From positions 1-64,000 of the forward strand of contig CAIKWE010000036.1 of NCBI GenBank assembly GCA_903831085.1: 64,000 bases of DNA, read 5' to 3'. Within the stretch, counting starts at the first letter, position 1, and each line of letters starts with the position of its first letter. Positions 1-64,000 of this stretch are shown here, in pieces. The translations under genes were made by a program, and so were the position numbers. Under the pieces are notes generated by a model that saw nothing but the letters and a program-made list of their open reading frames with translations, did not search any database and was not told the origin of the DNA. Origin of the DNA: an uncultured Verrucomicrobiota bacterium. GTDB lineage: Bacteria > Verrucomicrobiota > Kiritimatiellia > Kiritimatiellales > Tichowtungiaceae.

Positions 1-207
1 CTGATCGACATGTGTCCTCCTTATTCGTTTTTACCCGCAGAATACTAACTCTGCGAGTGGTTTCGTTTAAGGGGGTCAGGTCACACAGATTGAAGAAGGT
101 CAGCGGCTTTCACGGGAGTATGCCGAGAAGTTTATTAAAAAGTAGCGCACGCTAAGCATCAGGGGATCACATATGAAATTCATAATCCCAGGTGGTTAGG
201 TGCGGTC

Positions 208-831
208 TTAAAATTTGGCGTTAAAAATTTTATATTTGTGAGCAGCGACGGTGCAGGCAGGGGTGTTTTTCAAATCATTATACTTCTTTAATTCCGCACG
301 TACTCGATGTTGCCCGTCCGAGGACAACCGATTATAAGCGTCTATTTTTCTCAGTAGGAATTTCAGCCTTAAATACTCCACGTCCCATCCAAACCGTCTA
401 TCAAACCCGTAGCTTCCCTGAGGATTTTCTCCAAAATTTATTTCTATTACAGCTCGCTGCTGCTCCCGTTCATGATCATCCAATAAAACCCAACAATTAA
501 ATGACGCGTTGGCGGCCACTTTTGCCTCAATTAATACAGAAAGATGTCCAACGTAAATAGACGCAGTCAACACACCGGCACCACACAGAAGATTTTCAAG
601 TCCGAATGGTAAAAAACGCAATGCATGTAGGATAAAAAAACAAATTAGTGATAGCATCGTTGCCCAAAAAATAAAAAAGCACATGAACCCAAACCTTAAT
701 CGCACTGGCTTCTGTGATGGCGGATTAAAAAGCCACGCCACCACTCTCAAATTGGCTGCAACCCACCCTGTGAAAAGACAGCACAAAATAAAAATGCCAA
801 GGCATTCACCAATTGCCGCCAAGATGTCCAT
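208..831 (-). CDS. hypothetical membrane protein
   Basis: ORF with several hydrophobic segments at N-terminus; no family recognised; island region. Confidence 0.5.
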   Translation of the reverse strand: MDILAAIGECLGIFILCCLFTGWVAANLRVVAWLFNPPSQKPVRLRFGFMCFFIFWATMLSLICFFILHALRFLPFGLENLLCGAGVLTASIYVGHLSVLIEAKVAANASFNCWVLLDDHEREQQRAVIEINFGENPQGSYGFDRRFGWDVEYLRLKFLLRKIDAYNRLSSDGQHRVRAELKKYNDLKNTPACTVAAHKYKIFNAKF

Positions 832-870
832 GACTGCTCCTTTAAAAATCAGCGTATTTTTATGGTTTTT

Positions 871-1674
871 TCACGGCTGCTTACGTCGAAGAAACTCCGC
901 TAGGCCACTATCCATACTCTCCGAAGAACCAATCATTTTCCCATTTGGATAATGCAGACAACCAGTCATCTTCATCACATATTCTTTGGCGTTATCAGCC
1001 AATTTGAACACCGCCGGATTTGTTTTTGTAAGCTTTGGGTGATCATTGCGGATTTTATCTACCTCCCAGTATAAATCTTCAATAAGATTACAAACCTCAT
1101 TGGTGTTTAAACCCTCGGCTTCAACGCACACCTTAATATTACGCGCAAACCCAAGAAGACGATTCCTGATTTGCCCTGAAACAAGAGGATCGCGAGCAAG
1201 TGTTTCGGAACCTCTGACAAGGCCATGCAGCACTTCGCGTGGTGTCATCTTTTCATTCCATCCATCTCGCACCGGCCACACGTCGTAGCGGCAGGTCTTA
1301 GCGGCGCCGTCACCCATGTCGCCATCGCCCATATCCACGCCCCATGCGTCACCTGGTACGTGAGCGTAGGATGTGCCTGACCAGTAGTAGTTAGACTGCA
1401 CGTTGGTGAACGGCGTTCCCCTTGTTCCTTCCCATGCTTCAGAATGATCCCCATTTTTCCGAAAGAGTGTGTCTAATTCTGCTGTACCGCCATTTTTTGC
1501 AACCAAGGGTAACCGCCAGTCACTGTGACCGGCAAAATTAAAATCCTCACAGTGTTTTACGGCTTCGAACCAACTCATCAGGCCGTGATTAGCATCCTTC
1601 GTCCACACTAGCCCGGTTGTGTTGTCTGTAACTGTTCCGTCTCCATTATCAACATACCGTGAGGATTTTTCCAT
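871..1674 (-). CDS. DUF1566 (Lcl C-terminal-like) domain protein
   Basis: DNGDGTVTDNTTGLVWTKDAN...WRLP...YYWSGTSY...CRYDVWPVRDG pattern typical of DUF1566. Confidence 0.75.
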   Translation of the reverse strand: MEKSSRYVDNGDGTVTDNTTGLVWTKDANHGLMSWFEAVKHCEDFNFAGHSDWRLPLVAKNGGTAELDTLFRKNGDHSEAWEGTRGTPFTNVQSNYYWSGTSYAHVPGDAWGVDMGDGDMGDGAAKTCRYDVWPVRDGWNEKMTPREVLHGLVRGSETLARDPLVSGQIRNRLLGFARNIKVCVEAEGLNTNEVCNLIEDLYWEVDKIRNDHPKLTKTNPAVFKLADNAKEYVMKMTGCLHYPNGKMIGSSESMDSGLAEFLRRKQP

Positions 1675-1865
1675 GAGTAGACCCCTTTTGCGGGAACACT
1701 ACAGCCCGGCAAAAACATTTCAAGGGAATCCGCCGACATGGTCGGTTCGTAACCCAGGCGATTCAACCCACGGCACCGGAGATGGACAAACCCAGAAACA
1801 CCCACTAGCATGAACCCGCTTAGACTAACCTTGAAGGGGTGCACAAAATGAATCAGGTCACAATT

Positions 1866-2537
1866 ATGAAGAAAGCAACTGTCATTCTGTTGCTGCTATT
1901 ATCAGGAAATGTCAGAGCCGTCTCTTTTGACAACTTGGATAAGGAAGCTCAGTTGCTACTATTGTCAGGAAACGTCGGAACCAACTCTCTTGATAACCTA
2001 GATAAGGACGCTGAATCCCAAGCTCAGTGGGATGTAGATTTTAAAGATGATAATTGTTTCATGCAAATCGTCATGAGATACAACGACGGGTCAACAAAAG
2101 CTATGGAACGCGCTGGGTTAGGCGTTTGTTATAACCTCAAAAATAAAAACGTTAAGTATATTATATTTTTTCTCCCCGCTGGTGTTGACGCCGAGGCAGG
2201 CCTTACGGTCAGATTTATAGATTTTGTCCCAGGTGGGGATACCTATAATTTAGTACCTTCACAAGATGGTTTTCTTGATCTGCCGATTAATGATTGCAAT
2301 AAAGAATATTGTGCTTCAAGAGTGCATCCAGAGATTCAAAGTGAAGATCATTCAAAAATAAATCTTCTGGAAGAGTTAATGTCCCGTGAATATGTCTGGC
2401 TGTTGTTTATGCGAAATGGAAATGCAGAACGAGCGATGATACCTATTTATAAGTTCAGAGATGAATTTTCCAAAATAAAAGATAGTAAGTCGAACATCGG
2501 GGTATCGGGGACGTCGCAAGAACCTCTCCGCCCCTAA
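1866..2537 (+). CDS. hypothetical secreted protein with a tandemly duplicated 21-aa N-terminal unit
   Basis: signal-peptide-like MKKATVILLLLLSGNVRA; 63-bp tandem repeat; start chosen inside ORF 1839..2537. Confidence 0.5.
   Translation: MKKATVILLLLLSGNVRAVSFDNLDKEAQLLLLSGNVGTNSLDNLDKDAESQAQWDVDFKDDNCFMQIVMRYNDGSTKAMERAGLGVCYNLKNKNVKYIIFFLPAGVDAEAGLTVRFIDFVPGGDTYNLVPSQDGFLDLPINDCNKEYCASRVHPEIQSEDHSKINLLEELMSREYVWLLFMRNGNAERAMIPIYKFRDEFSKIKDSKSNIGVSGTSQEPLRP
1890..2015 (+). repeat. 63-bp tandem duplication (2 copies)
   Basis: LLLLSGNVRAVSFDNLDKEAQ / LLLLSGNVGTNSLDNLDKDAE. Confidence 0.85.
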
Positions 2538-2668
2538 CACCAGGCAGAAGGGTCAGCCCGCGCATTGCAGCATTTTGAATCCTGACGGCCCTCGATCCCT
2601 GAACATTCCACACATCAACTGACAACCGACAACTATGAACCGATAACGCACCTTCGGCATTTGATTTT

Positions 2669-2687
2669 CCTCCTTACGGTAAGGAGG
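2669..2687 (+). promoter_or_regulatory. hairpin sequestering a Shine-Dalgarno sequence
   Basis: CCTCCTTA-CGG-TAAGGAGG perfect 8-bp stem containing AGGAGG, 7 nt before ATG 2695. Confidence 0.6.
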
Positions 2688-2694
2688 AATCATC

Positions 2695-3021
2695 ATGCTA
2701 CAAACAATGCTCATCAAACTGGGGCTGTCGCTGTTCAAGTTACTGCCCTTGGAACAAATCGTTGCCAAAGTGCTCACCGCCGCTATCCAGCGCATCATGC
2801 TGTCCAAAAAGACCGCCGCGCAGATCGCGCAAGTCCGCAAAACCGTTATTCACTTAACGGAGCTTGTGGCGCTCATTGACCCGATGCTGGCCGACAAAGC
2901 CGTCACCGGTGACGAAGCCAAACAAATGTTTGATGCGGTCAACCAGACCCGGCTGGAGATTTTGAATCTCTGGGCCAATGGCGAATCTGCCAAACAACTC
3001 GAAGCCAAGCTCCCCAACTGA
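2695..3021 (+). CDS. hypothetical protein, possibly phage-derived
   Basis: ORF with very strong SD and terminator; leader resembles that of the phage portal remnant at 26202. Confidence 0.6.
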   Translation: MLQTMLIKLGLSLFKLLPLEQIVAKVLTAAIQRIMLSKKTAAQIAQVRKTVIHLTELVALIDPMLADKAVTGDEAKQMFDAVNQTRLEILNLWANGESAKQLEAKLPN

Positions 3022-3050
3022 CCGCTGATCGAATTTTGATCTCTGGTCTT

Positions 3051-3073
3051 GCCGCCTTCGGGCGGCTTTTTTA
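3051..3073 (+). terminator. rho-independent terminator
   Basis: GCCGCC-TTCG-GGCGGC followed by TTTTTT. Confidence 0.85.
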
Positions 3074-3291
3074 TTATCTCAGCCATCTGTTCATTTAGGG
3101 AAGCAGACACCAAAAAATCGGCGCTGAAACACTCTGAAAAGTGTGGCGAAAAGTGTGGCTTTCACCCATCAAAAAGCACCGTTTTTCATACCATTTCAAT
3201 ACCCTTGACAAATCAGGTTTGTTTTTGTAGCTTGCTGATAGTCAGAGACTTACTGAAACAAAAAGTCACCGGCTGAATACTAAAAAATAGA

Positions 3292-3336
3292 TTTCTAATC
3301 CGACGGTCACAGGTTCGAATCCTGTCCGGGGTACCA
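3292..3336 (+). other. 3' half of a tRNA-Arg(TCT): probable att site of an integrated element
   Basis: anticodon loop TTTCTAA, stem half TCCGA, T-arm ACAGG-TTCGAAT-CCTGT, acceptor half CCGGGGT-A-CCA; no 5' half ACCCCGG upstream. Confidence 0.75.
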
Positions 3337-3355
3337 TTTTAAGGAAGAAACCAAG

Positions 3356-4450
3356 ATGAATCATTCGTGGGTGGAAATTGATATCGGGCGGCTGAAGCAG
3401 AACATTCGCGCTTTGCGTTCGTCTGTTCCGTCAGAAACCGCTGTTATATTTGTCGTTAAAGCCGATGCGTACAGTCACGGAATGGTTCCGGTCGCACGGG
3501 CCGCCGCCGAAGAGGGGATCAACTGGTTCGCCGTGGCTTTTCTTGACGAGGCACTCAAAATTCGCACGGCGTTACCGGACGTCAATATTCTGGTGATGGG
3601 GTTGGTGCTTCCCGAACATGTCGGCGAACTGCTCGAAAAACGGATTTTTCCTATCGTTACCTGTCTCGAGCACGGACTGGCGTTGGCCGAAGCCGCACGG
3701 GCCATGGGCAAAACGCTTCCGGTGCATCTCAAGGTGGATACCGGTATGGGGCGCCTCGGTGTGCAGTGGAACGAGGTCTCTGCGACAGTTAAGGCACTGA
3801 ATGAAGCGGGTGGCCTGGAGCTGATCGGCGTTTGCAGTCATTTTGCACGCGTAGAGCCGGATCAGCCCGACCACGCCTCGGCGCAGGCCGAAAAATTCAA
3901 TGAGGCGCTCAAACATCTGCCCGCAAAAATTTTCAAGCATCTCTCCAGTAGCCGTGCCGCGCTGTATTTCTCCGGATGGGACTTGGATGGCATCCGGCAG
4001 GGCATCGTGCTGTACGGGTACGGCGCCAACGACCCGAAAGGACGGTTTCAGACGAAGCCGATCCTTCAGTGGAAAGCCCGTGTGGTTCAGGTTAAAAAAG
4101 TTCCGGCCGATTTTGCGGTCGGTTATTACAGCACCTATCGCACGGAGTATCCCACGCAGATCGCCACGCTGGCAGTCGGCTACGCGGACGGTTATAACCG
4201 CGCGTTGAGCAACAAGGGCGATGTGCTGATCGGCGGGCGGCGTTGCGCGGTGGTCGGGCGTGTCAGCATGAACTGGATCACGGTGGATGTTGGGCCGGAT
4301 GCCAAGGTGAAGATGGGCGATGAGGCGGTTTTGATCGGCCAGCAAGGCGAAGAATCGGTCTGGGCTGATGAGCTTTCTAAAATCTGCCGGACGATCCCCT
4401 ACGAGATTCTCACCAGCATCAATGCGGCGCTTATGCGCAAATACGTTTAG
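3356..4450 (+). CDS. alr: alanine racemase
   Basis: AVIFVVKADAYSHGMVPVARAA PLP-lysine motif; VSMNWITVDVG; full-length match to family architecture. Confidence 0.95.
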   Translation: MNHSWVEIDIGRLKQNIRALRSSVPSETAVIFVVKADAYSHGMVPVARAAAEEGINWFAVAFLDEALKIRTALPDVNILVMGLVLPEHVGELLEKRIFPIVTCLEHGLALAEAARAMGKTLPVHLKVDTGMGRLGVQWNEVSATVKALNEAGGLELIGVCSHFARVEPDQPDHASAQAEKFNEALKHLPAKIFKHLSSSRAALYFSGWDLDGIRQGIVLYGYGANDPKGRFQTKPILQWKARVVQVKKVPADFAVGYYSTYRTEYPTQIATLAVGYADGYNRALSNKGDVLIGGRRCAVVGRVSMNWITVDVGPDAKVKMGDEAVLIGQQGEESVWADELSKICRTIPYEILTSINAALMRKYV

Positions 4451-4665
4451 AGATCCTTGCCGAACCAGCGCTTGGACGTGCCGATGATGATGCAGAGGCC
4501 GGAAATAATGACACCTGCAACCAACGCCAGAGAGCGGTAGCGCTGGATTTGCACATCATATGCCGCCGGTTTGAGCAGAATATAGATCGCAATCCCAATG
4601 GAAAGAGACACGGCGGATAACCACCAGAGTCCCGCATGTCGATTTGGTTTCATCATAGACATCAT
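4447..4665 (-). CDS. small hypothetical membrane protein
   Basis: two hydrophobic segments; ORF between alr and batD. Confidence 0.4.
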   Translation of the reverse strand: MMSMMKPNRHAGLWWLSAVSLSIGIAIYILLKPAAYDVQIQRYRSLALVAGVIISGLCIIIGTSKRWFGKDL

Positions 4666-4730
4666 AAAGCCCGCCCAGAGTACTGTTTTATTATCCCCTT
4701 ACAAGTTAAAACCTTTTTACAGCCGTTTTC

Positions 4731-6488
4731 TTAGAGCTTTGCCTTTTCACACTGTTTCAATATTTGTTCTAGACCGCCTTGCAGTTTCTCCATGCCTTCG
4801 GGCGATACAGTTCCCGGCTGTCCGTAACGGCAGGCTTCCACCTGCTCAAAGATCGTGCGAAGCATGTTAATTTTTTCCGGATCAAAACCGGCGCGGCCCA
4901 TGGTTTGCAACACGGTGGAAGAGGTTACATCACCCGGCGGCAAATTGAGACGATGGCCGAAATAATCAGCCAACGCATTCCAAAGTGCGTCATAAAAAGC
5001 CGGAACGTCAACACGCCGTTTTGCATGTTCGGCGACGCGCAGCGCCTTGCGTGCGGCTCTGGGCGCTTTTTGTCTCCGTACCCGAGCCGTGTCGCTTTGC
5101 CGGTTCCGGCGGAGCCTTTGACCCAGAAAGAAAGCGGCGCCAGTCACCAGTACGGCGGGAAGCGTCCATAACCAGGGCCGGATGCGCAGCCAGAGGTTTT
5201 TAAGCCGGGTGACAATGCGTTGCAGATCGCTTTCGGTCGCAAACGGGGTTTCCGTCGGCGGCAGAACGATCGAATCTTTCGCCGCGAACACCTGCGCGGT
5301 ACTGTTGGATGTCGCTGTTACGGCGATCGGAATCGGCGCGCTGTTTACTGTGCGGTACTGTCCGGATTGCGTGTCGAAAAATGAAAACGGAATCACCGGA
5401 ATTTCTTTCGCGTCAGCGGTGCGCGGCGAAATAACCTGTTCAAACCGGACGGTGTTGTTCTCCTGTTTGCGGACCGGCTCGCCGAAAAGCCTGAATAATC
5501 CGTTCGTGGGCAAAGTAGGCGACATAACGCGGTCAAAATTTCCGTCGCCGCTGATCGTCATGGTCAGCGTGACCGGATCGCCCGGATGAATTTCCAGCGG
5601 TTGGGCGTTTACCTTAAAATCAAACCGTCCGACGGCACCGCTGAATCCGGACGGCCTGCCTGCTTCCGGAAGCGGCTTGACAGTAATGACGGCCTTTTCG
5701 ACCGGCAAATCAACCGGGCGTGTTTCGGTGCGCTGGAACATGGACCCGAAAAACGGGTTGCTGAACGGATCGTTCGAACGATTGTTTTGATTCGGAACGA
5801 CCACCTGTACGGTTATCGATGGCTTGAACTCAAACATACCAGAACTCACCGCACGGGTACGGGTTTGAAAACGGCGGATGTCGTATATGACGTTGTTGAT
5901 CGTGTCACGGCCGCCCGGAATTTCCTGCCATTGAAGTCCATCCAAACCGGCGCTGGGCATACCTTGCAGATTAATATTAGCCATCTGTAAGCCTTGCCGG
6001 GAATAAATGGAAAGCATCATTCCGAAGGGCTCCTGTACGTAAGCGCCTTCACGATCCACCGCAAGACGGGCAAAAACAATATCACTCCAGCTCTGTGGCT
6101 GTGCGGCGTCACCGGACGTGCTGACTACCTTCAGTTCGCCTTGTAGCATTTTGGTCTGTCCGTCCACTGTGTATTGGAACGGACCGATCACAAAGGTTCC
6201 GGTTTTTTGAGGGAAAACTTGAAAGGTAAACGTGGTAGCGTTGTCCGATGTTCCGCTGCTAGACCAGCTCATCTGCTTGGATTGTCCGGCGCCGACGAAT
6301 CGAAGGCCGAGAACATCGGGCAGGGCGGGTGGAACTGGATTTTTTGCATTCCGCACTTCAATGCTCAGTGTGGCCGATTCGCCAAGCTGGATCAGCGGTG
6401 GCTGAATCATCATCGTCGCCTCAAAGCCGAACGCATGGAGCGCCATCAGGCAAAAAACAATCAGCAATCTGAAATCTAGAATCTTCAA
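4731..6488 (-). CDS. BatD family protein
   Basis: signal peptide, repeated Ig-like strands, FDFKVNAQPLEIHPGDPVTLTMTISGDGNFD, C-terminal TM; in Bat operon. Confidence 0.85.
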   Translation of the reverse strand: MKILDFRLLIVFCLMALHAFGFEATMMIQPPLIQLGESATLSIEVRNAKNPVPPALPDVLGLRFVGAGQSKQMSWSSSGTSDNATTFTFQVFPQKTGTFVIGPFQYTVDGQTKMLQGELKVVSTSGDAAQPQSWSDIVFARLAVDREGAYVQEPFGMMLSIYSRQGLQMANINLQGMPSAGLDGLQWQEIPGGRDTINNVIYDIRRFQTRTRAVSSGMFEFKPSITVQVVVPNQNNRSNDPFSNPFFGSMFQRTETRPVDLPVEKAVITVKPLPEAGRPSGFSGAVGRFDFKVNAQPLEIHPGDPVTLTMTISGDGNFDRVMSPTLPTNGLFRLFGEPVRKQENNTVRFEQVISPRTADAKEIPVIPFSFFDTQSGQYRTVNSAPIPIAVTATSNSTAQVFAAKDSIVLPPTETPFATESDLQRIVTRLKNLWLRIRPWLWTLPAVLVTGAAFFLGQRLRRNRQSDTARVRRQKAPRAARKALRVAEHAKRRVDVPAFYDALWNALADYFGHRLNLPPGDVTSSTVLQTMGRAGFDPEKINMLRTIFEQVEACRYGQPGTVSPEGMEKLQGGLEQILKQCEKAKL

Positions 6489-6497
6489 TACACGCTC

Positions 6498-7067
6498 CTA
6501 CCAATCTTTTTCAACTCGCACCGGGCCGCCCAGAAACGGCTTCAAATTCGCCCGCCGATCCTGCTCATCCTGTTTCATCGCGTCAAGCAACTGCTGTGCT
6601 TCCTGCTCGCTCATTTCGCCAGCCTGCTGAGGCTTGGAGGGTTGAGGCTGTACTTTATTCTGATCGGACGGTTTCGACTGATCAGATTGCTTCTGTTCGT
6701 CCTGTTTCTGGTTCTGCTGGTCCTGTTGCTGTTTCTTCTCGTCCTTCTGCTTATCCTGACCGCTTTGCTGCTGTTGCTGATCCTGCTGGTTCTTCTGATC
6801 GTCTTTCTTTTGCTGGTCTTGATTTTTCTGCTGATCCTGCTTCTGCTGATCTTTATTTTTCTGTTGTTCCTCAATCAGTTTTTTCAGCTTCAGGAGTTTT
6901 TCGTCTTGCGGGAATTTGTTAAGAGCCTCCGCGACTAGATTGCTGGCGACCGGTGTATTGCCATAGATGTATTCTTTCGCGGCTGGATTGAAAAGCTGCA
7001 TGGCGGTCTGGGCAGAGGCCGTGGCGTACAAGGCGATGCAGATTAAAATGATTTGATAGCGCTTCAT
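6498..7067 (-). CDS. secreted Q/K/D-rich low-complexity protein in Bat operon
   Basis: signal peptide plus QQKNKDQQKQDQQKNQDQQKK tract; overlaps upstream VWA-TPR gene. Confidence 0.65.
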   Translation of the reverse strand: MKRYQIILICIALYATASAQTAMQLFNPAAKEYIYGNTPVASNLVAEALNKFPQDEKLLKLKKLIEEQQKNKDQQKQDQQKNQDQQKKDDQKNQQDQQQQQSGQDKQKDEKKQQQDQQNQKQDEQKQSDQSKPSDQNKVQPQPSKPQQAGEMSEQEAQQLLDAMKQDEQDRRANLKPFLGGPVRVEKDW

Positions 7068-8869
7068 GGTTTCAGTGGATTGCTTGGATAAACGATTTGA
7101 ATGACTTTCTGATTGTTCTGAATCAGCTGTGTAAACTCCTCTTTTAATTCTTCATCGAGATCAAACGCCAGCTTCCGTTTATCTGTGTCAGCCAGCATGA
7201 TATCGGCAGCAGTTTTATACTCATAGGAAGCTATGGCTTTTTTCGCGGTTTCCATGTCGGTGCGAGTATCCTTTAACGCCTGTTCCAGCATCAGGAGCCG
7301 TTCGGCGGCTCGATTCGTCAGATTTAGCGCTTCTTTGCTGGCAGGCGCGAAATCGACAAGAACCGGAGCCAGAAGCTCTTTGGCCTTCATATAATTTTCC
7401 TTGGCGGTTTTTGCCTTATATTCTTTTAGCAGGGCATCGGCTTTTTGAATTAAGTCGGATGCGCCCTGGATGCGGGTTGACACAATCAGGTTGATTGCGC
7501 GTTCAAAATTTTGTTTAGCAGTCTTGTCATCTGGTTTGAGTGCCAGCGCTTGCTCGAAAAGATTTGCCGCTTGTGCCGCAATGTCAGCGACTGCATTTGT
7601 TGATTGTGTCGTCCCATCCAGCAGAGCGGTTCCGCGGTTGTAGAGCGCTTTCTGTTTGAGCCGGTCATCTTTCGTCAGGGCGGCGGCGGAACTGTAGGCT
7701 TTTTCCGAACCTTGGAAATCTTTCTGGCGGTAAAGGACGTTACCACGGTCGTAGTTTCCGACATCAGGAAACTTTTTGACCATTTCATCCAGTGTTTGGA
7801 GTGTGTTGGTGTAGTCGCCTTTTTTGTAAGCCCTCACCCAGTCGGCGGCGTCGGCTTGCGGCGCGGATATCAGCATCAGGAAGACCAGAATTGCCGCTGG
7901 ACGGAATAGTCCTTCTGTCAGCAGAAGGAGCAGGGCGGCGGCGGCGAACCACCCGAAACGTTCTTCATAAACTTTAGCCAGCCGCGTTTCCTGTTCATTG
8001 CGCTGGAGTCCCGAAATGCCGAGCTTGTAGATGCGATCGAGGCCGAAGTCGCCCGGAGCGGAACGGACGTAAAAGCCGCCGGTTTCGCTCGCCAGTTTTT
8101 CGAGCAATCCTTCGTTAAGCGAGCTCTTAACAACCTGTCCTTGCGGGTTTTTGACATAACCTTCCGTTGAGGGAACCAGCTCGCCTTCGAGCGTGCCGAC
8201 GCCGATGCAGAAGAGTTTGATTTTGTCTTTGCGGAGCTGTTCGGCCATGCGCACCGGATCGCCTTCATGGTCCTCTCCGTCAGTAATCAGGATGATTACA
8301 CGGTCGGCCTCAGATTTGGTATCAAAGCTGTCCGCCGCGGTTTTGAGTGCCTGTTCAATAGCGGTTCCGCCGCGCGGGATAATTCCGGCATAGATGTCGT
8401 CGAGCATCATCGTGAAGGCGGCGTAGTCGATCGTGACCGGGCATTGCAGAAAGCTGCTGCCGGCGAAAGCTACCAGTCCGATTCGGTCGCCCTTCAACTG
8501 TTTCACAAAATCCCGTACAGCCCACTGCGCCTGCTTCAGGCGGTTGGGTTTGATGTCTTCCGCCAGCATGCTCTTGGAAGTATCGAGTACGACGATGATA
8601 TCCAGGCCGCGCTGTTTAACCTCTTCCCAGTGCGAGCCCCATTGCGGACGGGTCAGTGCCAGTCCGATACAGAGCAGAGCGAGCAGCCGCAAGATGATGC
8701 GGCGGCGACCGGTCTTTCTGGTGTGACCCGGAATGACGGTTTCCCAAACACCGGAAGAAATCAGCCGTGTCAGCCGCACCGCGCGCTGCCGGTGCATCCA
8801 GATGAACAGCACGATCAGCGGGATGATCAGCAGAAGCCATTTGATAAATTCTGGAGCGCCGAATCTCAT
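7064..8869 (-). CDS. VWA domain protein fused to TPR region (BatB/BatC-like)
   Basis: DIIVVLDTSKSMLAEDIKPNRL MIDAS motif; TPR-like C-terminal half. Confidence 0.85.
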   Translation of the reverse strand: MRFGAPEFIKWLLLIIPLIVLFIWMHRQRAVRLTRLISSGVWETVIPGHTRKTGRRRIILRLLALLCIGLALTRPQWGSHWEEVKQRGLDIIVVLDTSKSMLAEDIKPNRLKQAQWAVRDFVKQLKGDRIGLVAFAGSSFLQCPVTIDYAAFTMMLDDIYAGIIPRGGTAIEQALKTAADSFDTKSEADRVIILITDGEDHEGDPVRMAEQLRKDKIKLFCIGVGTLEGELVPSTEGYVKNPQGQVVKSSLNEGLLEKLASETGGFYVRSAPGDFGLDRIYKLGISGLQRNEQETRLAKVYEERFGWFAAAALLLLLTEGLFRPAAILVFLMLISAPQADAADWVRAYKKGDYTNTLQTLDEMVKKFPDVGNYDRGNVLYRQKDFQGSEKAYSSAAALTKDDRLKQKALYNRGTALLDGTTQSTNAVADIAAQAANLFEQALALKPDDKTAKQNFERAINLIVSTRIQGASDLIQKADALLKEYKAKTAKENYMKAKELLAPVLVDFAPASKEALNLTNRAAERLLMLEQALKDTRTDMETAKKAIASYEYKTAADIMLADTDKRKLAFDLDEELKEEFTQLIQNNQKVIQIVYPSNPLKP

Positions 8870-9837
8870 TCCGGAAGCCTCCCGAAGCGAGAAAGTGAAA
8901 ACGCTTTTTCCAAGGTCAGGAAAAGCAGCGCGGCGATCAGCCAGCCGCCGGCCTTTTCCTCAAAGCGGGTAAACTGCTGCATTTCGATTTCGGTTTTTTC
9001 GAGTTTGTCGATCCGGTCATAAACCTCTTCGAGCGTTTTCAGGTCGCGGGCCCGAAAGAACTCCGCCTTGCTCCGCTCGGCGATGCGCTTGAGTGTGTTC
9101 TCATCAATTTCCTGCGGCGGCAGGGTGAAGAAACCCTGCTTGATCGGCAGTCCGCCGCCGATACCGATGGTGTAAACCTTAATGCCGAGCGCGGCGGCGG
9201 CCTGCGCGGCGTTTTCCGGCGTCAGTTCGCCGCGGTTGTTGATACCGTCGGTGAGCAGAATCACGATGCGGCTTTTCGCTTTGCTGTCGCGCAACCGATT
9301 GACGGCGGAGGCGATGCCGTCGCCAATGGCCGTGCCGTCTTCGAGCATGCCGGTGCGCAGACCAGCCATACGCTGAACCAGCCAGCTGTGATCGAGCGTT
9401 AGCGGCGCGATGGAATAGGGAAGCGCGGCGAAGCCGACCATGCCGATCCGGTCGTCTTTGCGTTTGCTGATGAATTCGCTGATGACCTGTTTGGCCGATT
9501 CGATGCGGGTTTGGCGCTGGCCGTTACGCGAAAAGTCCGGCGTTTCCATCGAGGTGGAAAGGTCGAGAAGCAGGACAATATCCACGCCCTCGGTATTCAC
9601 ACGGCTTTCCTGCAGTCCGCGTTGCGGACGGGCAATCGCAACAATCAGACAAGCCAGTCCTAAGACGTAAAGTGCGGTTAGTACCGGTTGCAGACGCACC
9701 GCCAGACTGACGGGCAGTTGCTTTAACAAAGCACCGTCCGGGAAATTGACCGCCGGTCCGCGGCGGCGCGCGCGCCACCACAGCAGCGCCGGAATCAGCA
9801 GCATAAGCAACAGGAGATATGGATGAGCAAAATTCAT
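8866..9837 (-). CDS. VWA domain protein (BatA-like)
   Basis: GVDIVLLLDLSTSMETPDFS; ILLTDGINNRGELTPENAA; TM segments. Confidence 0.9.
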   Translation of the reverse strand: MNFAHPYLLLLMLLIPALLWWRARRRGPAVNFPDGALLKQLPVSLAVRLQPVLTALYVLGLACLIVAIARPQRGLQESRVNTEGVDIVLLLDLSTSMETPDFSRNGQRQTRIESAKQVISEFISKRKDDRIGMVGFAALPYSIAPLTLDHSWLVQRMAGLRTGMLEDGTAIGDGIASAVNRLRDSKAKSRIVILLTDGINNRGELTPENAAQAAAALGIKVYTIGIGGGLPIKQGFFTLPPQEIDENTLKRIAERSKAEFFRARDLKTLEEVYDRIDKLEKTEIEMQQFTRFEEKAGGWLIAALLFLTLEKAFSLSRFGRLPE

Positions 9838-10811
9838 GATTTTCGATTTTCGATTTCCGATTGCTGATTGATTGGGGCGGTTTGATCAACAAAGGTGCTG
9901 ACCGTATCGAAAGCGTTTTGCATGACATCTTGCTCTGCGCCGGCACGGGCGAATTTCACGAGGTCGGCCTGTGTCATGAAGTTCCGCAGAGTCTGCTGTT
10001 CTTTGAGTTCCAGCCGGATGTCGGCGGCCATGGAGCGGGCCAGCTCCTCCGTGGTGGATTCCGGCGCATTCAGATTAAACCGGTTTTCGAGATAGGTGCG
10101 CAGAATGAGCGAGAGTTCGGTGAAGAACGGTTCCGGCGACCATTGCTTTCCGCGCAGAGCGGTGAGCGCCTGCCGCGCGAGGATATGCGGCGGTTGCGGC
10201 GGGGGTATCTGCAGGATCGTGCGCGGTTTGTTCAGGAAAATGAGCGTTGCGATTCCGGCAATCAGCGCGAGCAGGGCGATGATCAGGAAAATCCACAGCT
10301 TGCGCGGAATTTGCAACGGCGGTTTGATGATGTCTTTGATGTCCGAAAGTTTTGTCGCGTTGGTTGCATTCAGAGAGCTTTGGACGTGCAGAATCAGTTC
10401 CGGCAATGTCTGCATTTTCTGCGAGCCGTCGGAGAAAGTGCATGCGACCGGATTGGTTGCGATGCTCCAGTCGCCGACGCGGAAAGAAGTCAGATGGTAG
10501 AGTTCTTCCGACTCCAGAATGGTTTTTGTGAGTTCCCGGTTGCTGGAGGCGCGTCCGCGCACCGCCACTTCTTTGCCGTTTCCCGCGTCGCTCGATTGCT
10601 CTCGCAAGCGGCCGGCAATGTTTGGAAAGCTGATTGTGCTGCCTGCCGGATGGCGGGCGGTCAGCGTCAAGGTAACCGGGTCGCCGACAAGGATTGTGTT
10701 GGTGCTCAAGACAGCGTTTGCGACAAATCCGCCGGGCGGAAGCGGCTCAACCGGCTTCCCGCAACCGGTCAGCACCAGAAGAATCAGAAAATATGGATAG
10801 AGGAATTTCAT
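9834..10811 (-). CDS. lipoprotein/membrane protein of Bat operon
   Basis: lipobox LTGCGK, single TM, operonic overlap. Confidence 0.65.
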   Translation of the reverse strand: MKFLYPYFLILLVLTGCGKPVEPLPPGGFVANAVLSTNTILVGDPVTLTLTARHPAGSTISFPNIAGRLREQSSDAGNGKEVAVRGRASSNRELTKTILESEELYHLTSFRVGDWSIATNPVACTFSDGSQKMQTLPELILHVQSSLNATNATKLSDIKDIIKPPLQIPRKLWIFLIIALLALIAGIATLIFLNKPRTILQIPPPQPPHILARQALTALRGKQWSPEPFFTELSLILRTYLENRFNLNAPESTTEELARSMAADIRLELKEQQTLRNFMTQADLVKFARAGAEQDVMQNAFDTVSTFVDQTAPINQQSEIENRKS

Positions 10812-11698
10812 CTCCTGCGGCTCCGCTGGCGGAAAAATTTCATGAACGCTTTGTCGTAGGGCTCGCCGGTGAAGAGCTCAATGGTGTCGATGCCGGCGCG
10901 GCGCAGTGTGCGCTGTAACGCTTCACGCTGCTGTTCCTGTGTAAGAAGCAGCGCGCTGCGCACGGCGGTACTGGATGTGTCGACGAGTATCCGTCCGCTG
11001 CTTTCCGGATCGCGCCATTCGATCAGGCCGGCCTTCGGCCAGTTGCGCTCATGGCGGTCGGCGATGTTGACGGCGATCAGATCGTGCCGACGTGCGGTGA
11101 TTTTCAGCGATTTTTCACAGCTTACCGGAAAAATGAAATCACTGATCAGGAAAGTGACCGCTTTGCGGTGGGTGGTGTGGTTCAGGAAATCAAGTGCAGG
11201 CTGCGCGTCGGTTTTGCGGCTTTGCGGTGTGTGGTAAAGCACCTCGCGGATGAGGCGCAGAACGTGAGAGGCGGTGCCTTTGTGCGGCGGAATATATTTT
11301 TCCACCCGGTCGGAAAAAAGAATCAGGCCGATCCGGTCGTTGTTGCGTGTGGCGGAAAAGGCGAGCATGGCGGCGACCTCGGCGGCGAGGTCGCGTTTGA
11401 GCTGGCCGGTACTGCCGAAGTCGTTTGAGCCGCTGATGTCGACCAGCAGCATGACGGTCATTTCGCGTTCTTCGACAAATTTTTTGATGTGCGGCTTGCC
11501 GGTCCGGGCGGTGACGTTCCAGTCGATGGCACGGATGTCATCACCGGGAACGTATTCGCGCACTTCGTCGAATTCCATCCCGCGCCCTTTGAAGACGCTG
11601 TGGTAGCGTCCGGCAAAGACGTCGTTGACGGCGTGCCGCGTGCGGATTTCGATCCTACGCACCTTCTTCAGCAATTCTTTATGATTCGTTTCACTCAT
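10808..11698 (-). CDS. DUF58 domain-containing protein
   Basis: FKGRGMEFDEVREYVPGDDIRAIDWNVTARTGKPHIKKFVEEREMTVMLLVDISGS. Confidence 0.93.
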   Translation of the reverse strand: MSETNHKELLKKVRRIEIRTRHAVNDVFAGRYHSVFKGRGMEFDEVREYVPGDDIRAIDWNVTARTGKPHIKKFVEEREMTVMLLVDISGSNDFGSTGQLKRDLAAEVAAMLAFSATRNNDRIGLILFSDRVEKYIPPHKGTASHVLRLIREVLYHTPQSRKTDAQPALDFLNHTTHRKAVTFLISDFIFPVSCEKSLKITARRHDLIAVNIADRHERNWPKAGLIEWRDPESSGRILVDTSSTAVRSALLLTQEQQREALQRTLRRAGIDTIELFTGEPYDKAFMKFFRQRSRRR

Positions 11699-11764
11699 GG
11701 GAATAACGCGTAATGAGTAATACGTAATTTGAGAAATTCTTGGTTACGAATTACTCGTTACGAA

Positions 11765-12751
11765 TTAGGGTACTGGAATCGCGCTCAAGATCTTATCGAT
11801 CAGGATTTCCGAGGTCAGTTCCTCGGCCTCCGCTTCGTAGGAAACGATGATGCGGTGGCGGAGAATGTCCGGTGCGATGGATTTAACATCCTGCGGCGTG
11901 ACATAGCCGCGGCCTTGCAGGAAGGCGTGGGCGCGGGCGCCGACGGTCAGGGCGATCGTGGCGCGCGGGCTGGCACCGTAGCGCAGATATTCTTTGATTT
12001 TCAGGCCATACTTCTCCGGCTCACGCGTGGCGAAGACGATGCTGAGGATGTAATCCTTGATCTTATCGTCGGTGTAAATTTCATCCACCATGCGGCGCGC
12101 GCTCAGAATCGTTGCAGGATCTATGACGGCGTTGACGGCAATGTCGGTTTCAGTGCGCGCCATACGGTCGAGAATGCGGCGTTCCTCTTCGATAGTTGGA
12201 TAGCCGATTTTGAGTTTGAGCATAAAGCGGTCGACCTGCGCTTCGGGCAGGGGATACGTTCCTTCCTGCTCAATCGGATTTTCGGTGGCCATGACGAGAA
12301 ACGGTTCTGGTAGATGAAACGTCCGGTCGCCGATAGTCACCTGATGTTCCTGCATCGCTTCGAGCAGGGCGCTTTGCACTTTGGCGGGCGCGCGGTTGAT
12401 TTCATCGGCCAGAATGATATTGGCGAACACCGGTCCTTTTTTGACGAAAAAGTCGGACTCTTTCGGATTATAGATCAGCGTTCCGGTCAAGTCGGCGGGC
12501 AGCAGGTCGGGGGTAAACTGAATTCGGTGGAACGATGTTTTCAGGGCGGCCGCCAGCGTTTTTACGGTCAGGGTTTTGGCCAGTCCCGGAACGCCTTCGA
12601 GCAGTACATGCCCGTTGGAAAGCATACCGATAATGAGCCGGTCGATCAGATAATCCTGTCCGACAATCACTTTGCCGATTTCGGCCTTGAGGGAAACAAT
12701 GAAAGCGCTTTGCTCGCGCACCTTCTGGTTGATTACTTCAATACCTGCCAT
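11765..12751 (-). CDS. MoxR family AAA ATPase
   Basis: GHVLLEGVPGLAKT Walker A; ADEINRAPAKVQSALLEAMQE. Confidence 0.95.
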   Translation of the reverse strand: MAGIEVINQKVREQSAFIVSLKAEIGKVIVGQDYLIDRLIIGMLSNGHVLLEGVPGLAKTLTVKTLAAALKTSFHRIQFTPDLLPADLTGTLIYNPKESDFFVKKGPVFANIILADEINRAPAKVQSALLEAMQEHQVTIGDRTFHLPEPFLVMATENPIEQEGTYPLPEAQVDRFMLKLKIGYPTIEEERRILDRMARTETDIAVNAVIDPATILSARRMVDEIYTDDKIKDYILSIVFATREPEKYGLKIKEYLRYGASPRATIALTVGARAHAFLQGRGYVTPQDVKSIAPDILRHRIIVSYEAEAEELTSEILIDKILSAIPVP

Positions 12752-12833
12752 ATCAAAATCTCCTTATGAATGGATTCACGCAAAAAGACTATTTAGCGGC
12801 CCGCAATGTTCAATTTTTTTAATTAAAAAATTA

Positions 12834-13337
12834 TTAGGGCAGATTGCACTGCCGGAGGGCTTCATAAAGCACGATAGATACGGCATTGGCGAGGTTAAGA
12901 GAGCGGACGTTTTCCAGCTTCATGGGAATGTTGTAGACATCGTCCGGGTGCGCTTCAAGCAGGTCGAGGGGCAGACCGCGGCTTTCGCTGCCGAAGACCA
13001 GGCAGTCACCGGGGCGGTATTCCGCCTCGGTGTAGCTTTTTGTGCCGCTGGTGCTGAAGAAAATCATCCGATGTTTGGAATTTTCGTCCGAAAATTTTCC
13101 AAAGTTCGGAAAACGGCGGATTTCGACGGAGTCCCAGTAATCCAGACCGGCGCGCTTCACCTTCTGATCAGTCAGCCGGAAACCGAGCGGCTCAATCAGG
13201 TTAAGAACGGTGCCGGTCGCGGCGCAGAGGCGGGCGATGTTGCCGGTGTTTTGCGGAATTTCCGGCTCCACCAGCACGATGTTAAGGGGCGGGTCGGGCC
13301 AGTTGAACGGAAGCTGATTTCGAGGTCTGATATCCAT
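12834..13337 (-). CDS. trmL: tRNA (cytidine(34)-2'-O)-methyltransferase
   Basis: SPOUT-like LVEPEIPQNTGNIARLCAATG; FGSESRGLP. Confidence 0.9.
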   Translation of the reverse strand: MDIRPRNQLPFNWPDPPLNIVLVEPEIPQNTGNIARLCAATGTVLNLIEPLGFRLTDQKVKRAGLDYWDSVEIRRFPNFGKFSDENSKHRMIFFSTSGTKSYTEAEYRPGDCLVFGSESRGLPLDLLEAHPDDVYNIPMKLENVRSLNLANAVSIVLYEALRQCNLP

Positions 13338-13439
13338 GATTTGGCAGTATGCTTTGGTGTTTTGTTGTTACGCAAGATTTGTCTTTAAGAGTCGTTGACT
13401 TGCCATGACCTGATGTATATAAACCCAACTTCCTCAGTG

Positions 13440-13515
<76 letters not shown>

Positions 13516-13529
13516 CGTTAGCCGAACTT

Positions 13530-14234
13530 GTGAAAAAGTTTCTGAAATTCATCATCGGGGTGCTTCTCCTGCCGCTATGTTGGGCGTTTTCACGGGTTGT
13601 CTTTTCTCTCTTGCAGTCGCTTCCGGCTGAGACTTCCGGTTGGACGACGTGGGCGATTCCGGCCGGATTTACGGCCGCAGTTCTCGGCTTTTTCCTGCTT
13701 CCGCGTCCATTCCGAACCTATGTGCTGGCCCATGAGATGACGCATGCCATCTGGGGTATGCTGATGGGCGCGAAGGTCGGCAGGATGAAGGTCAGCAAGC
13801 AGGGTGGCCATGTGATGCTCTCGAAGAGCAATTTTATCATTTCACTGGCGCCGTACTTTTTCCCGTTCTACACGGGGCTGGTGATCGCGCTTTGGTATGG
13901 CGCCGGATTTTTTATAGATCTGAGCGCGTACGAACCGTGGTGGCTGGCGGCAGTTGGCATGACATGGGGTTTTCATGTGACCTTCACGGTTTACATGCTG
14001 AGCCAGCGGCAGCCGGATGTGCAGGAAAACGGGCGGCTTTTCTCGTATGCCGTTATTTATCTGGCCAACCTGTTTTTTGTGGCGCTCTGGATGATTGTGA
14101 TCGGCCCGCCAACGTTTCTCGGAGCATGGGAACGGACGCTACCGGAGACGGCTGTGGCTTATACCGGTGCATGGAATGCGGTGCTGTTTGTCTCGGCAAA
14201 AATCCGGTCGCTGTTGCCGGTTACCGCGCGGTAA
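13530..14234 (+). CDS. putative HExxH membrane metalloprotease (M50-like)
   Basis: VLAHEMTHAIWG, multiple TMs; GTG start after the tRNA, in frame with ORF 13395..14234. Confidence 0.5.
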   Translation: MKKFLKFIIGVLLLPLCWAFSRVVFSLLQSLPAETSGWTTWAIPAGFTAAVLGFFLLPRPFRTYVLAHEMTHAIWGMLMGAKVGRMKVSKQGGHVMLSKSNFIISLAPYFFPFYTGLVIALWYGAGFFIDLSAYEPWWLAAVGMTWGFHVTFTVYMLSQRQPDVQENGRLFSYAVIYLANLFFVALWMIVIGPPTFLGAWERTLPETAVAYTGAWNAVLFVSAKIRSLLPVTAR

Positions 14235-14290
14235 TCTTTTCCAAACTTTTCACTTTCCATGCATGATATTCCGCGTGCATCTTTCCTCCC

Positions 14291-14986
14291 ATGCTCGATC
14301 TGCTTTATCCGCGAAATTGTATTCAGTGCGGCGCGTCTTCGCCGGAACCCATGAAGTATATCTGCTGGGACTGTCTTTCTGACACCCCCAAGGTCGAGCC
14401 TCCGTTCTGCGCCCGTTGCGGCGACCCCGTCGCGGGTGACATCCAGCACGACTACACCTGCTTTGCCTGCGCCCGCGAAACTCCCGCCTTTGACCGCGCC
14501 CGCTCCGCCGTCCGCTACGAGGGCGCCGTCGGCTCCGCGCTGCGGGCCCTTAAATATGAAAATGCGCTTTGGGTCGTGGAGGATCTGGCCGAACTGATTT
14601 TCGCCTGTGTGCAGGCCGAATATCCCGGCCAGCCGTTTGATCTGATCACGGCGGTGCCGCTCCATCCGTCCCGCCGTCGCGCCCGCGGTTTCAACCAGTC
14701 TGCCTTGCTCGGCGGCGCGCTCGCCCGCCGTCTTCGTATCCCGTTCCGGGAGAGACTGCTCCGCCGGATCCATCCCACCGTCAGCCAAACGGGTTTGACA
14801 GCCCCCCAGCGGACGGCTAACGTGTGCGGCGCTTTTCGGATTGGGTGGTTTGCCCGTCCGGCAGGACGGAAAGTTTTACTGGTTGACGATGTAATGACCA
14901 CTGGTGCCACCGTTAATGCCTGCGCCAAGGTTCTTCGAAAAGGCGGGGCGGTGTCGGTACATGTGGTGACAGCGGCGAGAGGATAA
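14291..14986 (+). CDS. ComF family phosphoribosyltransferase-like protein
   Basis: MLDLLYPRNCIQCG zinc site; VLLVDDVMTTGAT PRPP loop. Confidence 0.9.
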   Translation: MLDLLYPRNCIQCGASSPEPMKYICWDCLSDTPKVEPPFCARCGDPVAGDIQHDYTCFACARETPAFDRARSAVRYEGAVGSALRALKYENALWVVEDLAELIFACVQAEYPGQPFDLITAVPLHPSRRRARGFNQSALLGGALARRLRIPFRERLLRRIHPTVSQTGLTAPQRTANVCGAFRIGWFARPAGRKVLLVDDVMTTGATVNACAKVLRKGGAVSVHVVTAARG

Positions 14987-14992
14987 GAAAAC

Positions 14993-15046
14993 GTGGAATA
15001 ATAGGGAATGATGGAATATTGATCTTCCAACCTTCCAATGTTCCAC
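14993..15046. repeat. imperfect inverted repeat
   Basis: GTGGAA...TTCCAC ends with partly complementary interior. Confidence 0.4.
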
Positions 15047-15062
15047 CACTCCAGAGGTACTT

Positions 15063-15908
15063 ATGGCTTTACGATTCGGTAAGAAAAAATATTCAACGGT
15101 TCAGGTGCGTAAACGGGATGTTCCGGACGGTCTGTGGGAAAAATGCCCCGGTTGCGGCGAAATCCTATACGCCAAAGAGCTCGAGACCAGCCAGCAGGTC
15201 TGCTCTAAGTGCAGTTTCCACTTCACGCTGGGCCGCCAGAAGCGGATCGAGATGTTCGCGGACGAAGGCACGTTTGTCGAATGGGATGCGGATATGACCT
15301 CCGCCGACCCGCTCGGCTTCACCGGTAAAGACTCCTACGTCGCCAAGCTTGAAGCCAATCAGAAGAAAACCGGCTTCAAAGACGCCGTCACCTGCGGCGC
15401 GGCCAAACTCAACGGGCGCGACATCGGTCTCGGAGTCATGGACTTTTCCTTCCTCGGTGCCAGCATGGGCAGTGTGGTCGGCGAAAAAATAACCCGCCTC
15501 ATCGAGCGCTGTACCGCTGAAAAACGCCCTTGCATTATCGTCTGCGCCTCCGGCGGCGCCCGGATGTACGAAGGTCTTTTCAGCCTCATGCAGATGGCCA
15601 AAACCAGCGCCGCGCTGGCGCGCCACGCCAAAGCCGGTCTGCCGTACATCCCCGTGTTGACCCATCCGACCATGGCCGGCGTTATGGCCAGTTTCGCCAC
15701 GCTCGGCGACGTCATCGTCGCCGAACCCGGCGCGCTCATCGGCTTTGCCGGGCCGCGCGTCATTAAAGAAACCACCCAGCAGGATCTGCCCGAAGGCTTC
15801 CAGCGCGCCGAGTTTCTCGAAAAACACGGCTTGATCGACATGGTCGTTCCGCGCCCTCAGCTTAAAGCCCGTCTGGCTCTGGTCCTCGACTACATGATGG
15901 ACAAATGA
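15063..15908 (+). CDS. accD: acetyl-CoA carboxylase carboxyltransferase subunit beta
   Basis: zinc ribbon CPGCGEILY...CSKCSFHF; CASGGARMYEGLFSLMQMAKT. Confidence 0.96.
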   Translation: MALRFGKKKYSTVQVRKRDVPDGLWEKCPGCGEILYAKELETSQQVCSKCSFHFTLGRQKRIEMFADEGTFVEWDADMTSADPLGFTGKDSYVAKLEANQKKTGFKDAVTCGAAKLNGRDIGLGVMDFSFLGASMGSVVGEKITRLIERCTAEKRPCIIVCASGGARMYEGLFSLMQMAKTSAALARHAKAGLPYIPVLTHPTMAGVMASFATLGDVIVAEPGALIGFAGPRVIKETTQQDLPEGFQRAEFLEKHGLIDMVVPRPQLKARLALVLDYMMDK

Positions 15909-17185
15909 GTACAACCGATCTTCAGTCGGCGATTCAGTCTCTGTACGCCCGGACTATGCACGGCATAAAACCCGGTCTTGAGGTCACCGTCGCGCTGCTC
16001 GAAAAACTCGGCAACCCGCATAAAAGCCTGAAATGCGTTCACGTTGCCGGAACAAACGGCAAAGGCTCTGTCTGCGCCATGATCGAATCTGTCCTGCGCG
16101 CCTCCGGTTTTAAAACCGGACTTTACACCTCACCGCACCTTTTCCGCTTTAACGAACGGTTTCGTATCAACGGACGTGAAATTCCTGATCCGGCTTTGGC
16201 ACAGCTTATTGCCGACATCGAAGCCGCCGCGCAGAGTCTTACGACGCGTCCAGCCACCTTTTTTGAAATTTCGACCGCCATGGCCTTTGAATATTTTAAA
16301 CGCGAAAAAGTGGACTATGCCGTCATTGAAACCGGCATGGGCGGCCGCTGGGACGCCACTAACGTCATTCAGCCGGTTCTTTCCGTCATCACCCGGATCG
16401 ACATTGACCACACGGAATATCTCGGCGCGGACATTGAAAAAATTGCCTGGGAAAAAGCCGGCATCATCAAATCCGGCGCACCGGTTATTTGCGGGCCGAT
16501 GCCGGTCGAGGCCGAAGCCGTTATCTACAAAGAAGCCAAAGAGAAAAAAGTTCCGATCCTTGGAAGCGACGAAGCGGTGTTTTTCCAATGTTTGGAAAGC
16601 CGTCGCGACGACCAGCTTTTAAATATCGAAGCCAGCGGCCACGAATATCCGAATGTCCGCCTGCCGCTCGCCGGAAACTTTCAGACGGAAAATTGCGGCA
16701 TCGCCGTCGCCGCGCTCGAAGATCTTGCTGATATTGAAGGATTCCGCCTTCAGATGAAAAGGGGGCTCGAAGCCGTCAAATGGCCGGGCCGTTTCCAGCT
16801 TCTGCAAATGAAGCCGCCGGTGCTCTACGACGGCGCTCACAACGTTGGCGGCGCACGGGCGCTTTTCCAAACGCTGGAAGAAATTTTTCCAGGGTATGGA
16901 AAAGGTCTCCTCTTCAGCTTCATGAAAGACAAAGACGTTGAGGGCATCCTTAAAACGCTTAAACCCGCCGTCGAAAAAGCCTGGGCGCTGACGCTGCCCG
17001 GCGATCGCTCCATGAAAGCGGAGGAAATCGCTGAAATCGGCAGGCGGATCGGGCTGGAGATTACGCCGGTCGAATCGCCGCAACCGGTTCTCGACTGGCT
17101 CGAAGCCGGTAAAAAGCGGCTCGTTTGTTTCACCGGTTCGCTGTATCTTCCCGAAGAACTCAAAAAACATGGATTTTTCAAATGA
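15905..17185 (+). CDS. folC: folylpolyglutamate synthase/dihydrofolate synthase
   Basis: HVAGTNGKGSVCAMIESVL; TGMGGRWDATNVI. Confidence 0.95.
   Translation: MSTTDLQSAIQSLYARTMHGIKPGLEVTVALLEKLGNPHKSLKCVHVAGTNGKGSVCAMIESVLRASGFKTGLYTSPHLFRFNERFRINGREIPDPALAQLIADIEAAAQSLTTRPATFFEISTAMAFEYFKREKVDYAVIETGMGGRWDATNVIQPVLSVITRIDIDHTEYLGADIEKIAWEKAGIIKSGAPVICGPMPVEAEAVIYKEAKEKKVPILGSDEAVFFQCLESRRDDQLLNIEASGHEYPNVRLPLAGNFQTENCGIAVAALEDLADIEGFRLQMKRGLEAVKWPGRFQLLQMKPPVLYDGAHNVGGARALFQTLEEIFPGYGKGLLFSFMKDKDVEGILKTLKPAVEKAWALTLPGDRSMKAEEIAEIGRRIGLEITPVESPQPVLDWLEAGKKRLVCFTGSLYLPEELKKHGFFK
16581..16600. repeat. TTCC-N7-GGAA palindrome in folC
   Basis: TTTTCCAATGTTTGGAAA; encodes FQCLES. Confidence 0.85.
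16863..16903. repeat. two TTCC-N7-GGAA palindromes in folC
   Basis: TTTTCCAAACGCTGGAAG and TTTTTCCAGGGTATGGAAAA; encode FQTLEE and FPGYGK in different frames. Confidence 0.85.
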
Positions 17186-18255
17186 GTGAAAAACTGCATA
17201 TCGCCATCGCCTGCGGCGGCACCGGCGGACACATTTTTCCCGGACTCGCCACCGCCCGCGTTCTGAGAGAGCGCGGACACCACGTCACCCTCTGGCTTGC
17301 CGGCAAGGACGGCGAGGATACCGCCGTTCAGGGCTGGGAAGGACGGATTGTCACTATTCCGTCTGAAGGCTTTCAGTTCGGCGCGTTCCGCTCGGTGCTC
17401 ACTGCATTGCGGATTGCGCGCGCCGTTTTCCGCTGCTGGCGCATTATGTTTCGCCATCGGCCCGACGTTGTGCTCGCCATGGGCAGTTACGCATCCATCG
17501 GCCCGTGTCTTGCCGCGCGCCTCCGTGGTATTCCGTACGTTTTGCACGAAGCCAATGCGGTGCCGGGCAGGGCGGTTAAACTGCTTGCAAAAAATGCGTG
17601 CGCCATCGCCATCTGCTTTGAGGAAACCCGCTACCATCTTAAAGGCATGAACGCCGTTTCCGCCGGGATGCCCTTGCGGCCGGAAATTCAGAGATCGGCG
17701 TTCAGTGGTCAGAAGCCGGAATTTAATCTGCTGGTCATGGGCGGAAGTCTCGGCGCGCATGCGATTAACGAGATGGTTTCCGAAGCGGTTTGCGCGCTGG
17801 CTGACAGCCGGGTGAGCGTTACGCATTTAACCGGTTCGGCGGATGAAAAATCCGTCGCCGACCGCTATCGCGCCGCCGGAGTGAATGCCGAGGTGCACGC
17901 TTTTACTCACGATATGGTTCCGCTGTATGAAAAGGCCGCGCTGGCGATCTGTCGTTCCGGCGCCTCCACATGCGCCGAACTCGGCGTTTTTGCGCTGCCC
18001 GCGCTGTTGATTCCGTATCCACATGCCGCCAGCGACCATCAGACGGCCAACGCGCACGCTCTCGAAAAATTCGGCGCGGCCGATGTGGTTCAGCAGAGCG
18101 CCATGACAGTTGAGTGGCTCAAAGGTTATCTAGCCGAGCAGATCAAGGATCCGTCCCGGCTCGAAAAAATGCGCGTCCGCTCCGCCGCGCGCAACGTTCC
18201 TCTCAACGCAGATGCGATTCTTGCCGGGGTGGTGGAAGCATGCGCCCGCAAATAG
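17182..18255 (+). CDS. murG: UDP-N-acetylglucosamine--N-acetylmuramyl-(pentapeptide) pyrophosphoryl-undecaprenol N-acetylglucosamine transferase
   Basis: IACGGTGGHIFPGLATA; ICRSGASTCAELG. Confidence 0.95.
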   Translation: MSEKLHIAIACGGTGGHIFPGLATARVLRERGHHVTLWLAGKDGEDTAVQGWEGRIVTIPSEGFQFGAFRSVLTALRIARAVFRCWRIMFRHRPDVVLAMGSYASIGPCLAARLRGIPYVLHEANAVPGRAVKLLAKNACAIAICFEETRYHLKGMNAVSAGMPLRPEIQRSAFSGQKPEFNLLVMGGSLGAHAINEMVSEAVCALADSRVSVTHLTGSADEKSVADRYRAAGVNAEVHAFTHDMVPLYEKAALAICRSGASTCAELGVFALPALLIPYPHAASDHQTANAHALEKFGAADVVQQSAMTVEWLKGYLAEQIKDPSRLEKMRVRSAARNVPLNADAILAGVVEACARK

Positions 18256-19547
18256 ACAGCCTTCTTTCTGAACCGCGCCGTATTCACATGATCGGCATCG
18301 GCGGTATCGGTATGGCGGGTCTGGCTCTGCTTTTGAAAGAGCGCGGCCACCGCGTCACCGGTTGCGACGAGCAGGAAAACCGCCAGACCGCTTGGCTGCG
18401 CGAAAAGGGTATTCCTGTTTTGATCGGGCATGATCAATCTCATCTAACGGATGTCGGCTGGATTATTCGCACCACCGCCGTACCGGACGATCATCCCGAA
18501 GTCGTGAACGCCAAAGTTCCCGTCAGCCGGCGCGGTGAAGTGCTTCCGGCCATCCTGCGCGACCGTTTCACCATCGCGGTCAGCGGTACGCACGGCAAAA
18601 CCACCACGACGTCAATGATCGCGCAGATTCTTGGCTGCGGTTACTGCATCGGCGGCGAAGTTCCCGGCTTTGACGGCGTTGCCAAAGACGGTGAAATTAT
18701 GGTGGTCGAAGCCGATGAGAGCGACGGAACCATCGCTAACTATCATCCCGACATCGCTGTGATCACCAACATCGAATACGACCACATGGAGCACCACGCC
18801 AATGTCGAAGCGTTCGAAGCCTGCTTTAAAACTTTTATCGCCAACACCAAACAGAAAATCGTCTATTGCGCCGAAGATCCCGCCGCCGTGCGGCTCTGCA
18901 CCGGAAACCCGAAGGCCGTCCCGTATCGCTTCGCGCCGCTGAAAGTTTCTCTTCCCGGTCGGCACAATCAGATGAACGCCTGCGCCGCGCTGGAAGTTTG
19001 CCGCTCCCTTCGGTCACTGCCTCGCAATAACGAGGCCTCTCTCGCTTTGCTCGGATCCAAGGGTTGGAAAACCGAAGCGGAAATTGCTCAGGCCATGGCA
19101 AGTCTCAAGCCGGTACGGCGGCGCTTTGAACGGGTTTTTGAAGGCGACTACACGATCATTTCCGACTATGCGCATCATCCGACTGAAATCCGCGCGCTGA
19201 TTCAGACAACACTCGAAACGCTCAAGCCAAAGCGTCTGCTCGGCGTGTTTCAGCCTCACCGCTATACACGCACCAAGGCGCTGATGGACGATTTTCCGCC
19301 CGCGTTCCAAGGGTTGGAAAAACTGTGGCTTCTGCCGGTCTATGCGGCCTCGGAAAAGCCGCTGGCGGGCGGAACCAGCGAGGATTTGATGAACCGGTTT
19401 GCCGGGGATTTTAAAAACCGCATAAAAATTTTCCAAACATTGGAAAAAGTATGGCAGGATATTCGAAGCGAATTGCGCGAGGGCGATGTTCTATTGATTA
19501 TCGGCGCGGGGGACATTGAACAGCTGGCGGAATGGGCGAGACGATGA
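18240..19547 (+). CDS. murC: UDP-N-acetylmuramate--L-alanine ligase
   Basis: IHMIGIGGIGMAGLA; VSGTHGKTTTTSMIA; start trimmed from ORF 18114. Confidence 0.95.
   Translation: MRPQIDSLLSEPRRIHMIGIGGIGMAGLALLLKERGHRVTGCDEQENRQTAWLREKGIPVLIGHDQSHLTDVGWIIRTTAVPDDHPEVVNAKVPVSRRGEVLPAILRDRFTIAVSGTHGKTTTTSMIAQILGCGYCIGGEVPGFDGVAKDGEIMVVEADESDGTIANYHPDIAVITNIEYDHMEHHANVEAFEACFKTFIANTKQKIVYCAEDPAAVRLCTGNPKAVPYRFAPLKVSLPGRHNQMNACAALEVCRSLRSLPRNNEASLALLGSKGWKTEAEIAQAMASLKPVRRRFERVFEGDYTIISDYAHHPTEIRALIQTTLETLKPKRLLGVFQPHRYTRTKALMDDFPPAFQGLEKLWLLPVYAASEKPLAGGTSEDLMNRFAGDFKNRIKIFQTLEKVWQDIRSELREGDVLLIIGAGDIEQLAEWARR
19003..19053. repeat. REP-like palindrome inside murC
   Basis: contains GCCTCG-CAATAA-CGAGGC; encodes SLRSLPRNNEASLALLG. 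Confidence 0.6.
19303..19322. repeat. TTCC-N7-GGAA palindrome in murC
   Basis: TTCCAAGGGTTGGAAAAA; FQGLEK. Confidence 0.85.
19429..19447. repeat. TTCC-N7-GGAA palindrome in murC
   Basis: TTTTCCAAACATTGGAAAA; FQTLEK. Confidence 0.9.
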
Positions 19548-20269
19548 GGTTTGTTTTATACAATATCCGGTACGGGACGGGAGGGAGAAAGCTTCTCTCC
19601 CCGCTCAACGGTTATCTTCGCCATACCGGCAAAAATTTTGAACGCATCACGCAGTTTCTGCACGATTTAAATCCCGATGTGGCGGGACTGGTCGAGGTGG
19701 ATGCCGGTTCCTACCGTTCAGGAAAGATCAATCAGGCCGAAACGATCGCTGAACGGCTGGGGCACTACCATGTATATCGTTCGAAGTACGGCGAAAATTC
19801 ACTGACAAATCATTTCCCGGTGCTCAGTCAGCAGGGCAACGCCTTTGTGGTGCGCGACGACGGGCATAAGGAGACGTTTCATTATTTCGACCACGGCGTG
19901 AAGAAGCTGGTGATTGAGCTCGAAATGGAGAACGTCACCTTTTTCCTGATTCATCTGGCGCTCACTTCACGCCTGCGTCACCGCCAGCTCGGCGACCTGT
20001 ACGATCTGCTCCAGACCGTCAAAAAACCGCACATTGTGGCCGGTGATTTCAACGCGCTCTGGGGCGAGCAGGAGGTGCGACTGTTTCTCGCGGCGACAGG
20101 GCTTAAAAATGCGCATGCGGCCGATTCGCCGACGTTCCCGAGCTGGAAGCCGAAGCGCCACCTTGATTTTATTCTGCACAGCTCCGGCGTTAGCGTGGAG
20201 CGTTGCTGGATGCCGGATGTTCAGTTTTCAGATCACTTGCCGATTGTCTGCGATTTCTCAGTTCACTAG
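19532..20269 (+). CDS. endonuclease/exonuclease/phosphatase family protein
   Basis: MRFVLYNIRYG...GLVEVD...VAGDFNALW...SDHLPIVCDF. Confidence 0.9.
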   Translation: MGETMRFVLYNIRYGTGGRKLLSPLNGYLRHTGKNFERITQFLHDLNPDVAGLVEVDAGSYRSGKINQAETIAERLGHYHVYRSKYGENSLTNHFPVLSQQGNAFVVRDDGHKETFHYFDHGVKKLVIELEMENVTFFLIHLALTSRLRHRQLGDLYDLLQTVKKPHIVAGDFNALWGEQEVRLFLAATGLKNAHAADSPTFPSWKPKRHLDFILHSSGVSVERCWMPDVQFSDHLPIVCDFSVH

Positions 20270-20279
20270 GATACACACC

Positions 20280-21170
20280 ATGCAAAAACCTTTTCAAAAC
20301 GTAGCCGTCCTCAAGGGCGGCTTTTCTGCAGAGCGCGAAGTTTCCCTCGAATCCGGCGCTGCGATCGCCAACGGCCTGCGCAAGGCCGGTTACACGGTGA
20401 TGGAAATCGACGTCACCACGCCGGACTTTACGGTGCCGGACGGGATCGAGGCGGTGTTTATCGCCTTGCACGGCACGTTCGGCGAGGACGGCGGCGCTCA
20501 GACGCGTCTAACGGAGCTGGGCGTTCCGTATGTTGGCGCAGACGCGGAAGCCAGCCGCCGCTCGTTCGACAAGCTGCTCACTGAAATCTGCCTTCGCAAA
20601 GCGGGTGTACCGGTTCCTGAAAGCGAAACGCTGCGGCGCGGCGGTAGGCGCACGCTTCCGCTGCCGGTCGCGGTGAAACCGCCGCGGCAGGGCTCCAGCG
20701 TCGGTTGCTCGCTGGTTTTCAAGGAGTCGGAATGGGCCCCGGCGATGGCAGATGCTTTGAAATACGACGACGAAGTTCTCATTCAGCGGTTCATTCCGGG
20801 GCGCGAGTTCACGGTCGGCATCGTGGACGGTCAGGTTCTGCCGATTGTCGAAATTGTGACGGCGGCCGGCTGGTATGATTATACCGCCAAATACAAAGTG
20901 GACACCACCCGCTACGTCATTCCCGCTGAATTGGACGCCAAAACCGCCGTGCGGATGCAGAAGATCGCCATGGAAACCTTTGTGGCGCTTGGCGTGCGCG
21001 GTTTCGGGCGTGTCGATTTCCGCATGACGCCGGAAGGAGAGCAGTTTGTGCTCGAACTCAACAACATTCCCGGGTTCACCTCGCACAGCCTGCTTCCCAA
21101 GGCCGCCGCCGCCGCCGGAATTGAGTTTTCAGCGCTTTGTGATCGAATCATGAGGACGGCTTCGTTATAA
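20280..21170 (+). CDS. ddl: D-alanine--D-alanine ligase
   Basis: VAVLKGGFSAEREVSLESG; ELNNIPGFTSHSLLPKAAAAAG. Confidence 0.95.
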   Translation: MQKPFQNVAVLKGGFSAEREVSLESGAAIANGLRKAGYTVMEIDVTTPDFTVPDGIEAVFIALHGTFGEDGGAQTRLTELGVPYVGADAEASRRSFDKLLTEICLRKAGVPVPESETLRRGGRRTLPLPVAVKPPRQGSSVGCSLVFKESEWAPAMADALKYDDEVLIQRFIPGREFTVGIVDGQVLPIVEIVTAAGWYDYTAKYKVDTTRYVIPAELDAKTAVRMQKIAMETFVALGVRGFGRVDFRMTPEGEQFVLELNNIPGFTSHSLLPKAAAAAGIEFSALCDRIMRTASL

Positions 21171-21194
21171 CAACCGCCAGCTCAGCGACGGAGA

Positions 21195-22043
21195 ATGGAC
21201 ATGGCGAGAAGACGGAAACCGACGAAAGTTTATTACAGCAAGACCCGGAGCAAGACCGCGAAAAAAATGGTTGTCCGCCGCGGGCTGGTGGTTCTTCTTC
21301 TGACCGCGACCGCGCTGGCGCTGCTGCTCGGGATTTTCCTCGGCCTTAAATATGCTGGTTCGCTTTTTCTTTCCCGTAATCCGAAGTTTGAACTCAAGAA
21401 CATCAACATCACATCCGACGGACGGCTTCCGCCGGAATTTTTCTGCGAACGCGCGGGTCTTAAGGTTGGAGAGAATCTGTTCGCTCTGGATTTTGATATG
21501 CTGCGTAAAAAACTGGAAGAGGTGCCGCTGGTTGAATCGGTTGCCATTGAGCGGAAACTTCCGGATACGCTGAATATTAAGATCATCGAACGCGTTGCGA
21601 TGGCACAGATCCGCTGGAATCCCCGCGCGTTGCCGTTTCTGCTGGACGGCCACGGCGTTATTCTTCCGATGACACGCAGCGGGCAGGCGCTTCCGCTGAT
21701 TGAAGGACTCAAGCTGGAGAAGGTGCGTCCCGGCGACCGGATCGAAAGACCCGGCATCACTCAGTGCCTGGATATTCTTGCCGCCGCCGATCAGCTTGGT
21801 CTCGGCTCACAGGTTGCTTTCGCCAGCTTCGATATCCGCTATCCCGATTTTGTGACCGCTATCGTCAACGGAGAGATCACGGTTCGTTTTCCGCTGCATT
21901 CAGGGCGCGAAAAACTGATCCGGCTGGTCAGCGTTTTGCAGATCGCAAAGGAACAGGGCCGCCGGCTGAAAACCGTTGATTTAACGCCCGACGGACGTAA
22001 TGTGCCGGCAACCGACTACCCCGCAGGAACTACTTCTTTATGA
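21195..22043 (+). CDS. ftsQ: cell division protein FtsQ/DivIB
   Basis: single TM, POTRA-like region, position between ddl and ftsA. Confidence 0.85.
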   Translation: MDMARRRKPTKVYYSKTRSKTAKKMVVRRGLVVLLLTATALALLLGIFLGLKYAGSLFLSRNPKFELKNINITSDGRLPPEFFCERAGLKVGENLFALDFDMLRKKLEEVPLVESVAIERKLPDTLNIKIIERVAMAQIRWNPRALPFLLDGHGVILPMTRSGQALPLIEGLKLEKVRPGDRIERPGITQCLDILAAADQLGLGSQVAFASFDIRYPDFVTAIVNGEITVRFPLHSGREKLIRLVSVLQIAKEQGRRLKTVDLTPDGRNVPATDYPAGTTSL

Positions 22044-23272
22044 CAGCACCTTTTATCACCGCTCTTGAAATCGGCACATCAACCATCAAGGTCCTAATGG
22101 CTGAAGTCCGCGAGGACGGCGGCCTGATGGTGGCCGGGCTCGGCGAATGCGAGTCGCGGGGTGTGCGCAAAGGTGAAATCGTTGAATTCGAAATGGCGCT
22201 CGACGCGGTGCGCCGCGCCATGGAAGCGGCCGAGGCCGCCGCGCACAAATCGATCGGCGAAAGCGTCTATCTCGTCGCTTCCGGCGGGCGGGCTGAAAGC
22301 CTGCTGCATATCGGCGGAATTCCGGTGCTCAACGAATACGAAGAGCCCGGCGGCGAAATCACCCGCGAAGATATTGATCAGGCGCTTGAAGTGGCGCGCA
22401 AAATTCCACTGCCCGATGACCGTATCCGCCTGCACACCCTGCAGCAGAACTTTGAAGTCGACGGCCGCGGGGGCATTGTCAATCCGGAGCGGATGCTGGC
22501 TGAAGAGCTGCGGGTCGGGATGCTGCTCATCCATGGCCAGCGCGCCGTGGTCGAAAATCTGAAAAAGCTGACCGAAAACGTACCTGTGGTCTGCACCGAC
22601 GCCGCGTTCGGCGGTTTCTGCTCCGCGCTGGCGGTTCTCACTCCGGAACAGAAACGCGCCGGGGTCGTGGTCATTGATCTCGGCGGCGGCACAACGGACT
22701 TCATTGTTTACAATGCCGGACTCGTTAAGTTGGCCGGCTCCATTGCCGTCGGCGGCGACCATATCACCGCCGATATTTGCAGCGGATTGAACCTCAACCG
22801 CCGGCAGGCCGAAGCGCTTAAAAAAGAATCGGGCAGTGCGCTCATCAACCGGCTTCAGAGCGATCAGAACATCTCGATTCCTGCCGAAGGCGGTTTCAGC
22901 GGACGGGTTGTGCGCGCCGCGGCGCTGCACACCATTATCAACAGCCGCATGGAAGAGATTTTTAAACTGATCGCCGAAAAGATTGAAGACGACGCGCTGT
23001 CCGGAATGCTTACCGCTGGCGTTATTTTGACCGGCGGCGGCTCGGCTATGGAGGGCATCACCGATCTGGCGCAACAGGTTTTCAACGCGCCCTGTCAGGT
23101 TGGACGCGTTCACGACTGTGTCGGACTTTCCACGAAGCAGGAAGGCGCGCGCTTCGCCGCCGCCATCGGCTGTGTGCGCTATGCCGCCAGTCAGATCAAA
23201 CCGGAGGCACCGATTCGCGCCGCGTGGCGGACATGGCTTTCTAAACTTTGGGGAGGCGGAAGCCATGAGTGA
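22040..23272 (+). CDS. ftsA: cell division protein FtsA
   Basis: ALEIGTSTIKVLMAEV; VVIDLGGGTTDFIVY; GVILTGGGSAMEG. Confidence 0.95.
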   Translation: MTAPFITALEIGTSTIKVLMAEVREDGGLMVAGLGECESRGVRKGEIVEFEMALDAVRRAMEAAEAAAHKSIGESVYLVASGGRAESLLHIGGIPVLNEYEEPGGEITREDIDQALEVARKIPLPDDRIRLHTLQQNFEVDGRGGIVNPERMLAEELRVGMLLIHGQRAVVENLKKLTENVPVVCTDAAFGGFCSALAVLTPEQKRAGVVVIDLGGGTTDFIVYNAGLVKLAGSIAVGGDHITADICSGLNLNRRQAEALKKESGSALINRLQSDQNISIPAEGGFSGRVVRAAALHTIINSRMEEIFKLIAEKIEDDALSGMLTAGVILTGGGSAMEGITDLAQQVFNAPCQVGRVHDCVGLSTKQEGARFAAAIGCVRYAASQIKPEAPIRAAWRTWLSKLWGGGSHE

Positions 23273-24377
23273 GTTACAGAAAAAGATTTTAGTGTTCGGA
23301 CTGGGCGGAGCGGGATGCAACACCTTGGCGCGAATTGCGCCGCGCGCTCCCGAAGGAATGGAATTCGCCGTGATGGATTGCGACTTCCAAACCTTGGAAG
23401 CCTGTAACATTGAAAACCGTCTCGCTGTCGGCAAGGCGCTGACCGACGGCCTGAGCACCGGTGGCGACATCGAAGTCGGCCGTCGCTGTGCGGAGAACTC
23501 CGCCAGCCAGCTTGAAACTCTGTTGAGCGGCGTGGATCTGCTCATGGTTGTCACCGGACTCGGCGGAGGCTTCGGCACCGGCTCTGCGCCCGTTGTCGCC
23601 CGCATGGCCCGCCATCTCGGTTTGACGACGCTGTTTTTCACCGTCCTGCCGTTTCCATTCGAAGGATTGGTGGCGCAGGGTAAGGCGCATAGCGCGGTTC
23701 GCAAGCTGCGCACCTATGCCGACGCCATTGTCCAAATGCCTAACGCGCTGATTCAGCCAGAAGGCGATGTGCTGCTCGAAGACAGCCTGGAACGCAGCAG
23801 CCGCACGCTGGCGGCGGGCGTCATCGGCCTCTGGCGCATGCTGGCCTACACCGGTGTCTGCAATCTCGATTTCTCCTCGCTGCACACCATGCTCAGCTAC
23901 TGCGACGCCTTTTGCCGCTTTGCCTGTGCCACGGCGACCGGCGAAGGCCGTGCCGATGCGCTGATTGATTCACTGCGCACCCATCCGTTAGTTGCAGACA
24001 GCGAGATCTTCGAAAAAGCGCCCGGCATGATTATCGGCATTACCGGCGGCAGTGATCTGAAGCTTTCCGAAGTTCAGCAGATTGCCGAAGCCCTTGCGCC
24101 GAAAGGCGAAGAATGCTGGGTCAAAATAGGCCTTGCGACCGATCCTGCCTTTGCGGGACGGATTTCCGCCATTGTGCTGGCGGCCGAAGCGTGGAAAGAA
24201 CCATTGGTCGATGACGGACGCGGCGGACTCAAGCCGCTGGCTGGCGACGGAAAACAGGGCGAGCTTCCCGGCCTTAAACGTTCACGCACCTTCGGCGGTG
24301 CGGAGCGCACCATCTGGAACGGCGAAGACCTCGACGTACCCACCTATATCCGCCGCAAAATCAAACTCCCGCGCTGA
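23265..24377 (+). CDS. ftsZ: divergent cell division protein FtsZ
   Basis: GLGGAGCNTLARI; GLGGGFGTGSAPVVA (T4 variant); NLDFSSLHTM (T7 variant); C-terminal peptide DLDVPTYIRRK. Confidence 0.9.
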   Translation: MSELQKKILVFGLGGAGCNTLARIAPRAPEGMEFAVMDCDFQTLEACNIENRLAVGKALTDGLSTGGDIEVGRRCAENSASQLETLLSGVDLLMVVTGLGGGFGTGSAPVVARMARHLGLTTLFFTVLPFPFEGLVAQGKAHSAVRKLRTYADAIVQMPNALIQPEGDVLLEDSLERSSRTLAAGVIGLWRMLAYTGVCNLDFSSLHTMLSYCDAFCRFACATATGEGRADALIDSLRTHPLVADSEIFEKAPGMIIGITGGSDLKLSEVQQIAEALAPKGEECWVKIGLATDPAFAGRISAIVLAAEAWKEPLVDDGRGGLKPLAGDGKQGELPGLKRSRTFGGAERTIWNGEDLDVPTYIRRKIKLPR

Positions 24378-24539
24378 GTCTTGCCGCCCCCTGCGGGCTT
24401 TCACGATGACTGCGTCATGGCGCTGGCGCTCGCCAATCATCGCCGATGGGAAACCGAATCCTGCGGCCCGATGCTGCCCCTTGCGCCCAAAGGCCGCTTC
24501 GCTCCTTTTGCAAAACGGGTTCGCTCGATGTCTGGTTAA
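24378..24539 (+). pseudogene. C-terminal remnant of a phage terminase large subunit
   Basis: in-frame GFHDDCVMALALANHRRW tail directly after ftsZ stop. Confidence 0.5.
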
Positions 24540-24630
24540 AAAAATCTCGGTTGCAAAGGATTTCGCGCAAGCATACTCTTTTAAAAATCACTAATGGATA
24601 ATACTATTTTCGCAAAAATAAGGAATAAAC

Positions 24631-25062
24631 ATGAGTTGGTTTCAAAAAAAGAAAACTGTACCTCCAGCACCTAATCTTCTTGTGTTCAAGAATTCGGTCT
24701 GCGCATTTGAGTACGCATGTTTAAATTTTGACACATCCCTTGAAAATGAAAATCTGGTGTTAGGCTACGTACTCGAAATGACAAATAATAACGGTGCTTT
24801 GGTCAAATTATCGAACCCCGATGACTTGACCATACCCTCTGGAAGTATTCAGGAAATAGGATACAACATAAATATCAGTCCCAACGCCCCATCTCTAAAT
24901 CACGTTCCGCAGTTATCAAAAGGTGATTTGGTAATGTGCAAAGCACCTGCCGAAATGGCAGTCATGGGGAAGAATAGAGCATGGGATGTTATTATTATTG
25001 ATAAGATGAAACCCGTTTTCGATATGACCGTTGATGGATGGGTAATAGATCGGGAAGGATAA
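24631..25062 (+). CDS. hypothetical protein (orphan, prophage-scar cargo)
   Basis: ORF; AT-richer than surroundings; no recognised family. Confidence 0.5.
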   Translation: MSWFQKKKTVPPAPNLLVFKNSVCAFEYACLNFDTSLENENLVLGYVLEMTNNNGALVKLSNPDDLTIPSGSIQEIGYNINISPNAPSLNHVPQLSKGDLVMCKAPAEMAVMGKNRAWDVIIIDKMKPVFDMTVDGWVIDREG

Positions 25063-25073
25063 GCGAGCCAGTG

Positions 25074-25406
25074 ATGAAAACTTATCTATTCAGTAGACTT
25101 AGTTGCGAGAGTGAAGCAAAACACCCGTGGTGTGGAAATGATGAAAAAGGGAACACCCACCACGGAGTGATCCCACTCGCCGAAGATCCAGCAACAATCA
25201 AGCTCAGCTGGAAACTGCATTCAGATGCAACACCGCAATACGTTGGAACGTATGAACTACATCTCAGAGATTTGCTGAACTGTGGAGTGATACGAAAAGA
25301 AAAATCAGACAGTGTTAGAGTTAAGTTTATTAATGTTAATGGGTTAATTCTTTTATCTACGGGACACGACAAACCATATTTGCTGATGGGAACAACACAA
25401 AAATAG
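25074..25406 (+). CDS. hypothetical protein
   Basis: ORF within 25038..25406; no recognised family. Confidence 0.45.
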   Translation: MKTYLFSRLSCESEAKHPWCGNDEKGNTHHGVIPLAEDPATIKLSWKLHSDATPQYVGTYELHLRDLLNCGVIRKEKSDSVRVKFINVNGLILLSTGHDKPYLLMGTTQK

Positions 25407-25491
25407 CGAACAATCGGCTTCACCCTATCGCGGATTTCGGGCTCTCAGAGTGATGCGTTCGTTGTGCGTAGATGAATTATAAGGAACGACA

Positions 25492-25674
25492 ATGAAAAAC
25501 ATAGGCTGGCTCATTTATTGGGTCGGAAATGTGGTCACCTTTGCTAAACTCACGTTTTTCGATGATTACAGCTACACATGCTGGAATTGGCTGATTGTTG
25601 TTCCGATTAACGAGATTTTAGCCGCAATGTGGCCTGTTTACTGGGTAATTCTTCGACCTCTCTTGGGGCACTAA
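25492..25674 (+). CDS. small hypothetical membrane protein
   Basis: ORF preceded by AAGGA; hydrophobic. Confidence 0.4.
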   Translation: MKNIGWLIYWVGNVVTFAKLTFFDDYSYTCWNWLIVVPINEILAAMWPVYWVILRPLLGH

Positions 25675-25713
25675 TTTGATTGATGCAAGAAGGCGGCGAA
25701 CAAAAGGAATAAA

Positions 25714-26145
25714 ATGAAACGAGCACTTAGATTTTTGATTTCAGCGTTAATCATCATGCCGTGGTTGGCCTCCGCAGCAGACTTTCCCGTCGGAACCTTC
25801 AAAGGAACTGGCTTCACCGTTGAGAAGGGTTCATTCCGAATGACTGAAAAGGATTTGTACAAACACGAAGCATCAGTAACGATTAAATTTCAGGGCGACA
25901 ATAAATACTCGTTCTTCATTCACATAAAACTCCAGAAATCACTCAGTAGCCCAGTCAAAGAAGACGTACGAAATGATGAATTTATAGTTCAGTGGGAATC
26001 TGAACATTCAGGCAAATTAATCAATACGGACTCGAAATATTCAGGAGACAAAAGCACATTTGACATTTCGGATGGCAACTTAACTATTAAAAGTTGGGTT
26101 AGTCGGGGCCAGTCTTGGGAAACCCATGTATATGCTCTAAAATGA
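25714..26145 (+). CDS. hypothetical secreted protein
   Basis: signal peptide MKRALRFLISALIIMPWLASAA. Confidence 0.5.
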   Translation: MKRALRFLISALIIMPWLASAADFPVGTFKGTGFTVEKGSFRMTEKDLYKHEASVTIKFQGDNKYSFFIHIKLQKSLSSPVKEDVRNDEFIVQWESEHSGKLINTDSKYSGDKSTFDISDGNLTIKSWVSRGQSWETHVYALK

Positions 26146-26201
26146 TCTGGGAGTAGTCCGCCTCCATTTGATTTTCCCCCTTAGTGCAGGGAGAAGATCA
26201 T

Positions 26202-26429
26202 ATGCGCTACATTTGCTCATTCAAAGACCACGGCTACCGCGACTCAACCAATCCGCTGCGCGGCCTTAATATGTCGCGCCTTGTCGGCCTGCAGGAATCC
26301 GGCGAACGCGGCGACTACGCCGACCTTCAGTGGTTCTACTACTACATGGAACGCTCCGACGCCATGATCCATTCCGCAATCCAGCGCCGCCGCGCCGCAC
26401 AGCTTTTTTCCAAACCTTGGGAAAACTGA
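26202..26429 (+). pseudogene. N-terminal fragment of a Mu-like phage portal protein (DUF935/gp29-like)
   Basis: FYYYMERSDAMIHSAIQRRRAA resembles the N-terminal region of Mu-like portal proteins; truncated at 75 aa. Confidence 0.5.
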
Positions 26430-26454
26430 TTCAAGAAGTTCCAATCATTGGAAA
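26405..26454. repeat. two TTCC/GGAA palindromes at the end of the portal fragment
   Basis: TTTTTTCCAAACCTTGGGAAAA (N8) and TTCCAATCATTGGAAA (N7). Confidence 0.8.
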
Positions 26455-27846
26455 TCAGACTTTTTCCACAACGATGCGGCTGCCGGAGGTTTCGATCACA
26501 CGGACGGCGGAGCCTTTTTCAATGAACTCGCCGCGGGTGATGACGTTGACACGGTCGTCGCCGAACAGCGCGCGGCCCGCCGGACGCAGGTTCATTTCTG
26601 TAACGCCTTCTTTTCCGAGCAGTTCGCTTTGATCGTGCGCCGCCGTGAACCCTTCGGCGCGGGTTGTCTGCTGTCCGAGCACCATCGGACGAAGAACCCG
26701 TGATTTCGGCAGATATTTTCCGGCGAAAAATCCCAGCATGACCGTGCCGACCATACCTAGCGCAAGGCTGCTGAGTGCGTTCTGCAACGTGCTGTCACCG
26801 AAGGCGGGCCAGAAGTGCCCTGGAGTTTTCCAGGTCATCGCGCTGAAGAGCGAAAAGAGCATCAAGGCGATACCGCCGACACCGAGCACGCCGAAGCCGG
26901 GCGTGACGAACACCTCGATGAAGAGCAGGGTGAAGCCGATGATGAAGAGGACGATATCTTCCATGCCGGCCAGCCCGGCAATATGGTGTCCAAAGAAAAA
27001 CAGCACCAGCGCCGCTGTGCCGAGAATACCCGGAAGACCAAAGCCCGGCGTTTTGATTTCAATGTAGATTCCGCCGAGTCCGATCATCAGGAGAATCGGC
27101 GCAAACGCGGCGATGAAGCGCGCGATCCGTTCAGCGGATGTGACTTCGAGTGTTTTGATTTCCGCATCCGGCAGTCCGGCCTTTTCCAGCATCGCCGCGA
27201 CGTCTCTGACAGTACCTTCGGAAAGAATTCCCTCCGCTTCGCTGGCGGTCAGGGTGAGCAGTTCGCCCGCTTTGCTCAGCACATTTGTTCCTGCCGTATA
27301 GCCCAGTTCGCGCCGCACCATGGCTTCGCCAAGCCGTGGATCGTGTCCGCCCTGTTCGGCGGCGGCGCGCACCAGCGCGGCGACGGAGGAAGTCATTTTT
27401 TCTTCGATGGCGTCCGGCAGCTTTTCAACCCCGCCGAACGGAGTCATCACCAGCGGCGTGGCCGCGCCGATCACGCTACCGGGAGCCATGTAAATGTGTT
27501 TTGTGGCCAGCGCGATGATCGCGCCCGCCGAGTAGGCGTCTTTTTCAACAAAGGTGTAAACCGGCACATCAATCTGCCCGATCAGGCTGATGATTTCGCG
27601 CGCCTCTTTCACGCCGCCGCCGGGCGTATCCATGACGAAGACGACGGCGTCGGCCTTTTCCTTTTTGGCTTCTGTGACGCCGCGCCGGACGACGTAGAGC
27701 AGGGCGGGCTCAATCTGATCCTTGATCGGAATCTGGTAAACGAGCGGGGTTTTCCGAGGTTCGGAAGTATTGTCTGCGGTTTTCCCGATAAGAGGAAAAA
27801 TTACGAAGGCGAGCAGGATGACAACCAGTGAACGATATGCTTTCAT
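26455..27846 (-). CDS. NfeD family membrane-bound ClpP-class protease
   Basis: VFVMDTPGGGVKEAREI; DAYSAGAIIALA; C-terminal OB-like domain. Confidence 0.9.
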   Translation of the reverse strand: MKAYRSLVVILLAFVIFPLIGKTADNTSEPRKTPLVYQIPIKDQIEPALLYVVRRGVTEAKKEKADAVVFVMDTPGGGVKEAREIISLIGQIDVPVYTFVEKDAYSAGAIIALATKHIYMAPGSVIGAATPLVMTPFGGVEKLPDAIEEKMTSSVAALVRAAAEQGGHDPRLGEAMVRRELGYTAGTNVLSKAGELLTLTASEAEGILSEGTVRDVAAMLEKAGLPDAEIKTLEVTSAERIARFIAAFAPILLMIGLGGIYIEIKTPGFGLPGILGTAALVLFFFGHHIAGLAGMEDIVLFIIGFTLLFIEVFVTPGFGVLGVGGIALMLFSLFSAMTWKTPGHFWPAFGDSTLQNALSSLALGMVGTVMLGFFAGKYLPKSRVLRPMVLGQQTTRAEGFTAAHDQSELLGKEGVTEMNLRPAGRALFGDDRVNVITRGEFIEKGSAVRVIETSGSRIVVEKV

Positions 27847-27954
27847 AGCACGGATTCTATTTTGCCGGCGTGTTGAAGAAAAGAACAAAGCCATGCGGTA
27901 CGTGCGTTTCGTAAACCGGAATTCATGAAGCGGTTTTTTGAAAAGGAGAAACAA

Positions 27955-28392
27955 ATGGAAAACTGGTATCTCTACATTCTCGCCGGGCTGGCTGCCGGCG
28001 TTATGAGTTCTCTGTTCGGCGTCGGCGGCGGCATTTTGATCGTTCCGATTCTGACAATTGCCTTCGCCTTTGGACAGAAAAGCGCGCAAGGCATGTCGCT
28101 TTTTATCATGCTGCCGATCGCGCTGGCTGGCGCGCTTCGCTATAAACTCAATCCCGATATTCCGATCAATCTGCCGGTTTGCTTCATGATGGCGCTTGGA
28201 GGCATGGCCGGAGCGATAATTGGAACACAGCTGGTTTTTAGTATTCCGCAGATCCTTCTTAGACGGATGTTTGCTGTTTTTGTTATCATCACCGGCATTC
28301 ACATGTTCGTAAAGTCCTATGCCAAACCGGCCGCAAAGGAGCCGCCGCAACAGCAGGTAGAAAATTCATTTACAAAAGGCAACAAAGGTTAA
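27955..28392 (+). CDS. sulfite exporter TauE/SafE (TSUP) family protein
   Basis: GLAAGVMSSLFGVGGGILIVPIL. Confidence 0.9.
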   Translation: MENWYLYILAGLAAGVMSSLFGVGGGILIVPILTIAFAFGQKSAQGMSLFIMLPIALAGALRYKLNPDIPINLPVCFMMALGGMAGAIIGTQLVFSIPQILLRRMFAVFVIITGIHMFVKSYAKPAAKEPPQQQVENSFTKGNKG

Positions 28393-28480
28393 CGAAAGGC
28401 TCTGTTCTTCGGATTCTCCCTTTGTTCCCCTTTGTTTCCTTCTGTAGAAACTCTCCGTAAACGTGCTTAATCCTCAGTGT

Positions 28481-29278
28481 ATGAACATCAAACTCAATGA
28501 ACGGCCATTTGAAACCGGAGCGAAAACGCTCTTTGCGCTGCGCGACCGCGTTAAGCCGGAGGCCGATATCGTGATCCTCAACGGCGCGGCGATGAACGTC
28601 GACGCACCGCTGAAAGAGGGCGATGAAGTCAATTTGATCACGCGCGGCGAAAAGCCTTCCGCTGACGAACTGGAAGCGCTGATGGCGTCGCGCCATACGC
28701 CCGGTGTGCATGCCAAGCTGAAAGCCGCAACGGTCGGCATCGCCGGACTCGGCGGGCTCGGCTCGGCGATTGCCGTGGCGCTGGCGCGCGTCGGTGTCGG
28801 CAAACTGATTGTCGCCGACTTTGATGTCGTGGAGCCGAGCAATCTCAACCGCCAGCAATATTTTGTCGATCAGATCGGGATGCATAAAACCGATGCGCTG
28901 GTTTCCAATCTTCGGAAAATCAATTCGTATGTTCAGGTCGAAGCGCACACCGTGAAACTGACACCGGAGAATCTGTTTCCAATGTTTGGAAAAGTAGACG
29001 TGATGATCGAGGCGTTTGACCGTGCCGACCAGAAGGCGATGCTGTTGCAGGCATTCACGGCGCAAAAACCGGACGTGCCGTTTATCGGCGCCTCTGGAAT
29101 GGCGGGCTTCGGGCTGGAAGAAACCATCGGTATCAAAAAAATGGGCCGGAACATTTACATTGTCGGCGATCTGGAAACCGGCGCATGCCCCGGCTGCGGA
29201 CTCATGGCCCCGCGCGTCGGCATCGCCGCCCACATGCAGGCCAATTTAGCATTACGGCTGATTGCGGAGGGTCGCTAA
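28481..29278 (+). CDS. ThiS-like domain fused to ThiF/MoeB-type adenylyltransferase
   Basis: N-terminal MNIKLNERPFETG...EGDEVNLITRG; GIAGLGGLGSAIAVALARVGVGKLIVADFDVVEPSNLNRQ; CPGCG. Confidence 0.85.
   Translation: MNIKLNERPFETGAKTLFALRDRVKPEADIVILNGAAMNVDAPLKEGDEVNLITRGEKPSADELEALMASRHTPGVHAKLKAATVGIAGLGGLGSAIAVALARVGVGKLIVADFDVVEPSNLNRQQYFVDQIGMHKTDALVSNLRKINSYVQVEAHTVKLTPENLFPMFGKVDVMIEAFDRADQKAMLLQAFTAQKPDVPFIGASGMAGFGLEETIGIKKMGRNIYIVGDLETGACPGCGLMAPRVGIAAHMQANLALRLIAEGR
28902..28993. repeat. two TTCC-N7-GGAA palindromes in thiF-like gene
   Basis: TTTCCAATCTTCGGAAAA (SNLRK) and TTTCCAATGTTTGGAAAA (FPMFGK). Confidence 0.85.
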
Positions 29279-29312
29279 CGTTAATCGGCTGCCGATTTAT
29301 GGAGGAGTTTTT

Positions 29313-29702
29313 ATGTCGATTGAAGAAAACCAGAACAACCCGCTGCATGGTTTAAGTGCAGAGGCGATGGTGACAGAACTCGTCGAGTTTTACGGATGGG
29401 ACATTTTATACGCCGCGCTGGGTCTCAACTGTTTTCGTATGAATCCATCCATTCCCAGCACCGTGAAATTTTTACGGAAGACGGAGTGGGCCCGGCATAA
29501 GGTCGAGAATTTTTATTTGTACCGCTTCAAGCAGATGCCGAAAGCCCGCGGGGCGGAATTCGATTTAGATCCACGGGATCGCGGTTTCGCGAGCGGGGTG
29601 GTTCCGAAAGAGCCGATGCCGTTGACCGTTGAGATGATTGAAGAGATGAAAGCGGAAGCCGAAGAGAACTACCAAAGCCGCCGCCCGCCTTCCCGTTACT
29701 GA
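29313..29702 (+). CDS. VF530-like (DUF2132) protein
   Basis: NNPLHGLSAEAMVTELVEFYGWDILY...NPSIPSTVKFLRKTEWARHKVE. Confidence 0.8.
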   Translation: MSIEENQNNPLHGLSAEAMVTELVEFYGWDILYAALGLNCFRMNPSIPSTVKFLRKTEWARHKVENFYLYRFKQMPKARGAEFDLDPRDRGFASGVVPKEPMPLTVEMIEEMKAEAEENYQSRRPPSRY

Positions 29703-29729
29703 TCTCAAAATCGTATGATATTCGGGATA

Positions 29730-29794
29730 GGCGCGGCCACCGTCCGCACCCACAGTTAAGAGCGATTTTCTGTAGCCGCGTCCGTTGGGCGCGG
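29730..29794. repeat. REP-like element family R1, copy a
   Basis: GGCGCGGCCACCGTCCGCACCCACAG...CTGTAGCCGCGTCCGTTGGGCGCGG; second copy at 39871. Confidence 0.75.
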
Positions 29795-29904
29795 TAATAA
29801 AAACCGGACGTCATGCGAAGAAGCGATCTCTGCCTGATTGGGATTCCGCGCTGGGACGGCACGTTCCACCTTTTCCGAGATCACGGATCGCGGCAAATAA
29901 ATTC

Positions 29905-29959
29905 CTGCAAGGCAACCGGGACGGTTGCGATACGTATCGCAGGCGTCCCGCCTGCCTTT
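29905..29959. repeat. REP-like element family R5, copy a
   Basis: GATACGTATCGCAGGCGTCCCGCCTGCC; related copy at 54759. Confidence 0.55.
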
Positions 29960-30141
29960 AGAAATTACCCCGCATCCGCCGGATGCGGCTGCAATCCTAA
30001 AGCCGACAGCCTATAGCCTTCCGCCTCTGGCGGATCCGCCGAAGGCAGAAAAGCCTTCTCACTTAAAGATGTCCTGCCAGTTGCCGTGGTGGAGGCTGTA
30101 CCGGGATTGATTCTTTTTTGCCCGGCGAGTATGGTGAAGCC

Positions 30142-30960
30142 ATGAAGCTGTTTGACGCCCATTGCCACCTCCAGTCTCCAGAAATTCTTCCGACCATTGG
30201 AAAAGTTATGGAGCGTGCGGCGGCGGCAGGCGTCGAGCGGATGGCCTGCTGCGGCACTTCGCCCGCCGACTGGAATCAGGTTCTTCAACTCGCGGAACAG
30301 TTTCCACAAGTCATTCCGATGATCGGCATCCATCCGTGGTTTGTAAAAGGTAGGGACGGCTCGCCGAGCCGTCCGCACAATACGGCTCGCCCGGCGGTCG
30401 AGCCCTACCTTTGGAAACAAAATATCCAGACCTTGGAGAAACTGTTGCGTGAAAATCCGGGTGCAGGCGTTGGCGAGACGGGGCTGGATTTTCAGGAGCG
30501 TTTCACCAACCGCGCGGAACAGGAAGCATCGTTTGCGGCGCATCTGGATCTGGCGCGCGAACTGAATCGTCCGGTGGCGGTTCACTGCGTCCACGCATGG
30601 GGACGGCTGATAGAAATCCTGCGCGAACATCCTGCACCGAAGATTATTTTGCACGCGTTCAGCGGCGCACCGGAGCTGATTCCTGATCTGGTAGAACTAA
30701 ACTGCTGGTTTTCATTCTGCGGTTCGGTGACAAATCCGCAGGCCAAACGGGCTAGGGCATCTGTCGTCGCTGTTCCGACAGACCGCCTGCTGATCGAAAC
30801 CGATTCGCCTGATTTTTCGCCTTCGGGCTGTCTGCCGCCCAACGAGCCGGCCAATTTGATCCATGTCGCCCGCGCTGTGGCGGAACTTCGCGGCGTCTCT
30901 GTTGACGAGGTCGCCAACCTGACATTTTTCAATGCGAGGCAAGTTTTTGATGCCATTTGA
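30142..30960 (+). CDS. TatD family hydrolase
   Basis: LFDAHCHLQSPE; GETGLDFQERFTNRAEQEASF; LIETDSPDFSP. Confidence 0.93.
   Translation: MKLFDAHCHLQSPEILPTIGKVMERAAAAGVERMACCGTSPADWNQVLQLAEQFPQVIPMIGIHPWFVKGRDGSPSRPHNTARPAVEPYLWKQNIQTLEKLLRENPGAGVGETGLDFQERFTNRAEQEASFAAHLDLARELNRPVAVHCVHAWGRLIEILREHPAPKIILHAFSGAPELIPDLVELNCWFSFCGSVTNPQAKRARASVVAVPTDRLLIETDSPDFSPSGCLPPNEPANLIHVARAVAELRGVSVDEVANLTFFNARQVFDAI
30349..30409. repeat. REP-like element family R2 inside tatD
   Basis: GGTAGGGACGGCTCGCCGAGCCGTCCG...GAGCCCTACC; second copy at 48463. Confidence 0.8.
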
Positions 30961-31019
30961 TTGCAAACGATGGAATATATCGCATACGATGCGCCCCTTT
31001 CTAACGGGAGGTCGCTTGC

Positions 31020-31676
31020 ATGGATCATGAAGTCATGACGATTGAAGAAGTGGCGGAGTATTTACGCGTGTCAGAACGCACGGTCGATGACTGGGCGCAG
31101 AAGGGGCAACTGCCCGGCGCAAAGCTCGGCGCAACCTGGCGTTTTAAACGGAGTGACGTTGAAGGCTGGGTGAACCGTCGTATTGGAACCGCATCTTCTC
31201 CGTCTGTTTCGTCTTCCCAGGGCGCGGGGTTGCTAAGCCAGATTCTTTCTCCGGAACGTGTGGTTTTTTTTGATACGGACAAAAAAGAGATCGCGCTGGA
31301 AACGCTGTGCGTCTTGATGGGAAGCTCTCCGCTGGTTCACAATGAAGCCGAGCTGGAGCGGGCGGTCTTTCAGCGTGAGGATCTGATGAGTACCGGGATC
31401 GGTTTTGGTGTCGGCGTACCGCATGTACGGATTGATTCGGTGGACGATCTCGTCATGGCGCTTGGCATCGCGCGCAAACCACTGGACGACTATTCCTCGC
31501 TTGACGAAGTCCCGATTCAGATCGTCTGCATGGTAGCCGCCGGAAGCGCGCAGCATCCGCAGTATATCCGCGCGCTTTCAGCGATCAGCACACGTCTTAA
31601 AGATGAAACTGTGCGAAAGGCGCTGATCGAGACAACAGCCGCCGTTTCAGCCTTTAAGGTTTTCACCGGCGAATAG
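31020..31676 (+). CDS. helix-turn-helix domain fused to PTS EIIA (fructose/Ntr-type) domain
   Basis: MTIEEVAEYLRVSERTVDDWAQKGQLPGAKLGATWRF; GIGFGVGVPHVRID. Confidence 0.85.
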   Translation: MDHEVMTIEEVAEYLRVSERTVDDWAQKGQLPGAKLGATWRFKRSDVEGWVNRRIGTASSPSVSSSQGAGLLSQILSPERVVFFDTDKKEIALETLCVLMGSSPLVHNEAELERAVFQREDLMSTGIGFGVGVPHVRIDSVDDLVMALGIARKPLDDYSSLDEVPIQIVCMVAAGSAQHPQYIRALSAISTRLKDETVRKALIETTAAVSAFKVFTGE

Positions 31677-31735
31677 TCCTTCATCTATCAAGTTCTCTTG
31701 AAAATGGAGAAAGGCAAATTAATTTTTTGTTTCCG

Positions 31736-32338
31736 CTAAAGTGCCTGACGGCCCTGAATGGCGCGGGAGAGGGTGGTGGAGTCGGCGTATTCAATGGCGC
31801 TGCCCGAAGGAAGCCCAAAGGCCAGACGTGAAGCTTTCACGCCGCGGCTGGCGATGAGTTCAGCCAGATAACTCGCGGTGGCTTCGCTTTCCACATCGGT
31901 GCCGAGCGCCACAATTACTTCCTGAATATTTTCGGACTGTAACCGCGCCAGCAGTTCATTCACACGCAGATCGGCCACGCCTTTACCGAGCGCTGGCGAA
32001 AGATGTCCGCCCAGCACGTGGTAGCGTCCGCTGAAGACGTTACAGCTTTCGATTTTCATGATGTCGCCGGGACTTTCCACCACACAGAGCATTCCGTTAG
32101 CGCGGCGGATCTCTGTGCAGAGGGCGCAGGGATCTTCTTTGGTGATCGTGATGCTTCCGCACCGCGAGCAGGTGCCGACCTGTTCGTCGGCGGCCAGCAG
32201 GGCGTCCGCCAGCTTCCGGGCCAGCCCATCACGGTTCTGCACCAGCGCAAACGCCATTCGCTCGGCGGAACGTTTTCCAATGCCTGGAAGTTTTTCCAGC
32301 GCCGCGATCAGATTGTCCAATGGAAGGAAGTGTTTCAT
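31736..32338 (-). CDS. recR: recombination protein RecR
   Basis: LPGIGKRSAERMAF; CxxC zinc finger; Toprim. Confidence 0.95.
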   Translation of the reverse strand: MKHFLPLDNLIAALEKLPGIGKRSAERMAFALVQNRDGLARKLADALLAADEQVGTCSRCGSITITKEDPCALCTEIRRANGMLCVVESPGDIMKIESCNVFSGRYHVLGGHLSPALGKGVADLRVNELLARLQSENIQEVIVALGTDVESEATASYLAELIASRGVKASRLAFGLPSGSAIEYADSTTLSRAIQGRQAL

Positions 32339-32455
32339 GAGAGAATTATGAACTATGAATGATGAAAGATGAAACCGGAACTCGAACGGCGTTGGTCTTT
32401 TTTGTTAGAGCTGTCGCAGACCCATTTTCATATTTCATAGTTCATCCTTCATATT

Positions 32456-32746
32456 TCAGAAAGGCAGTCCCATACCGGCGGTCAGGCTCTTCATGTCTTT
32501 TGCGCCTTCAGACTGCGCGGCGTGGAGTACGCCTTTGAAGGCGTCGAGTATCGCGCTTTCAATTTTCTTTATGTTACCCGACTGAATCAGTTCGGGCGAG
32601 ATCGTGACGCTTTGCGGGTTCATGTCGCAGCTCATTTTAACGGTGACTTGTCCGCCAGCGCTGGAAAACTCAACTTTTTTTCCAGCCAGCTGTTTTTGAA
32701 TTTTTTTCATTTCAGCGACCTGCTTCATCATTTTCATCATATCCAT
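32456..32746 (-). CDS. ybaB: YbaB/EbfC family nucleoid-associated protein
   Basis: small Met/Lys-rich N-terminus, VKMSCDMNPQSVTISPEL, located dnaX-ybaB-recR. Confidence 0.92.
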   Translation of the reverse strand: MDMMKMMKQVAEMKKIQKQLAGKKVEFSSAGGQVTVKMSCDMNPQSVTISPELIQSGNIKKIESAILDAFKGVLHAAQSEGAKDMKSLTAGMGLPF

Positions 32747-32758
32747 AGTAAATTCCTT

Positions 32759-34348
32759 TTATTCTCTGATATCGGTTATTTCTCCGCTGAAGGTCTCCAG
32801 AACACTTCGGACGGACGGGTTTTCATAATACTTCTTCTTGTCGGGTATGCCCCGAGCCGGAGCATCGGTTGGTAACAACTTCGACTTACCGGTCAGCACA
32901 CTGAAGTCGGCCGAAACCGGACGCTTCAGGAATGAACTCAGGGTTTTCTGAATCAGCAAAAGGGTGCGCGGGTTTTCCAGATTGGAACGCTCTCCCGCGA
33001 ATTCGGGGTCGATGCCGATGGTGACATGCGTCTCGGAAACATTCAGCGGAACCGTGTCGGTCAGATAGTGTTTGGCTTGCGGCGCGCCTTTGGAGATATG
33101 CTCAATCAGGTCAGCCCATGCGGTTTTGAGCCGCTCTAAATCATCCGTGAACTTTTTTTTTACGTCGTAGGCCGCCTGGTCCTCTTGCACCGTCGCCGAT
33201 GCGGCGGGTGCCGATTTTAATGCGGCGACCTGTTTCATCAGTTCATCGATTGTCGCGACGGTGGCGGCGCGCGAAGCGCGGATGAGCGCGGTTTCAAGCA
33301 TCGTGCGTTTGGACAGGGCGTAGCGCATTCGGCTGTCGGCATCGATCAGCAGTTCGATGATGCGCAGGAGCCGTCCGTCTGAGCTTTTCGCGGCCTGTTT
33401 CTTGAGCGTATCAATCTGGGTTTCCGGCAGGTCAAATGCGGCGGCGTTTTTCCCGGCGTGCATGACAATCAGCAGATTACGGAACTGGTCGAGCAGTTCG
33501 AGCACGACGCGCTGCATGTCGTTTCCACTTTGGTCAATTGCGGCAACCGCTTCAATGATGGCGGGAATATTGCCGTCCAGAATGGCGTCGGTCAGTCCTT
33601 CGAGCTGTGCACGGCTGATCAGTCCGAAAACAGAGAGAACGTCAGCTTCTTCAATCGTTTTGCCTCGGAATGAGACCAGCTGATCGAGCGCGCTTTCGGC
33701 GTCGCGCAGACCGCCTTCCGCCCCACGGGCGATGGCAAGCAGGGCGTCGGCGCTGATTTTGATTCCTTCGGCTTTGGAAATTTTCTGCAGCTGGGCCGTG
33801 ATATCTGCGATCGAAATGCGGCGCAGATCAAAACGCTGGCAACGCGACAGAATGGTGGTGAGCACTTTTTGCGGCTCGGTGGTGGCGAAGAAAAACTTAA
33901 CGTGCGGCGGCGGTTCTTCGAGAGTTTTCAACAGAGCATTAAATGCGTCTTTGGAAAGCTGGTGAACCTCATCGATGATATAGATTTTAAACGGGCCGCG
34001 TATCGGAGCATAGCGGACGTTGTCGCGCAACTCGCGCGCATCGTCGATGCCGCGGTTGGAGGCGCCGTCGATCTCGATCACGTCAAGGCTGCTGCCCTTC
34101 ATGATTTCTTTACAGGAGTCGCAGGTGTTACACGGCTCAGATCCTTTGCGGTTCTGGCAGTTCAGCGCCTTTGCCAGAATACGCGCCGTGGTGGTCTTGC
34201 CGGTGCCGCGCGGGCCGACAAACAGATAGGCGTGCGCCAGCCGGTCGCTTTTGATGGCGTTGTGCAGGGTCTGCGTGACGTGGTTTTGACCCACCACATC
34301 CGCGAAAACCTGCGGCCGCCATTTCCGTGCTAGAACTTCGTATCCCAT
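32759..34348 (-). CDS. dnaX: DNA polymerase III subunit gamma/tau
   Basis: YEVLARKWRPQVFADVVGQNHV; GPRGTGKTTTARILAKALNC. Confidence 0.96.
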   Translation of the reverse strand: MGYEVLARKWRPQVFADVVGQNHVTQTLHNAIKSDRLAHAYLFVGPRGTGKTTTARILAKALNCQNRKGSEPCNTCDSCKEIMKGSSLDVIEIDGASNRGIDDARELRDNVRYAPIRGPFKIYIIDEVHQLSKDAFNALLKTLEEPPPHVKFFFATTEPQKVLTTILSRCQRFDLRRISIADITAQLQKISKAEGIKISADALLAIARGAEGGLRDAESALDQLVSFRGKTIEEADVLSVFGLISRAQLEGLTDAILDGNIPAIIEAVAAIDQSGNDMQRVVLELLDQFRNLLIVMHAGKNAAAFDLPETQIDTLKKQAAKSSDGRLLRIIELLIDADSRMRYALSKRTMLETALIRASRAATVATIDELMKQVAALKSAPAASATVQEDQAAYDVKKKFTDDLERLKTAWADLIEHISKGAPQAKHYLTDTVPLNVSETHVTIGIDPEFAGERSNLENPRTLLLIQKTLSSFLKRPVSADFSVLTGKSKLLPTDAPARGIPDKKKYYENPSVRSVLETFSGEITDIRE

Positions 34349-34469
34349 GAGCCACAAAAGGTAGCGACCCCTCCGGCGAATGGCAAGATGCGAAGGGCTT
34401 GTTTGATAAAAATCTTGTCGCCGTGCAGGGCTTCAACTAGCCTCGTGGCATTAATCAGGAGGGCTCGTC

Positions 34470-34841
34470 ATGCGTTTCTTATTCATATTGCTGGTTGTTT
34501 TTTGTGCGGCGGGTTCGTTGCGCGCCGAAACGGTTGCCGGACAGGATCTTTCCCATACGGAAGGTGTCGTTCAGGATATGTCCGCCAAGTTGTGCCGCGG
34601 GATTTTTAACGTTCTGACCTGCTGGGGCGAAATTCCGCGCCAGATGATTGTCTCCGGTCAGGACAGAGGCTGGTGGGCCGTCCTACCGGTCGGTATTCCT
34701 TCCGGCGCCATCATGACCGTCGTCCGCGCCGGGGTCGGTGCATTCGAGATCGGAACGTTCTTTGTGCCAATCGATGACTCGTACGGCCCGATCATGGATC
34801 CCGCCTTCGTCTGGCAGAAAAGTAAACCAGTCAATCAATGA
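34470..34841 (+). CDS. exosortase system-associated protein, TIGR04073-like
   Basis: KLCRGIFNVLTCWGEIPRQM pattern, signal peptide. Confidence 0.7.
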   Translation: MRFLFILLVVFCAAGSLRAETVAGQDLSHTEGVVQDMSAKLCRGIFNVLTCWGEIPRQMIVSGQDRGWWAVLPVGIPSGAIMTVVRAGVGAFEIGTFFVPIDDSYGPIMDPAFVWQKSKPVNQ

Positions 34842-35599
34842 GAATTTTAATTTGTAACGACGACGGGATTCACGCGCCAGGTATTGCCGCGCTGCACGAC
34901 GCAGTGAAGGAACTCGGCGAACTCCATGTGATTGCTCCCGATGTCGAACGCAGTGCGGCCGGACATGCCATCACGCTGGCCGATCCGATCAAAAGCATGC
35001 CGGTCGATAAAAACGGCGAGTTTTTCGGCTATGGCATCGGAGGAACACCCGCCGACTGCATCAAGCTGGCTGTTTGCGCGATGATGAAAGATACGCCGCC
35101 TGACATGGTTCTGAGCGGCATTAACCTCGGTTCCAACACCGGCATCAGCGTTATTTACTCTGGCACCGTTTCGGCGGCGACCGAAGGCGTTGTGCTTGGC
35201 ATTCCCGGGATCGCCTTCTCGCTCTGCACCTACACCGATCCACAATGGGAAATGGCCGGACGCGTCGCCAAAGAACTCACGAAGAAAATCATCGCCAATC
35301 CGATGCCGCCTAACGTGCTGCTTAACGTCAACATGCCCAATCTGCCGTATGACCAACTCAAAGGAATTAAAATCACCCGGATGGGCCGCTCGCGCTTTAT
35401 CGAAAAATTCCACAAGCGGCTCGATCCGCGCGGACGCACCTATTATTGGCTCGACGGCGCGCTGGAAGTTCACGACGACGGCGACGACATAGACATCCAC
35501 GCCGTGCGCGACGGCTACATCTCCATCACCCCGATCCACCTAGACCTCACCGCCTACGAACATCTCAAAACGTTCCAAGGTCTGGAAAAAACGTTCTGA
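34838..35599 (+). CDS. surE: 5'/3'-nucleotidase SurE
   Basis: ILICNDDGIHAPGI; SGINLGSNTGISVIYSGTVSAA. Confidence 0.95.
   Translation: MRILICNDDGIHAPGIAALHDAVKELGELHVIAPDVERSAAGHAITLADPIKSMPVDKNGEFFGYGIGGTPADCIKLAVCAMMKDTPPDMVLSGINLGSNTGISVIYSGTVSAATEGVVLGIPGIAFSLCTYTDPQWEMAGRVAKELTKKIIANPMPPNVLLNVNMPNLPYDQLKGIKITRMGRSRFIEKFHKRLDPRGRTYYWLDGALEVHDDGDDIDIHAVRDGYISITPIHLDLTAYEHLKTFQGLEKTF
35573..35590. repeat. TTCC-N7-GGAA palindrome at the 3' end of surE
   Basis: TTCCAAGGTCTGGAAAAA; FQGLEK tail. Confidence 0.85.
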
Positions 35600-35685
35600 G
35601 GGTTGACTCGCAGGCCGATATCATTATCCTCTGCGTTTTCCCTGTCACGCCGCAGTTTTGTTTTGAACGAATGAAGGCGGATTTC

Positions 35686-35762
35686 GGGCGCTTAGCTCAG
35701 TTGGTTAGAGCATCTCGTTAACACCGAGAGGGTCGGGGGTTCGAGTCCCTCAGCGCCGACCA
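35686..35762 (+). tRNA. tRNA-Val(AAC)
   Basis: TCTCG-TTAACAC-CGAGA anticodon arm; encoded CCA; G1:G72 mismatch. Confidence 0.85.
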
Positions 35763-35820
35763 TTCTTTGCCTTCAGTAAAGAATGCCGCGGCGAAGTTCG
35801 CTTTGCGAACGAAGTCGGGC
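35761..35820 (+). ncRNA. tRNA-trailer two-hairpin element
   Basis: CATTCTTT/AAAGAATG stem including CA of CCA, then GCC-g-CGGC-GAA-[GTTCGC-TTT-GCGAAC]-GAA-GTCG-GGC. Confidence 0.65.
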
Positions 35821-35970
35821 TCTTGGCTCTTCCCCAAAGACGCGGACAAGACGTTTTTTAACCACTAACCGGAACTAAACGCAAACCGGTGACCCCAAAA
35901 ATGGAAAAGTTCAAATCAAGGTGGACATCGAGTTTATTTTGGCTATGGTATCCGTTCTATTTTACGCCGC

Positions 35971-36055
35971 GGTAGGGTACCGAAGTGGCCAAACGGGGCA
36001 GACTGTAAATCTGCTGGCTCTGCCTTCGAAGGTTCGAATCCTTCCCCTACCACCA
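35971..36055 (+). tRNA. tRNA-Tyr(GTA)
   Basis: GGTAGGG/CCCTACC acceptor, CAGACTGTAAATCTG anticodon arm, long variable arm, CCA. Confidence 0.95.
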
Positions 36056-36114
36056 TTTTTCATTTCCTCAAGGAAATGAAAAATGTCGCGGCGAAGCTGA
36101 AAACGGAGCCGGAC
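36054..36114 (+). ncRNA. tRNA-trailer two-hairpin element
   Basis: 14-bp perfect stem CATTTTTCATTTCC/GGAAATGAAAAATG, then GTC-g-CGGC-GAA...GGA-GCCG-GAC. Confidence 0.65.
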
Positions 36115-36137
36115 AAAAATAGCCGGATAATTCAAAT

Positions 36138-36163
36138 CCCCGTTCGTAAAGAGCGGGGTTTTT
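36138..36163 (+). terminator. rho-independent terminator
   Basis: CCCCGTTC-GTAAA-GAGCGGGG + TTTTT. Confidence 0.8.
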
Positions 36164-36178
36164 GCTATACTTCAAGTG

Positions 36179-36862
36179 ATGAGAAATGATCCACAGTTTG
36201 ATTTCTGGTATGCGGTGAACAACACCGAGGTCATCTCGGTGCCGGAGCGCCGTCTGGAAACCTTTGGCGCCACGATGGTGAACTATCACCTCGTGACCGA
36301 GATGATGGATTCTGTCGACAAGGTTCGTGTCCGCGTTGGAAAACTGAAGGCTTTCCGTCCGGAAATCATCACACCGCAGTCCATCGACGAAATGATGCTT
36401 GAAGGCTTCGGAAGCGAAGCCCGGGACTATGCCGACTGGTTGCATAAACACGCGCAGGAGATGCAGCTTCTGAAATACGGCTTCAAGGTGCAGAAGCAGG
36501 AAATCAATGACTATATCTTGACCGACGCCCTTCAGACTGTTGTGGATCGTGTTAAAGACGAAGTCGCCGGGCGTGCCGATCCGCTGGGCGCCGTGCTCGT
36601 CGGCGTGGATCGTCCGTGGGAAGTCTGTTTGTTGAAGCTGATGGTTGAACTGGTTCAAAAATCTGTAGAGGGCAATATTCAGGACATCCGCCAGCAGCAG
36701 CGCGACCGCAAAGCTCAGTTTCACCAGCAGATTGAGCAGTCGTTTCTGGCCGCTTCGCGTGATGCTTCCAAGGTGCCGGAACTGGCTGATCTGCTTAAGC
36801 GCAACGGCCTGTTCGAGCGCTTCGAAGACCGTTTTTTCGCTGTCGTACGCGCATCAAAATAA
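36179..36862 (+). CDS. conserved hypothetical protein
   Basis: 228-aa ORF, no family recognised confidently. Confidence 0.6.
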   Translation: MRNDPQFDFWYAVNNTEVISVPERRLETFGATMVNYHLVTEMMDSVDKVRVRVGKLKAFRPEIITPQSIDEMMLEGFGSEARDYADWLHKHAQEMQLLKYGFKVQKQEINDYILTDALQTVVDRVKDEVAGRADPLGAVLVGVDRPWEVCLLKLMVELVQKSVEGNIQDIRQQQRDRKAQFHQQIEQSFLAASRDASKVPELADLLKRNGLFERFEDRFFAVVRASK

Positions 36863-36922
36863 AAACTTTTTCCGTGCATTGACACCAAGCGGGAGGTTCT
36901 ATACTTTTTCGGTTCACTTTTC

Positions 36923-36999
36923 GGGCGTTTAGCTCAGTTGGTTAGAGCGCTTCCTTGACATGGAAGAGGTCGGGAGTTCGAGTCTCCCATCGCCCACCA
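36923..36999 (+). tRNA. tRNA-Val(GAC)
   Basis: CTTCC-TTGACAT-GGAAG anticodon arm; encoded CCA; U6:U67 mismatch. Confidence 0.93.
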
Positions 37000-37049
37000 G
37001 CTTTCGCAAAGCGAAAGTTGCCGCGGCGAAGCGGAACGCGAAGCCGGGC
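36998..37049 (+). ncRNA. tRNA-trailer two-hairpin element
   Basis: CAGCTTTCGC-AAA-GCGAAAGTTG, then GCC-g-CGGC-GAA-[GCG-GAA-CGC]-GAA-GCCG-GGC. Confidence 0.65.
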
Positions 37050-37114
37050 TTCGTTAATCATCCTCACCCATGGCAGGCCTTGCTATCTTTCCAATCTGTG
37101 GTAAAACTTCCGCC

Positions 37115-37567
37115 ATGAAAACGCTAAAAATCCTTGTTCTGAACGGCCCGAACCTTAACCTGCTCGGCACGCGCGAGCCGGAGATCTACGGCACCGAAAC
37201 GCTCGCCTCTATCGCTAAGGATATGAACGCCTGCGCCGAAAAACTGGGCGGCGTTGAACTGGAAATTCATCAGAGCAATGCCGAGAGCGACCTCATTACC
37301 TGGATCGGCGCGGCCAAGGGGAATTTTGACGGCATCATCATCAATCCCGCCGCTCTCACCCATACCAGCCTTGGCGTGGCCGATGCCATCAAGGCGGTTG
37401 AAAAATCGGTTCCGGCGGTTGAAGTGCATTTGAGCAATACTCACGCCCGTGAAGAAATCCGTCACAAAAGTCTGACCGCTCCCGGCTGCATCGGACAGAT
37501 CATGGGATTCAAGGGCCACGGCTATGTCCTCGCCCTCAAAGCGCTGGTTAAATACCTGCGCGGCTAA
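37115..37567 (+). CDS. aroQ: 3-dehydroquinate dehydratase type II
   Basis: ILVLNGPNLNLLGTREPEIYG; EVHLSNTHAREEIRHKS. Confidence 0.96.
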   Translation: MKTLKILVLNGPNLNLLGTREPEIYGTETLASIAKDMNACAEKLGGVELEIHQSNAESDLITWIGAAKGNFDGIIINPAALTHTSLGVADAIKAVEKSVPAVEVHLSNTHAREEIRHKSLTAPGCIGQIMGFKGHGYVLALKALVKYLRG

Positions 37568-38499
37568 ACCAGTTGCGCGAAAAAGCTGCTGAACACCAGC
37601 CCTTCGGGCAGGTTGCGGTCAAACTGACGCCCCATCTCTTCCACAGCGGCGACGCGTCTAAGCGCTTCGGCCCGTGTGCAGATCATCGCCTGCCGTTTAA
37701 GCGGCTCGATATCGTCCTGAAAGTTCAAAGCGGCTACATCCTGCTCCAGTACCAGCATCAGCACATCGCGCTGCCAGCGGAGCATCGTGCGCAGAATTTC
37801 GGTGCGCGACTCAATCACCCGTGCTGTCGTGCGGGCGGCCAGCAGGTCTTTGGCTTCTTTGGCTGTCAGATCCTGAGGCAGGCGTTCCGTTTCTTCCGCT
37901 TCAAATTCTTCTCTCAGCGCATTGAGAATCCCGGTAATGCGGCCTGTGAACAGTCCAGCTTCCGGGATGCTCGCCGGCGGCAGTTCGCCGAGGATGTCGA
38001 GCAGGGGATCTTTCCAATGTCTGGAAATTTCTTCATCTTCATCGGACAGCGAAATACGCTGGCAGCGCGACGAAATGGTCGGCAGCAGAGCCTGCGGCTC
38101 GTCGGTGATCAGGATCAGCAGGGTTCTGGCCGACGGTTCTTCCAGTGTTTTTAAAAAAGCATTCGATGCTTCGGCGGTCAGGCGGTCGGCGCATAGAATC
38201 ACGCCGACCTTCCAGCCGCCTGCGAACGAGGTTTGCGAAAGCTGGCGGATTAGATCCCGCACTTCGTCAATCAGGATCTGTCTACCTTTACTTCTTGGCT
38301 CAATCCAGACGATATCAGGATGGGTATGGGTTAAAACCTGCGGATGGTTATTAAAAATCAGGTTGAGGAGTTTTTCGGCGAAGCGCAGCGCCGCGCCGTG
38401 CGGCGCACCCTGTAATAGATAAGCATGCGCCAGTTGACCGTTACGCCAGCTCGCTTCGATGCCCGTCCAGGCGGAGCTAAATTGACTGCCTGAAGACAT
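37564..38499 (-). CDS. holB: DNA polymerase III subunit delta'
   Basis: AHAYLLQGAPHGAALRFAEKLL; FLKTLEEPSARTLLILIT; upstream of tmk overlap. Confidence 0.88.
   Translation of the reverse strand: MSSGSQFSSAWTGIEASWRNGQLAHAYLLQGAPHGAALRFAEKLLNLIFNNHPQVLTHTHPDIVWIEPRSKGRQILIDEVRDLIRQLSQTSFAGGWKVGVILCADRLTAEASNAFLKTLEEPSARTLLILITDEPQALLPTISSRCQRISLSDEDEEISRHWKDPLLDILGELPPASIPEAGLFTGRITGILNALREEFEAEETERLPQDLTAKEAKDLLAARTTARVIESRTEILRTMLRWQRDVLMLVLEQDVAALNFQDDIEPLKRQAMICTRAEALRRVAAVEEMGRQFDRNLPEGLVFSSFFAQLV
38011..38028. repeat. TTCC-N7-GGAA palindrome in holB
   Basis: TTTCCAATGTCTGGAAAT; SRHWK. Confidence 0.8.
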
Positions 38500-39124
38500 C
38501 GTTAACGGTATCCCAAATTGCGGTCGCGACGGCGGCGGGTTTTTTCGCGGCATTGATGATGCGGAAACGCTTCGGATCTTCCTTCGCCAGCTTCAGGTAA
38601 CCTTCACGAATCCGTTCATGGAACGAGCGGTCTTCCTTCTCAAAGCGGTCAGCCGACTCGCCGAGCGCGAGATAGCGCTGGGTAATCCGCTCAAACCCGG
38701 TGGCGACATCCAGGTCGAGCAGCAGGGTAAGGTCGGGCACAATGCCGTTGGCGCTGAAGCGGTTGATGGCCTGAATCTCTTCGACCGGCAGGCCGCGTCC
38801 GTAACCCTGATAGGCTGTGGTCGAATCGATGAAGCGGTCGCAGATCACCCATTTGCCTTTTTCGAGGTGCGGGCGGATCACTTTTTCGACCAGCTGATTG
38901 CGGCTGGCTTCAAACAAAAGCAGTTCGGTCCGTTCGCAGGGAGCTTCGCCCGCCTGATTATGCTGGAGAATATCACGGATCGCCTCGCCGATCGCTGTGC
39001 CGCCCGGCTCGCGGGTGTAGACCGCTTCAATACCGCAACCGGCCAGCCGCCGGATCAGCGTCTTGGCCTGTGTCGACTTGCCTGAGCCTTCCGGCCCTTC
39101 CAAGGTTATGAATTTCCCGCTCAT
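38477..39124 (-). CDS. tmk: thymidylate kinase
   Basis: KFITLEGPEGSGKSTQAKTL; TREPGGTAIGEAIRD. Confidence 0.96.
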   Translation of the reverse strand: MSGKFITLEGPEGSGKSTQAKTLIRRLAGCGIEAVYTREPGGTAIGEAIRDILQHNQAGEAPCERTELLLFEASRNQLVEKVIRPHLEKGKWVICDRFIDSTTAYQGYGRGLPVEEIQAINRFSANGIVPDLTLLLDLDVATGFERITQRYLALGESADRFEKEDRSFHERIREGYLKLAKEDPKRFRIINAAKKPAAVATAIWDTVNDVFRQSI

Positions 39125-39169
39125 AATGGAAAGAAGTTAGCCGCGACAGCGCCAAAATGCAACGCTGTT

Positions 39170-39189
39170 GCTTCCAATGATTGGAAAAA
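39170..39189. repeat. intergenic TTCC-N7-GGAA palindrome
   Basis: TTCCAATGATTGGAAAAA between tmk and next gene. Confidence 0.85.
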
Positions 39190-39207
39190 CGGAGTAGGGT
39201 TCCAGTC

Positions 39208-39870
39208 ATGAAAAAGCTGATCAAAACCGTTTTCGGGCTGTTGACGCTGATCGCGGTGATTTATCTGGCCGGAGCGCTCTTTTACGGCGCCAAAACCATC
39301 CACGACCTGCTTGGCGAAAACAAAAAGCTGAAACAGGCCATCAGCACACTGACTCATGAAGACCAGATCGGCTACGCCAAAGTCGTCCGGCAGGAAAATC
39401 GCGACGGAAAACTTTACACCACCGTCCGGTTTGTCGAAACTTCTCGCGACGACCGGCTTAAAACCGTCCTACAAAAGGAATATGAAATCAAAGGCGACAC
39501 TGTTCACTTTGACGCATTGATCGTCACCTTTTCCGATCAGGCGGTCATGGACGGCAAGGAGCGCTCACTCTATCTCTGGCGGCGCGTTTACGGCGAGAAT
39601 CAGACGCCTGCCGACGGATTTGCGATTGAAGAGCAGGGCACCGCACCGGCCCGCTACGCCGATCTGCTCGGACGCCTGCGCCTTTCAGAACGAAAAATAT
39701 TTTGGACTGCGATCTGGGATTTAGCCAATGACCCCGAAGCGCTCCAGCGGCACGGCATCAAAGCCATCTACGGCAATGCGGTGTATAAAAAACTGCGCCC
39801 CGGCCTTATCTACGTCTTTAAGATCAGCGCCTCCGGTCAGGTCTATCCCGAAACCGTTCCGGATTTGTAA
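39208..39870 (+). CDS. hypothetical membrane-anchored protein
   Basis: N-terminal TM, no family recognised. Confidence 0.55.
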   Translation: MKKLIKTVFGLLTLIAVIYLAGALFYGAKTIHDLLGENKKLKQAISTLTHEDQIGYAKVVRQENRDGKLYTTVRFVETSRDDRLKTVLQKEYEIKGDTVHFDALIVTFSDQAVMDGKERSLYLWRRVYGENQTPADGFAIEEQGTAPARYADLLGRLRLSERKIFWTAIWDLANDPEALQRHGIKAIYGNAVYKKLRPGLIYVFKISASGQVYPETVPDL

Positions 39871-39931
39871 GGCGCGGTCACCGCCCGCACCCACAGAAGA
39901 CAATCTCTGTAGCCGCGTCCGGTGGGCGCGG
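39871..39931. repeat. REP-like element family R1, copy b
   Basis: GGCGCGGTCACCGCCCGCACCCACAG...CTGTAGCCGCGTCCGGTGGGCGCGG. Confidence 0.75.
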
Positions 39932-39934
39932 CTT

Positions 39935-39999
39935 AGGTGGAGCGGGCGCTCCGCGCACACTTCTTATTTAAAAACGCGCCGGGACGGCGCGTTCCACCT
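39935..39999. repeat. REP-like element family R6
   Basis: AGGTGGA...TCCACCT ends enclosing GCGGGCGCTCCGC and GCGCCGGGACGGCGC hairpins. Confidence 0.6.
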
Positions 40000-40028
40000 T
40001 ATTTGCGTTAATTCGCGTCCATTCGCGG

Positions 40029-41420
40029 TTAAAGCTTTTTCAGCTTCGGGCCGGCGGGCGTGTCCTGGACGGTCCAGCCGGCGGCGGCGATGGCGTCGCG
40101 CAGGCGGTCGGCTTCGGCAAAGTTTTTAGCCTTTTTGGCGGCGACGCGCGCTTCGGCCATCTGAATGAGTTCTGCCGGAACTTCGGCGGCGGGCGGCATC
40201 AGGAAGCCGAGGACGCTATCCAGTTTTTTCCAAAGGTTGGAAACGGCCAGCGCGGTTTTTGAAGCCATGGGAAAAGCTTTGTTGCCTTCGTGGACACCGT
40301 CGAACAGTGCGCCGAGCGAACCGGCGATGTTGAGATCGTCGTCGAGTTCTGCGGCAAAACGTTTTTCGAGTTCAACGGCCCAGCCGGGCAGGCTACCCGC
40401 TTTCGTCTCACTGCCAGCAGCATCTTTGACCTTGGCGTAAAACTCGTCGAGGCGGGCGAGGGCGGCGCGCGCGGCGGTCAGCGATTCGAAGGTGAAGTTG
40501 AGTGACTGGCGGTAGTGCGTGCCGAGCAGTTCGTAGCGGATTTCGCGTCCGGTAAAGCCCTTTTCGAGCACCTGCCGCAGCGTGTAGAAGTTTCCGAGCG
40601 ACTTGGACATTTTTTTGCCGTCCACGACGAGGTGGGCGCAGTGCATCCAGTATTTGGCGTACATCTTGCCGTTGGCGCCTTCGCTCTGGGCGATTTCGTC
40701 TTCGTGGTGCGGGAAAATGTTATCCACGCCGCCGGTGTGCAGGTCGAAGGTTTCGCCGAGATATTTCATGCTCATGGCGGAACATTCGATATGCCAGCCG
40801 GGGCGGCCTTTACCCCACGGAGAATCCCAGACGACGTCGCCGTCGTCCGCGTCATAGCTTTTCCAGAGGGCGAAGTCGGCGGCGTTTTCCTTGTCGTACT
40901 CGTCCTGCGCGACGCGCGCGCCGGAGCGCATCCCTTCGCGGTCGAGGTGCGCCAGTTTTCCATACTCCGGAAACTTATCGATCGGGAAATAGACCGAGCC
41001 GTCATCGGATTTGTAAGCCAGTCCTTTGGCAAAAAGCTTTTCGATGATCGCGATCATTTCGGGGATGCAGTCGGTCGCGGCGGGATAAAATTCGGCAGGC
41101 TCAATGTTGAGCGTCTTGAGGTCGTCAAAAAAGGCGTCTTTATATTTCTGCGTGTAGTCGCGCAGAGGAAGGCCGGTTTCGCGTGAGCCGCGGATCGTCT
41201 TGTCGTCCACGTCGGTCAGATTCTGCACCTGAGTTACCGCAAAGCCTTTGTACTTCAGCCAGCGGCGTAGCAGATCCTCGAACATGTAGGCGCGGTAGTT
41301 GCCGATGTGGGCGTAGTTGTAAACCGTCGGGCCGCAGGTGTACATGCGGACGTGGTTGTCTCTCAGCGGAACCAGCTCCTCCTGCGAGCGGGACATCGTG
41401 TTGTAAATCTTAAAGCTCAT
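40029..41420 (-). CDS. cysS: cysteinyl-tRNA synthetase
   Basis: MYTCGPTVYNYAHIGNYRAYMFEDLLRR; KMSKSLGN. Confidence 0.96.
   Translation of the reverse strand: MSFKIYNTMSRSQEELVPLRDNHVRMYTCGPTVYNYAHIGNYRAYMFEDLLRRWLKYKGFAVTQVQNLTDVDDKTIRGSRETGLPLRDYTQKYKDAFFDDLKTLNIEPAEFYPAATDCIPEMIAIIEKLFAKGLAYKSDDGSVYFPIDKFPEYGKLAHLDREGMRSGARVAQDEYDKENAADFALWKSYDADDGDVVWDSPWGKGRPGWHIECSAMSMKYLGETFDLHTGGVDNIFPHHEDEIAQSEGANGKMYAKYWMHCAHLVVDGKKMSKSLGNFYTLRQVLEKGFTGREIRYELLGTHYRQSLNFTFESLTAARAALARLDEFYAKVKDAAGSETKAGSLPGWAVELEKRFAAELDDDLNIAGSLGALFDGVHEGNKAFPMASKTALAVSNLWKKLDSVLGFLMPPAAEVPAELIQMAEARVAAKKAKNFAEADRLRDAIAAAGWTVQDTPAGPKLKKL
40226..40243. repeat. TTCC-N7-GGAA palindrome in cysS
   Basis: TTTTCCAAAGGTTGGAAA; SNLWK. 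Confidence 0.85.
40956..40973. repeat. TTCC-N7-GGAA palindrome in cysS
   Basis: TTTTCCATACTCCGGAAA; FPEYGK. Confidence 0.65.
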
Positions 41421-41567
41421 AGGCGGGCTATGTTACTTTATTTGAGTTTTGTGGCAAGCCTTCGCCGTATTGGACAGAGCAACTGCAATGGCCATAAAAA
41501 ACACAAAAAGGCACCAGAAGGAATAAAGTGAAGCTGGTCTTTTCGTGGTTTCTTGTGTTTTTTGTGG

Positions 41568-42863
41568 CTAATGAATCTTCGCGGCCAGCCGTTTTGCGAA
41601 GAGCGGTAACTCGGGATCGCGGGCGCCCATGCCAAGCACTGGCAGACCTTCTGCGAGCAGTTGTTTTTCCAAGGTTTGAAAATCTTCGACAAACTCCGCC
41701 GGAACACCGGCGGCTTTCAGCCGTTCGACAAACTGTTCCGAGGTGATTTTAATATTCACGGTTCCGCCCGCGAAATAGACCGGCAGGATGAAGAGCTTGT
41801 CTTGCGGACGTTTTTTCCAATGGCTGGAAAAAATTTCAACTAGACCGTCGGCCAGTTGGAAAAGCGGGGTGTAGCCGTGCGGACGCCAGTAGGCCGAGAA
41901 GGCCGGAAACTCTGCGGAAGCCGCTTCGAGCGCGGCGGCGATTTTAACCGGGCTGTGCGCGAAGTCATCAATCACTTTCGGGCCGACGCGTTCCAAACGC
42001 CGTTCAATGCCTTTGAAGCTACCGACGGCAGCCTTACATTTTTCTATGTCCAGGTTAAGAGCCTTGCAGAGCGTCAGCGCATTGTTGACGTTCTCGATGT
42101 TGTGTTTGCCCAAAAGGGGATTTGGACAGGTAAACGGTTCAAAGTTTTTAATCACGACACCCGACACTTGACACTCAAATTGTGAAAACAATTTGTGGAG
42201 TTCGGAGAGTTCAAAATGATCTTCGGCGATGTTGGTGATGACGGCGTGGTGCGGATGAAACTTCAGGAACGAGCGGTCGCTTTCGTCGGCCTCGATGATC
42301 CACGGCCCGGTTCCGTATCTCACGTTGCCCAGAGAGTGGCAGCGGCATCCCTGCCGCTGATTGCAGAGGCTGGAAGCCTCTGCCACATTATTGCTCTTCC
42401 AATTCAAAACCGGTGCGCCGCAATAAACCGTCGGATCTTTTTCCAAACATTGGAAAATCCAGCCGAGCAGTCCCGTGACAGTGGATTTTCCGGCGGTTCC
42501 GGCGACGGCGATCACTTCCTTGCCTTCGCAGAGTTTCGCCAACATGTCGGCGCGGTGGAGCAGGGGAATGTTCAGGGCCTTGGCTTTCTGGATGTCCGGA
42601 TTGTCGGATTCGATGGCGGTGCTGTAGACCACGAAGTCAGTGTCGGCGGTAATGCCGGAGCCGTCCTGTGGCAAAATCTCGATACCGAGATTTTTTAGAG
42701 ATTGCCTGCCGCTTGCGAGCATAAGCTCGCGACGCGGGGAGATTCCAAAGGCTTCTGCCCGGTCAGAGCCGGAAACGGAATATCCGGCGTGTGCGGCCAG
42801 TTGCGCGACGCCGTTCATTCCCGTTCCGCCGATGCCGATGACATGGATTTTTTTGCCGTTCAT
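41568..42863 (-). CDS. Mur ligase family protein (second MurC/Mpl-like)
   Basis: IHVIGIGGTGMNGVAQLAAHAG; AVAGTAGKSTVTGLLGW; EADESDRSFLKF. Confidence 0.88.
   Translation of the reverse strand: MNGKKIHVIGIGGTGMNGVAQLAAHAGYSVSGSDRAEAFGISPRRELMLASGRQSLKNLGIEILPQDGSGITADTDFVVYSTAIESDNPDIQKAKALNIPLLHRADMLAKLCEGKEVIAVAGTAGKSTVTGLLGWIFQCLEKDPTVYCGAPVLNWKSNNVAEASSLCNQRQGCRCHSLGNVRYGTGPWIIEADESDRSFLKFHPHHAVITNIAEDHFELSELHKLFSQFECQVSGVVIKNFEPFTCPNPLLGKHNIENVNNALTLCKALNLDIEKCKAAVGSFKGIERRLERVGPKVIDDFAHSPVKIAAALEAASAEFPAFSAYWRPHGYTPLFQLADGLVEIFSSHWKKRPQDKLFILPVYFAGGTVNIKITSEQFVERLKAAGVPAEFVEDFQTLEKQLLAEGLPVLGMGARDPELPLFAKRLAAKIH
41813..41832. repeat. TTCC-N7-GGAA palindrome in Mur ligase
   Basis: TTTTCCAATGGCTGGAAAAA; SSHWKK. 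Confidence 0.85.
42336..42386. repeat. REP-like double-hairpin element inside Mur ligase gene
   Basis: GTGGCAG...CTGCCAC enclosing CAGCGGCATCCCTGCCGCTG and GCAGAGGCTGGAAGCCTCTGC; 51 nt. Confidence 0.8.
42438..42457. repeat. TTCC-N7-GGAA palindrome in Mur ligase
   Basis: TTTTTCCAAACATTGGAAAA; FQCLEK. Confidence 0.9.
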
Positions 42864-42984
42864 GTGGAAGAGAGTATTACCCACGAATCACACGAATCAC
42901 ACGAAAAATCAGAACGGGAGGCGAAGAGTTTTTTGACAGGATCAACAGGATGTCAGGATGAGGCTGGTTGAACGATCGGCCTCT

Positions 42985-43455
42985 CTATGGTTCCAGTTTC
43001 CCGACCGTGATGTACGGATCAATTCCCATCTTCTTCCAGAACGCGAGCGCAGTGTTGTTTTGAGTCGTGATTCTGACGTCCACGAACTTCATGCCTTTCT
43101 CGCGGAAGAACTCCAGCGCACGGTCTACCAGTTCGCGGGCGACACCTTGACGCCGGAATGGCTCCGACACAAACAAGTCCCAAATCTGACCTTGTTGCGG
43201 AATCACGAAGCATGGCGGACGCTTCAGGATTGAGCCGTGAAGGAACCCGACGACGTACCCGTTGGACTCAGCGAGAAGCAGCAGGTCGGAGGGTTCGTTC
43301 GGGAGCTTGCGGAGATGGTCGGAAAAGTCGATGGCAGCCCTGTCGCTGATCTCAAAACACGGGCTGTATTGAAGATGGTAGCGGAGCAACTCCTGCCAGA
43401 GTTGCGCCACCTGGTCCGCGTCATCTGGGATCGCCTTGCGAATGGTCACTTTCAT
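42985..43455 (-). CDS. GNAT family N-acetyltransferase
   Basis: IWDLFVSEPFRRQGVARELVDRAL. Confidence 0.88.
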   Translation of the reverse strand: MKVTIRKAIPDDADQVAQLWQELLRYHLQYSPCFEISDRAAIDFSDHLRKLPNEPSDLLLLAESNGYVVGFLHGSILKRPPCFVIPQQGQIWDLFVSEPFRRQGVARELVDRALEFFREKGMKFVDVRITTQNNTALAFWKKMGIDPYITVGKLEP

Positions 43456-43623
43456 CTTTCTCTCCAGGCCAACAGTGTCATTAGCTCTTCTTTAGTTTTT
43501 AACGGGTTAATTTGCGAATGCCGTGAATGTAGTGCTGCGGTTCAATGATGAAAAGCCGGAAACATGATTGATCTCCGATTTTTCTGATGGTCGTTTTCTG
43601 TCAAAACAGGCATACATTTCTCA

Positions 43624-44367
43624 GTGAAATTTTATCTCCAGTGGTACGCGCGGCTTCCATCCACCAACACCTTTCTCAAGGAGCGGCTGGCGGTGGAGAG
43701 CAATCTGCCATCCGGCAAGGTGATTGCGGCGCGCGAGCAGACGCAGGGTCGAGGACGGCTTGATCGTGAATGGGTTTCTTCAACCGGCGAAAACCTGACG
43801 TTTTCCATTTTCCTGCGCGGAAGTTATGATCGCCGTAAACTGCCCGCCGCTTCGATGGCCGCGGCGGTCGCCGTGGCTGAACTGCTCGAAGCGGAAGGAT
43901 TGAAGCCGTCGCTGAAATGGCCGAACGATGTGCTGGTGAACGGTAAAAAAATCTGCGGGATTCTTTCCGAGGGAATATCCGGCGGCGTGATTATCGGCAT
44001 CGGACTGAACGTCAATATGCAGAACGCAGAACACATTGATCAGCCAGCGACCTCCATTCTGATGGAAGCCGGCAAACGGCGCGACATCGATGAGTTGCTT
44101 GGAAAACTGCTGAAGCGGCTTTCTGTCCGGCTCGACGAATGGGCGGCGGGCGGATTTTTCGCGATCCGGAAGAACTGGGAGGCAAAAGTCCCCGCCTTCG
44201 CCAAGGCTTCGGCGGGCGAGCCAGATATCGGGAAAATGGTCACTGTGCGCGACGGCGGCACGGCTCATAAAGGAGTTCTGGCTGGTTTCGGGCCGGATGG
44301 GGAACTGCTGTTGCGGGCGGACGACGGGACGGTTTTATCCATTTGGGCGGGCGACTTGTCCTCTTAG
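43624..44367 (+). CDS. birA: biotin--[acetyl-CoA-carboxylase] ligase
   Basis: AREQTQGRGRLDREWVSSTGENLTFSI; LKWPNDVLVNGKKICGIL. Confidence 0.93.
   Translation: MKFYLQWYARLPSTNTFLKERLAVESNLPSGKVIAAREQTQGRGRLDREWVSSTGENLTFSIFLRGSYDRRKLPAASMAAAVAVAELLEAEGLKPSLKWPNDVLVNGKKICGILSEGISGGVIIGIGLNVNMQNAEHIDQPATSILMEAGKRRDIDELLGKLLKRLSVRLDEWAAGGFFAIRKNWEAKVPAFAKASAGEPDIGKMVTVRDGGTAHKGVLAGFGPDGELLLRADDGTVLSIWAGDLSS
44189..44220. repeat. REP-like element inside birA
   Basis: CCCGCCTTCGCCAAGGCTTCGGCGGGCGAG; encodes PAFAKASAGE. Confidence 0.65.
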
Positions 44368-44442
44368 TCCTTTTCAGCCCGTTTTCCTTCAGCTATCATG
44401 CCGCCTTTCTTAGGCAATTTGTTCAGATAACGCGGAGGAAAA

Positions 44443-45843
44443 ATGAGCGGATTCTTCGGAGCGACGTTGAAACGGGACAGTGTGCTGGATGTGTTTTACG
44501 GAACCGACTATCACTCTCATTTGGGAACGCAGCGCGGCGGTATGGCGGCGCTGGATGCTGACGGCGGATTCACCCGCTACATTCACGATATCCGCAACGC
44601 CCAGTTTCGCTCCAAGTTTGAAGATGATCTGCCGAAGATGAGCGGCAACAGCGCGATCGGCATCATCAGCGACTACGAAGATCAGCCGTTGATCATTAAC
44701 TCCCGTCACGGGCGCTACGCGATTGTCACCGTCGGTGTGGTGCATAATGCCGCCGCGCTTGAGGCGGAGGCCTGCGCATCCGGCGCCCATTTTTCCGAAA
44801 TGAACGGCAATGAGGTCAATCCCACGGAGCTGATCGCCCACCTGATCAATCAGGGCAAGAATTTCACCGACGGTCTCGCGAAAGCGCAGGCGGCCGTTGA
44901 AGGTTCCTCGTCGATTCTGCTGCTCACCAAAGAGGGGATTTACGCGGCGCGCGACCGGCTGGGCCGGACGCCTGTGATTGTCGGAAAAAACAAAGACGGC
45001 TATGCGGTCACTTTCGAAACCTGCGCCCTGCCGAATCTGCAGTACACGATTGAGCGCGAACTCGGCCCCGGCGAAATTGTCCGCCTGACCGCCAATGGCG
45101 TGGAGCGGATGAAGTGCCCCGGCGATTGCATGAGGATCTGTTCGTTCCTTTGGGTGTATTACGGCTATCCCGCTTCCACCTACGAGGGGCGCAACACCGA
45201 AGATGTCCGCAACGAATGCGGGCGTATGCTCGCCCGGCGCGATGATGTTGAAGCCGACAGTGTGTGCGGCATCCCTGACTCCGGCACCGCCCACGCCCTC
45301 GGCTATGCGGAAGAATCCGGCATACCGCACCGGCGGCCATTTGTGAAATACACACCCACCTGGCCGCGCAGTTTCATGCCGCAGAATCAGCAGGAACGCA
45401 ACCGCGTCGCCAAGATGAAGCTCATTCCCGTGCGTGAACTGATCGAAGGCAAGCGGCTGCTCTTTTGCGAAGATTCCATCGTGCGCGGCACACAGCTGCA
45501 GGACACCATCGAGCGGCTTTACAGTGAATATGGCGCCAAAGAAGTCCACATGCGTCCGGCCTGTCCGCCGCTGGTTTTCGGCTGCAAATATCTGAACTTT
45601 TCCCGTTCGCGCTCCGTCGACGAGCTCGCCACGCGCATCGCAATCAAGGAACTGGAAGGGGAATATGTTCACCTTGATGAGTACGCCGACGACACCACCG
45701 AGCGCTATAAGGCGATGGTGCAGAAAATCTGCGAACGGCTTAACCTGACCTCGCTCCGCTTCCAGACTCTGGATGATTTGATCAAGGCCATCGGCCTGCC
45801 GAAGGAAAAACTCTGCACCTACTGCTGGGACGGAAAGGAGTAA
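44443..45843 (+). CDS. amidophosphoribosyltransferase-like protein lacking catalytic Cys1
   Basis: MSGFFGATLKRD start; RLLFCEDSIVRGTQL PRPP loop. Confidence 0.8.
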   Translation: MSGFFGATLKRDSVLDVFYGTDYHSHLGTQRGGMAALDADGGFTRYIHDIRNAQFRSKFEDDLPKMSGNSAIGIISDYEDQPLIINSRHGRYAIVTVGVVHNAAALEAEACASGAHFSEMNGNEVNPTELIAHLINQGKNFTDGLAKAQAAVEGSSSILLLTKEGIYAARDRLGRTPVIVGKNKDGYAVTFETCALPNLQYTIERELGPGEIVRLTANGVERMKCPGDCMRICSFLWVYYGYPASTYEGRNTEDVRNECGRMLARRDDVEADSVCGIPDSGTAHALGYAEESGIPHRRPFVKYTPTWPRSFMPQNQQERNRVAKMKLIPVRELIEGKRLLFCEDSIVRGTQLQDTIERLYSEYGAKEVHMRPACPPLVFGCKYLNFSRSRSVDELATRIAIKELEGEYVHLDEYADDTTERYKAMVQKICERLNLTSLRFQTLDDLIKAIGLPKEKLCTYCWDGKE

Positions 45844-45849
45844 GCCGGT

Positions 45850-46356
45850 ATGAAAAATTTCAAGGAAATCAGTCCGGACGATTTAAATGAAAGCGCAGTT
45901 CGTTTAATCGGCAAAGAGTGGATGCTGATCACAGCCGGAACGATCGGCAAGTGGAACACCATGACCGCCAGCTGGGGCGCGCTGGGGCAACTTTGGCGCA
46001 AGCCGGCGGCGTTTATGTTTATCCGTCCGACCCGCCATACCTTCGAGTTTGCGAACCGCGAGCCTCTTTTCACCCTCTGCTTTTTTGAAGAAAAATACCG
46101 CAAGGCGCTGAGTTTTTGCGGCGAGCATTCGGGACGCGACTGTGACAAGGCCAAAGAAACCGGTCTGACGCCATTTGAAGTCGCGCCGGGAACCGTGGCG
46201 TTTGAAGAGGCCCGCCTGATCCTTGTCTGCCGTAAGCTCTATTTTCAGGATATAAAGCCGGAACAGTTCCTCGATCCGGAGATTGAGATAAATTATCCGA
46301 AGAAGGACTATCACCGCATGTTTGTCGGCGAGGTGCAAAAGGTTCTGCGCCGCTGA
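45850..46356 (+). CDS. flavin reductase-like domain protein
   Basis: WMLITAGTIGKWNTMTASWGALGQLWRKPAAFMFIRPTRHTFEF. Confidence 0.85.
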   Translation: MKNFKEISPDDLNESAVRLIGKEWMLITAGTIGKWNTMTASWGALGQLWRKPAAFMFIRPTRHTFEFANREPLFTLCFFEEKYRKALSFCGEHSGRDCDKAKETGLTPFEVAPGTVAFEEARLILVCRKLYFQDIKPEQFLDPEIEINYPKKDYHRMFVGEVQKVLRR

Positions 46357-46357
46357 G

Positions 46358-46435
46358 TTCCGAGGGTTGGAAAAACTGAGCAAAAAATTTCCAAACATTG
46401 GAAAAAATGGCATATAGGGTTCCGAGGTTTGGAAA
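46358..46435. repeat. cluster of three TTCC-N7-GGAA palindromes
   Basis: TTCCGAGGGTTGGAAAAA, TTTCCAAACATTGGAAAAAA, TTCCGAGGTTTGGAAA in one intergenic gap. Confidence 0.9.
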
Positions 46436-46447
46436 CAGGGAGGTTGC

Positions 46448-47533
46448 ATGAGCAAAACGGCGGCATTAGACCGGATCGCGTGGGATCAATTCAGCGGATT
46501 AAGCTCTATCGAGAAGGCGCCGTATTTTATCGAAAACGGCCGATCATTCCATGCGCTGGTCGCCCAGCAGTTCAGCCGTCCGATGCTCGAAGATCTCTGC
46601 TCGCTGGCCACCTGTGTGCGGCGCATTGCCAAAACCCGCGAAGGCAGCGCGTTTCTTCAGACTCAGCTGTTTGACCGGCACGCCATGCTTTATTTCGCCC
46701 AGCCCTCGACCCGCACCTATCTTTCGTTTTACTCCGCCTGTCAGATCATCGGCATGAAGACCATGAATGTGCGCGACAGCTCCACCTCCAGCGAAATGAA
46801 AGGTGAGTCGCCGGAGGATTCCGTTCGGACGTTCAGTTCATATGCCGACCTCATCATTATGCGCCATCCGGCGGGCGGCTTCGCCGAGCGCATCGCATGG
46901 ATGCTTTCGAACACCTCGCGCCCCGTGCCGGTCGTCAACGCCGGTTCCGGTAAAGACCAGCATCCGACGCAGGCTCTGCTCGATATCTACACGCTGGCGC
47001 GCAGCTTTGAAAAGACCGGCGGCATTGACGGTAAAAAAATCGCCTTCGTCGGCGACCTGAAACGCGGACGCACCGTCCGTTCGCTGGCGTGGCTGCTCAC
47101 GCAGTACAAAGGCGTCAAAGCCTACTTCGTCGCGCCGCCGGAACTGCAGATCGGCGACGACATTCTCAAGCAGCTCGACGCGGCGGGAATGCCGTATGAA
47201 ATCAGCACCGACTTCGCCAAGGTGATTCCGGAAGTAGACGCCATCTACATGACCCGCATTCAGGATGAGTGGGACGTGGACGGCGAAAGCAGTAAGATCG
47301 ACACATCGGCCTACCACTTCACCAAGGAGCACCTAAAGGTTCTCGGTAAAAACGCCGTCATCATGCATCCGCTGCCGCGCCGCCTCGAAATCGATCCGGC
47401 GGTCGACAGCGACCCGCGCGCCGTTTACTGGCGGCAGGTGCGTAACGGCATGTGGATTCGCGCCGCGCTGATTCTGAGCATCTTCGAGTGCGACGGCGCC
47501 GTGAGCGACTATTGTAAGGAGCGGAAACTATGA
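46448..47533 (+). CDS. pyrB: aspartate carbamoyltransferase (family-divergent)
   Basis: [51 protein letters not shown]. Confidence 0.88.
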
Positions 47534-48456
47534 AACACCTGATCTCTCTCAAAGACTGGAGCGCAGAGGAAATCCTCGGCGTGCTGGCGCTGGCCGCCAA
47601 GGTGAAAGCCCGTCCGGACAAATACCGTAAGGCGCTGCGGCAAAAAACCCTGCTGATGATTTTTGAAAAGCCGAGCCTGCGCACCCGGCTGTCGTTTGAG
47701 ATCGGTATGACCCAGCTCGGCGGACACGCCATTTATTATGACATGAGCACCTCGCCGATGAGCGGCGGCAAGGAAACTATCGAAGATTCCATCAAAGTGA
47801 TGAGCCGTATGTGCGATATCGTCATGGCGCGTCTGTTTCGCCATGAAGACATTCTCGAAATGGCCGAATACGCCACGATCCCGGTGATCAACGCGCTCAC
47901 GGATGAAGGTCATCCCTGCCAGATCCTGGCTGACCTTCAGACGATTCAGGAAAAGAAGGGCACGCTCAAAGGACTCAAGCTGGCTTATCTCGGCGATGGC
48001 TTCAACAACGTCACCCATTCGCTCATGCAGGGCTGCACCAAACTGGGTATCCATATCAGCGTCGGCTCGCCCGAAGAACAGATGCCTGCCGTCGAAGTCA
48101 CGGAACTGTGTTCGCAGTTCGCTCAGGAATCAGGCTGTGAACTGGTCGTCACCGACGATCCGGTCGAAGCCATCAAAGATGCCGACATTGTCTATACCGA
48201 CTCGTGGATGAGCTACCACATTCCGAAAGACGAAGAGGCCGCGCGCGTCAAACTCTTCACCCCGTATCAGGTGAACGCGGCGCTGATGAAAAACGCCAAG
48301 CCGGACGCCATTTTTATGAACTGCCTGCCCGCACTGCGCGGTGCCGAGCAGACCGCCGAAGTCATCGACGGCCCGCAATCGGTCGTCTTCGACGAAGCCG
48401 AAAACCGGCTCCACGCCCAGAAAGCCGTCATGCTCACGCTCTGCGGCGCGGTTTGA
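47530..48456 (+). CDS. argF: ornithine carbamoyltransferase
   Basis: MIFEKPSLRTRLSFEIGMTQLGG; DEGHPCQILADLQTI; NCLPALRG. Confidence 0.94.
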   Translation: MKHLISLKDWSAEEILGVLALAAKVKARPDKYRKALRQKTLLMIFEKPSLRTRLSFEIGMTQLGGHAIYYDMSTSPMSGGKETIEDSIKVMSRMCDIVMARLFRHEDILEMAEYATIPVINALTDEGHPCQILADLQTIQEKKGTLKGLKLAYLGDGFNNVTHSLMQGCTKLGIHISVGSPEEQMPAVEVTELCSQFAQESGCELVVTDDPVEAIKDADIVYTDSWMSYHIPKDEEAARVKLFTPYQVNAALMKNAKPDAIFMNCLPALRGAEQTAEVIDGPQSVVFDEAENRLHAQKAVMLTLCGAV

Positions 48457-48462
48457 GAATTT

Positions 48463-48527
48463 GGTAGGGACGGCTCTCCGAGCCGTCCGTTCTCAGTTAG
48501 CGGACGCCTCGGAGATGCGTCCCTACC
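48463..48527. repeat. REP-like element family R2, intergenic copy
   Basis: GGTAGGGACGGCTCTCCGAGCCGTCCG...GTCCCTACC. Confidence 0.8.
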
Positions 48528-48915
48528 TTGCAGTCAACATGGGTGTGGCGCGTTTACAGAGCTGGATGGCCAGACCCCATGGGTCGCGCAGCATGACCAG
48601 GTGAGAGCCGTCATCCAGACGTTGATCCACAACAAGAGTTGCTCCGGCGGCGAGCAGGGCGGTTTTGTCGGCTTCAGGATCTTTTGAAACAAAGGCGATG
48701 TGGATCAGCAGCGGATCCATTTTCGCGTAGGGCGGAACCTGGTCCGGCGGGTTGTTATAAATTTCCAGCATGACGGTGCCACTGCTGTCCGCAAGGAAGT
48801 GCGTGCGGGCGGCGTCTTTCGCCGCGCGGACGACTTTCAGTCCGAGGTGTTTCGTGTACCACGCCGCCACGGCCACGGGGTCAGCCACATTCAGTGCGAA
48901 ATGTTCAATTTTCAT
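48523..48915 (-). CDS. VOC family protein (glyoxalase-like)
   Basis: IEHFALNVADPVAVAAWYTKHLGLKV. Confidence 0.9.
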   Translation of the reverse strand: MKIEHFALNVADPVAVAAWYTKHLGLKVVRAAKDAARTHFLADSSGTVMLEIYNNPPDQVPPYAKMDPLLIHIAFVSKDPEADKTALLAAGATLVVDQRLDDGSHLVMLRDPWGLAIQLCKRATPMLTAR

Positions 48916-48951
48916 ATTGGTTTCCTATCCTTGGGTTTTAACGTTGAACCG

Positions 48952-49953
48952 CTACATGTTCAGAATCGTCTGCCAGGCGTCCGGATCGACCAAAATTCCC
49001 TTTTCGAGATTTTCTTTCCGGGCGGCGAGCATGCCCTGTCCGGGGTAACGGACCTGCTGTGCGTCCTTGATCGAGGGCGTATTTAGAAAATCATCAAGGA
49101 TGGTATTCACCTTTTCATCAACATGGCCGGCGCCCGCCTGCGATACGATGTCAATGGCTATGAAGACCTGTGAGACTCCGATTTCTTTTCCGCTCCGTGT
49201 GATCGCCCCCGTCGAATTGCCGCCGCTGATGAGAGTCGCCATCAGATCAAGCACGAGAGCGAGTCCTGAGCCTTTCCAGTAACCGATCGGAAGGGGACGG
49301 TGTGATTTCAAGATGGCATCGGGATCCGTGGTGAGTTCGCCGTTCTTGTCGTAGCCTCCGGCCAAAGGCAGTTTCTGGCCGCGCCGCCGGAAGGTATCGA
49401 GTTTTCCGTTTGAAAACTGGCTCATAGCCATATCGAGCAGGACGGGCCCTTCGCTGCGCGGGATGCAGACGACCAGCGGATTATTTCCCACCTTTCTTTC
49501 GGCCGCCCCCCACGGTGGCATGAGCGCGATGGTGTTGGTCCAGCAGATTCCGATACAACCGGCCTCGGCGGCCAGCAGTCCGTATGTGCCCGCCCGCATC
49601 CAGTGGTTTGTGTTGCGCAGTCCAACGCAGCCGATGCCGTTCCCGCGCGAAAGCTCAATGGCACGCTTCATCGCCTTTTCCGCATTGAGGGGGCCGATGC
49701 CTCTTTTCCCGTCCCACTGCTCGATCGCGCCGAAGGAACTTACAAGTTCAGGTTCGGCCTCTGGCTTGACGCCGCCGGTTTTTACATCGGTGACGAAACT
49801 GGGAAAGCGGTTCACGCCGTGCGAGTTGACGCCGTCGCAGGTGTTCTGAGTAAAGATCAGTGCGCATTTTTTCGCTTTGGAATCCTCAAAGCCTGCCGCC
49901 AGCAGAATCCGGGTGAGTTCCTGCAAAAGCTCATCAAAGGGTACTCGTTTCAT
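48952..49953 (-). CDS. Ldh family (malate/lactate/2,3-diketogulonate-type) oxidoreductase
   Basis: NTCDGVNSHGVNRFP; GIGCVGLRNTNHWMRAGTYG. Confidence 0.9.
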   Translation of the reverse strand: MKRVPFDELLQELTRILLAAGFEDSKAKKCALIFTQNTCDGVNSHGVNRFPSFVTDVKTGGVKPEAEPELVSSFGAIEQWDGKRGIGPLNAEKAMKRAIELSRGNGIGCVGLRNTNHWMRAGTYGLLAAEAGCIGICWTNTIALMPPWGAAERKVGNNPLVVCIPRSEGPVLLDMAMSQFSNGKLDTFRRRGQKLPLAGGYDKNGELTTDPDAILKSHRPLPIGYWKGSGLALVLDLMATLISGGNSTGAITRSGKEIGVSQVFIAIDIVSQAGAGHVDEKVNTILDDFLNTPSIKDAQQVRYPGQGMLAARKENLEKGILVDPDAWQTILNM

Positions 49954-50069
49954 TTGCGCTTCCATCATGCGGCAATGTAGCGCGACGGTTAACAGGGAGC
50001 AACCGGAAATGCTTTCTTTGCCGAAACGGATCACTGTGGTAAAAGCGGTTCCCTGCAAAAGGAATTTTA

Positions 50070-51377
50070 ATGAACGGCACCTACCATATCTGGACCATCG
50101 GCTGTCAAATGAACGAAGCCGACTCGCGCTACCTCGCTTCGCAGCTCGAAGCGCTGGGCTTTGCGGAAACTCCGCGCGCCGAGCATGCCGACATCGCAGT
50201 GCTCAATACCTGCGTGGTGCGCCAGCAGCCGGAGGATAAAGCCGTTTCCAAACTGCTGTCGCTGGGTGACACCAAGAAAAACAAGCGCCGGATGATTATC
50301 GCGCTGATGGGTTGCATGGTCGGCAAGCGCGAGGCGGAAGACCTCGCGGCGCGCTTTCCGTTCGTCGATGTGTTTATGGCGCCGTCGCAGACGGATGCGC
50401 TGATCGATTACGTTTTAAGCCGCGACGAATACAGTCATCTCGACCGCACGCAGATCGAACTAGCCGATTACCGTCTGCCCGCCGTGAACCGCGAAAAGGC
50501 GATCACCGCTTTTGTGCCGATCACGCTGGGCTGCTCGCACGCCTGTTCCTACTGCATTATTCCGTATCGCCGCGGCCCCGACCGCAGTCGCAAGCCGGAG
50601 GAAGTTCTGTCTGAAGTGCGTTCGCTGGCCGGGCAGGGGGTCAAAGAGGTGACGCTTCTCGGGCAGATTGTCGACCGCTACGGTTTCGACCTCGACAGCG
50701 GCATCAATCTGGCGTGGCTTCTCAAAGAAGTGGCGAAGATCGACGGTATTCTGCGTGTCCGGTTTCTCACCAGCCACCCGTCATACATCGACGAAGAGTT
50801 GATCCGCGCCGTCGCGGAAACGAAAAAACTCTGTCCGTACTTTGAACTGCCGTTTCAGGCGGGCAGTGACCGCATTCTCGAATCGATGCGCCGCGGCTAT
50901 ACGAACGCCGAATACCGGCAGGTTGTTTCCAATATTCGGAAAATCATTCCGGACGCTTCGATCAATACCGACGTCATCGTCGGTTATCCGAGCGAAACGG
51001 AAGACGATTTCATGGAGACGATGAAACTCTACGGCGAGCTGAAGCTCGATCTGGCGCATATCGCCAAATACTCGCCGCGTCCGCGCACCGTTTCTTCCAA
51101 AATGCCCGACGATGTTTCCGAAGAGGAAAAAGAGAGCCGCCTGAACCGCTTCGACGAACTGGTGGCGAAAGTGATGGGCGAAAACAACGCTCCAATGCTT
51201 GGAACGGTTGTCGAAGTGCTGGCCGAAGAATTTCAGGCCAGCAAAGGCCGCTGGCGCGGACGCACTCCGCAGAACAAACTGGTTTTCTTTGAGCACGAAG
51301 GCGACTGCCTCGGCCAGCTCGTAAACGTCAAACTCGACTGGACCGGCCCGTTCTCCATGATCGGCCGCGCCGTTTAA
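50070..51377 (+). CDS. miaB: tRNA-2-methylthio-N6-dimethylallyladenosine synthase
   Basis: IWTIGCQMNEADS; GCSHACSYCIIPYRRGPDRSR; C-terminal TRAM. Confidence 0.94.
   Translation: MNGTYHIWTIGCQMNEADSRYLASQLEALGFAETPRAEHADIAVLNTCVVRQQPEDKAVSKLLSLGDTKKNKRRMIIALMGCMVGKREAEDLAARFPFVDVFMAPSQTDALIDYVLSRDEYSHLDRTQIELADYRLPAVNREKAITAFVPITLGCSHACSYCIIPYRRGPDRSRKPEEVLSEVRSLAGQGVKEVTLLGQIVDRYGFDLDSGINLAWLLKEVAKIDGILRVRFLTSHPSYIDEELIRAVAETKKLCPYFELPFQAGSDRILESMRRGYTNAEYRQVVSNIRKIIPDASINTDVIVGYPSETEDDFMETMKLYGELKLDLAHIAKYSPRPRTVSSKMPDDVSEEEKESRLNRFDELVAKVMGENNAPMLGTVVEVLAEEFQASKGRWRGRTPQNKLVFFEHEGDCLGQLVNVKLDWTGPFSMIGRAV
50926..50943. repeat. TTCC-N7-GGAA palindrome in miaB
   Basis: TTTCCAATATTCGGAAAA; SNIRK. 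Confidence 0.75.
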
Positions 51378-52624
51378 CGCCGGAATTTTTCTTTGAAGGC
51401 GCGGCCTTTGGCGATGATTTCCTCTTCGCCCGGCACATGGCGGTTTTGCATCAGAACTTTTCCGTCGCAGATGACGGTGTCGATACAGGAGGCGTCGGCG
51501 CTGTAGACCATGTCGGCGATCAAGTGGTGACCGGGCGTCAGCCGTTCGTTGTTGAGATCAACGAGCATGCAGTCGGCCAGCGCGCCCTCGGCGATGATGC
51601 CGCTGTTGAGGCCGAACATTTCGGCGGCGGCGCGGGTTCCGGCATGCCACGCCGTCTGCGCATCCAGCGCCGTGGTGTTGCCGGTAAAATGTTTTTCGAG
51701 CAGGGCGGCCATTTTGATTTCAGAACCCATGTCGAGACAGTTGTTTGACGCCGCGCCGTCAGTGCCGATTGCCACCTCCATTCCGGCGTTCACTGCATCG
51801 GTGAAGCGAAACTTGCCGGAGGCGAGTTTCATGTTGGAGGTCGGGCAGTGCAGTGCCTTTACACCGCGTTCCGCGAGCAGTTCCATTTCGGATTGCTCCA
51901 GCCAGATACAGTGCGCGGCGGTGACGTTCGGTCCGAGGAAGCCGATGGAGTCAAGATAAGTCGGCGGGCGCGTACCGTGCTTGGCGACGCAGTCGGTCAC
52001 TTCCTTTTGTGTTTCGGAAAGGTGGATGTGAATCATCAGTCCGTGCGCAGCGGCAAACTCCGCACACCAGCGGAGTGATTTTTCGGAAACCGTATAAATC
52101 GCATGCGGGCCGAGCTGAAAAATAATGCGGTCGCTGTACCGGGTGCGTTCTTTAAACAGGCGCTGATTCTGCTCGATCTGCTCTTTGGCTTTAGCCGGAT
52201 CGTCGAAGTCAATAAAGACGGCGGAGAGCGCGGCGCGCAGACCCATTTCGTCAACGGCGCGGGCGGTGCCGTGCCAGAACCAGTACATGTCGTTGAAGAA
52301 GGTGGTGCCGGACTTGATCATCTCCAGACAGGCCAGCCGCGCGCCGTGATAGACATCCTCTTCGGTGACCTTGCTTTCAAACGGCCAGACGTGATCGTTC
52401 AGCCAGGTGAACAGTTCGAGATCGTCGGCGTAGCTTCGCATGTAGGCCATCGCCGCGTGGGTGTGGGCATTATGGAACGTCGGCAGAATCGCCTTGTTTT
52501 TGCCGTCGAGGACAAGTTCCGCGGACTGGCCGGAGCAGTCGCCGATGGTTTTAATGTGACTGCCGCTGATAAACACATCAACGGGCGATCCGTTCCATTC
52601 GACTTGCTTTATCAAAATGCTCAT
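51374..52624 (-). CDS. amidohydrolase, 5-methylthioadenosine/S-adenosylhomocysteine deaminase-like
   Basis: PTFHNAHTHAAMAYMRSYADDLELFTWLNDHVWPFE; HCPTSNMKLASG; GTDGAASNN. Confidence 0.9.
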   Translation of the reverse strand: MSILIKQVEWNGSPVDVFISGSHIKTIGDCSGQSAELVLDGKNKAILPTFHNAHTHAAMAYMRSYADDLELFTWLNDHVWPFESKVTEEDVYHGARLACLEMIKSGTTFFNDMYWFWHGTARAVDEMGLRAALSAVFIDFDDPAKAKEQIEQNQRLFKERTRYSDRIIFQLGPHAIYTVSEKSLRWCAEFAAAHGLMIHIHLSETQKEVTDCVAKHGTRPPTYLDSIGFLGPNVTAAHCIWLEQSEMELLAERGVKALHCPTSNMKLASGKFRFTDAVNAGMEVAIGTDGAASNNCLDMGSEIKMAALLEKHFTGNTTALDAQTAWHAGTRAAAEMFGLNSGIIAEGALADCMLVDLNNERLTPGHHLIADMVYSADASCIDTVICDGKVLMQNRHVPGEEEIIAKGRAFKEKFRR

Positions 52625-52748
52625 GGTGGTGACTCTACCGGCGGGCGGGTCGAAAAACCATGCAAAAACCGGACCGGAGAGCAGGTTTCTCGTGACATTG
52701 TTTGCCGGGCGGAGTAGTTCTTTCCGGCAGTTGGACGAGGAAAATCGG

Positions 52749-53870
52749 GTGAGAAAGACCATCATACAAATCCTGTTTGCGGCGCTGTTCTGCGGCACGG
52801 TGTACGGAGTTGCGCCGGTTCAAATCGATTTTTTCTACGAGCCTGGCTGTCATGACTGTGAACGGATCGAAGCCGAACTTCTGCCGCAGCTTGAAACACG
52901 TTTTCCGGGCGCATGCCTGATTCAGCGCCATGATGTCGGGGTGGAAACCAATTTTTTGTATCTTCTCCATCTTGAACGTGAACTGGGTTACACACAGCCG
53001 GAGCGGGCTTATCTGATTATCAACAAACAGTATACTTTCGGGCCAACCCCGGTTCCTGAGGAATTTTTCGCGCGGATTTCAAGTCTGCTGGAAAAGGGAG
53101 CCGCAGTTTCGGCACCGCAGGCCGTTCCGCCTGATCTCGCAAAGAAATGGTACAGCGGGTTTACGTTTTCGGCGGTGGTTGTCGCCGGGTTGATTGACGG
53201 GATTAATCCGTGCGCATTCTCGACGCTGGTTTTCTTTATGAGCCTGCTGTCGGTTGCCAAAGTGCGGAACCGCACGTTACTGCTGCTCGGAATTTCATTC
53301 TGTCTGGCTTCGTTTCTAACCTATTTGGCGCTGGGCTTCGGCCTGTTCCGCGTCCTGCATCTGTTTTCAGGATTTACGATGTTACGCAGTGCGATCGAAT
53401 GGATCATGGCCGTCGTCCTTCTGGTGCTGGCCTTCCTGTCATTCCGTGATGCCGTCCGTTTCCGAAAAACCGCCCGCGCCGACGATATAACCCTTCAGCT
53501 TTCAACCGGCATGAAGAAACGGATTCACGATGTCATGCGCCGCGGACTGGGAAACACCAGCGTGATTGCGGGCGGCCTGCTGATTGGCACCGCGGTGACA
53601 GCGATTGAAAGTGTCTGCACCGGTCAAGTGTATGTGCCGACGCTGGTTTTGATTCTAAAAGACAGCGCTCTGTCCGAGCCCCGGGCATGGATGCTTCTGC
53701 TGCTCTACAACGCCTTGTTTGTTCTGCCGCTGGTGATTATTTTTATCGCGGTTTACTTCGGCTTGAAGACAGAGACACTTCTCGCGTGGAGCCGACAGAA
53801 CGTCGTTGTCTCAAAAACCCTGCTGGGTTTGCTCTTTATCCTGATGGCGCTGCTGATTGCTTTGTTTTAG
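52749..53870 (+). CDS. thioredoxin-like domain plus CcdA/DsbD-like membrane region
   Basis: IDFFYEPGCHDCERIE; GLIDGINPCAFSTLVFFMSLL; multiple TMs. Confidence 0.75.
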   Translation: MRKTIIQILFAALFCGTVYGVAPVQIDFFYEPGCHDCERIEAELLPQLETRFPGACLIQRHDVGVETNFLYLLHLERELGYTQPERAYLIINKQYTFGPTPVPEEFFARISSLLEKGAAVSAPQAVPPDLAKKWYSGFTFSAVVVAGLIDGINPCAFSTLVFFMSLLSVAKVRNRTLLLLGISFCLASFLTYLALGFGLFRVLHLFSGFTMLRSAIEWIMAVVLLVLAFLSFRDAVRFRKTARADDITLQLSTGMKKRIHDVMRRGLGNTSVIAGGLLIGTAVTAIESVCTGQVYVPTLVLILKDSALSEPRAWMLLLLYNALFVLPLVIIFIAVYFGLKTETLLAWSRQNVVVSKTLLGLLFILMALLIALF

Positions 53871-53888
53871 CGGGCGTTGCCGAGCCGC

Positions 53889-53938
53889 TTTTCCAAGGTA
53901 TGGAAAAACATGAACGAATAATTTCCAAATATCGGAAA
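53889..53938. repeat. pair of intergenic TTCC-N7-GGAA palindromes
   Basis: TTTTCCAAGGTATGGAAAAA and TTTCCAAATATCGGAAA. Confidence 0.88.
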
Positions 53939-53996
53939 CTCCGCTACACTCCGCGCCAATTTGTTGAATAAGAACCTGAATTCGAACGGAGTTTTT

Positions 53997-54662
53997 ATGG
54001 AAATGATGAATGGGGTTGTCGAGTGGATCGTCGCGGTGGTCGGTCAGTGGGGATATGTCGGAATTGTAATTATGATGTTTCTGGAAAGCTCCTGCTTTCC
54101 GTTCCCCAGCGAGGTTGTCATGATCCCGGCAGGCTATCTGGCCTCGCCCGCCTATTTAACCTCCGCGAACTACGCTCCCGGCCATGAAATGAACCTATGG
54201 GTCGCCATCTTCATGGGCATCATCGGAAGCTGGCTGGGCGCTTTGTTCAATTACTATCTGGCTTTGGCTCTCGGGCGGCCGCTGCTGCTCAAATGGGGCA
54301 AGTATCTCCTGATTTCTGAAAAGAATTTTGAAAAGGGCGAAAAATTTTTCCGGAGTCACGGAGAGATCAGCACATTTACCGGACGGCTGATTCCAGTGAT
54401 CCGGCAGTACATTTCGCTGCCGGCCGGCATTGCCCGGATGAACATGGCGCATTTTCTTTTCTGGACCGGTCTGGGGGCCGGTATCTGGGTGACCATTCTG
54501 GCCGTCATCGGCTACGTGGCCGGACAAAACCGCGATCTGATTCAGAAATACTCGCGGGAAGCCACGATTCTGGCCCTTCTCAGCTGCGTGGTCATCATCA
54601 TCGCCTATGTGATTATCCACCGGCGGCGCAAGGCTCGTCAGTCCATCGCTGAGACTAAGTAA
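53997..54662 (+). CDS. DedA family protein
   Basis: MFLESSCFPFPSEVVMIPAGYLA; FFRSHGEISTFTGRLIPVIRQYISLPAGIARM. Confidence 0.93.
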   Translation: MEMMNGVVEWIVAVVGQWGYVGIVIMMFLESSCFPFPSEVVMIPAGYLASPAYLTSANYAPGHEMNLWVAIFMGIIGSWLGALFNYYLALALGRPLLLKWGKYLLISEKNFEKGEKFFRSHGEISTFTGRLIPVIRQYISLPAGIARMNMAHFLFWTGLGAGIWVTILAVIGYVAGQNRDLIQKYSREATILALLSCVVIIIAYVIIHRRRKARQSIAETK

Positions 54663-54758
54663 CGGCTGAGAAAGTCACAAAAAGTGCGGCCAGCGGCCGC
54701 ATCTACAGAAGAAAAGATACGCACTCTGGGCCGGGTGACCTCACCCGGCGGGACAGGG

Positions 54759-54806
54759 CAGACGGGGCGCCTGCGGTACGTATCGCCGCCGTCCCGGCGG
54801 CCTGTT
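54759..54806. repeat. REP-like element family R5, copy b
   Basis: GGTACGTATCGCCGCCGTCCCGGCGGCC. Confidence 0.55.
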
Positions 54807-54855
54807 CCAAAGCCCCAAGCCTCAGACCTGCGGATCTAATGTCTGACGCCTTCTC

Positions 54856-56232
54856 CTACTTCGTCGGCCCGTTGGATTGGGCGAGCAGGGCGGCGAATTC
54901 CTTTTCGGGCATCAGCTTTTTCTCGCGCACCAGTTCGGCCAGCGTCTTGCCGGTCTTTAAACTCTCTTTGACCAGCTCGGCGACTTTGTCGTAGCCCAGC
55001 ACCGGATTTAAAATCGTCGGCAGTCCGGCGCTGTTCTCAAAATATTTCCGGCAGACCGCCTCGTTGGCGGTGATGCCGCGCACGCATTTTTTATCCAGCG
55101 CGGCGCAGACCTTGGTCAGAATCCGCAGCGACTTGACGATATTCGCGCCGACCAGCGGCATGTGGGTGTTCAGTTCCAACTGACCGGCGGCGCAACCGGC
55201 GGAAACCGCCGCGTCGTTACCGACCACCTGCAGGCAGGCCATATTGGCGGATTCGCAGATGCTCGGATTGATCTTGCCCGGCATAATCGAAGAACCCGGC
55301 TCAACCGGCGGCAGATTGATTTCGCCAAAGCCGGTGTTCGGGCCGGAGGCGAGCAGGCGCAGATCGTTGACGATCTTATTGATATCGAGTGCCAGCATTT
55401 TCAGCGCGCCGGAAAACGCGCCCATGTCGGAAAGAAACTGCGTGATCTCAATACCATCTTCAGCGGCGCGGTATTCCTGTCCGGTTGCCTGATTGAGCGC
55501 CTTGATAATTTCACCGCGGAAAGCGGCGGGCGTGTTGACGCCGGTGCCGATGGCGTTGCCGCCGATGCCCAACTCATGCAGATCCATACAGGCATAGGCG
55601 ATGCGGCGTTCGGCTTTACGCAGAGCGTGAGCCCAGGCGGCGAATTCCTGTCCAAGTGTCATCGGAACCGCGTCCTGCAAATGGGTGCGGCCGGTTTTCC
55701 AAACGTTGGAAAATTCGTCCGCCTTCTTTTCCAATGCCAGGATCAGTTTTTCCAAGGTCTGGAAAAGTCCGCCGGACAATTCAATCGCCGCGACGCGGAT
55801 AGCCGATGGAAAGACGTTGTTGGTCGACTCGCCCATGTTGACATCGTCGTTCGGATGCACGGTTTTGCGGTCGCCGCGCTTGCCGCCAAGCGCTTCGGCG
55901 GCCAGATTGGCCAGCACCTCGTTGACGTTCATGTTGCTCGATGTGCCGGAGCCGGCCTGAAAGGTATCAATCGGGAACTGATCATTGAACTTTCCGCTCA
56001 GCACTTCGCCGCAGGCGGCGGCGATGGCGACCGCCTTGTCGTGCGGCAGCAGGCCGAGTTGCGCGTTGGCGGCGGCGCAGGCCTGTTTCAATTTCACCAT
56101 CGCGTAGATCAGTTCCAGCGGAAGCTTTTCGCCCGCCATATGGAAATTTTCAATCGACCGGCAGGTATGCACGCCGTACAGCGCGTCGTCCGGTACCGTC
56201 AGTTCGCCGAGGGAATCTTTTTCTTTTCTCAT
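54856..56232 (-). CDS. fumC: class II fumarate hydratase
   Basis: GSSIMPGKINPSICE; WKTGRTHLQDAVPMTLGQEF. Confidence 0.93.
   Translation of the reverse strand: MRKEKDSLGELTVPDDALYGVHTCRSIENFHMAGEKLPLELIYAMVKLKQACAAANAQLGLLPHDKAVAIAAACGEVLSGKFNDQFPIDTFQAGSGTSSNMNVNEVLANLAAEALGGKRGDRKTVHPNDDVNMGESTNNVFPSAIRVAAIELSGGLFQTLEKLILALEKKADEFSNVWKTGRTHLQDAVPMTLGQEFAAWAHALRKAERRIAYACMDLHELGIGGNAIGTGVNTPAAFRGEIIKALNQATGQEYRAAEDGIEITQFLSDMGAFSGALKMLALDINKIVNDLRLLASGPNTGFGEINLPPVEPGSSIMPGKINPSICESANMACLQVVGNDAAVSAGCAAGQLELNTHMPLVGANIVKSLRILTKVCAALDKKCVRGITANEAVCRKYFENSAGLPTILNPVLGYDKVAELVKESLKTGKTLAELVREKKLMPEKEFAALLAQSNGPTK
55695..55766. repeat. two TTCC-N7-GGAA palindromes in fumC
   Basis: TTTTCCAAACGTTGGAAAA (perfect dyad; SNVWK) and TTTTTCCAAGGTCTGGAAAAG (FQTLEK). 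Confidence 0.9.
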
Positions 56233-56239
56233 GATTTTT

Positions 56240-56509
56240 CTAGTCGTCGTGTATGAGTGAAATAAAGCCTGCCGTCAGCACCACACCGCCGAGTATAAAG
56301 TAAGACATCAGGCTGGTGAGCGACAGATTGAGTTTTACGAAATTCCAGGTGATGTGCATGACGAAAATATAGGTCAGCAACAGGCCGAATTTTGTCGCGC
56401 GGAACAGCAGGCAGATGGAACCAATAACCACCAGCAGGAGAAGTTCCCATACCTGAATGGTTATCTGCTGCCCGGGAATCCACAGCAAGAAATCTTTGAG
56501 TGTTTCCAT
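56240..56509 (-). CDS. small hypothetical membrane protein
   Basis: 89-aa ORF with about 3 TM segments. Confidence 0.55.
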   Translation of the reverse strand: METLKDFLLWIPGQQITIQVWELLLLVVIGSICLLFRATKFGLLLTYIFVMHITWNFVKLNLSLTSLMSYFILGGVVLTAGFISLIHDD

Positions 56510-56512
56510 GAT

Positions 56513-58184
56513 CTATCCCTTTCTGTTCGCCAGCAGCTCTTTTGCGTGCTGGAGTGTCACCTTTGTTAAATCCTTTCCGCCGAGCATGCGAGCAATTTCT
56601 TCGGTTCTCTCTGATCCTTCGAGTGGTGAAATCTGGGTGAAAGTGCGGCCGTCCTGCACCCGTTTCGAAACCGCAAAATGGGAATGTCCGCAGACAGCAA
56701 CTTGCGGCAGGTGGGTGATCGCAATCACCTGATGGGTTTGGCCGACCTGTGCCAGTTTATCGCCGACCGCGTTGGCGATTTCTCCGCCGACGTTGGCATC
56801 AATTTCGTCAAAGACGAGCAGGGGAATACGGTCGTGGCGCGCCAGTACCGCTTTGACAGCCAGCATGACGCGCGAAATTTCACCGCTGGATGCGATCGCC
56901 CGTAGTGGACGCATGGATTCGCCGGCGTTTGGAGCGAAGCCGAATTCAATTTCGTCCAGTCCGGAGGCGTGAGGTTCGTCGAGATCAAGCAACTGCACTT
57001 CAAAGAGTCCGTGTTCAAAGCCGAGGTCGCGCAGTTCGGTGGTAATGGCATCGGCTAGGTCGCCGGCGACTTTCTGCCGTTTTTTACGCAGGGCGCGTCC
57101 GGCCTTTTCGGTTTCAATAAGCGCGGCGGCGTGTTCCGCTTCAACGGCGGCGCGCTGTTCGTCGCGCGATTGCAGGTCTTTTAGCCGGACTTTCCACTCT
57201 TCCAGCTTGATGAGGATTTCCGGGACAGACGGAGCGTATTTGCGTTTAAAACTGCGGTAGAGCGCGAGGCGTTCGTCGAGAAACTGTAAACGCTCCGGCC
57301 CGGCGCTGATTTCCTCGACGGCGCTCTGAATGGCGGCGGAAATTTCCTGCGCGGTACGCGCCGCGCCTTCGAGTTCTTGGGCCCACGCCTCGGCATCCGG
57401 CATGTATTTGGCGAGTTGCGTACAGGCTTTGCGCGCGGCGGAAAGGCTATCCATGGCGGAAACTTCACCTTCGGTCAGTCTGCCCGCCGCCGTTTGCGCC
57501 AGTTCGAGAATATTCTGCGCATTGGCGATCTGTTCATGCTCCTGCTGTACCGTCGTTTCGTCCTCGTCGGAGATTTTTGCTTCGCTGACTTCTTTGACCT
57601 TCCATGCCAGCAGGTCGATCTGTTCGGCGAGTCCGGAGTTGTCGAGATTGGAAAGCTCCTGCAGCCTTTTTTCCAAGGCTTGGAAATTTTGATATTTTGA
57701 ACGATAGGCCGCGCGTTCTTCGCCGAGATGGCCGAAGGCGTCGAGAATATCCATTTGAGCTTCGGTCTTGAGCAGAGACTGGTGATCGTATGGCCCGTGC
57801 ATATCGACCAGCACGTCGCCCAGCGCTTTGAGAACGGGCAGGGTGACCGGCGAGTCGTTGACCAGATTCTTTGAACTGCTCTCCGTGATGGTGCGACGGA
57901 TGATCAGCAGTCCGGTTTCGCAGGGCGGCAGGCCGACTGCTTCGAGCGCGGCGTTGACGTCAGATGGATCGGCCAGCTCAAAAATCGCTTCGATGCCGCA
58001 GGAGCTTTCGCCGGTGCGGATCATGCTCTTGTCGGCCCGTTCACCAAGCAGTAGACGCAGTGCGCCGATCAAGAGGGATTTTCCCGCGCCGGTTTCACCG
58101 GTGATGACGTTGAGGCCGTTCTGAAACGAAACCGACACGCTGTCGACCAGCGCCAGATTACGGATATTTAGACGGCTCAACATG
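56513..58184 (-). CDS. recN: DNA repair protein RecN
   Basis: MLSRLNIRNLALVDSVSVSFQNGLNVITGETGAGKSLLIGAL; LLVFDEIDANVGGEIA. Confidence 0.95.
57667..57688. repeat. TTCC-N7-GGAA palindrome in recN
   Basis: TTTTTTCCAAGGCTTGGAAATT; FQALEK. Confidence 0.88.
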
Positions 58185-58305
58185 CCGCGCATCATTCCAA
58201 TTTCAATCTGTTCCGACAAGCGGGAAACAAAACCGGAAGGAACGGCGGCTTGTCAAGCGGACGGCGGGCTGGTTATCCTGCGTGGCTTTAACGGAAGGCG
58301 CTGTC

Positions 58306-60024
58306 ATGATTTTAGTCGTTTTCTTTACGGGGTGTTTGCTGTTCGCTCTGGCGTACCGGTTTTACGGCCGGTTTCTGGCCAAGGAAATGGAGCTGGATGA
58401 CAGCCGCCCGACACCGGCCCATACGATGCGCGATGACGTGGATTATGTTCCTACCGCGAATATGATTCTGTTCGGCCACCATTTCAGCACAATCGCCGGC
58501 GCCGGGCCAATTGTCGGCCCGGTTATTGCCGCGCTGGCGTTCGGCTGGGGTCCGGCGGTACTTTGGATTGTGATCGGGTCAATTTTGATCGGCGGCGTGC
58601 ATGACTTGACCGCCATGGCGGCCAGCATCCGCAACAAAGGCCGCTCGATAGGCCAGATCTGCAAAAGCTTTCTCAGTCCGGCGGCCTATTACATGTTTCT
58701 GTCGTTTATTCTGCTGACGCTGATTTATGTCGTCATCGTTTTTCTCGACATCACGGCCAGCACCTTTGTTCCGGCCACTGGTATGATTCAAGAGGGATCG
58801 GATCAAGTGGTTCTTGAAGCACGGCTGGGCGGAGTGGTGGCGACCGCATCCTTGTTCTATATCCTGCTGGCAGTGCTGTTCGGTCTTTCAATTTATAAGC
58901 TGAAACTGCCGGTCTGGGCGGGATCGTTGATTTTTGTACCGCTTGTTTTCGGCGGACTATGGCTCGGCAATCAATTCCCGATCACGGTCGATATGGTTCC
59001 GCCGGTGCTCGGTTCAGCCAAAAATTTCTGGGCGCTGATTCTGATGATTTACTGCCTTTTCGCCGCCATGCTTCCGGTCTGGATTCTGCTTCAGCCTCGC
59101 GATTATCTGGCTTCCTTTCTGCTCTACGCCTGCCTGCTGGGCGGCGCGGCCGGGCTGGTTATTTTCGGCGTGACCGGCCACGCCGCGCCTTCCTATCCAA
59201 TGTTCAAGGGGTTCACCAGTGAAAACATGGGCTTTATCTATCCGACGCTGTTCGTGACCATCGCCTGCGGCGCGGTGAGCGGCTTCCACGCGGTTGTGGC
59301 GTCCGGCACGTCGGCTAAACAGCTTAACAATGAGCGCGGCGCTCTGGTCATCGGTTATGGAGCCATGCTGATCGAAGGCGTGCTCGCTTTACTGGCCGTC
59401 GCCTCCGTGATGATTATTTCCGGCAAAGTGCCCGCAGGACAGACTCCGGTGGTCACATTCAGCAATGGTCTCGGTGCGTTTGTGCAGACTCTCGGAATCC
59501 CGGCGGAGTTTGCCAGAACCTTTGCCATGCTGGCAGTCAGCACTTTTCTGCTGACCACGCTGGACTCCTGCACCCGCCTGGCGCGGTTTCTCATTGAAGA
59601 AATTTTCAGTCTAGGCAATCAGTTTTGGCCGCGGCTGCTCTCCACGTCCGCTGTGCTGGTTCTGCCTGCGCTGGTCGTTTTTCAGAAAATACCGGGACCC
59701 AACGGACAGCTCATTCCGGCGTGGCAGGCCATCTGGCCGGTCTTCGGCGCGTGCAACCAGTTGCTGGCGGCGCTCACGCTACTGGTGATCTTCACCTGGC
59801 TCAAGCGGAGCGGGAAACGCACCTTCTATGTGGCGATTCCGATGGTCTTCATGTTTGTCACTACACTCACCGCGCTGATTCAACTGACATATAAAAACCT
59901 GCTCGCCCAGGGAGCTTTGTTTGATCTTCGTCACATTATCGGCGGCATCAGTCTCGTGCTGCTGATCCTGGCGGTGACGATTATTCTGGATACCGTCCGG
60001 TCGTTCGTTAAAAAGACCGCTTAG
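58306..60024 (+). CDS. cstA: carbon starvation protein CstA family
   Basis: [46 protein letters not shown]. Confidence 0.93.
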
Positions 60025-60569
60025 CCGACGGTGCCGATCAGGCGCAGGAACTCGGTGCGGGTGGCCATCTGCGAACGGAAGCTGCCGTGCATGGCCGAGG
60101 TGATCATCTTGGAGTTCTGCTTTTCCACGCCGCGCATCATCATGCAGAGATGTTGCGCCTCGATCACCACGCCGACGCCTTGTGCGCCGACTTTGTCCAT
60201 CAAAACGCGGGCGATCTGGTTGGTCAACCGCTCCTGGATCTGCAGACGGCGGGCGTACATATCGACCACGCGGGCCAGCTTGCTCACACCGATCACTTTC
60301 TTTTCCGGAATGTAGCCGATGTGGCACTTGCCGATGAATGGAAGCATGTGATGCTCGCACAGACTGTAGATCTCAATGTCTTTGACAATGATCATATGGT
60401 TGTCTTCGGCTGTGAAAAAGGCGTTGTTGAGCACATCATCGATATTTTGATGATAGCCGCGGGTCAGGAACTTGTAGGATTCTTCGACGCGCGCCGGCGT
60501 GCCTTTCAGTCCTTCGCGTTCCGGATCTTCGCCCAGTTCAACCAGCAGTTTTCGAATCAGCTCTTCCAT
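60021..60569 (-). CDS. folE: GTP cyclohydrolase I
   Basis: [47 protein letters not shown]. Confidence 0.96.
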
Positions 60570-60651
60570 GACATGGCTCCCGTTTAATCGTGGCGGGAGT
60601 GTTCCAAGGTTTAGAGCTTTCCGCAATGGTTTTCTTTGATCGCACTTTTCC

Positions 60652-60706
60652 GGGGCCACCGGCCCCGGCTACAGATTAATCCTGTGGGCGCGGACGATGG
60701 CCGCGC
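60652..60706. repeat. REP-like element family R1, reverse-oriented diverged copy
   Basis: reverse complement reads GCGCGGCCATCGTCCGCGCCCACAG...CTGTAGCCGGGGCCGGTGGCC. Confidence 0.6.
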
Positions 60707-60763
60707 TTGAAATCAGAGCTGTGTTTTCAGCCATGCGAACAGCGCAATATCGAAGCGGTGGCG

Positions 60764-61712
60764 TCAGAACGTCGCACGCTTTTCAATGTTCTTCAGGATG
60801 ATAAAGGTAATCCATCCGATGATGGTCAGACCGATTGTGAACATACTGTAGGCGATCGGCCACGGGATACCCTGGGTCATCATGGAATATTCAGACATTC
60901 CGCCGATACCTGCCAAGACATTCAGCGGCATGAACACCACGTTGATGACGGTCAGCCGTTTCATCAATACGTTGAGATTGTTGTTCACGATCGAAGCCCG
61001 CACATCCATCATGCCGGTGAATACGTTGGCAAACACGTGAGCCTGTTCAAGGCACTGAGCGTTTTCGATGGCAAGGTCGTCCACATATTCCAGCATTTCC
61101 GGCGTGAGACCGTCGGTCTGGGCGTTCTTGGCGTTGGTTTTGAGCCGTTCGATCACACGCCCGTTGGCGCTGATAGCATTCACGTAATACACAAGGCTTT
61201 TTTCAATCGCGAACATCTGCAGGAGGTTTTTATTTTCCATCGATTTGACGATTTTTGTTTCCAATTCGTTGGCGATTTCGTTGATGACATCCAAGTGGCT
61301 GTAGAAGTGTGAAATACAGTTTGAAAGGATGCACAGGAAAACGGCTTGCAGGTTCTGGAGTTTGCTGTAGGAACGGCCTTCGAAAATCGGCATATCGCCC
61401 GGCGCAATCACGATGAGCTTTTCTTTATACAGGAACAGGCCGACGGAATTGGGTTTGAAGACAAAATTGTCCTTGGCCTGATACGCTCTTGGATGGCGAA
61501 AGATTACCGCCAGATGGTTGAAATCCAGTTCAATACGGGGCAGAGAGTCGCTGTCCACCGCAGATGACAGGTTGTGTTCGTCAATTTGGTGCTCGTGAAT
61601 GAGCAGTGATTTTTCTGCATCCGTCGGATCGACGACAAGCATGATCGGCGATGCTGAATCATCCAGAACTTCTACGGTACGTCCCTGTTCTAGTTTGAAA
61701 TTTCGTATCATG
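60764..61712 (-). CDS. CorA-like magnesium transporter
   Basis: C-terminal two TMs with GIGGMSEYSMM (GxN-type region variant); family architecture. Confidence 0.85.
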
Positions 61713-61812
61713 ACACCTCCATCATTAAGCAACCCGCTTTGTATCGATCACGGTAACCGTCTTGAGACTTTAAGTCTCTCTCATCGGTTGTCAACCATGA
61801 CAACCCCGGAAG

Positions 61813-63120
61813 TCAAAGTTGTGTTTTAAGCCAGTCGAGGAGAGCGGCGCGGTCAGGGAAGCGGCCTTCGAGCTGGGCATCGTAGGCCAACTGCAGGATG
61901 TTGCCCATGCGAGGGCCGGGCGGAACGTCGAGGTCGCGCAGGTCTTTTCCGGTGATCCATTTTTCCGGAAGGATTGGCTCGTTCTTCATCTCCTCAGCTT
62001 TTCCAAGCAGGAACTGATGATTATCGAGCATGCGATGACTGCCTGCGCAGTCGAGACGATGCAGTTCCAGCTCCAGATCGAATGTTTCCGCGCCCATCAG
62101 TTTGCGCAGGGTGGATTTATTCATCTTCTGCACGTCCTTGAAGCGCATGTGTCCGTCAACGGCGGTGACGATCTGTTTGATCTCTTTCACCGGCAGTTTC
62201 AGGCGGCGCAGAATTTCTTCGGCCATTTCAGCGCTTTTGCGTTCGTGTCCGTGGAACCGGATGCGGTCTTCACCCATAAAGGCGGTGGCGGGTTTGCCGA
62301 CGTCATGCAGAAGGACGGTGTAGGCGAGGACGCGGCTCGGATTCTTCATGAGATTAAGCATGAGGCAGGTGTGCACAAAGACGTCGCCTTCGGGATGGAA
62401 TTCCGGCGGTTGCTCCTGTCCAATCATCGGAAGAATTTCCGGAATGATGTGCTCCATGAGTCCGAGGTCGACCAGTTCTTTGAGCGCGTCGCCTGGTTTT
62501 ATGCTTTCGGTGAGGGTACGCGAGAATTCGTTTTCGATGCGCTCGGCGCTGATTTTGGCGAGGTCTGGCGCGTATTTCTGAATCGCGGCGCGGGTGGCTG
62601 GTTCGATAATAAAGCCAAGCGTATGAGCGAAGCGCACGGCGCGCAACATACGCAGGTGGTCTTCGGCAAAGCGCTTTTCCGGCTCGCCGATGGCGCGGAT
62701 GATTTTCTTTTCGAGGTCAGTTTGTCCTCCGACATAGTCGATGACTTTATCTTCGATCGGATCGTAGAACATGCCGTTGACGGTGAAGTCGCGGCGTTTG
62801 GCATCTTCCTCTGCACCGCAGAAGTGAACGGAGTCCGGGCGGCGGCCGTCCTGATAGCCGCCGTCGGCGCGGAAGGTGGCGACTTCTGTTTCGGTGCCGT
62901 CTTCAACGACGACGATGACGCCGAAGGCTTTACCGACCGCGACGGTTTTCGGGAAAAGGGCTTCGATCTGTTCGGGAGTGGCGCTGGTGGCGATGTCGTA
63001 GTCTTTGGCTTCGCGGCCGAGCAGTTTGTCACGCACGGAGCCGCCCGCAAAGAAGGCGGTAAAACCTGCCTTGCGGATTTGCTTCAAAATTCTTAGTGCG
63101 GTATGATCACTACTGTTCAT
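61813..63120 (-). CDS. CCA tRNA nucleotidyltransferase / poly(A) polymerase family
   Basis: AFFAGGSVRDKLLGREAKDYDIATSATPEQ; HD domain. Confidence 0.94.
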   Translation of the reverse strand: MNSSDHTALRILKQIRKAGFTAFFAGGSVRDKLLGREAKDYDIATSATPEQIEALFPKTVAVGKAFGVIVVVEDGTETEVATFRADGGYQDGRRPDSVHFCGAEEDAKRRDFTVNGMFYDPIEDKVIDYVGGQTDLEKKIIRAIGEPEKRFAEDHLRMLRAVRFAHTLGFIIEPATRAAIQKYAPDLAKISAERIENEFSRTLTESIKPGDALKELVDLGLMEHIIPEILPMIGQEQPPEFHPEGDVFVHTCLMLNLMKNPSRVLAYTVLLHDVGKPATAFMGEDRIRFHGHERKSAEMAEEILRRLKLPVKEIKQIVTAVDGHMRFKDVQKMNKSTLRKLMGAETFDLELELHRLDCAGSHRMLDNHQFLLGKAEEMKNEPILPEKWITGKDLRDLDVPPGPRMGNILQLAYDAQLEGRFPDRAALLDWLKTQL

Positions 63121-63146
63121 AAGTGCGGTGAGTGTGGAATGAACCT

Positions 63147-64000
63147 ATGAAAAAGTTAATCCTTTTCTCTCTTCTTCTTGCGGCGGCGCTGACAGTTTCT
63201 GTGCAGGCTCCGGCGCAAACGCCGCCGGAATCATCCTGGCAGGAGGTTGTGGCGCAATTCACAGTGGCCCGCACCGGAACGGGATATATGAACGACAGCG
63301 ACTTCACCGATTTTTTGGATCGTGCGGAAGGCAAGCATGAGCGGCCCGGTTTTTTAAAACGTTTCGCGGCGCGGCCGATTAAGTTTTTTGAGCACTGGGG
63401 TTTGTGGCGCACGCTGGCCGCGATTCTTTTGGGAGGACTGGCTCTAAATCTGACACCGTGTGTGCTGCCGATGATCCCGGTGAATCTGGCGATTATCGGT
63501 GCAGGCGTGCAGTCTGAGTCGCGGCGCAAGGGATTTGCCCTGGGTTCGGCTTACGGTTTGGGCATTACGGTGGTTTACGGCCTGCTCGGACTGGCCGTGG
63601 TGCTGGGCGGCGCACGGTTTGGGGATTTGAATGCCAACCCGTGGTTTAATATCGGCGTCGCTGTGGTTTTTCTGGCGCTGGCGCTGGCAATGTTCAATGT
63701 GTTCCATATTGATCTGACCAAACTGCATCAGCACTTAAGCCGCCGGCAGGTTGAGGAGGAGTATCTCGCGGCGTTCGGTATCGGCGGGCTTTCCGCGCTG
63801 CTGGCGGGAGCCTGTGTGGCGCCGGTGGTGATCGCCGTGCTGGTGCTTTCCGGCAATTTATACACCAAGGGTGTTCACGCCGGTCTGGCACTGCCGTTTG
63901 TGCTTGGACTGGGCATGGCGCTGCCATGGCCGTTTGCCGGAGCGGGTCTGTCGTTTCTGCCGAAGCCGGGCGCGTGGATGGAGTGGGTCAAGCGCGGCTT
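63147..64000 (+). CDS. DsbD/CcdA-type thiol:disulfide interchange protein (partial, runs off window)
   Basis: my translation from ATG 63147: MKKLILFSLLLAAALTVSVQAPAQ...GGLALNLTPCVLPMIPVNLAIIGAG; open to window end so missing from ORF track. Confidence 0.8.
   Translation, partial: MKKLILFSLLLAAALTVSVQAPAQTPPESSWQEVVAQFTVARTGTGYMNDSDFTDFLDRAEGKHERPGFLKRFAARPIKFFEHWGLWRTLAAILLGGLALNLTPCVLPMIPVNLAIIGAGVQSESRRKGFALGSAYGLGITVVYGLLGLAVVLGGARFGDLNANPWFNIGVAVVFLALALAMFNVFHIDLTKLHQHLSRRQVEEEYLAAFGIGGLSALLAGACVAPVVIAVLVLSGNLYTKGVHAGLALPFVLGLGMALPWPFAGAGLSFLPKPGAWMEWVKRG

What the first reader, a model, noticed from the sequence alone, without database searches (positions are those of the whole stretch)
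23265..24377. FtsZ with altered T4 and T7 GTPase signatures
The tubulin/FtsZ signature GGGTGTG is GGGFGTG, and the T7 catalytic loop NxDFxD is NLDFSS, losing the second catalytic Asp (D212 in E. coli numbering). Yet the C-terminal FtsA-binding peptide LDVPTYIRRK is canonical and the gene follows ftsQ-ftsA. Predicts weak or absent GTP hydrolysis with retained polymerisation and membrane tethering. One TTCC palindrome also shapes its N-terminal FQTLEA segment.
Basis: partly seen in the sequence, partly recalled or inferred. Interest (0 to 1): 0.65.

Follow-up and report, generated by a model that had tools for sequence, protein, structure and literature searches.

The report
FtsZ with a remodelled GTPase site
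This bacterium's only copy of the cell-division filament protein FtsZ lacks residues thought essential for burning its fuel GTP, and the same kind of loss runs through most of its phylum, so these bacteria may divide with unusually slow FtsZ filaments, or hydrolyse GTP in another way.

Summary
The gene at 23265-24377 encodes a 370-aa FtsZ directly after ftsQ and ftsA. T4 reads GGGFGTG (F at E. coli T108), T7 reads NLDFSS (S at E. coli D212), and the C-terminal peptide is intact. It is the only FtsZ in the genome, folds as FtsZ and is under purifying selection.

The arginine-finger-like residue R142 is also lost (A), as are N43 (D) and the guanine-binding position 186 (S). These changes are not peculiar to this genome. 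Phe at T4 is genus-wide (12 of 13; one Leu). D212 is kept in only 2 of 13 genus members and 0 of 22 members of the sister family. Across 209 genomes of the phylum (69 families) the canonical N-D-D triad survives in 27, whereas 16 of 17 control FtsZs from other phyla keep it and all 17 keep D212. Usually exactly one of D209/D212 is retained (151 of 209), and mutual exclusion persists after correction for ancestry (p about 0.01).

Best reading: a working division FtsZ with a remodelled, probably slow, one-aspartate GTPase site. No activity has been measured. Retained polymerisation is plausible but unproven. The held literature calls Verrucomicrobiota FtsZ divergent but does not remark on T7.

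The parts
23265..24377 (+). ftsZ, 370 aa, sole FtsZ of the genome
   Evidence: AlphaFold mean pLDDT 88.6 and Foldseek to FtsZ crystal structures E 4e-35
23376..23390 (+). T2 loop D-C-D-F-Q (E. coli N43-Q47): N43 to D; D45 and Q47 kept
23562..23582 (+). T4 signature GGGFGTG, F103 = E. coli T108
   Evidence: F in 12 of 13 genus members, L in one
23673..23675 (+). A137 = E. coli R142 (S. aureus R143, arginine-finger-like): lost
   Evidence: V/A/I/T/M throughout the genus
23799..23801 (+). S179 = E. coli N186 / S. aureus D187, guanine-binding position: altered
   Evidence: role of the position from general knowledge of FtsZ structures
23862..23879 (+). T7 synergy loop NLDFSS: N207 and D209 kept, D212 to S
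24330..24374 (+). C-terminal FtsA-binding peptide LDVPTYIRRKIKLPR
22040..23272 (+). ftsA, canonical
   Evidence: TIGR01174 302 bits, above cut-off
21195..22043 (+). ftsQ (POTRA domain)
23385..23399 (+). copy of the TTCCAANNNTTGGAA palindrome inside ftsZ

Best explanation
This is the vertically inherited, functional division FtsZ of a Kiritimatiellales bacterium. It still polymerises at the membrane through FtsA, but its inter-subunit GTPase site has been remodelled. One T7 aspartate (D209, which swings to activate the water in S. aureus FtsZ) remains, while the second (D212) and its bridging-water partner R142 are gone and the T4 Thr is Phe. The most likely result is a slow GTPase, so filaments are more static and turnover is slow or set by partners rather than by fast hydrolysis. 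The remodelling is the local form of a phylum-wide shift to a one-aspartate T7 loop. Shown: sequence, single copy, context, predicted fold, purifying selection, phylum distribution. Inferred: GTP still bound, slow hydrolysis, assembly, slow dynamics.
For: Sole FtsZ. Intact in nearly all relatives, with the tether peptide conserved. dN/dS 0.08-0.22 within the genus. FtsZ fold with confident T-loops. D212, R142 and T108 replaced together across most of the genus. Triad N-D-D in 27 of 209 phylum genomes against 16 of 17 controls. Exactly one of D209/D212 kept in 151 of 209; log odds -2.07, p about 0.01 under independent evolution simulated on the tree, as expected if one acid is needed. E. coli D212 mutants hydrolyse slowly but make filaments and rings (PMC7320174, PMC4383033). 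V. spinosum ftsZ is essential (PMC12283558).
Against: No enzymology was found for any FtsZ of this phylum in the papers held. In S. aureus FtsZ, D213N and R143Q abolish assembly (PMC8936486), so the site may have been rebuilt rather than merely weakened. E. coli D212G does not complement without suppressors (PMC5405962).
Confidence: 0.55

Rival explanations
1. Compensated enzyme: GTP hydrolysis is near normal because other residues (an acid at position 43, Ser/Thr/Cys at 212, a reorganised K+/water shell) replace the lost ones.
For: N43 is D throughout the order. Small polar residues (S/T/C/N) are common at 212 in the genus and order. The loop has kept its length (206 of 209 rows ungapped).
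Against: Many lineages without D212 keep N43 (for example f25 and f52), and A, V, R or H also occur at 212. No coupled substitution survives ancestry correction except the D209/D212 exclusion.
Confidence: 0.25
2. Non-hydrolysing scaffold: FtsZ binds GTP (or another nucleotide) and acts as a static structural filament, turnover being set by FtsA or proteolysis.
For: Position 186 (guanine contact), R142, T108 and D212 are all altered. D212G rings are static (PMC7320174). A few FtsZs in the phylum lack both T7 acids.
Against: D209, D45 and E138 are kept in all f1 and f2 rows that could be scored, and nearly all phylum members keep at least one T7 acid.
Confidence: 0.14
3. Decaying FtsZ on the way to FtsZ-free division, as in Planctomycetota and Chlamydiota.
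For: A few genomes in the phylum have no or very weak FtsZ hits. In the genus FtsZ mostly changes faster than FtsA.
Against: Strong purifying selection, conserved C-terminal peptide, and ftsQ-ftsA-ftsZ order kept. Essential in V. spinosum.
Confidence: 0.04
4. Assembly error or misaligned motif.
For: The window comes from a 60-contig draft genome.
Against: The same kinds of substitution recur in the other genomes of the genus, including separately titled public records. T7 aligns without gaps.
Confidence: 0.01

Closest known systems
Canonical bacterial FtsZ (TIGR00065; E. coli, S. aureus)
   Same: Fold, D45/Q47/E138/N207/D209, FtsZ_C domain, FtsA peptide, ftsQAZ locus
   Different: D212 to S, R142 to A, T108 to F, N43 to D, position 186 to S; scores below the curated cut-off
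E. coli FtsZ D212A / D212G mutants
   Same: Loss of the same T7 aspartate; slow hydrolysis, static filaments (PMC4383033, PMC7320174)
   Different: Natural and lineage-wide, with further substitutions at the same interface; the laboratory mutant needs suppressors to divide cells (PMC5405962)
Ca. Thiosymbion oneisti FtsZ (natural low-GTPase FtsZ, PMC8953583)
   Same: A natural FtsZ with low GTPase
   Different: That FtsZ keeps its catalytic residues; here they are replaced
Verrucomicrobiota FtsZ described as divergent (PMC9871819, PMC2474590) or 'canonical' (PMC1845146)
   Same: Same phylum; GGGTGSG T4 reported for V. spinosum
   Different: In the passages searched, none of these papers remarks on the T7 catalytic residues

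Membership tests
FtsZ (bacterial cell-division tubulin homologue) | Tubulin/FtsZ GTPase domain plus FtsZ_C domain | tested here: met
   PF00091 95 bits, PF12327 29.7 bits, both above cut-off
FtsZ (bacterial cell-division tubulin homologue) | FtsZ tertiary fold | tested here: met
   predicted model, pLDDT 88.6; the 50 best Foldseek hits are all FtsZ, E 4e-35 to 4e-31
FtsZ (bacterial cell-division tubulin homologue) | dcw context with ftsQ-ftsA and C-terminal FtsA-binding peptide | tested here: met
FtsZ (bacterial cell-division tubulin homologue) | NCBIfam TIGR00065 equivalog cut-off (295 bits) | tested here: not met
   188 bits; only 19 of 194 phylum genomes reach it, so the cut-off is too strict for this phylum and is not taken as a defining feature that excludes membership
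Canonical GTPase FtsZ | T7 NxDxxD and T4 GGGTGTG | tested here: not met
   NLDFSS, GGGFGTG
Canonical GTPase FtsZ | Assembly-dependent GTP hydrolysis | not testable with these tools
   needs purified protein

The most novel reading that the evidence does not exclude
Most Verrucomicrobiota (Kiritimatiellia and Lentisphaeria included) divide with an FtsZ that has shifted to a one-aspartate or aspartate-poor T7 loop and works without fast, hydrolysis-driven treadmilling. Here T7 chemistry has been repeatedly lost or exchanged between D209 and D212.
Probability: 0.35. Interest if true: 0.85.

Novelty: new variant of a known kind. Interest (0 to 1): 0.6.

Why it matters
Whether FtsZ must hydrolyse GTP quickly and treadmill in order to divide cells is a long-running question, studied mostly with sick mutants. 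A whole phylum in which the only FtsZ naturally lacks parts of the catalytic triad, in lineages that keep the rest of the ftsQAZ module and in at least one species where ftsZ is essential, offers natural experiments. It also includes canonical and non-canonical sister species within one genus.

Tried and rejected
A hidden second canonical FtsZ: none, even at E 10; an accessory tubulin-like protein exists in three relatives but not here. Coupled loss of N207 with Q47, or D212 with R142: strong by raw counts (p 7e-9 and 0.002) but not significant once ancestry is simulated (p 0.42 and 0.13). Independent-pairs tests had too few informative pairs. Microbacterium FtsZ was frameshifted and left out; a Neisseria record was fetched but not added. 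Pilhofer et al. 2008, the most relevant older paper, is not held, so earlier notice of the T7 change there cannot be excluded. The palindrome as a shaper of the protein: not supported.

Full report
OBSERVATION. The gene at 23265-24377 (+) encodes a 370-residue FtsZ, directly downstream of ddl, ftsQ and ftsA, with murC and murG further up. T4 is GGGFGTG and T7 is NLDFSS, so F103 stands at E. coli T108 and S205 at E. coli D212, while N200 and D202 keep N207 and D209. The C-terminal LDVPTYIRRK is intact. The genome (2.1 Mb, 94.6% complete) holds no other FtsZ or tubulin even at E 10.

WHAT IT IS. Pfam Tubulin and FtsZ_C both exceed their cut-offs. An AlphaFold model from a 71-row alignment has mean pLDDT 88.6, and its best matches are all FtsZ structures at about 27-32% identity. 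Within the genus dN/dS is 0.08-0.22 for ftsZ and 0.05-0.13 for ftsA, so both are under purifying selection, ftsZ somewhat less; dS is near or above 1, so the ratios are rough. The protein is a functional FtsZ ortholog by descent, context and selection.

MORE THAN TWO SITES. The S. aureus filament structures name D46, Q48, R143, N208, D210 and D213 as key interfacial residues and state that all are conserved across species (PMC8936486). Here D46, Q48, N208 and D210 are kept. R143 (A137), which shares a bridging water with D213, is lost as well as D213. N44 is D, and the guanine-contact position 187 is S.

NOT ONE GENOME. In the genus, T4 has F in 12 and L in 1 of 13. D212 is S/T/A/N in 11 and D in only 2, and R142 is V/A/I/T/M in all. 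In the sister family (22 rows) N207 is G in 19, S in 2 and D in 1; D212 is C or S in all; T108 is retained in 21 and L in one. Over 209 genomes and 69 families of the phylum, N-D-D survives in 27; D212 in 81, N207 in 96, D209 in 164. The T7 segment aligns without gaps in 206 of 209. In 17 control FtsZs from Pseudomonadota, Actinomycetota, Bacillota, Spirochaetota, Bacteroidota and Euryarchaeota, counting E. coli, D212, D209 and T108 are invariant and R142 is R or K; N207 is lost only in one plasmid-borne copy (the partial Microbacterium sequence, which also shows NLDFAD, is left out). Named relatives place the group in Kiritimatiellales, with Kiritimatiellae and Lentisphaeria further out. Of 190 phylum genomes with a TIGR00065 match, 184 have exactly one.

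PATTERN. Exactly one acid remains at 209/212 in 151 of 209, two in 50, none in 8 (one of the 8 lacks the region). D209 and D212 avoid joint loss (odds ratio 0.12). Simulating both traits independently on the FtsZ tree gives this log odds or lower in 1% of runs; eight trait pairs were tried, so this is suggestive rather than decisive. The tree was built without the trait columns. Parsimony needs at least 24 changes at D212, 14 at D209 and 23 at N207, so the change happened many times. The other raw associations vanish after correction.

HOW IT PROBABLY WORKS. D210 of S. aureus FtsZ swings to place the catalytic water; D213, with R143, provides the environment (PMC8936486). With D209 kept and D212 and R142 gone, the likely result is slow hydrolysis. 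E. coli D212G has about a tenfold lower GTPase and static vortices (PMC7320174), and D212A makes filaments and extra septa (PMC4383033). But S. aureus D213N does not assemble (PMC8936486), and E. coli D212G divides cells only with suppressors (PMC5405962), so assembly cannot be assumed; these species may carry compensating changes. Essentiality of V. spinosum ftsZ (PMC12283558) argues that FtsZ in this phylum works. V. spinosum could not be identified by name in the data; the family f58, with an FtsZ frame of similar length to the published 673 aa (PMC1845146), shows K/R-G-D, an inference only.

PRIOR KNOWLEDGE. Divergence of Verrucomicrobiota FtsZ is known (PMC9871819, PMC2474590). The passages read do not mention the T7 residues, and V. 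spinosum FtsZ was published as canonical (PMC1845146). Pilhofer 2008 could not be read. Hence: new variant of a known kind.

LIMITS. Controls are few and drawn from plasmid records. The genomes are largely drafts with anonymised taxonomy, the tree is a FastTree tree of divergent proteins, and no biochemical data exist.

Noticed in passing
window, 12 exact sites including 16583, 19305, 19431, 23385, 26439, 46389: Palindrome TTCCAANNNTTGGAA: 12 exact copies in the window with 0 expected, 379 in the genome against 1 for the reversed control. A genome-wide repeat, some copies in coding sequence.
   Followed up: partly
L036 3387-4484, L035, L037 (G010, G013, G020): A separate 366-aa tubulin-superfamily protein, 75-77% identical across two families whose FtsZs are only about 40% identical: probably horizontally moved; absent from the window's genome.
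   Followed up: partly
L038 (G023, single-contig genome): ftsZ split into two frames beside the G-rich T4 codons; probably a sequencing indel.
   Followed up: partly
G326 and G328 (family f58): Two and three TIGR00065 matches; possibly bacterial tubulins BtubA/BtubB beside FtsZ.
   Followed up: no
f10 genomes (L237, L239, L241-L243) and f51 (L244-L246): Extremely divergent FtsZ: T4 reads GGGT-[AS]GA with one residue missing in f10, and T7 is unrecognisable in f51.
   Followed up: no
window 19532-20269: An endonuclease/exonuclease/phosphatase-family gene sits between murC and ddl inside the dcw cluster.
   Followed up: no
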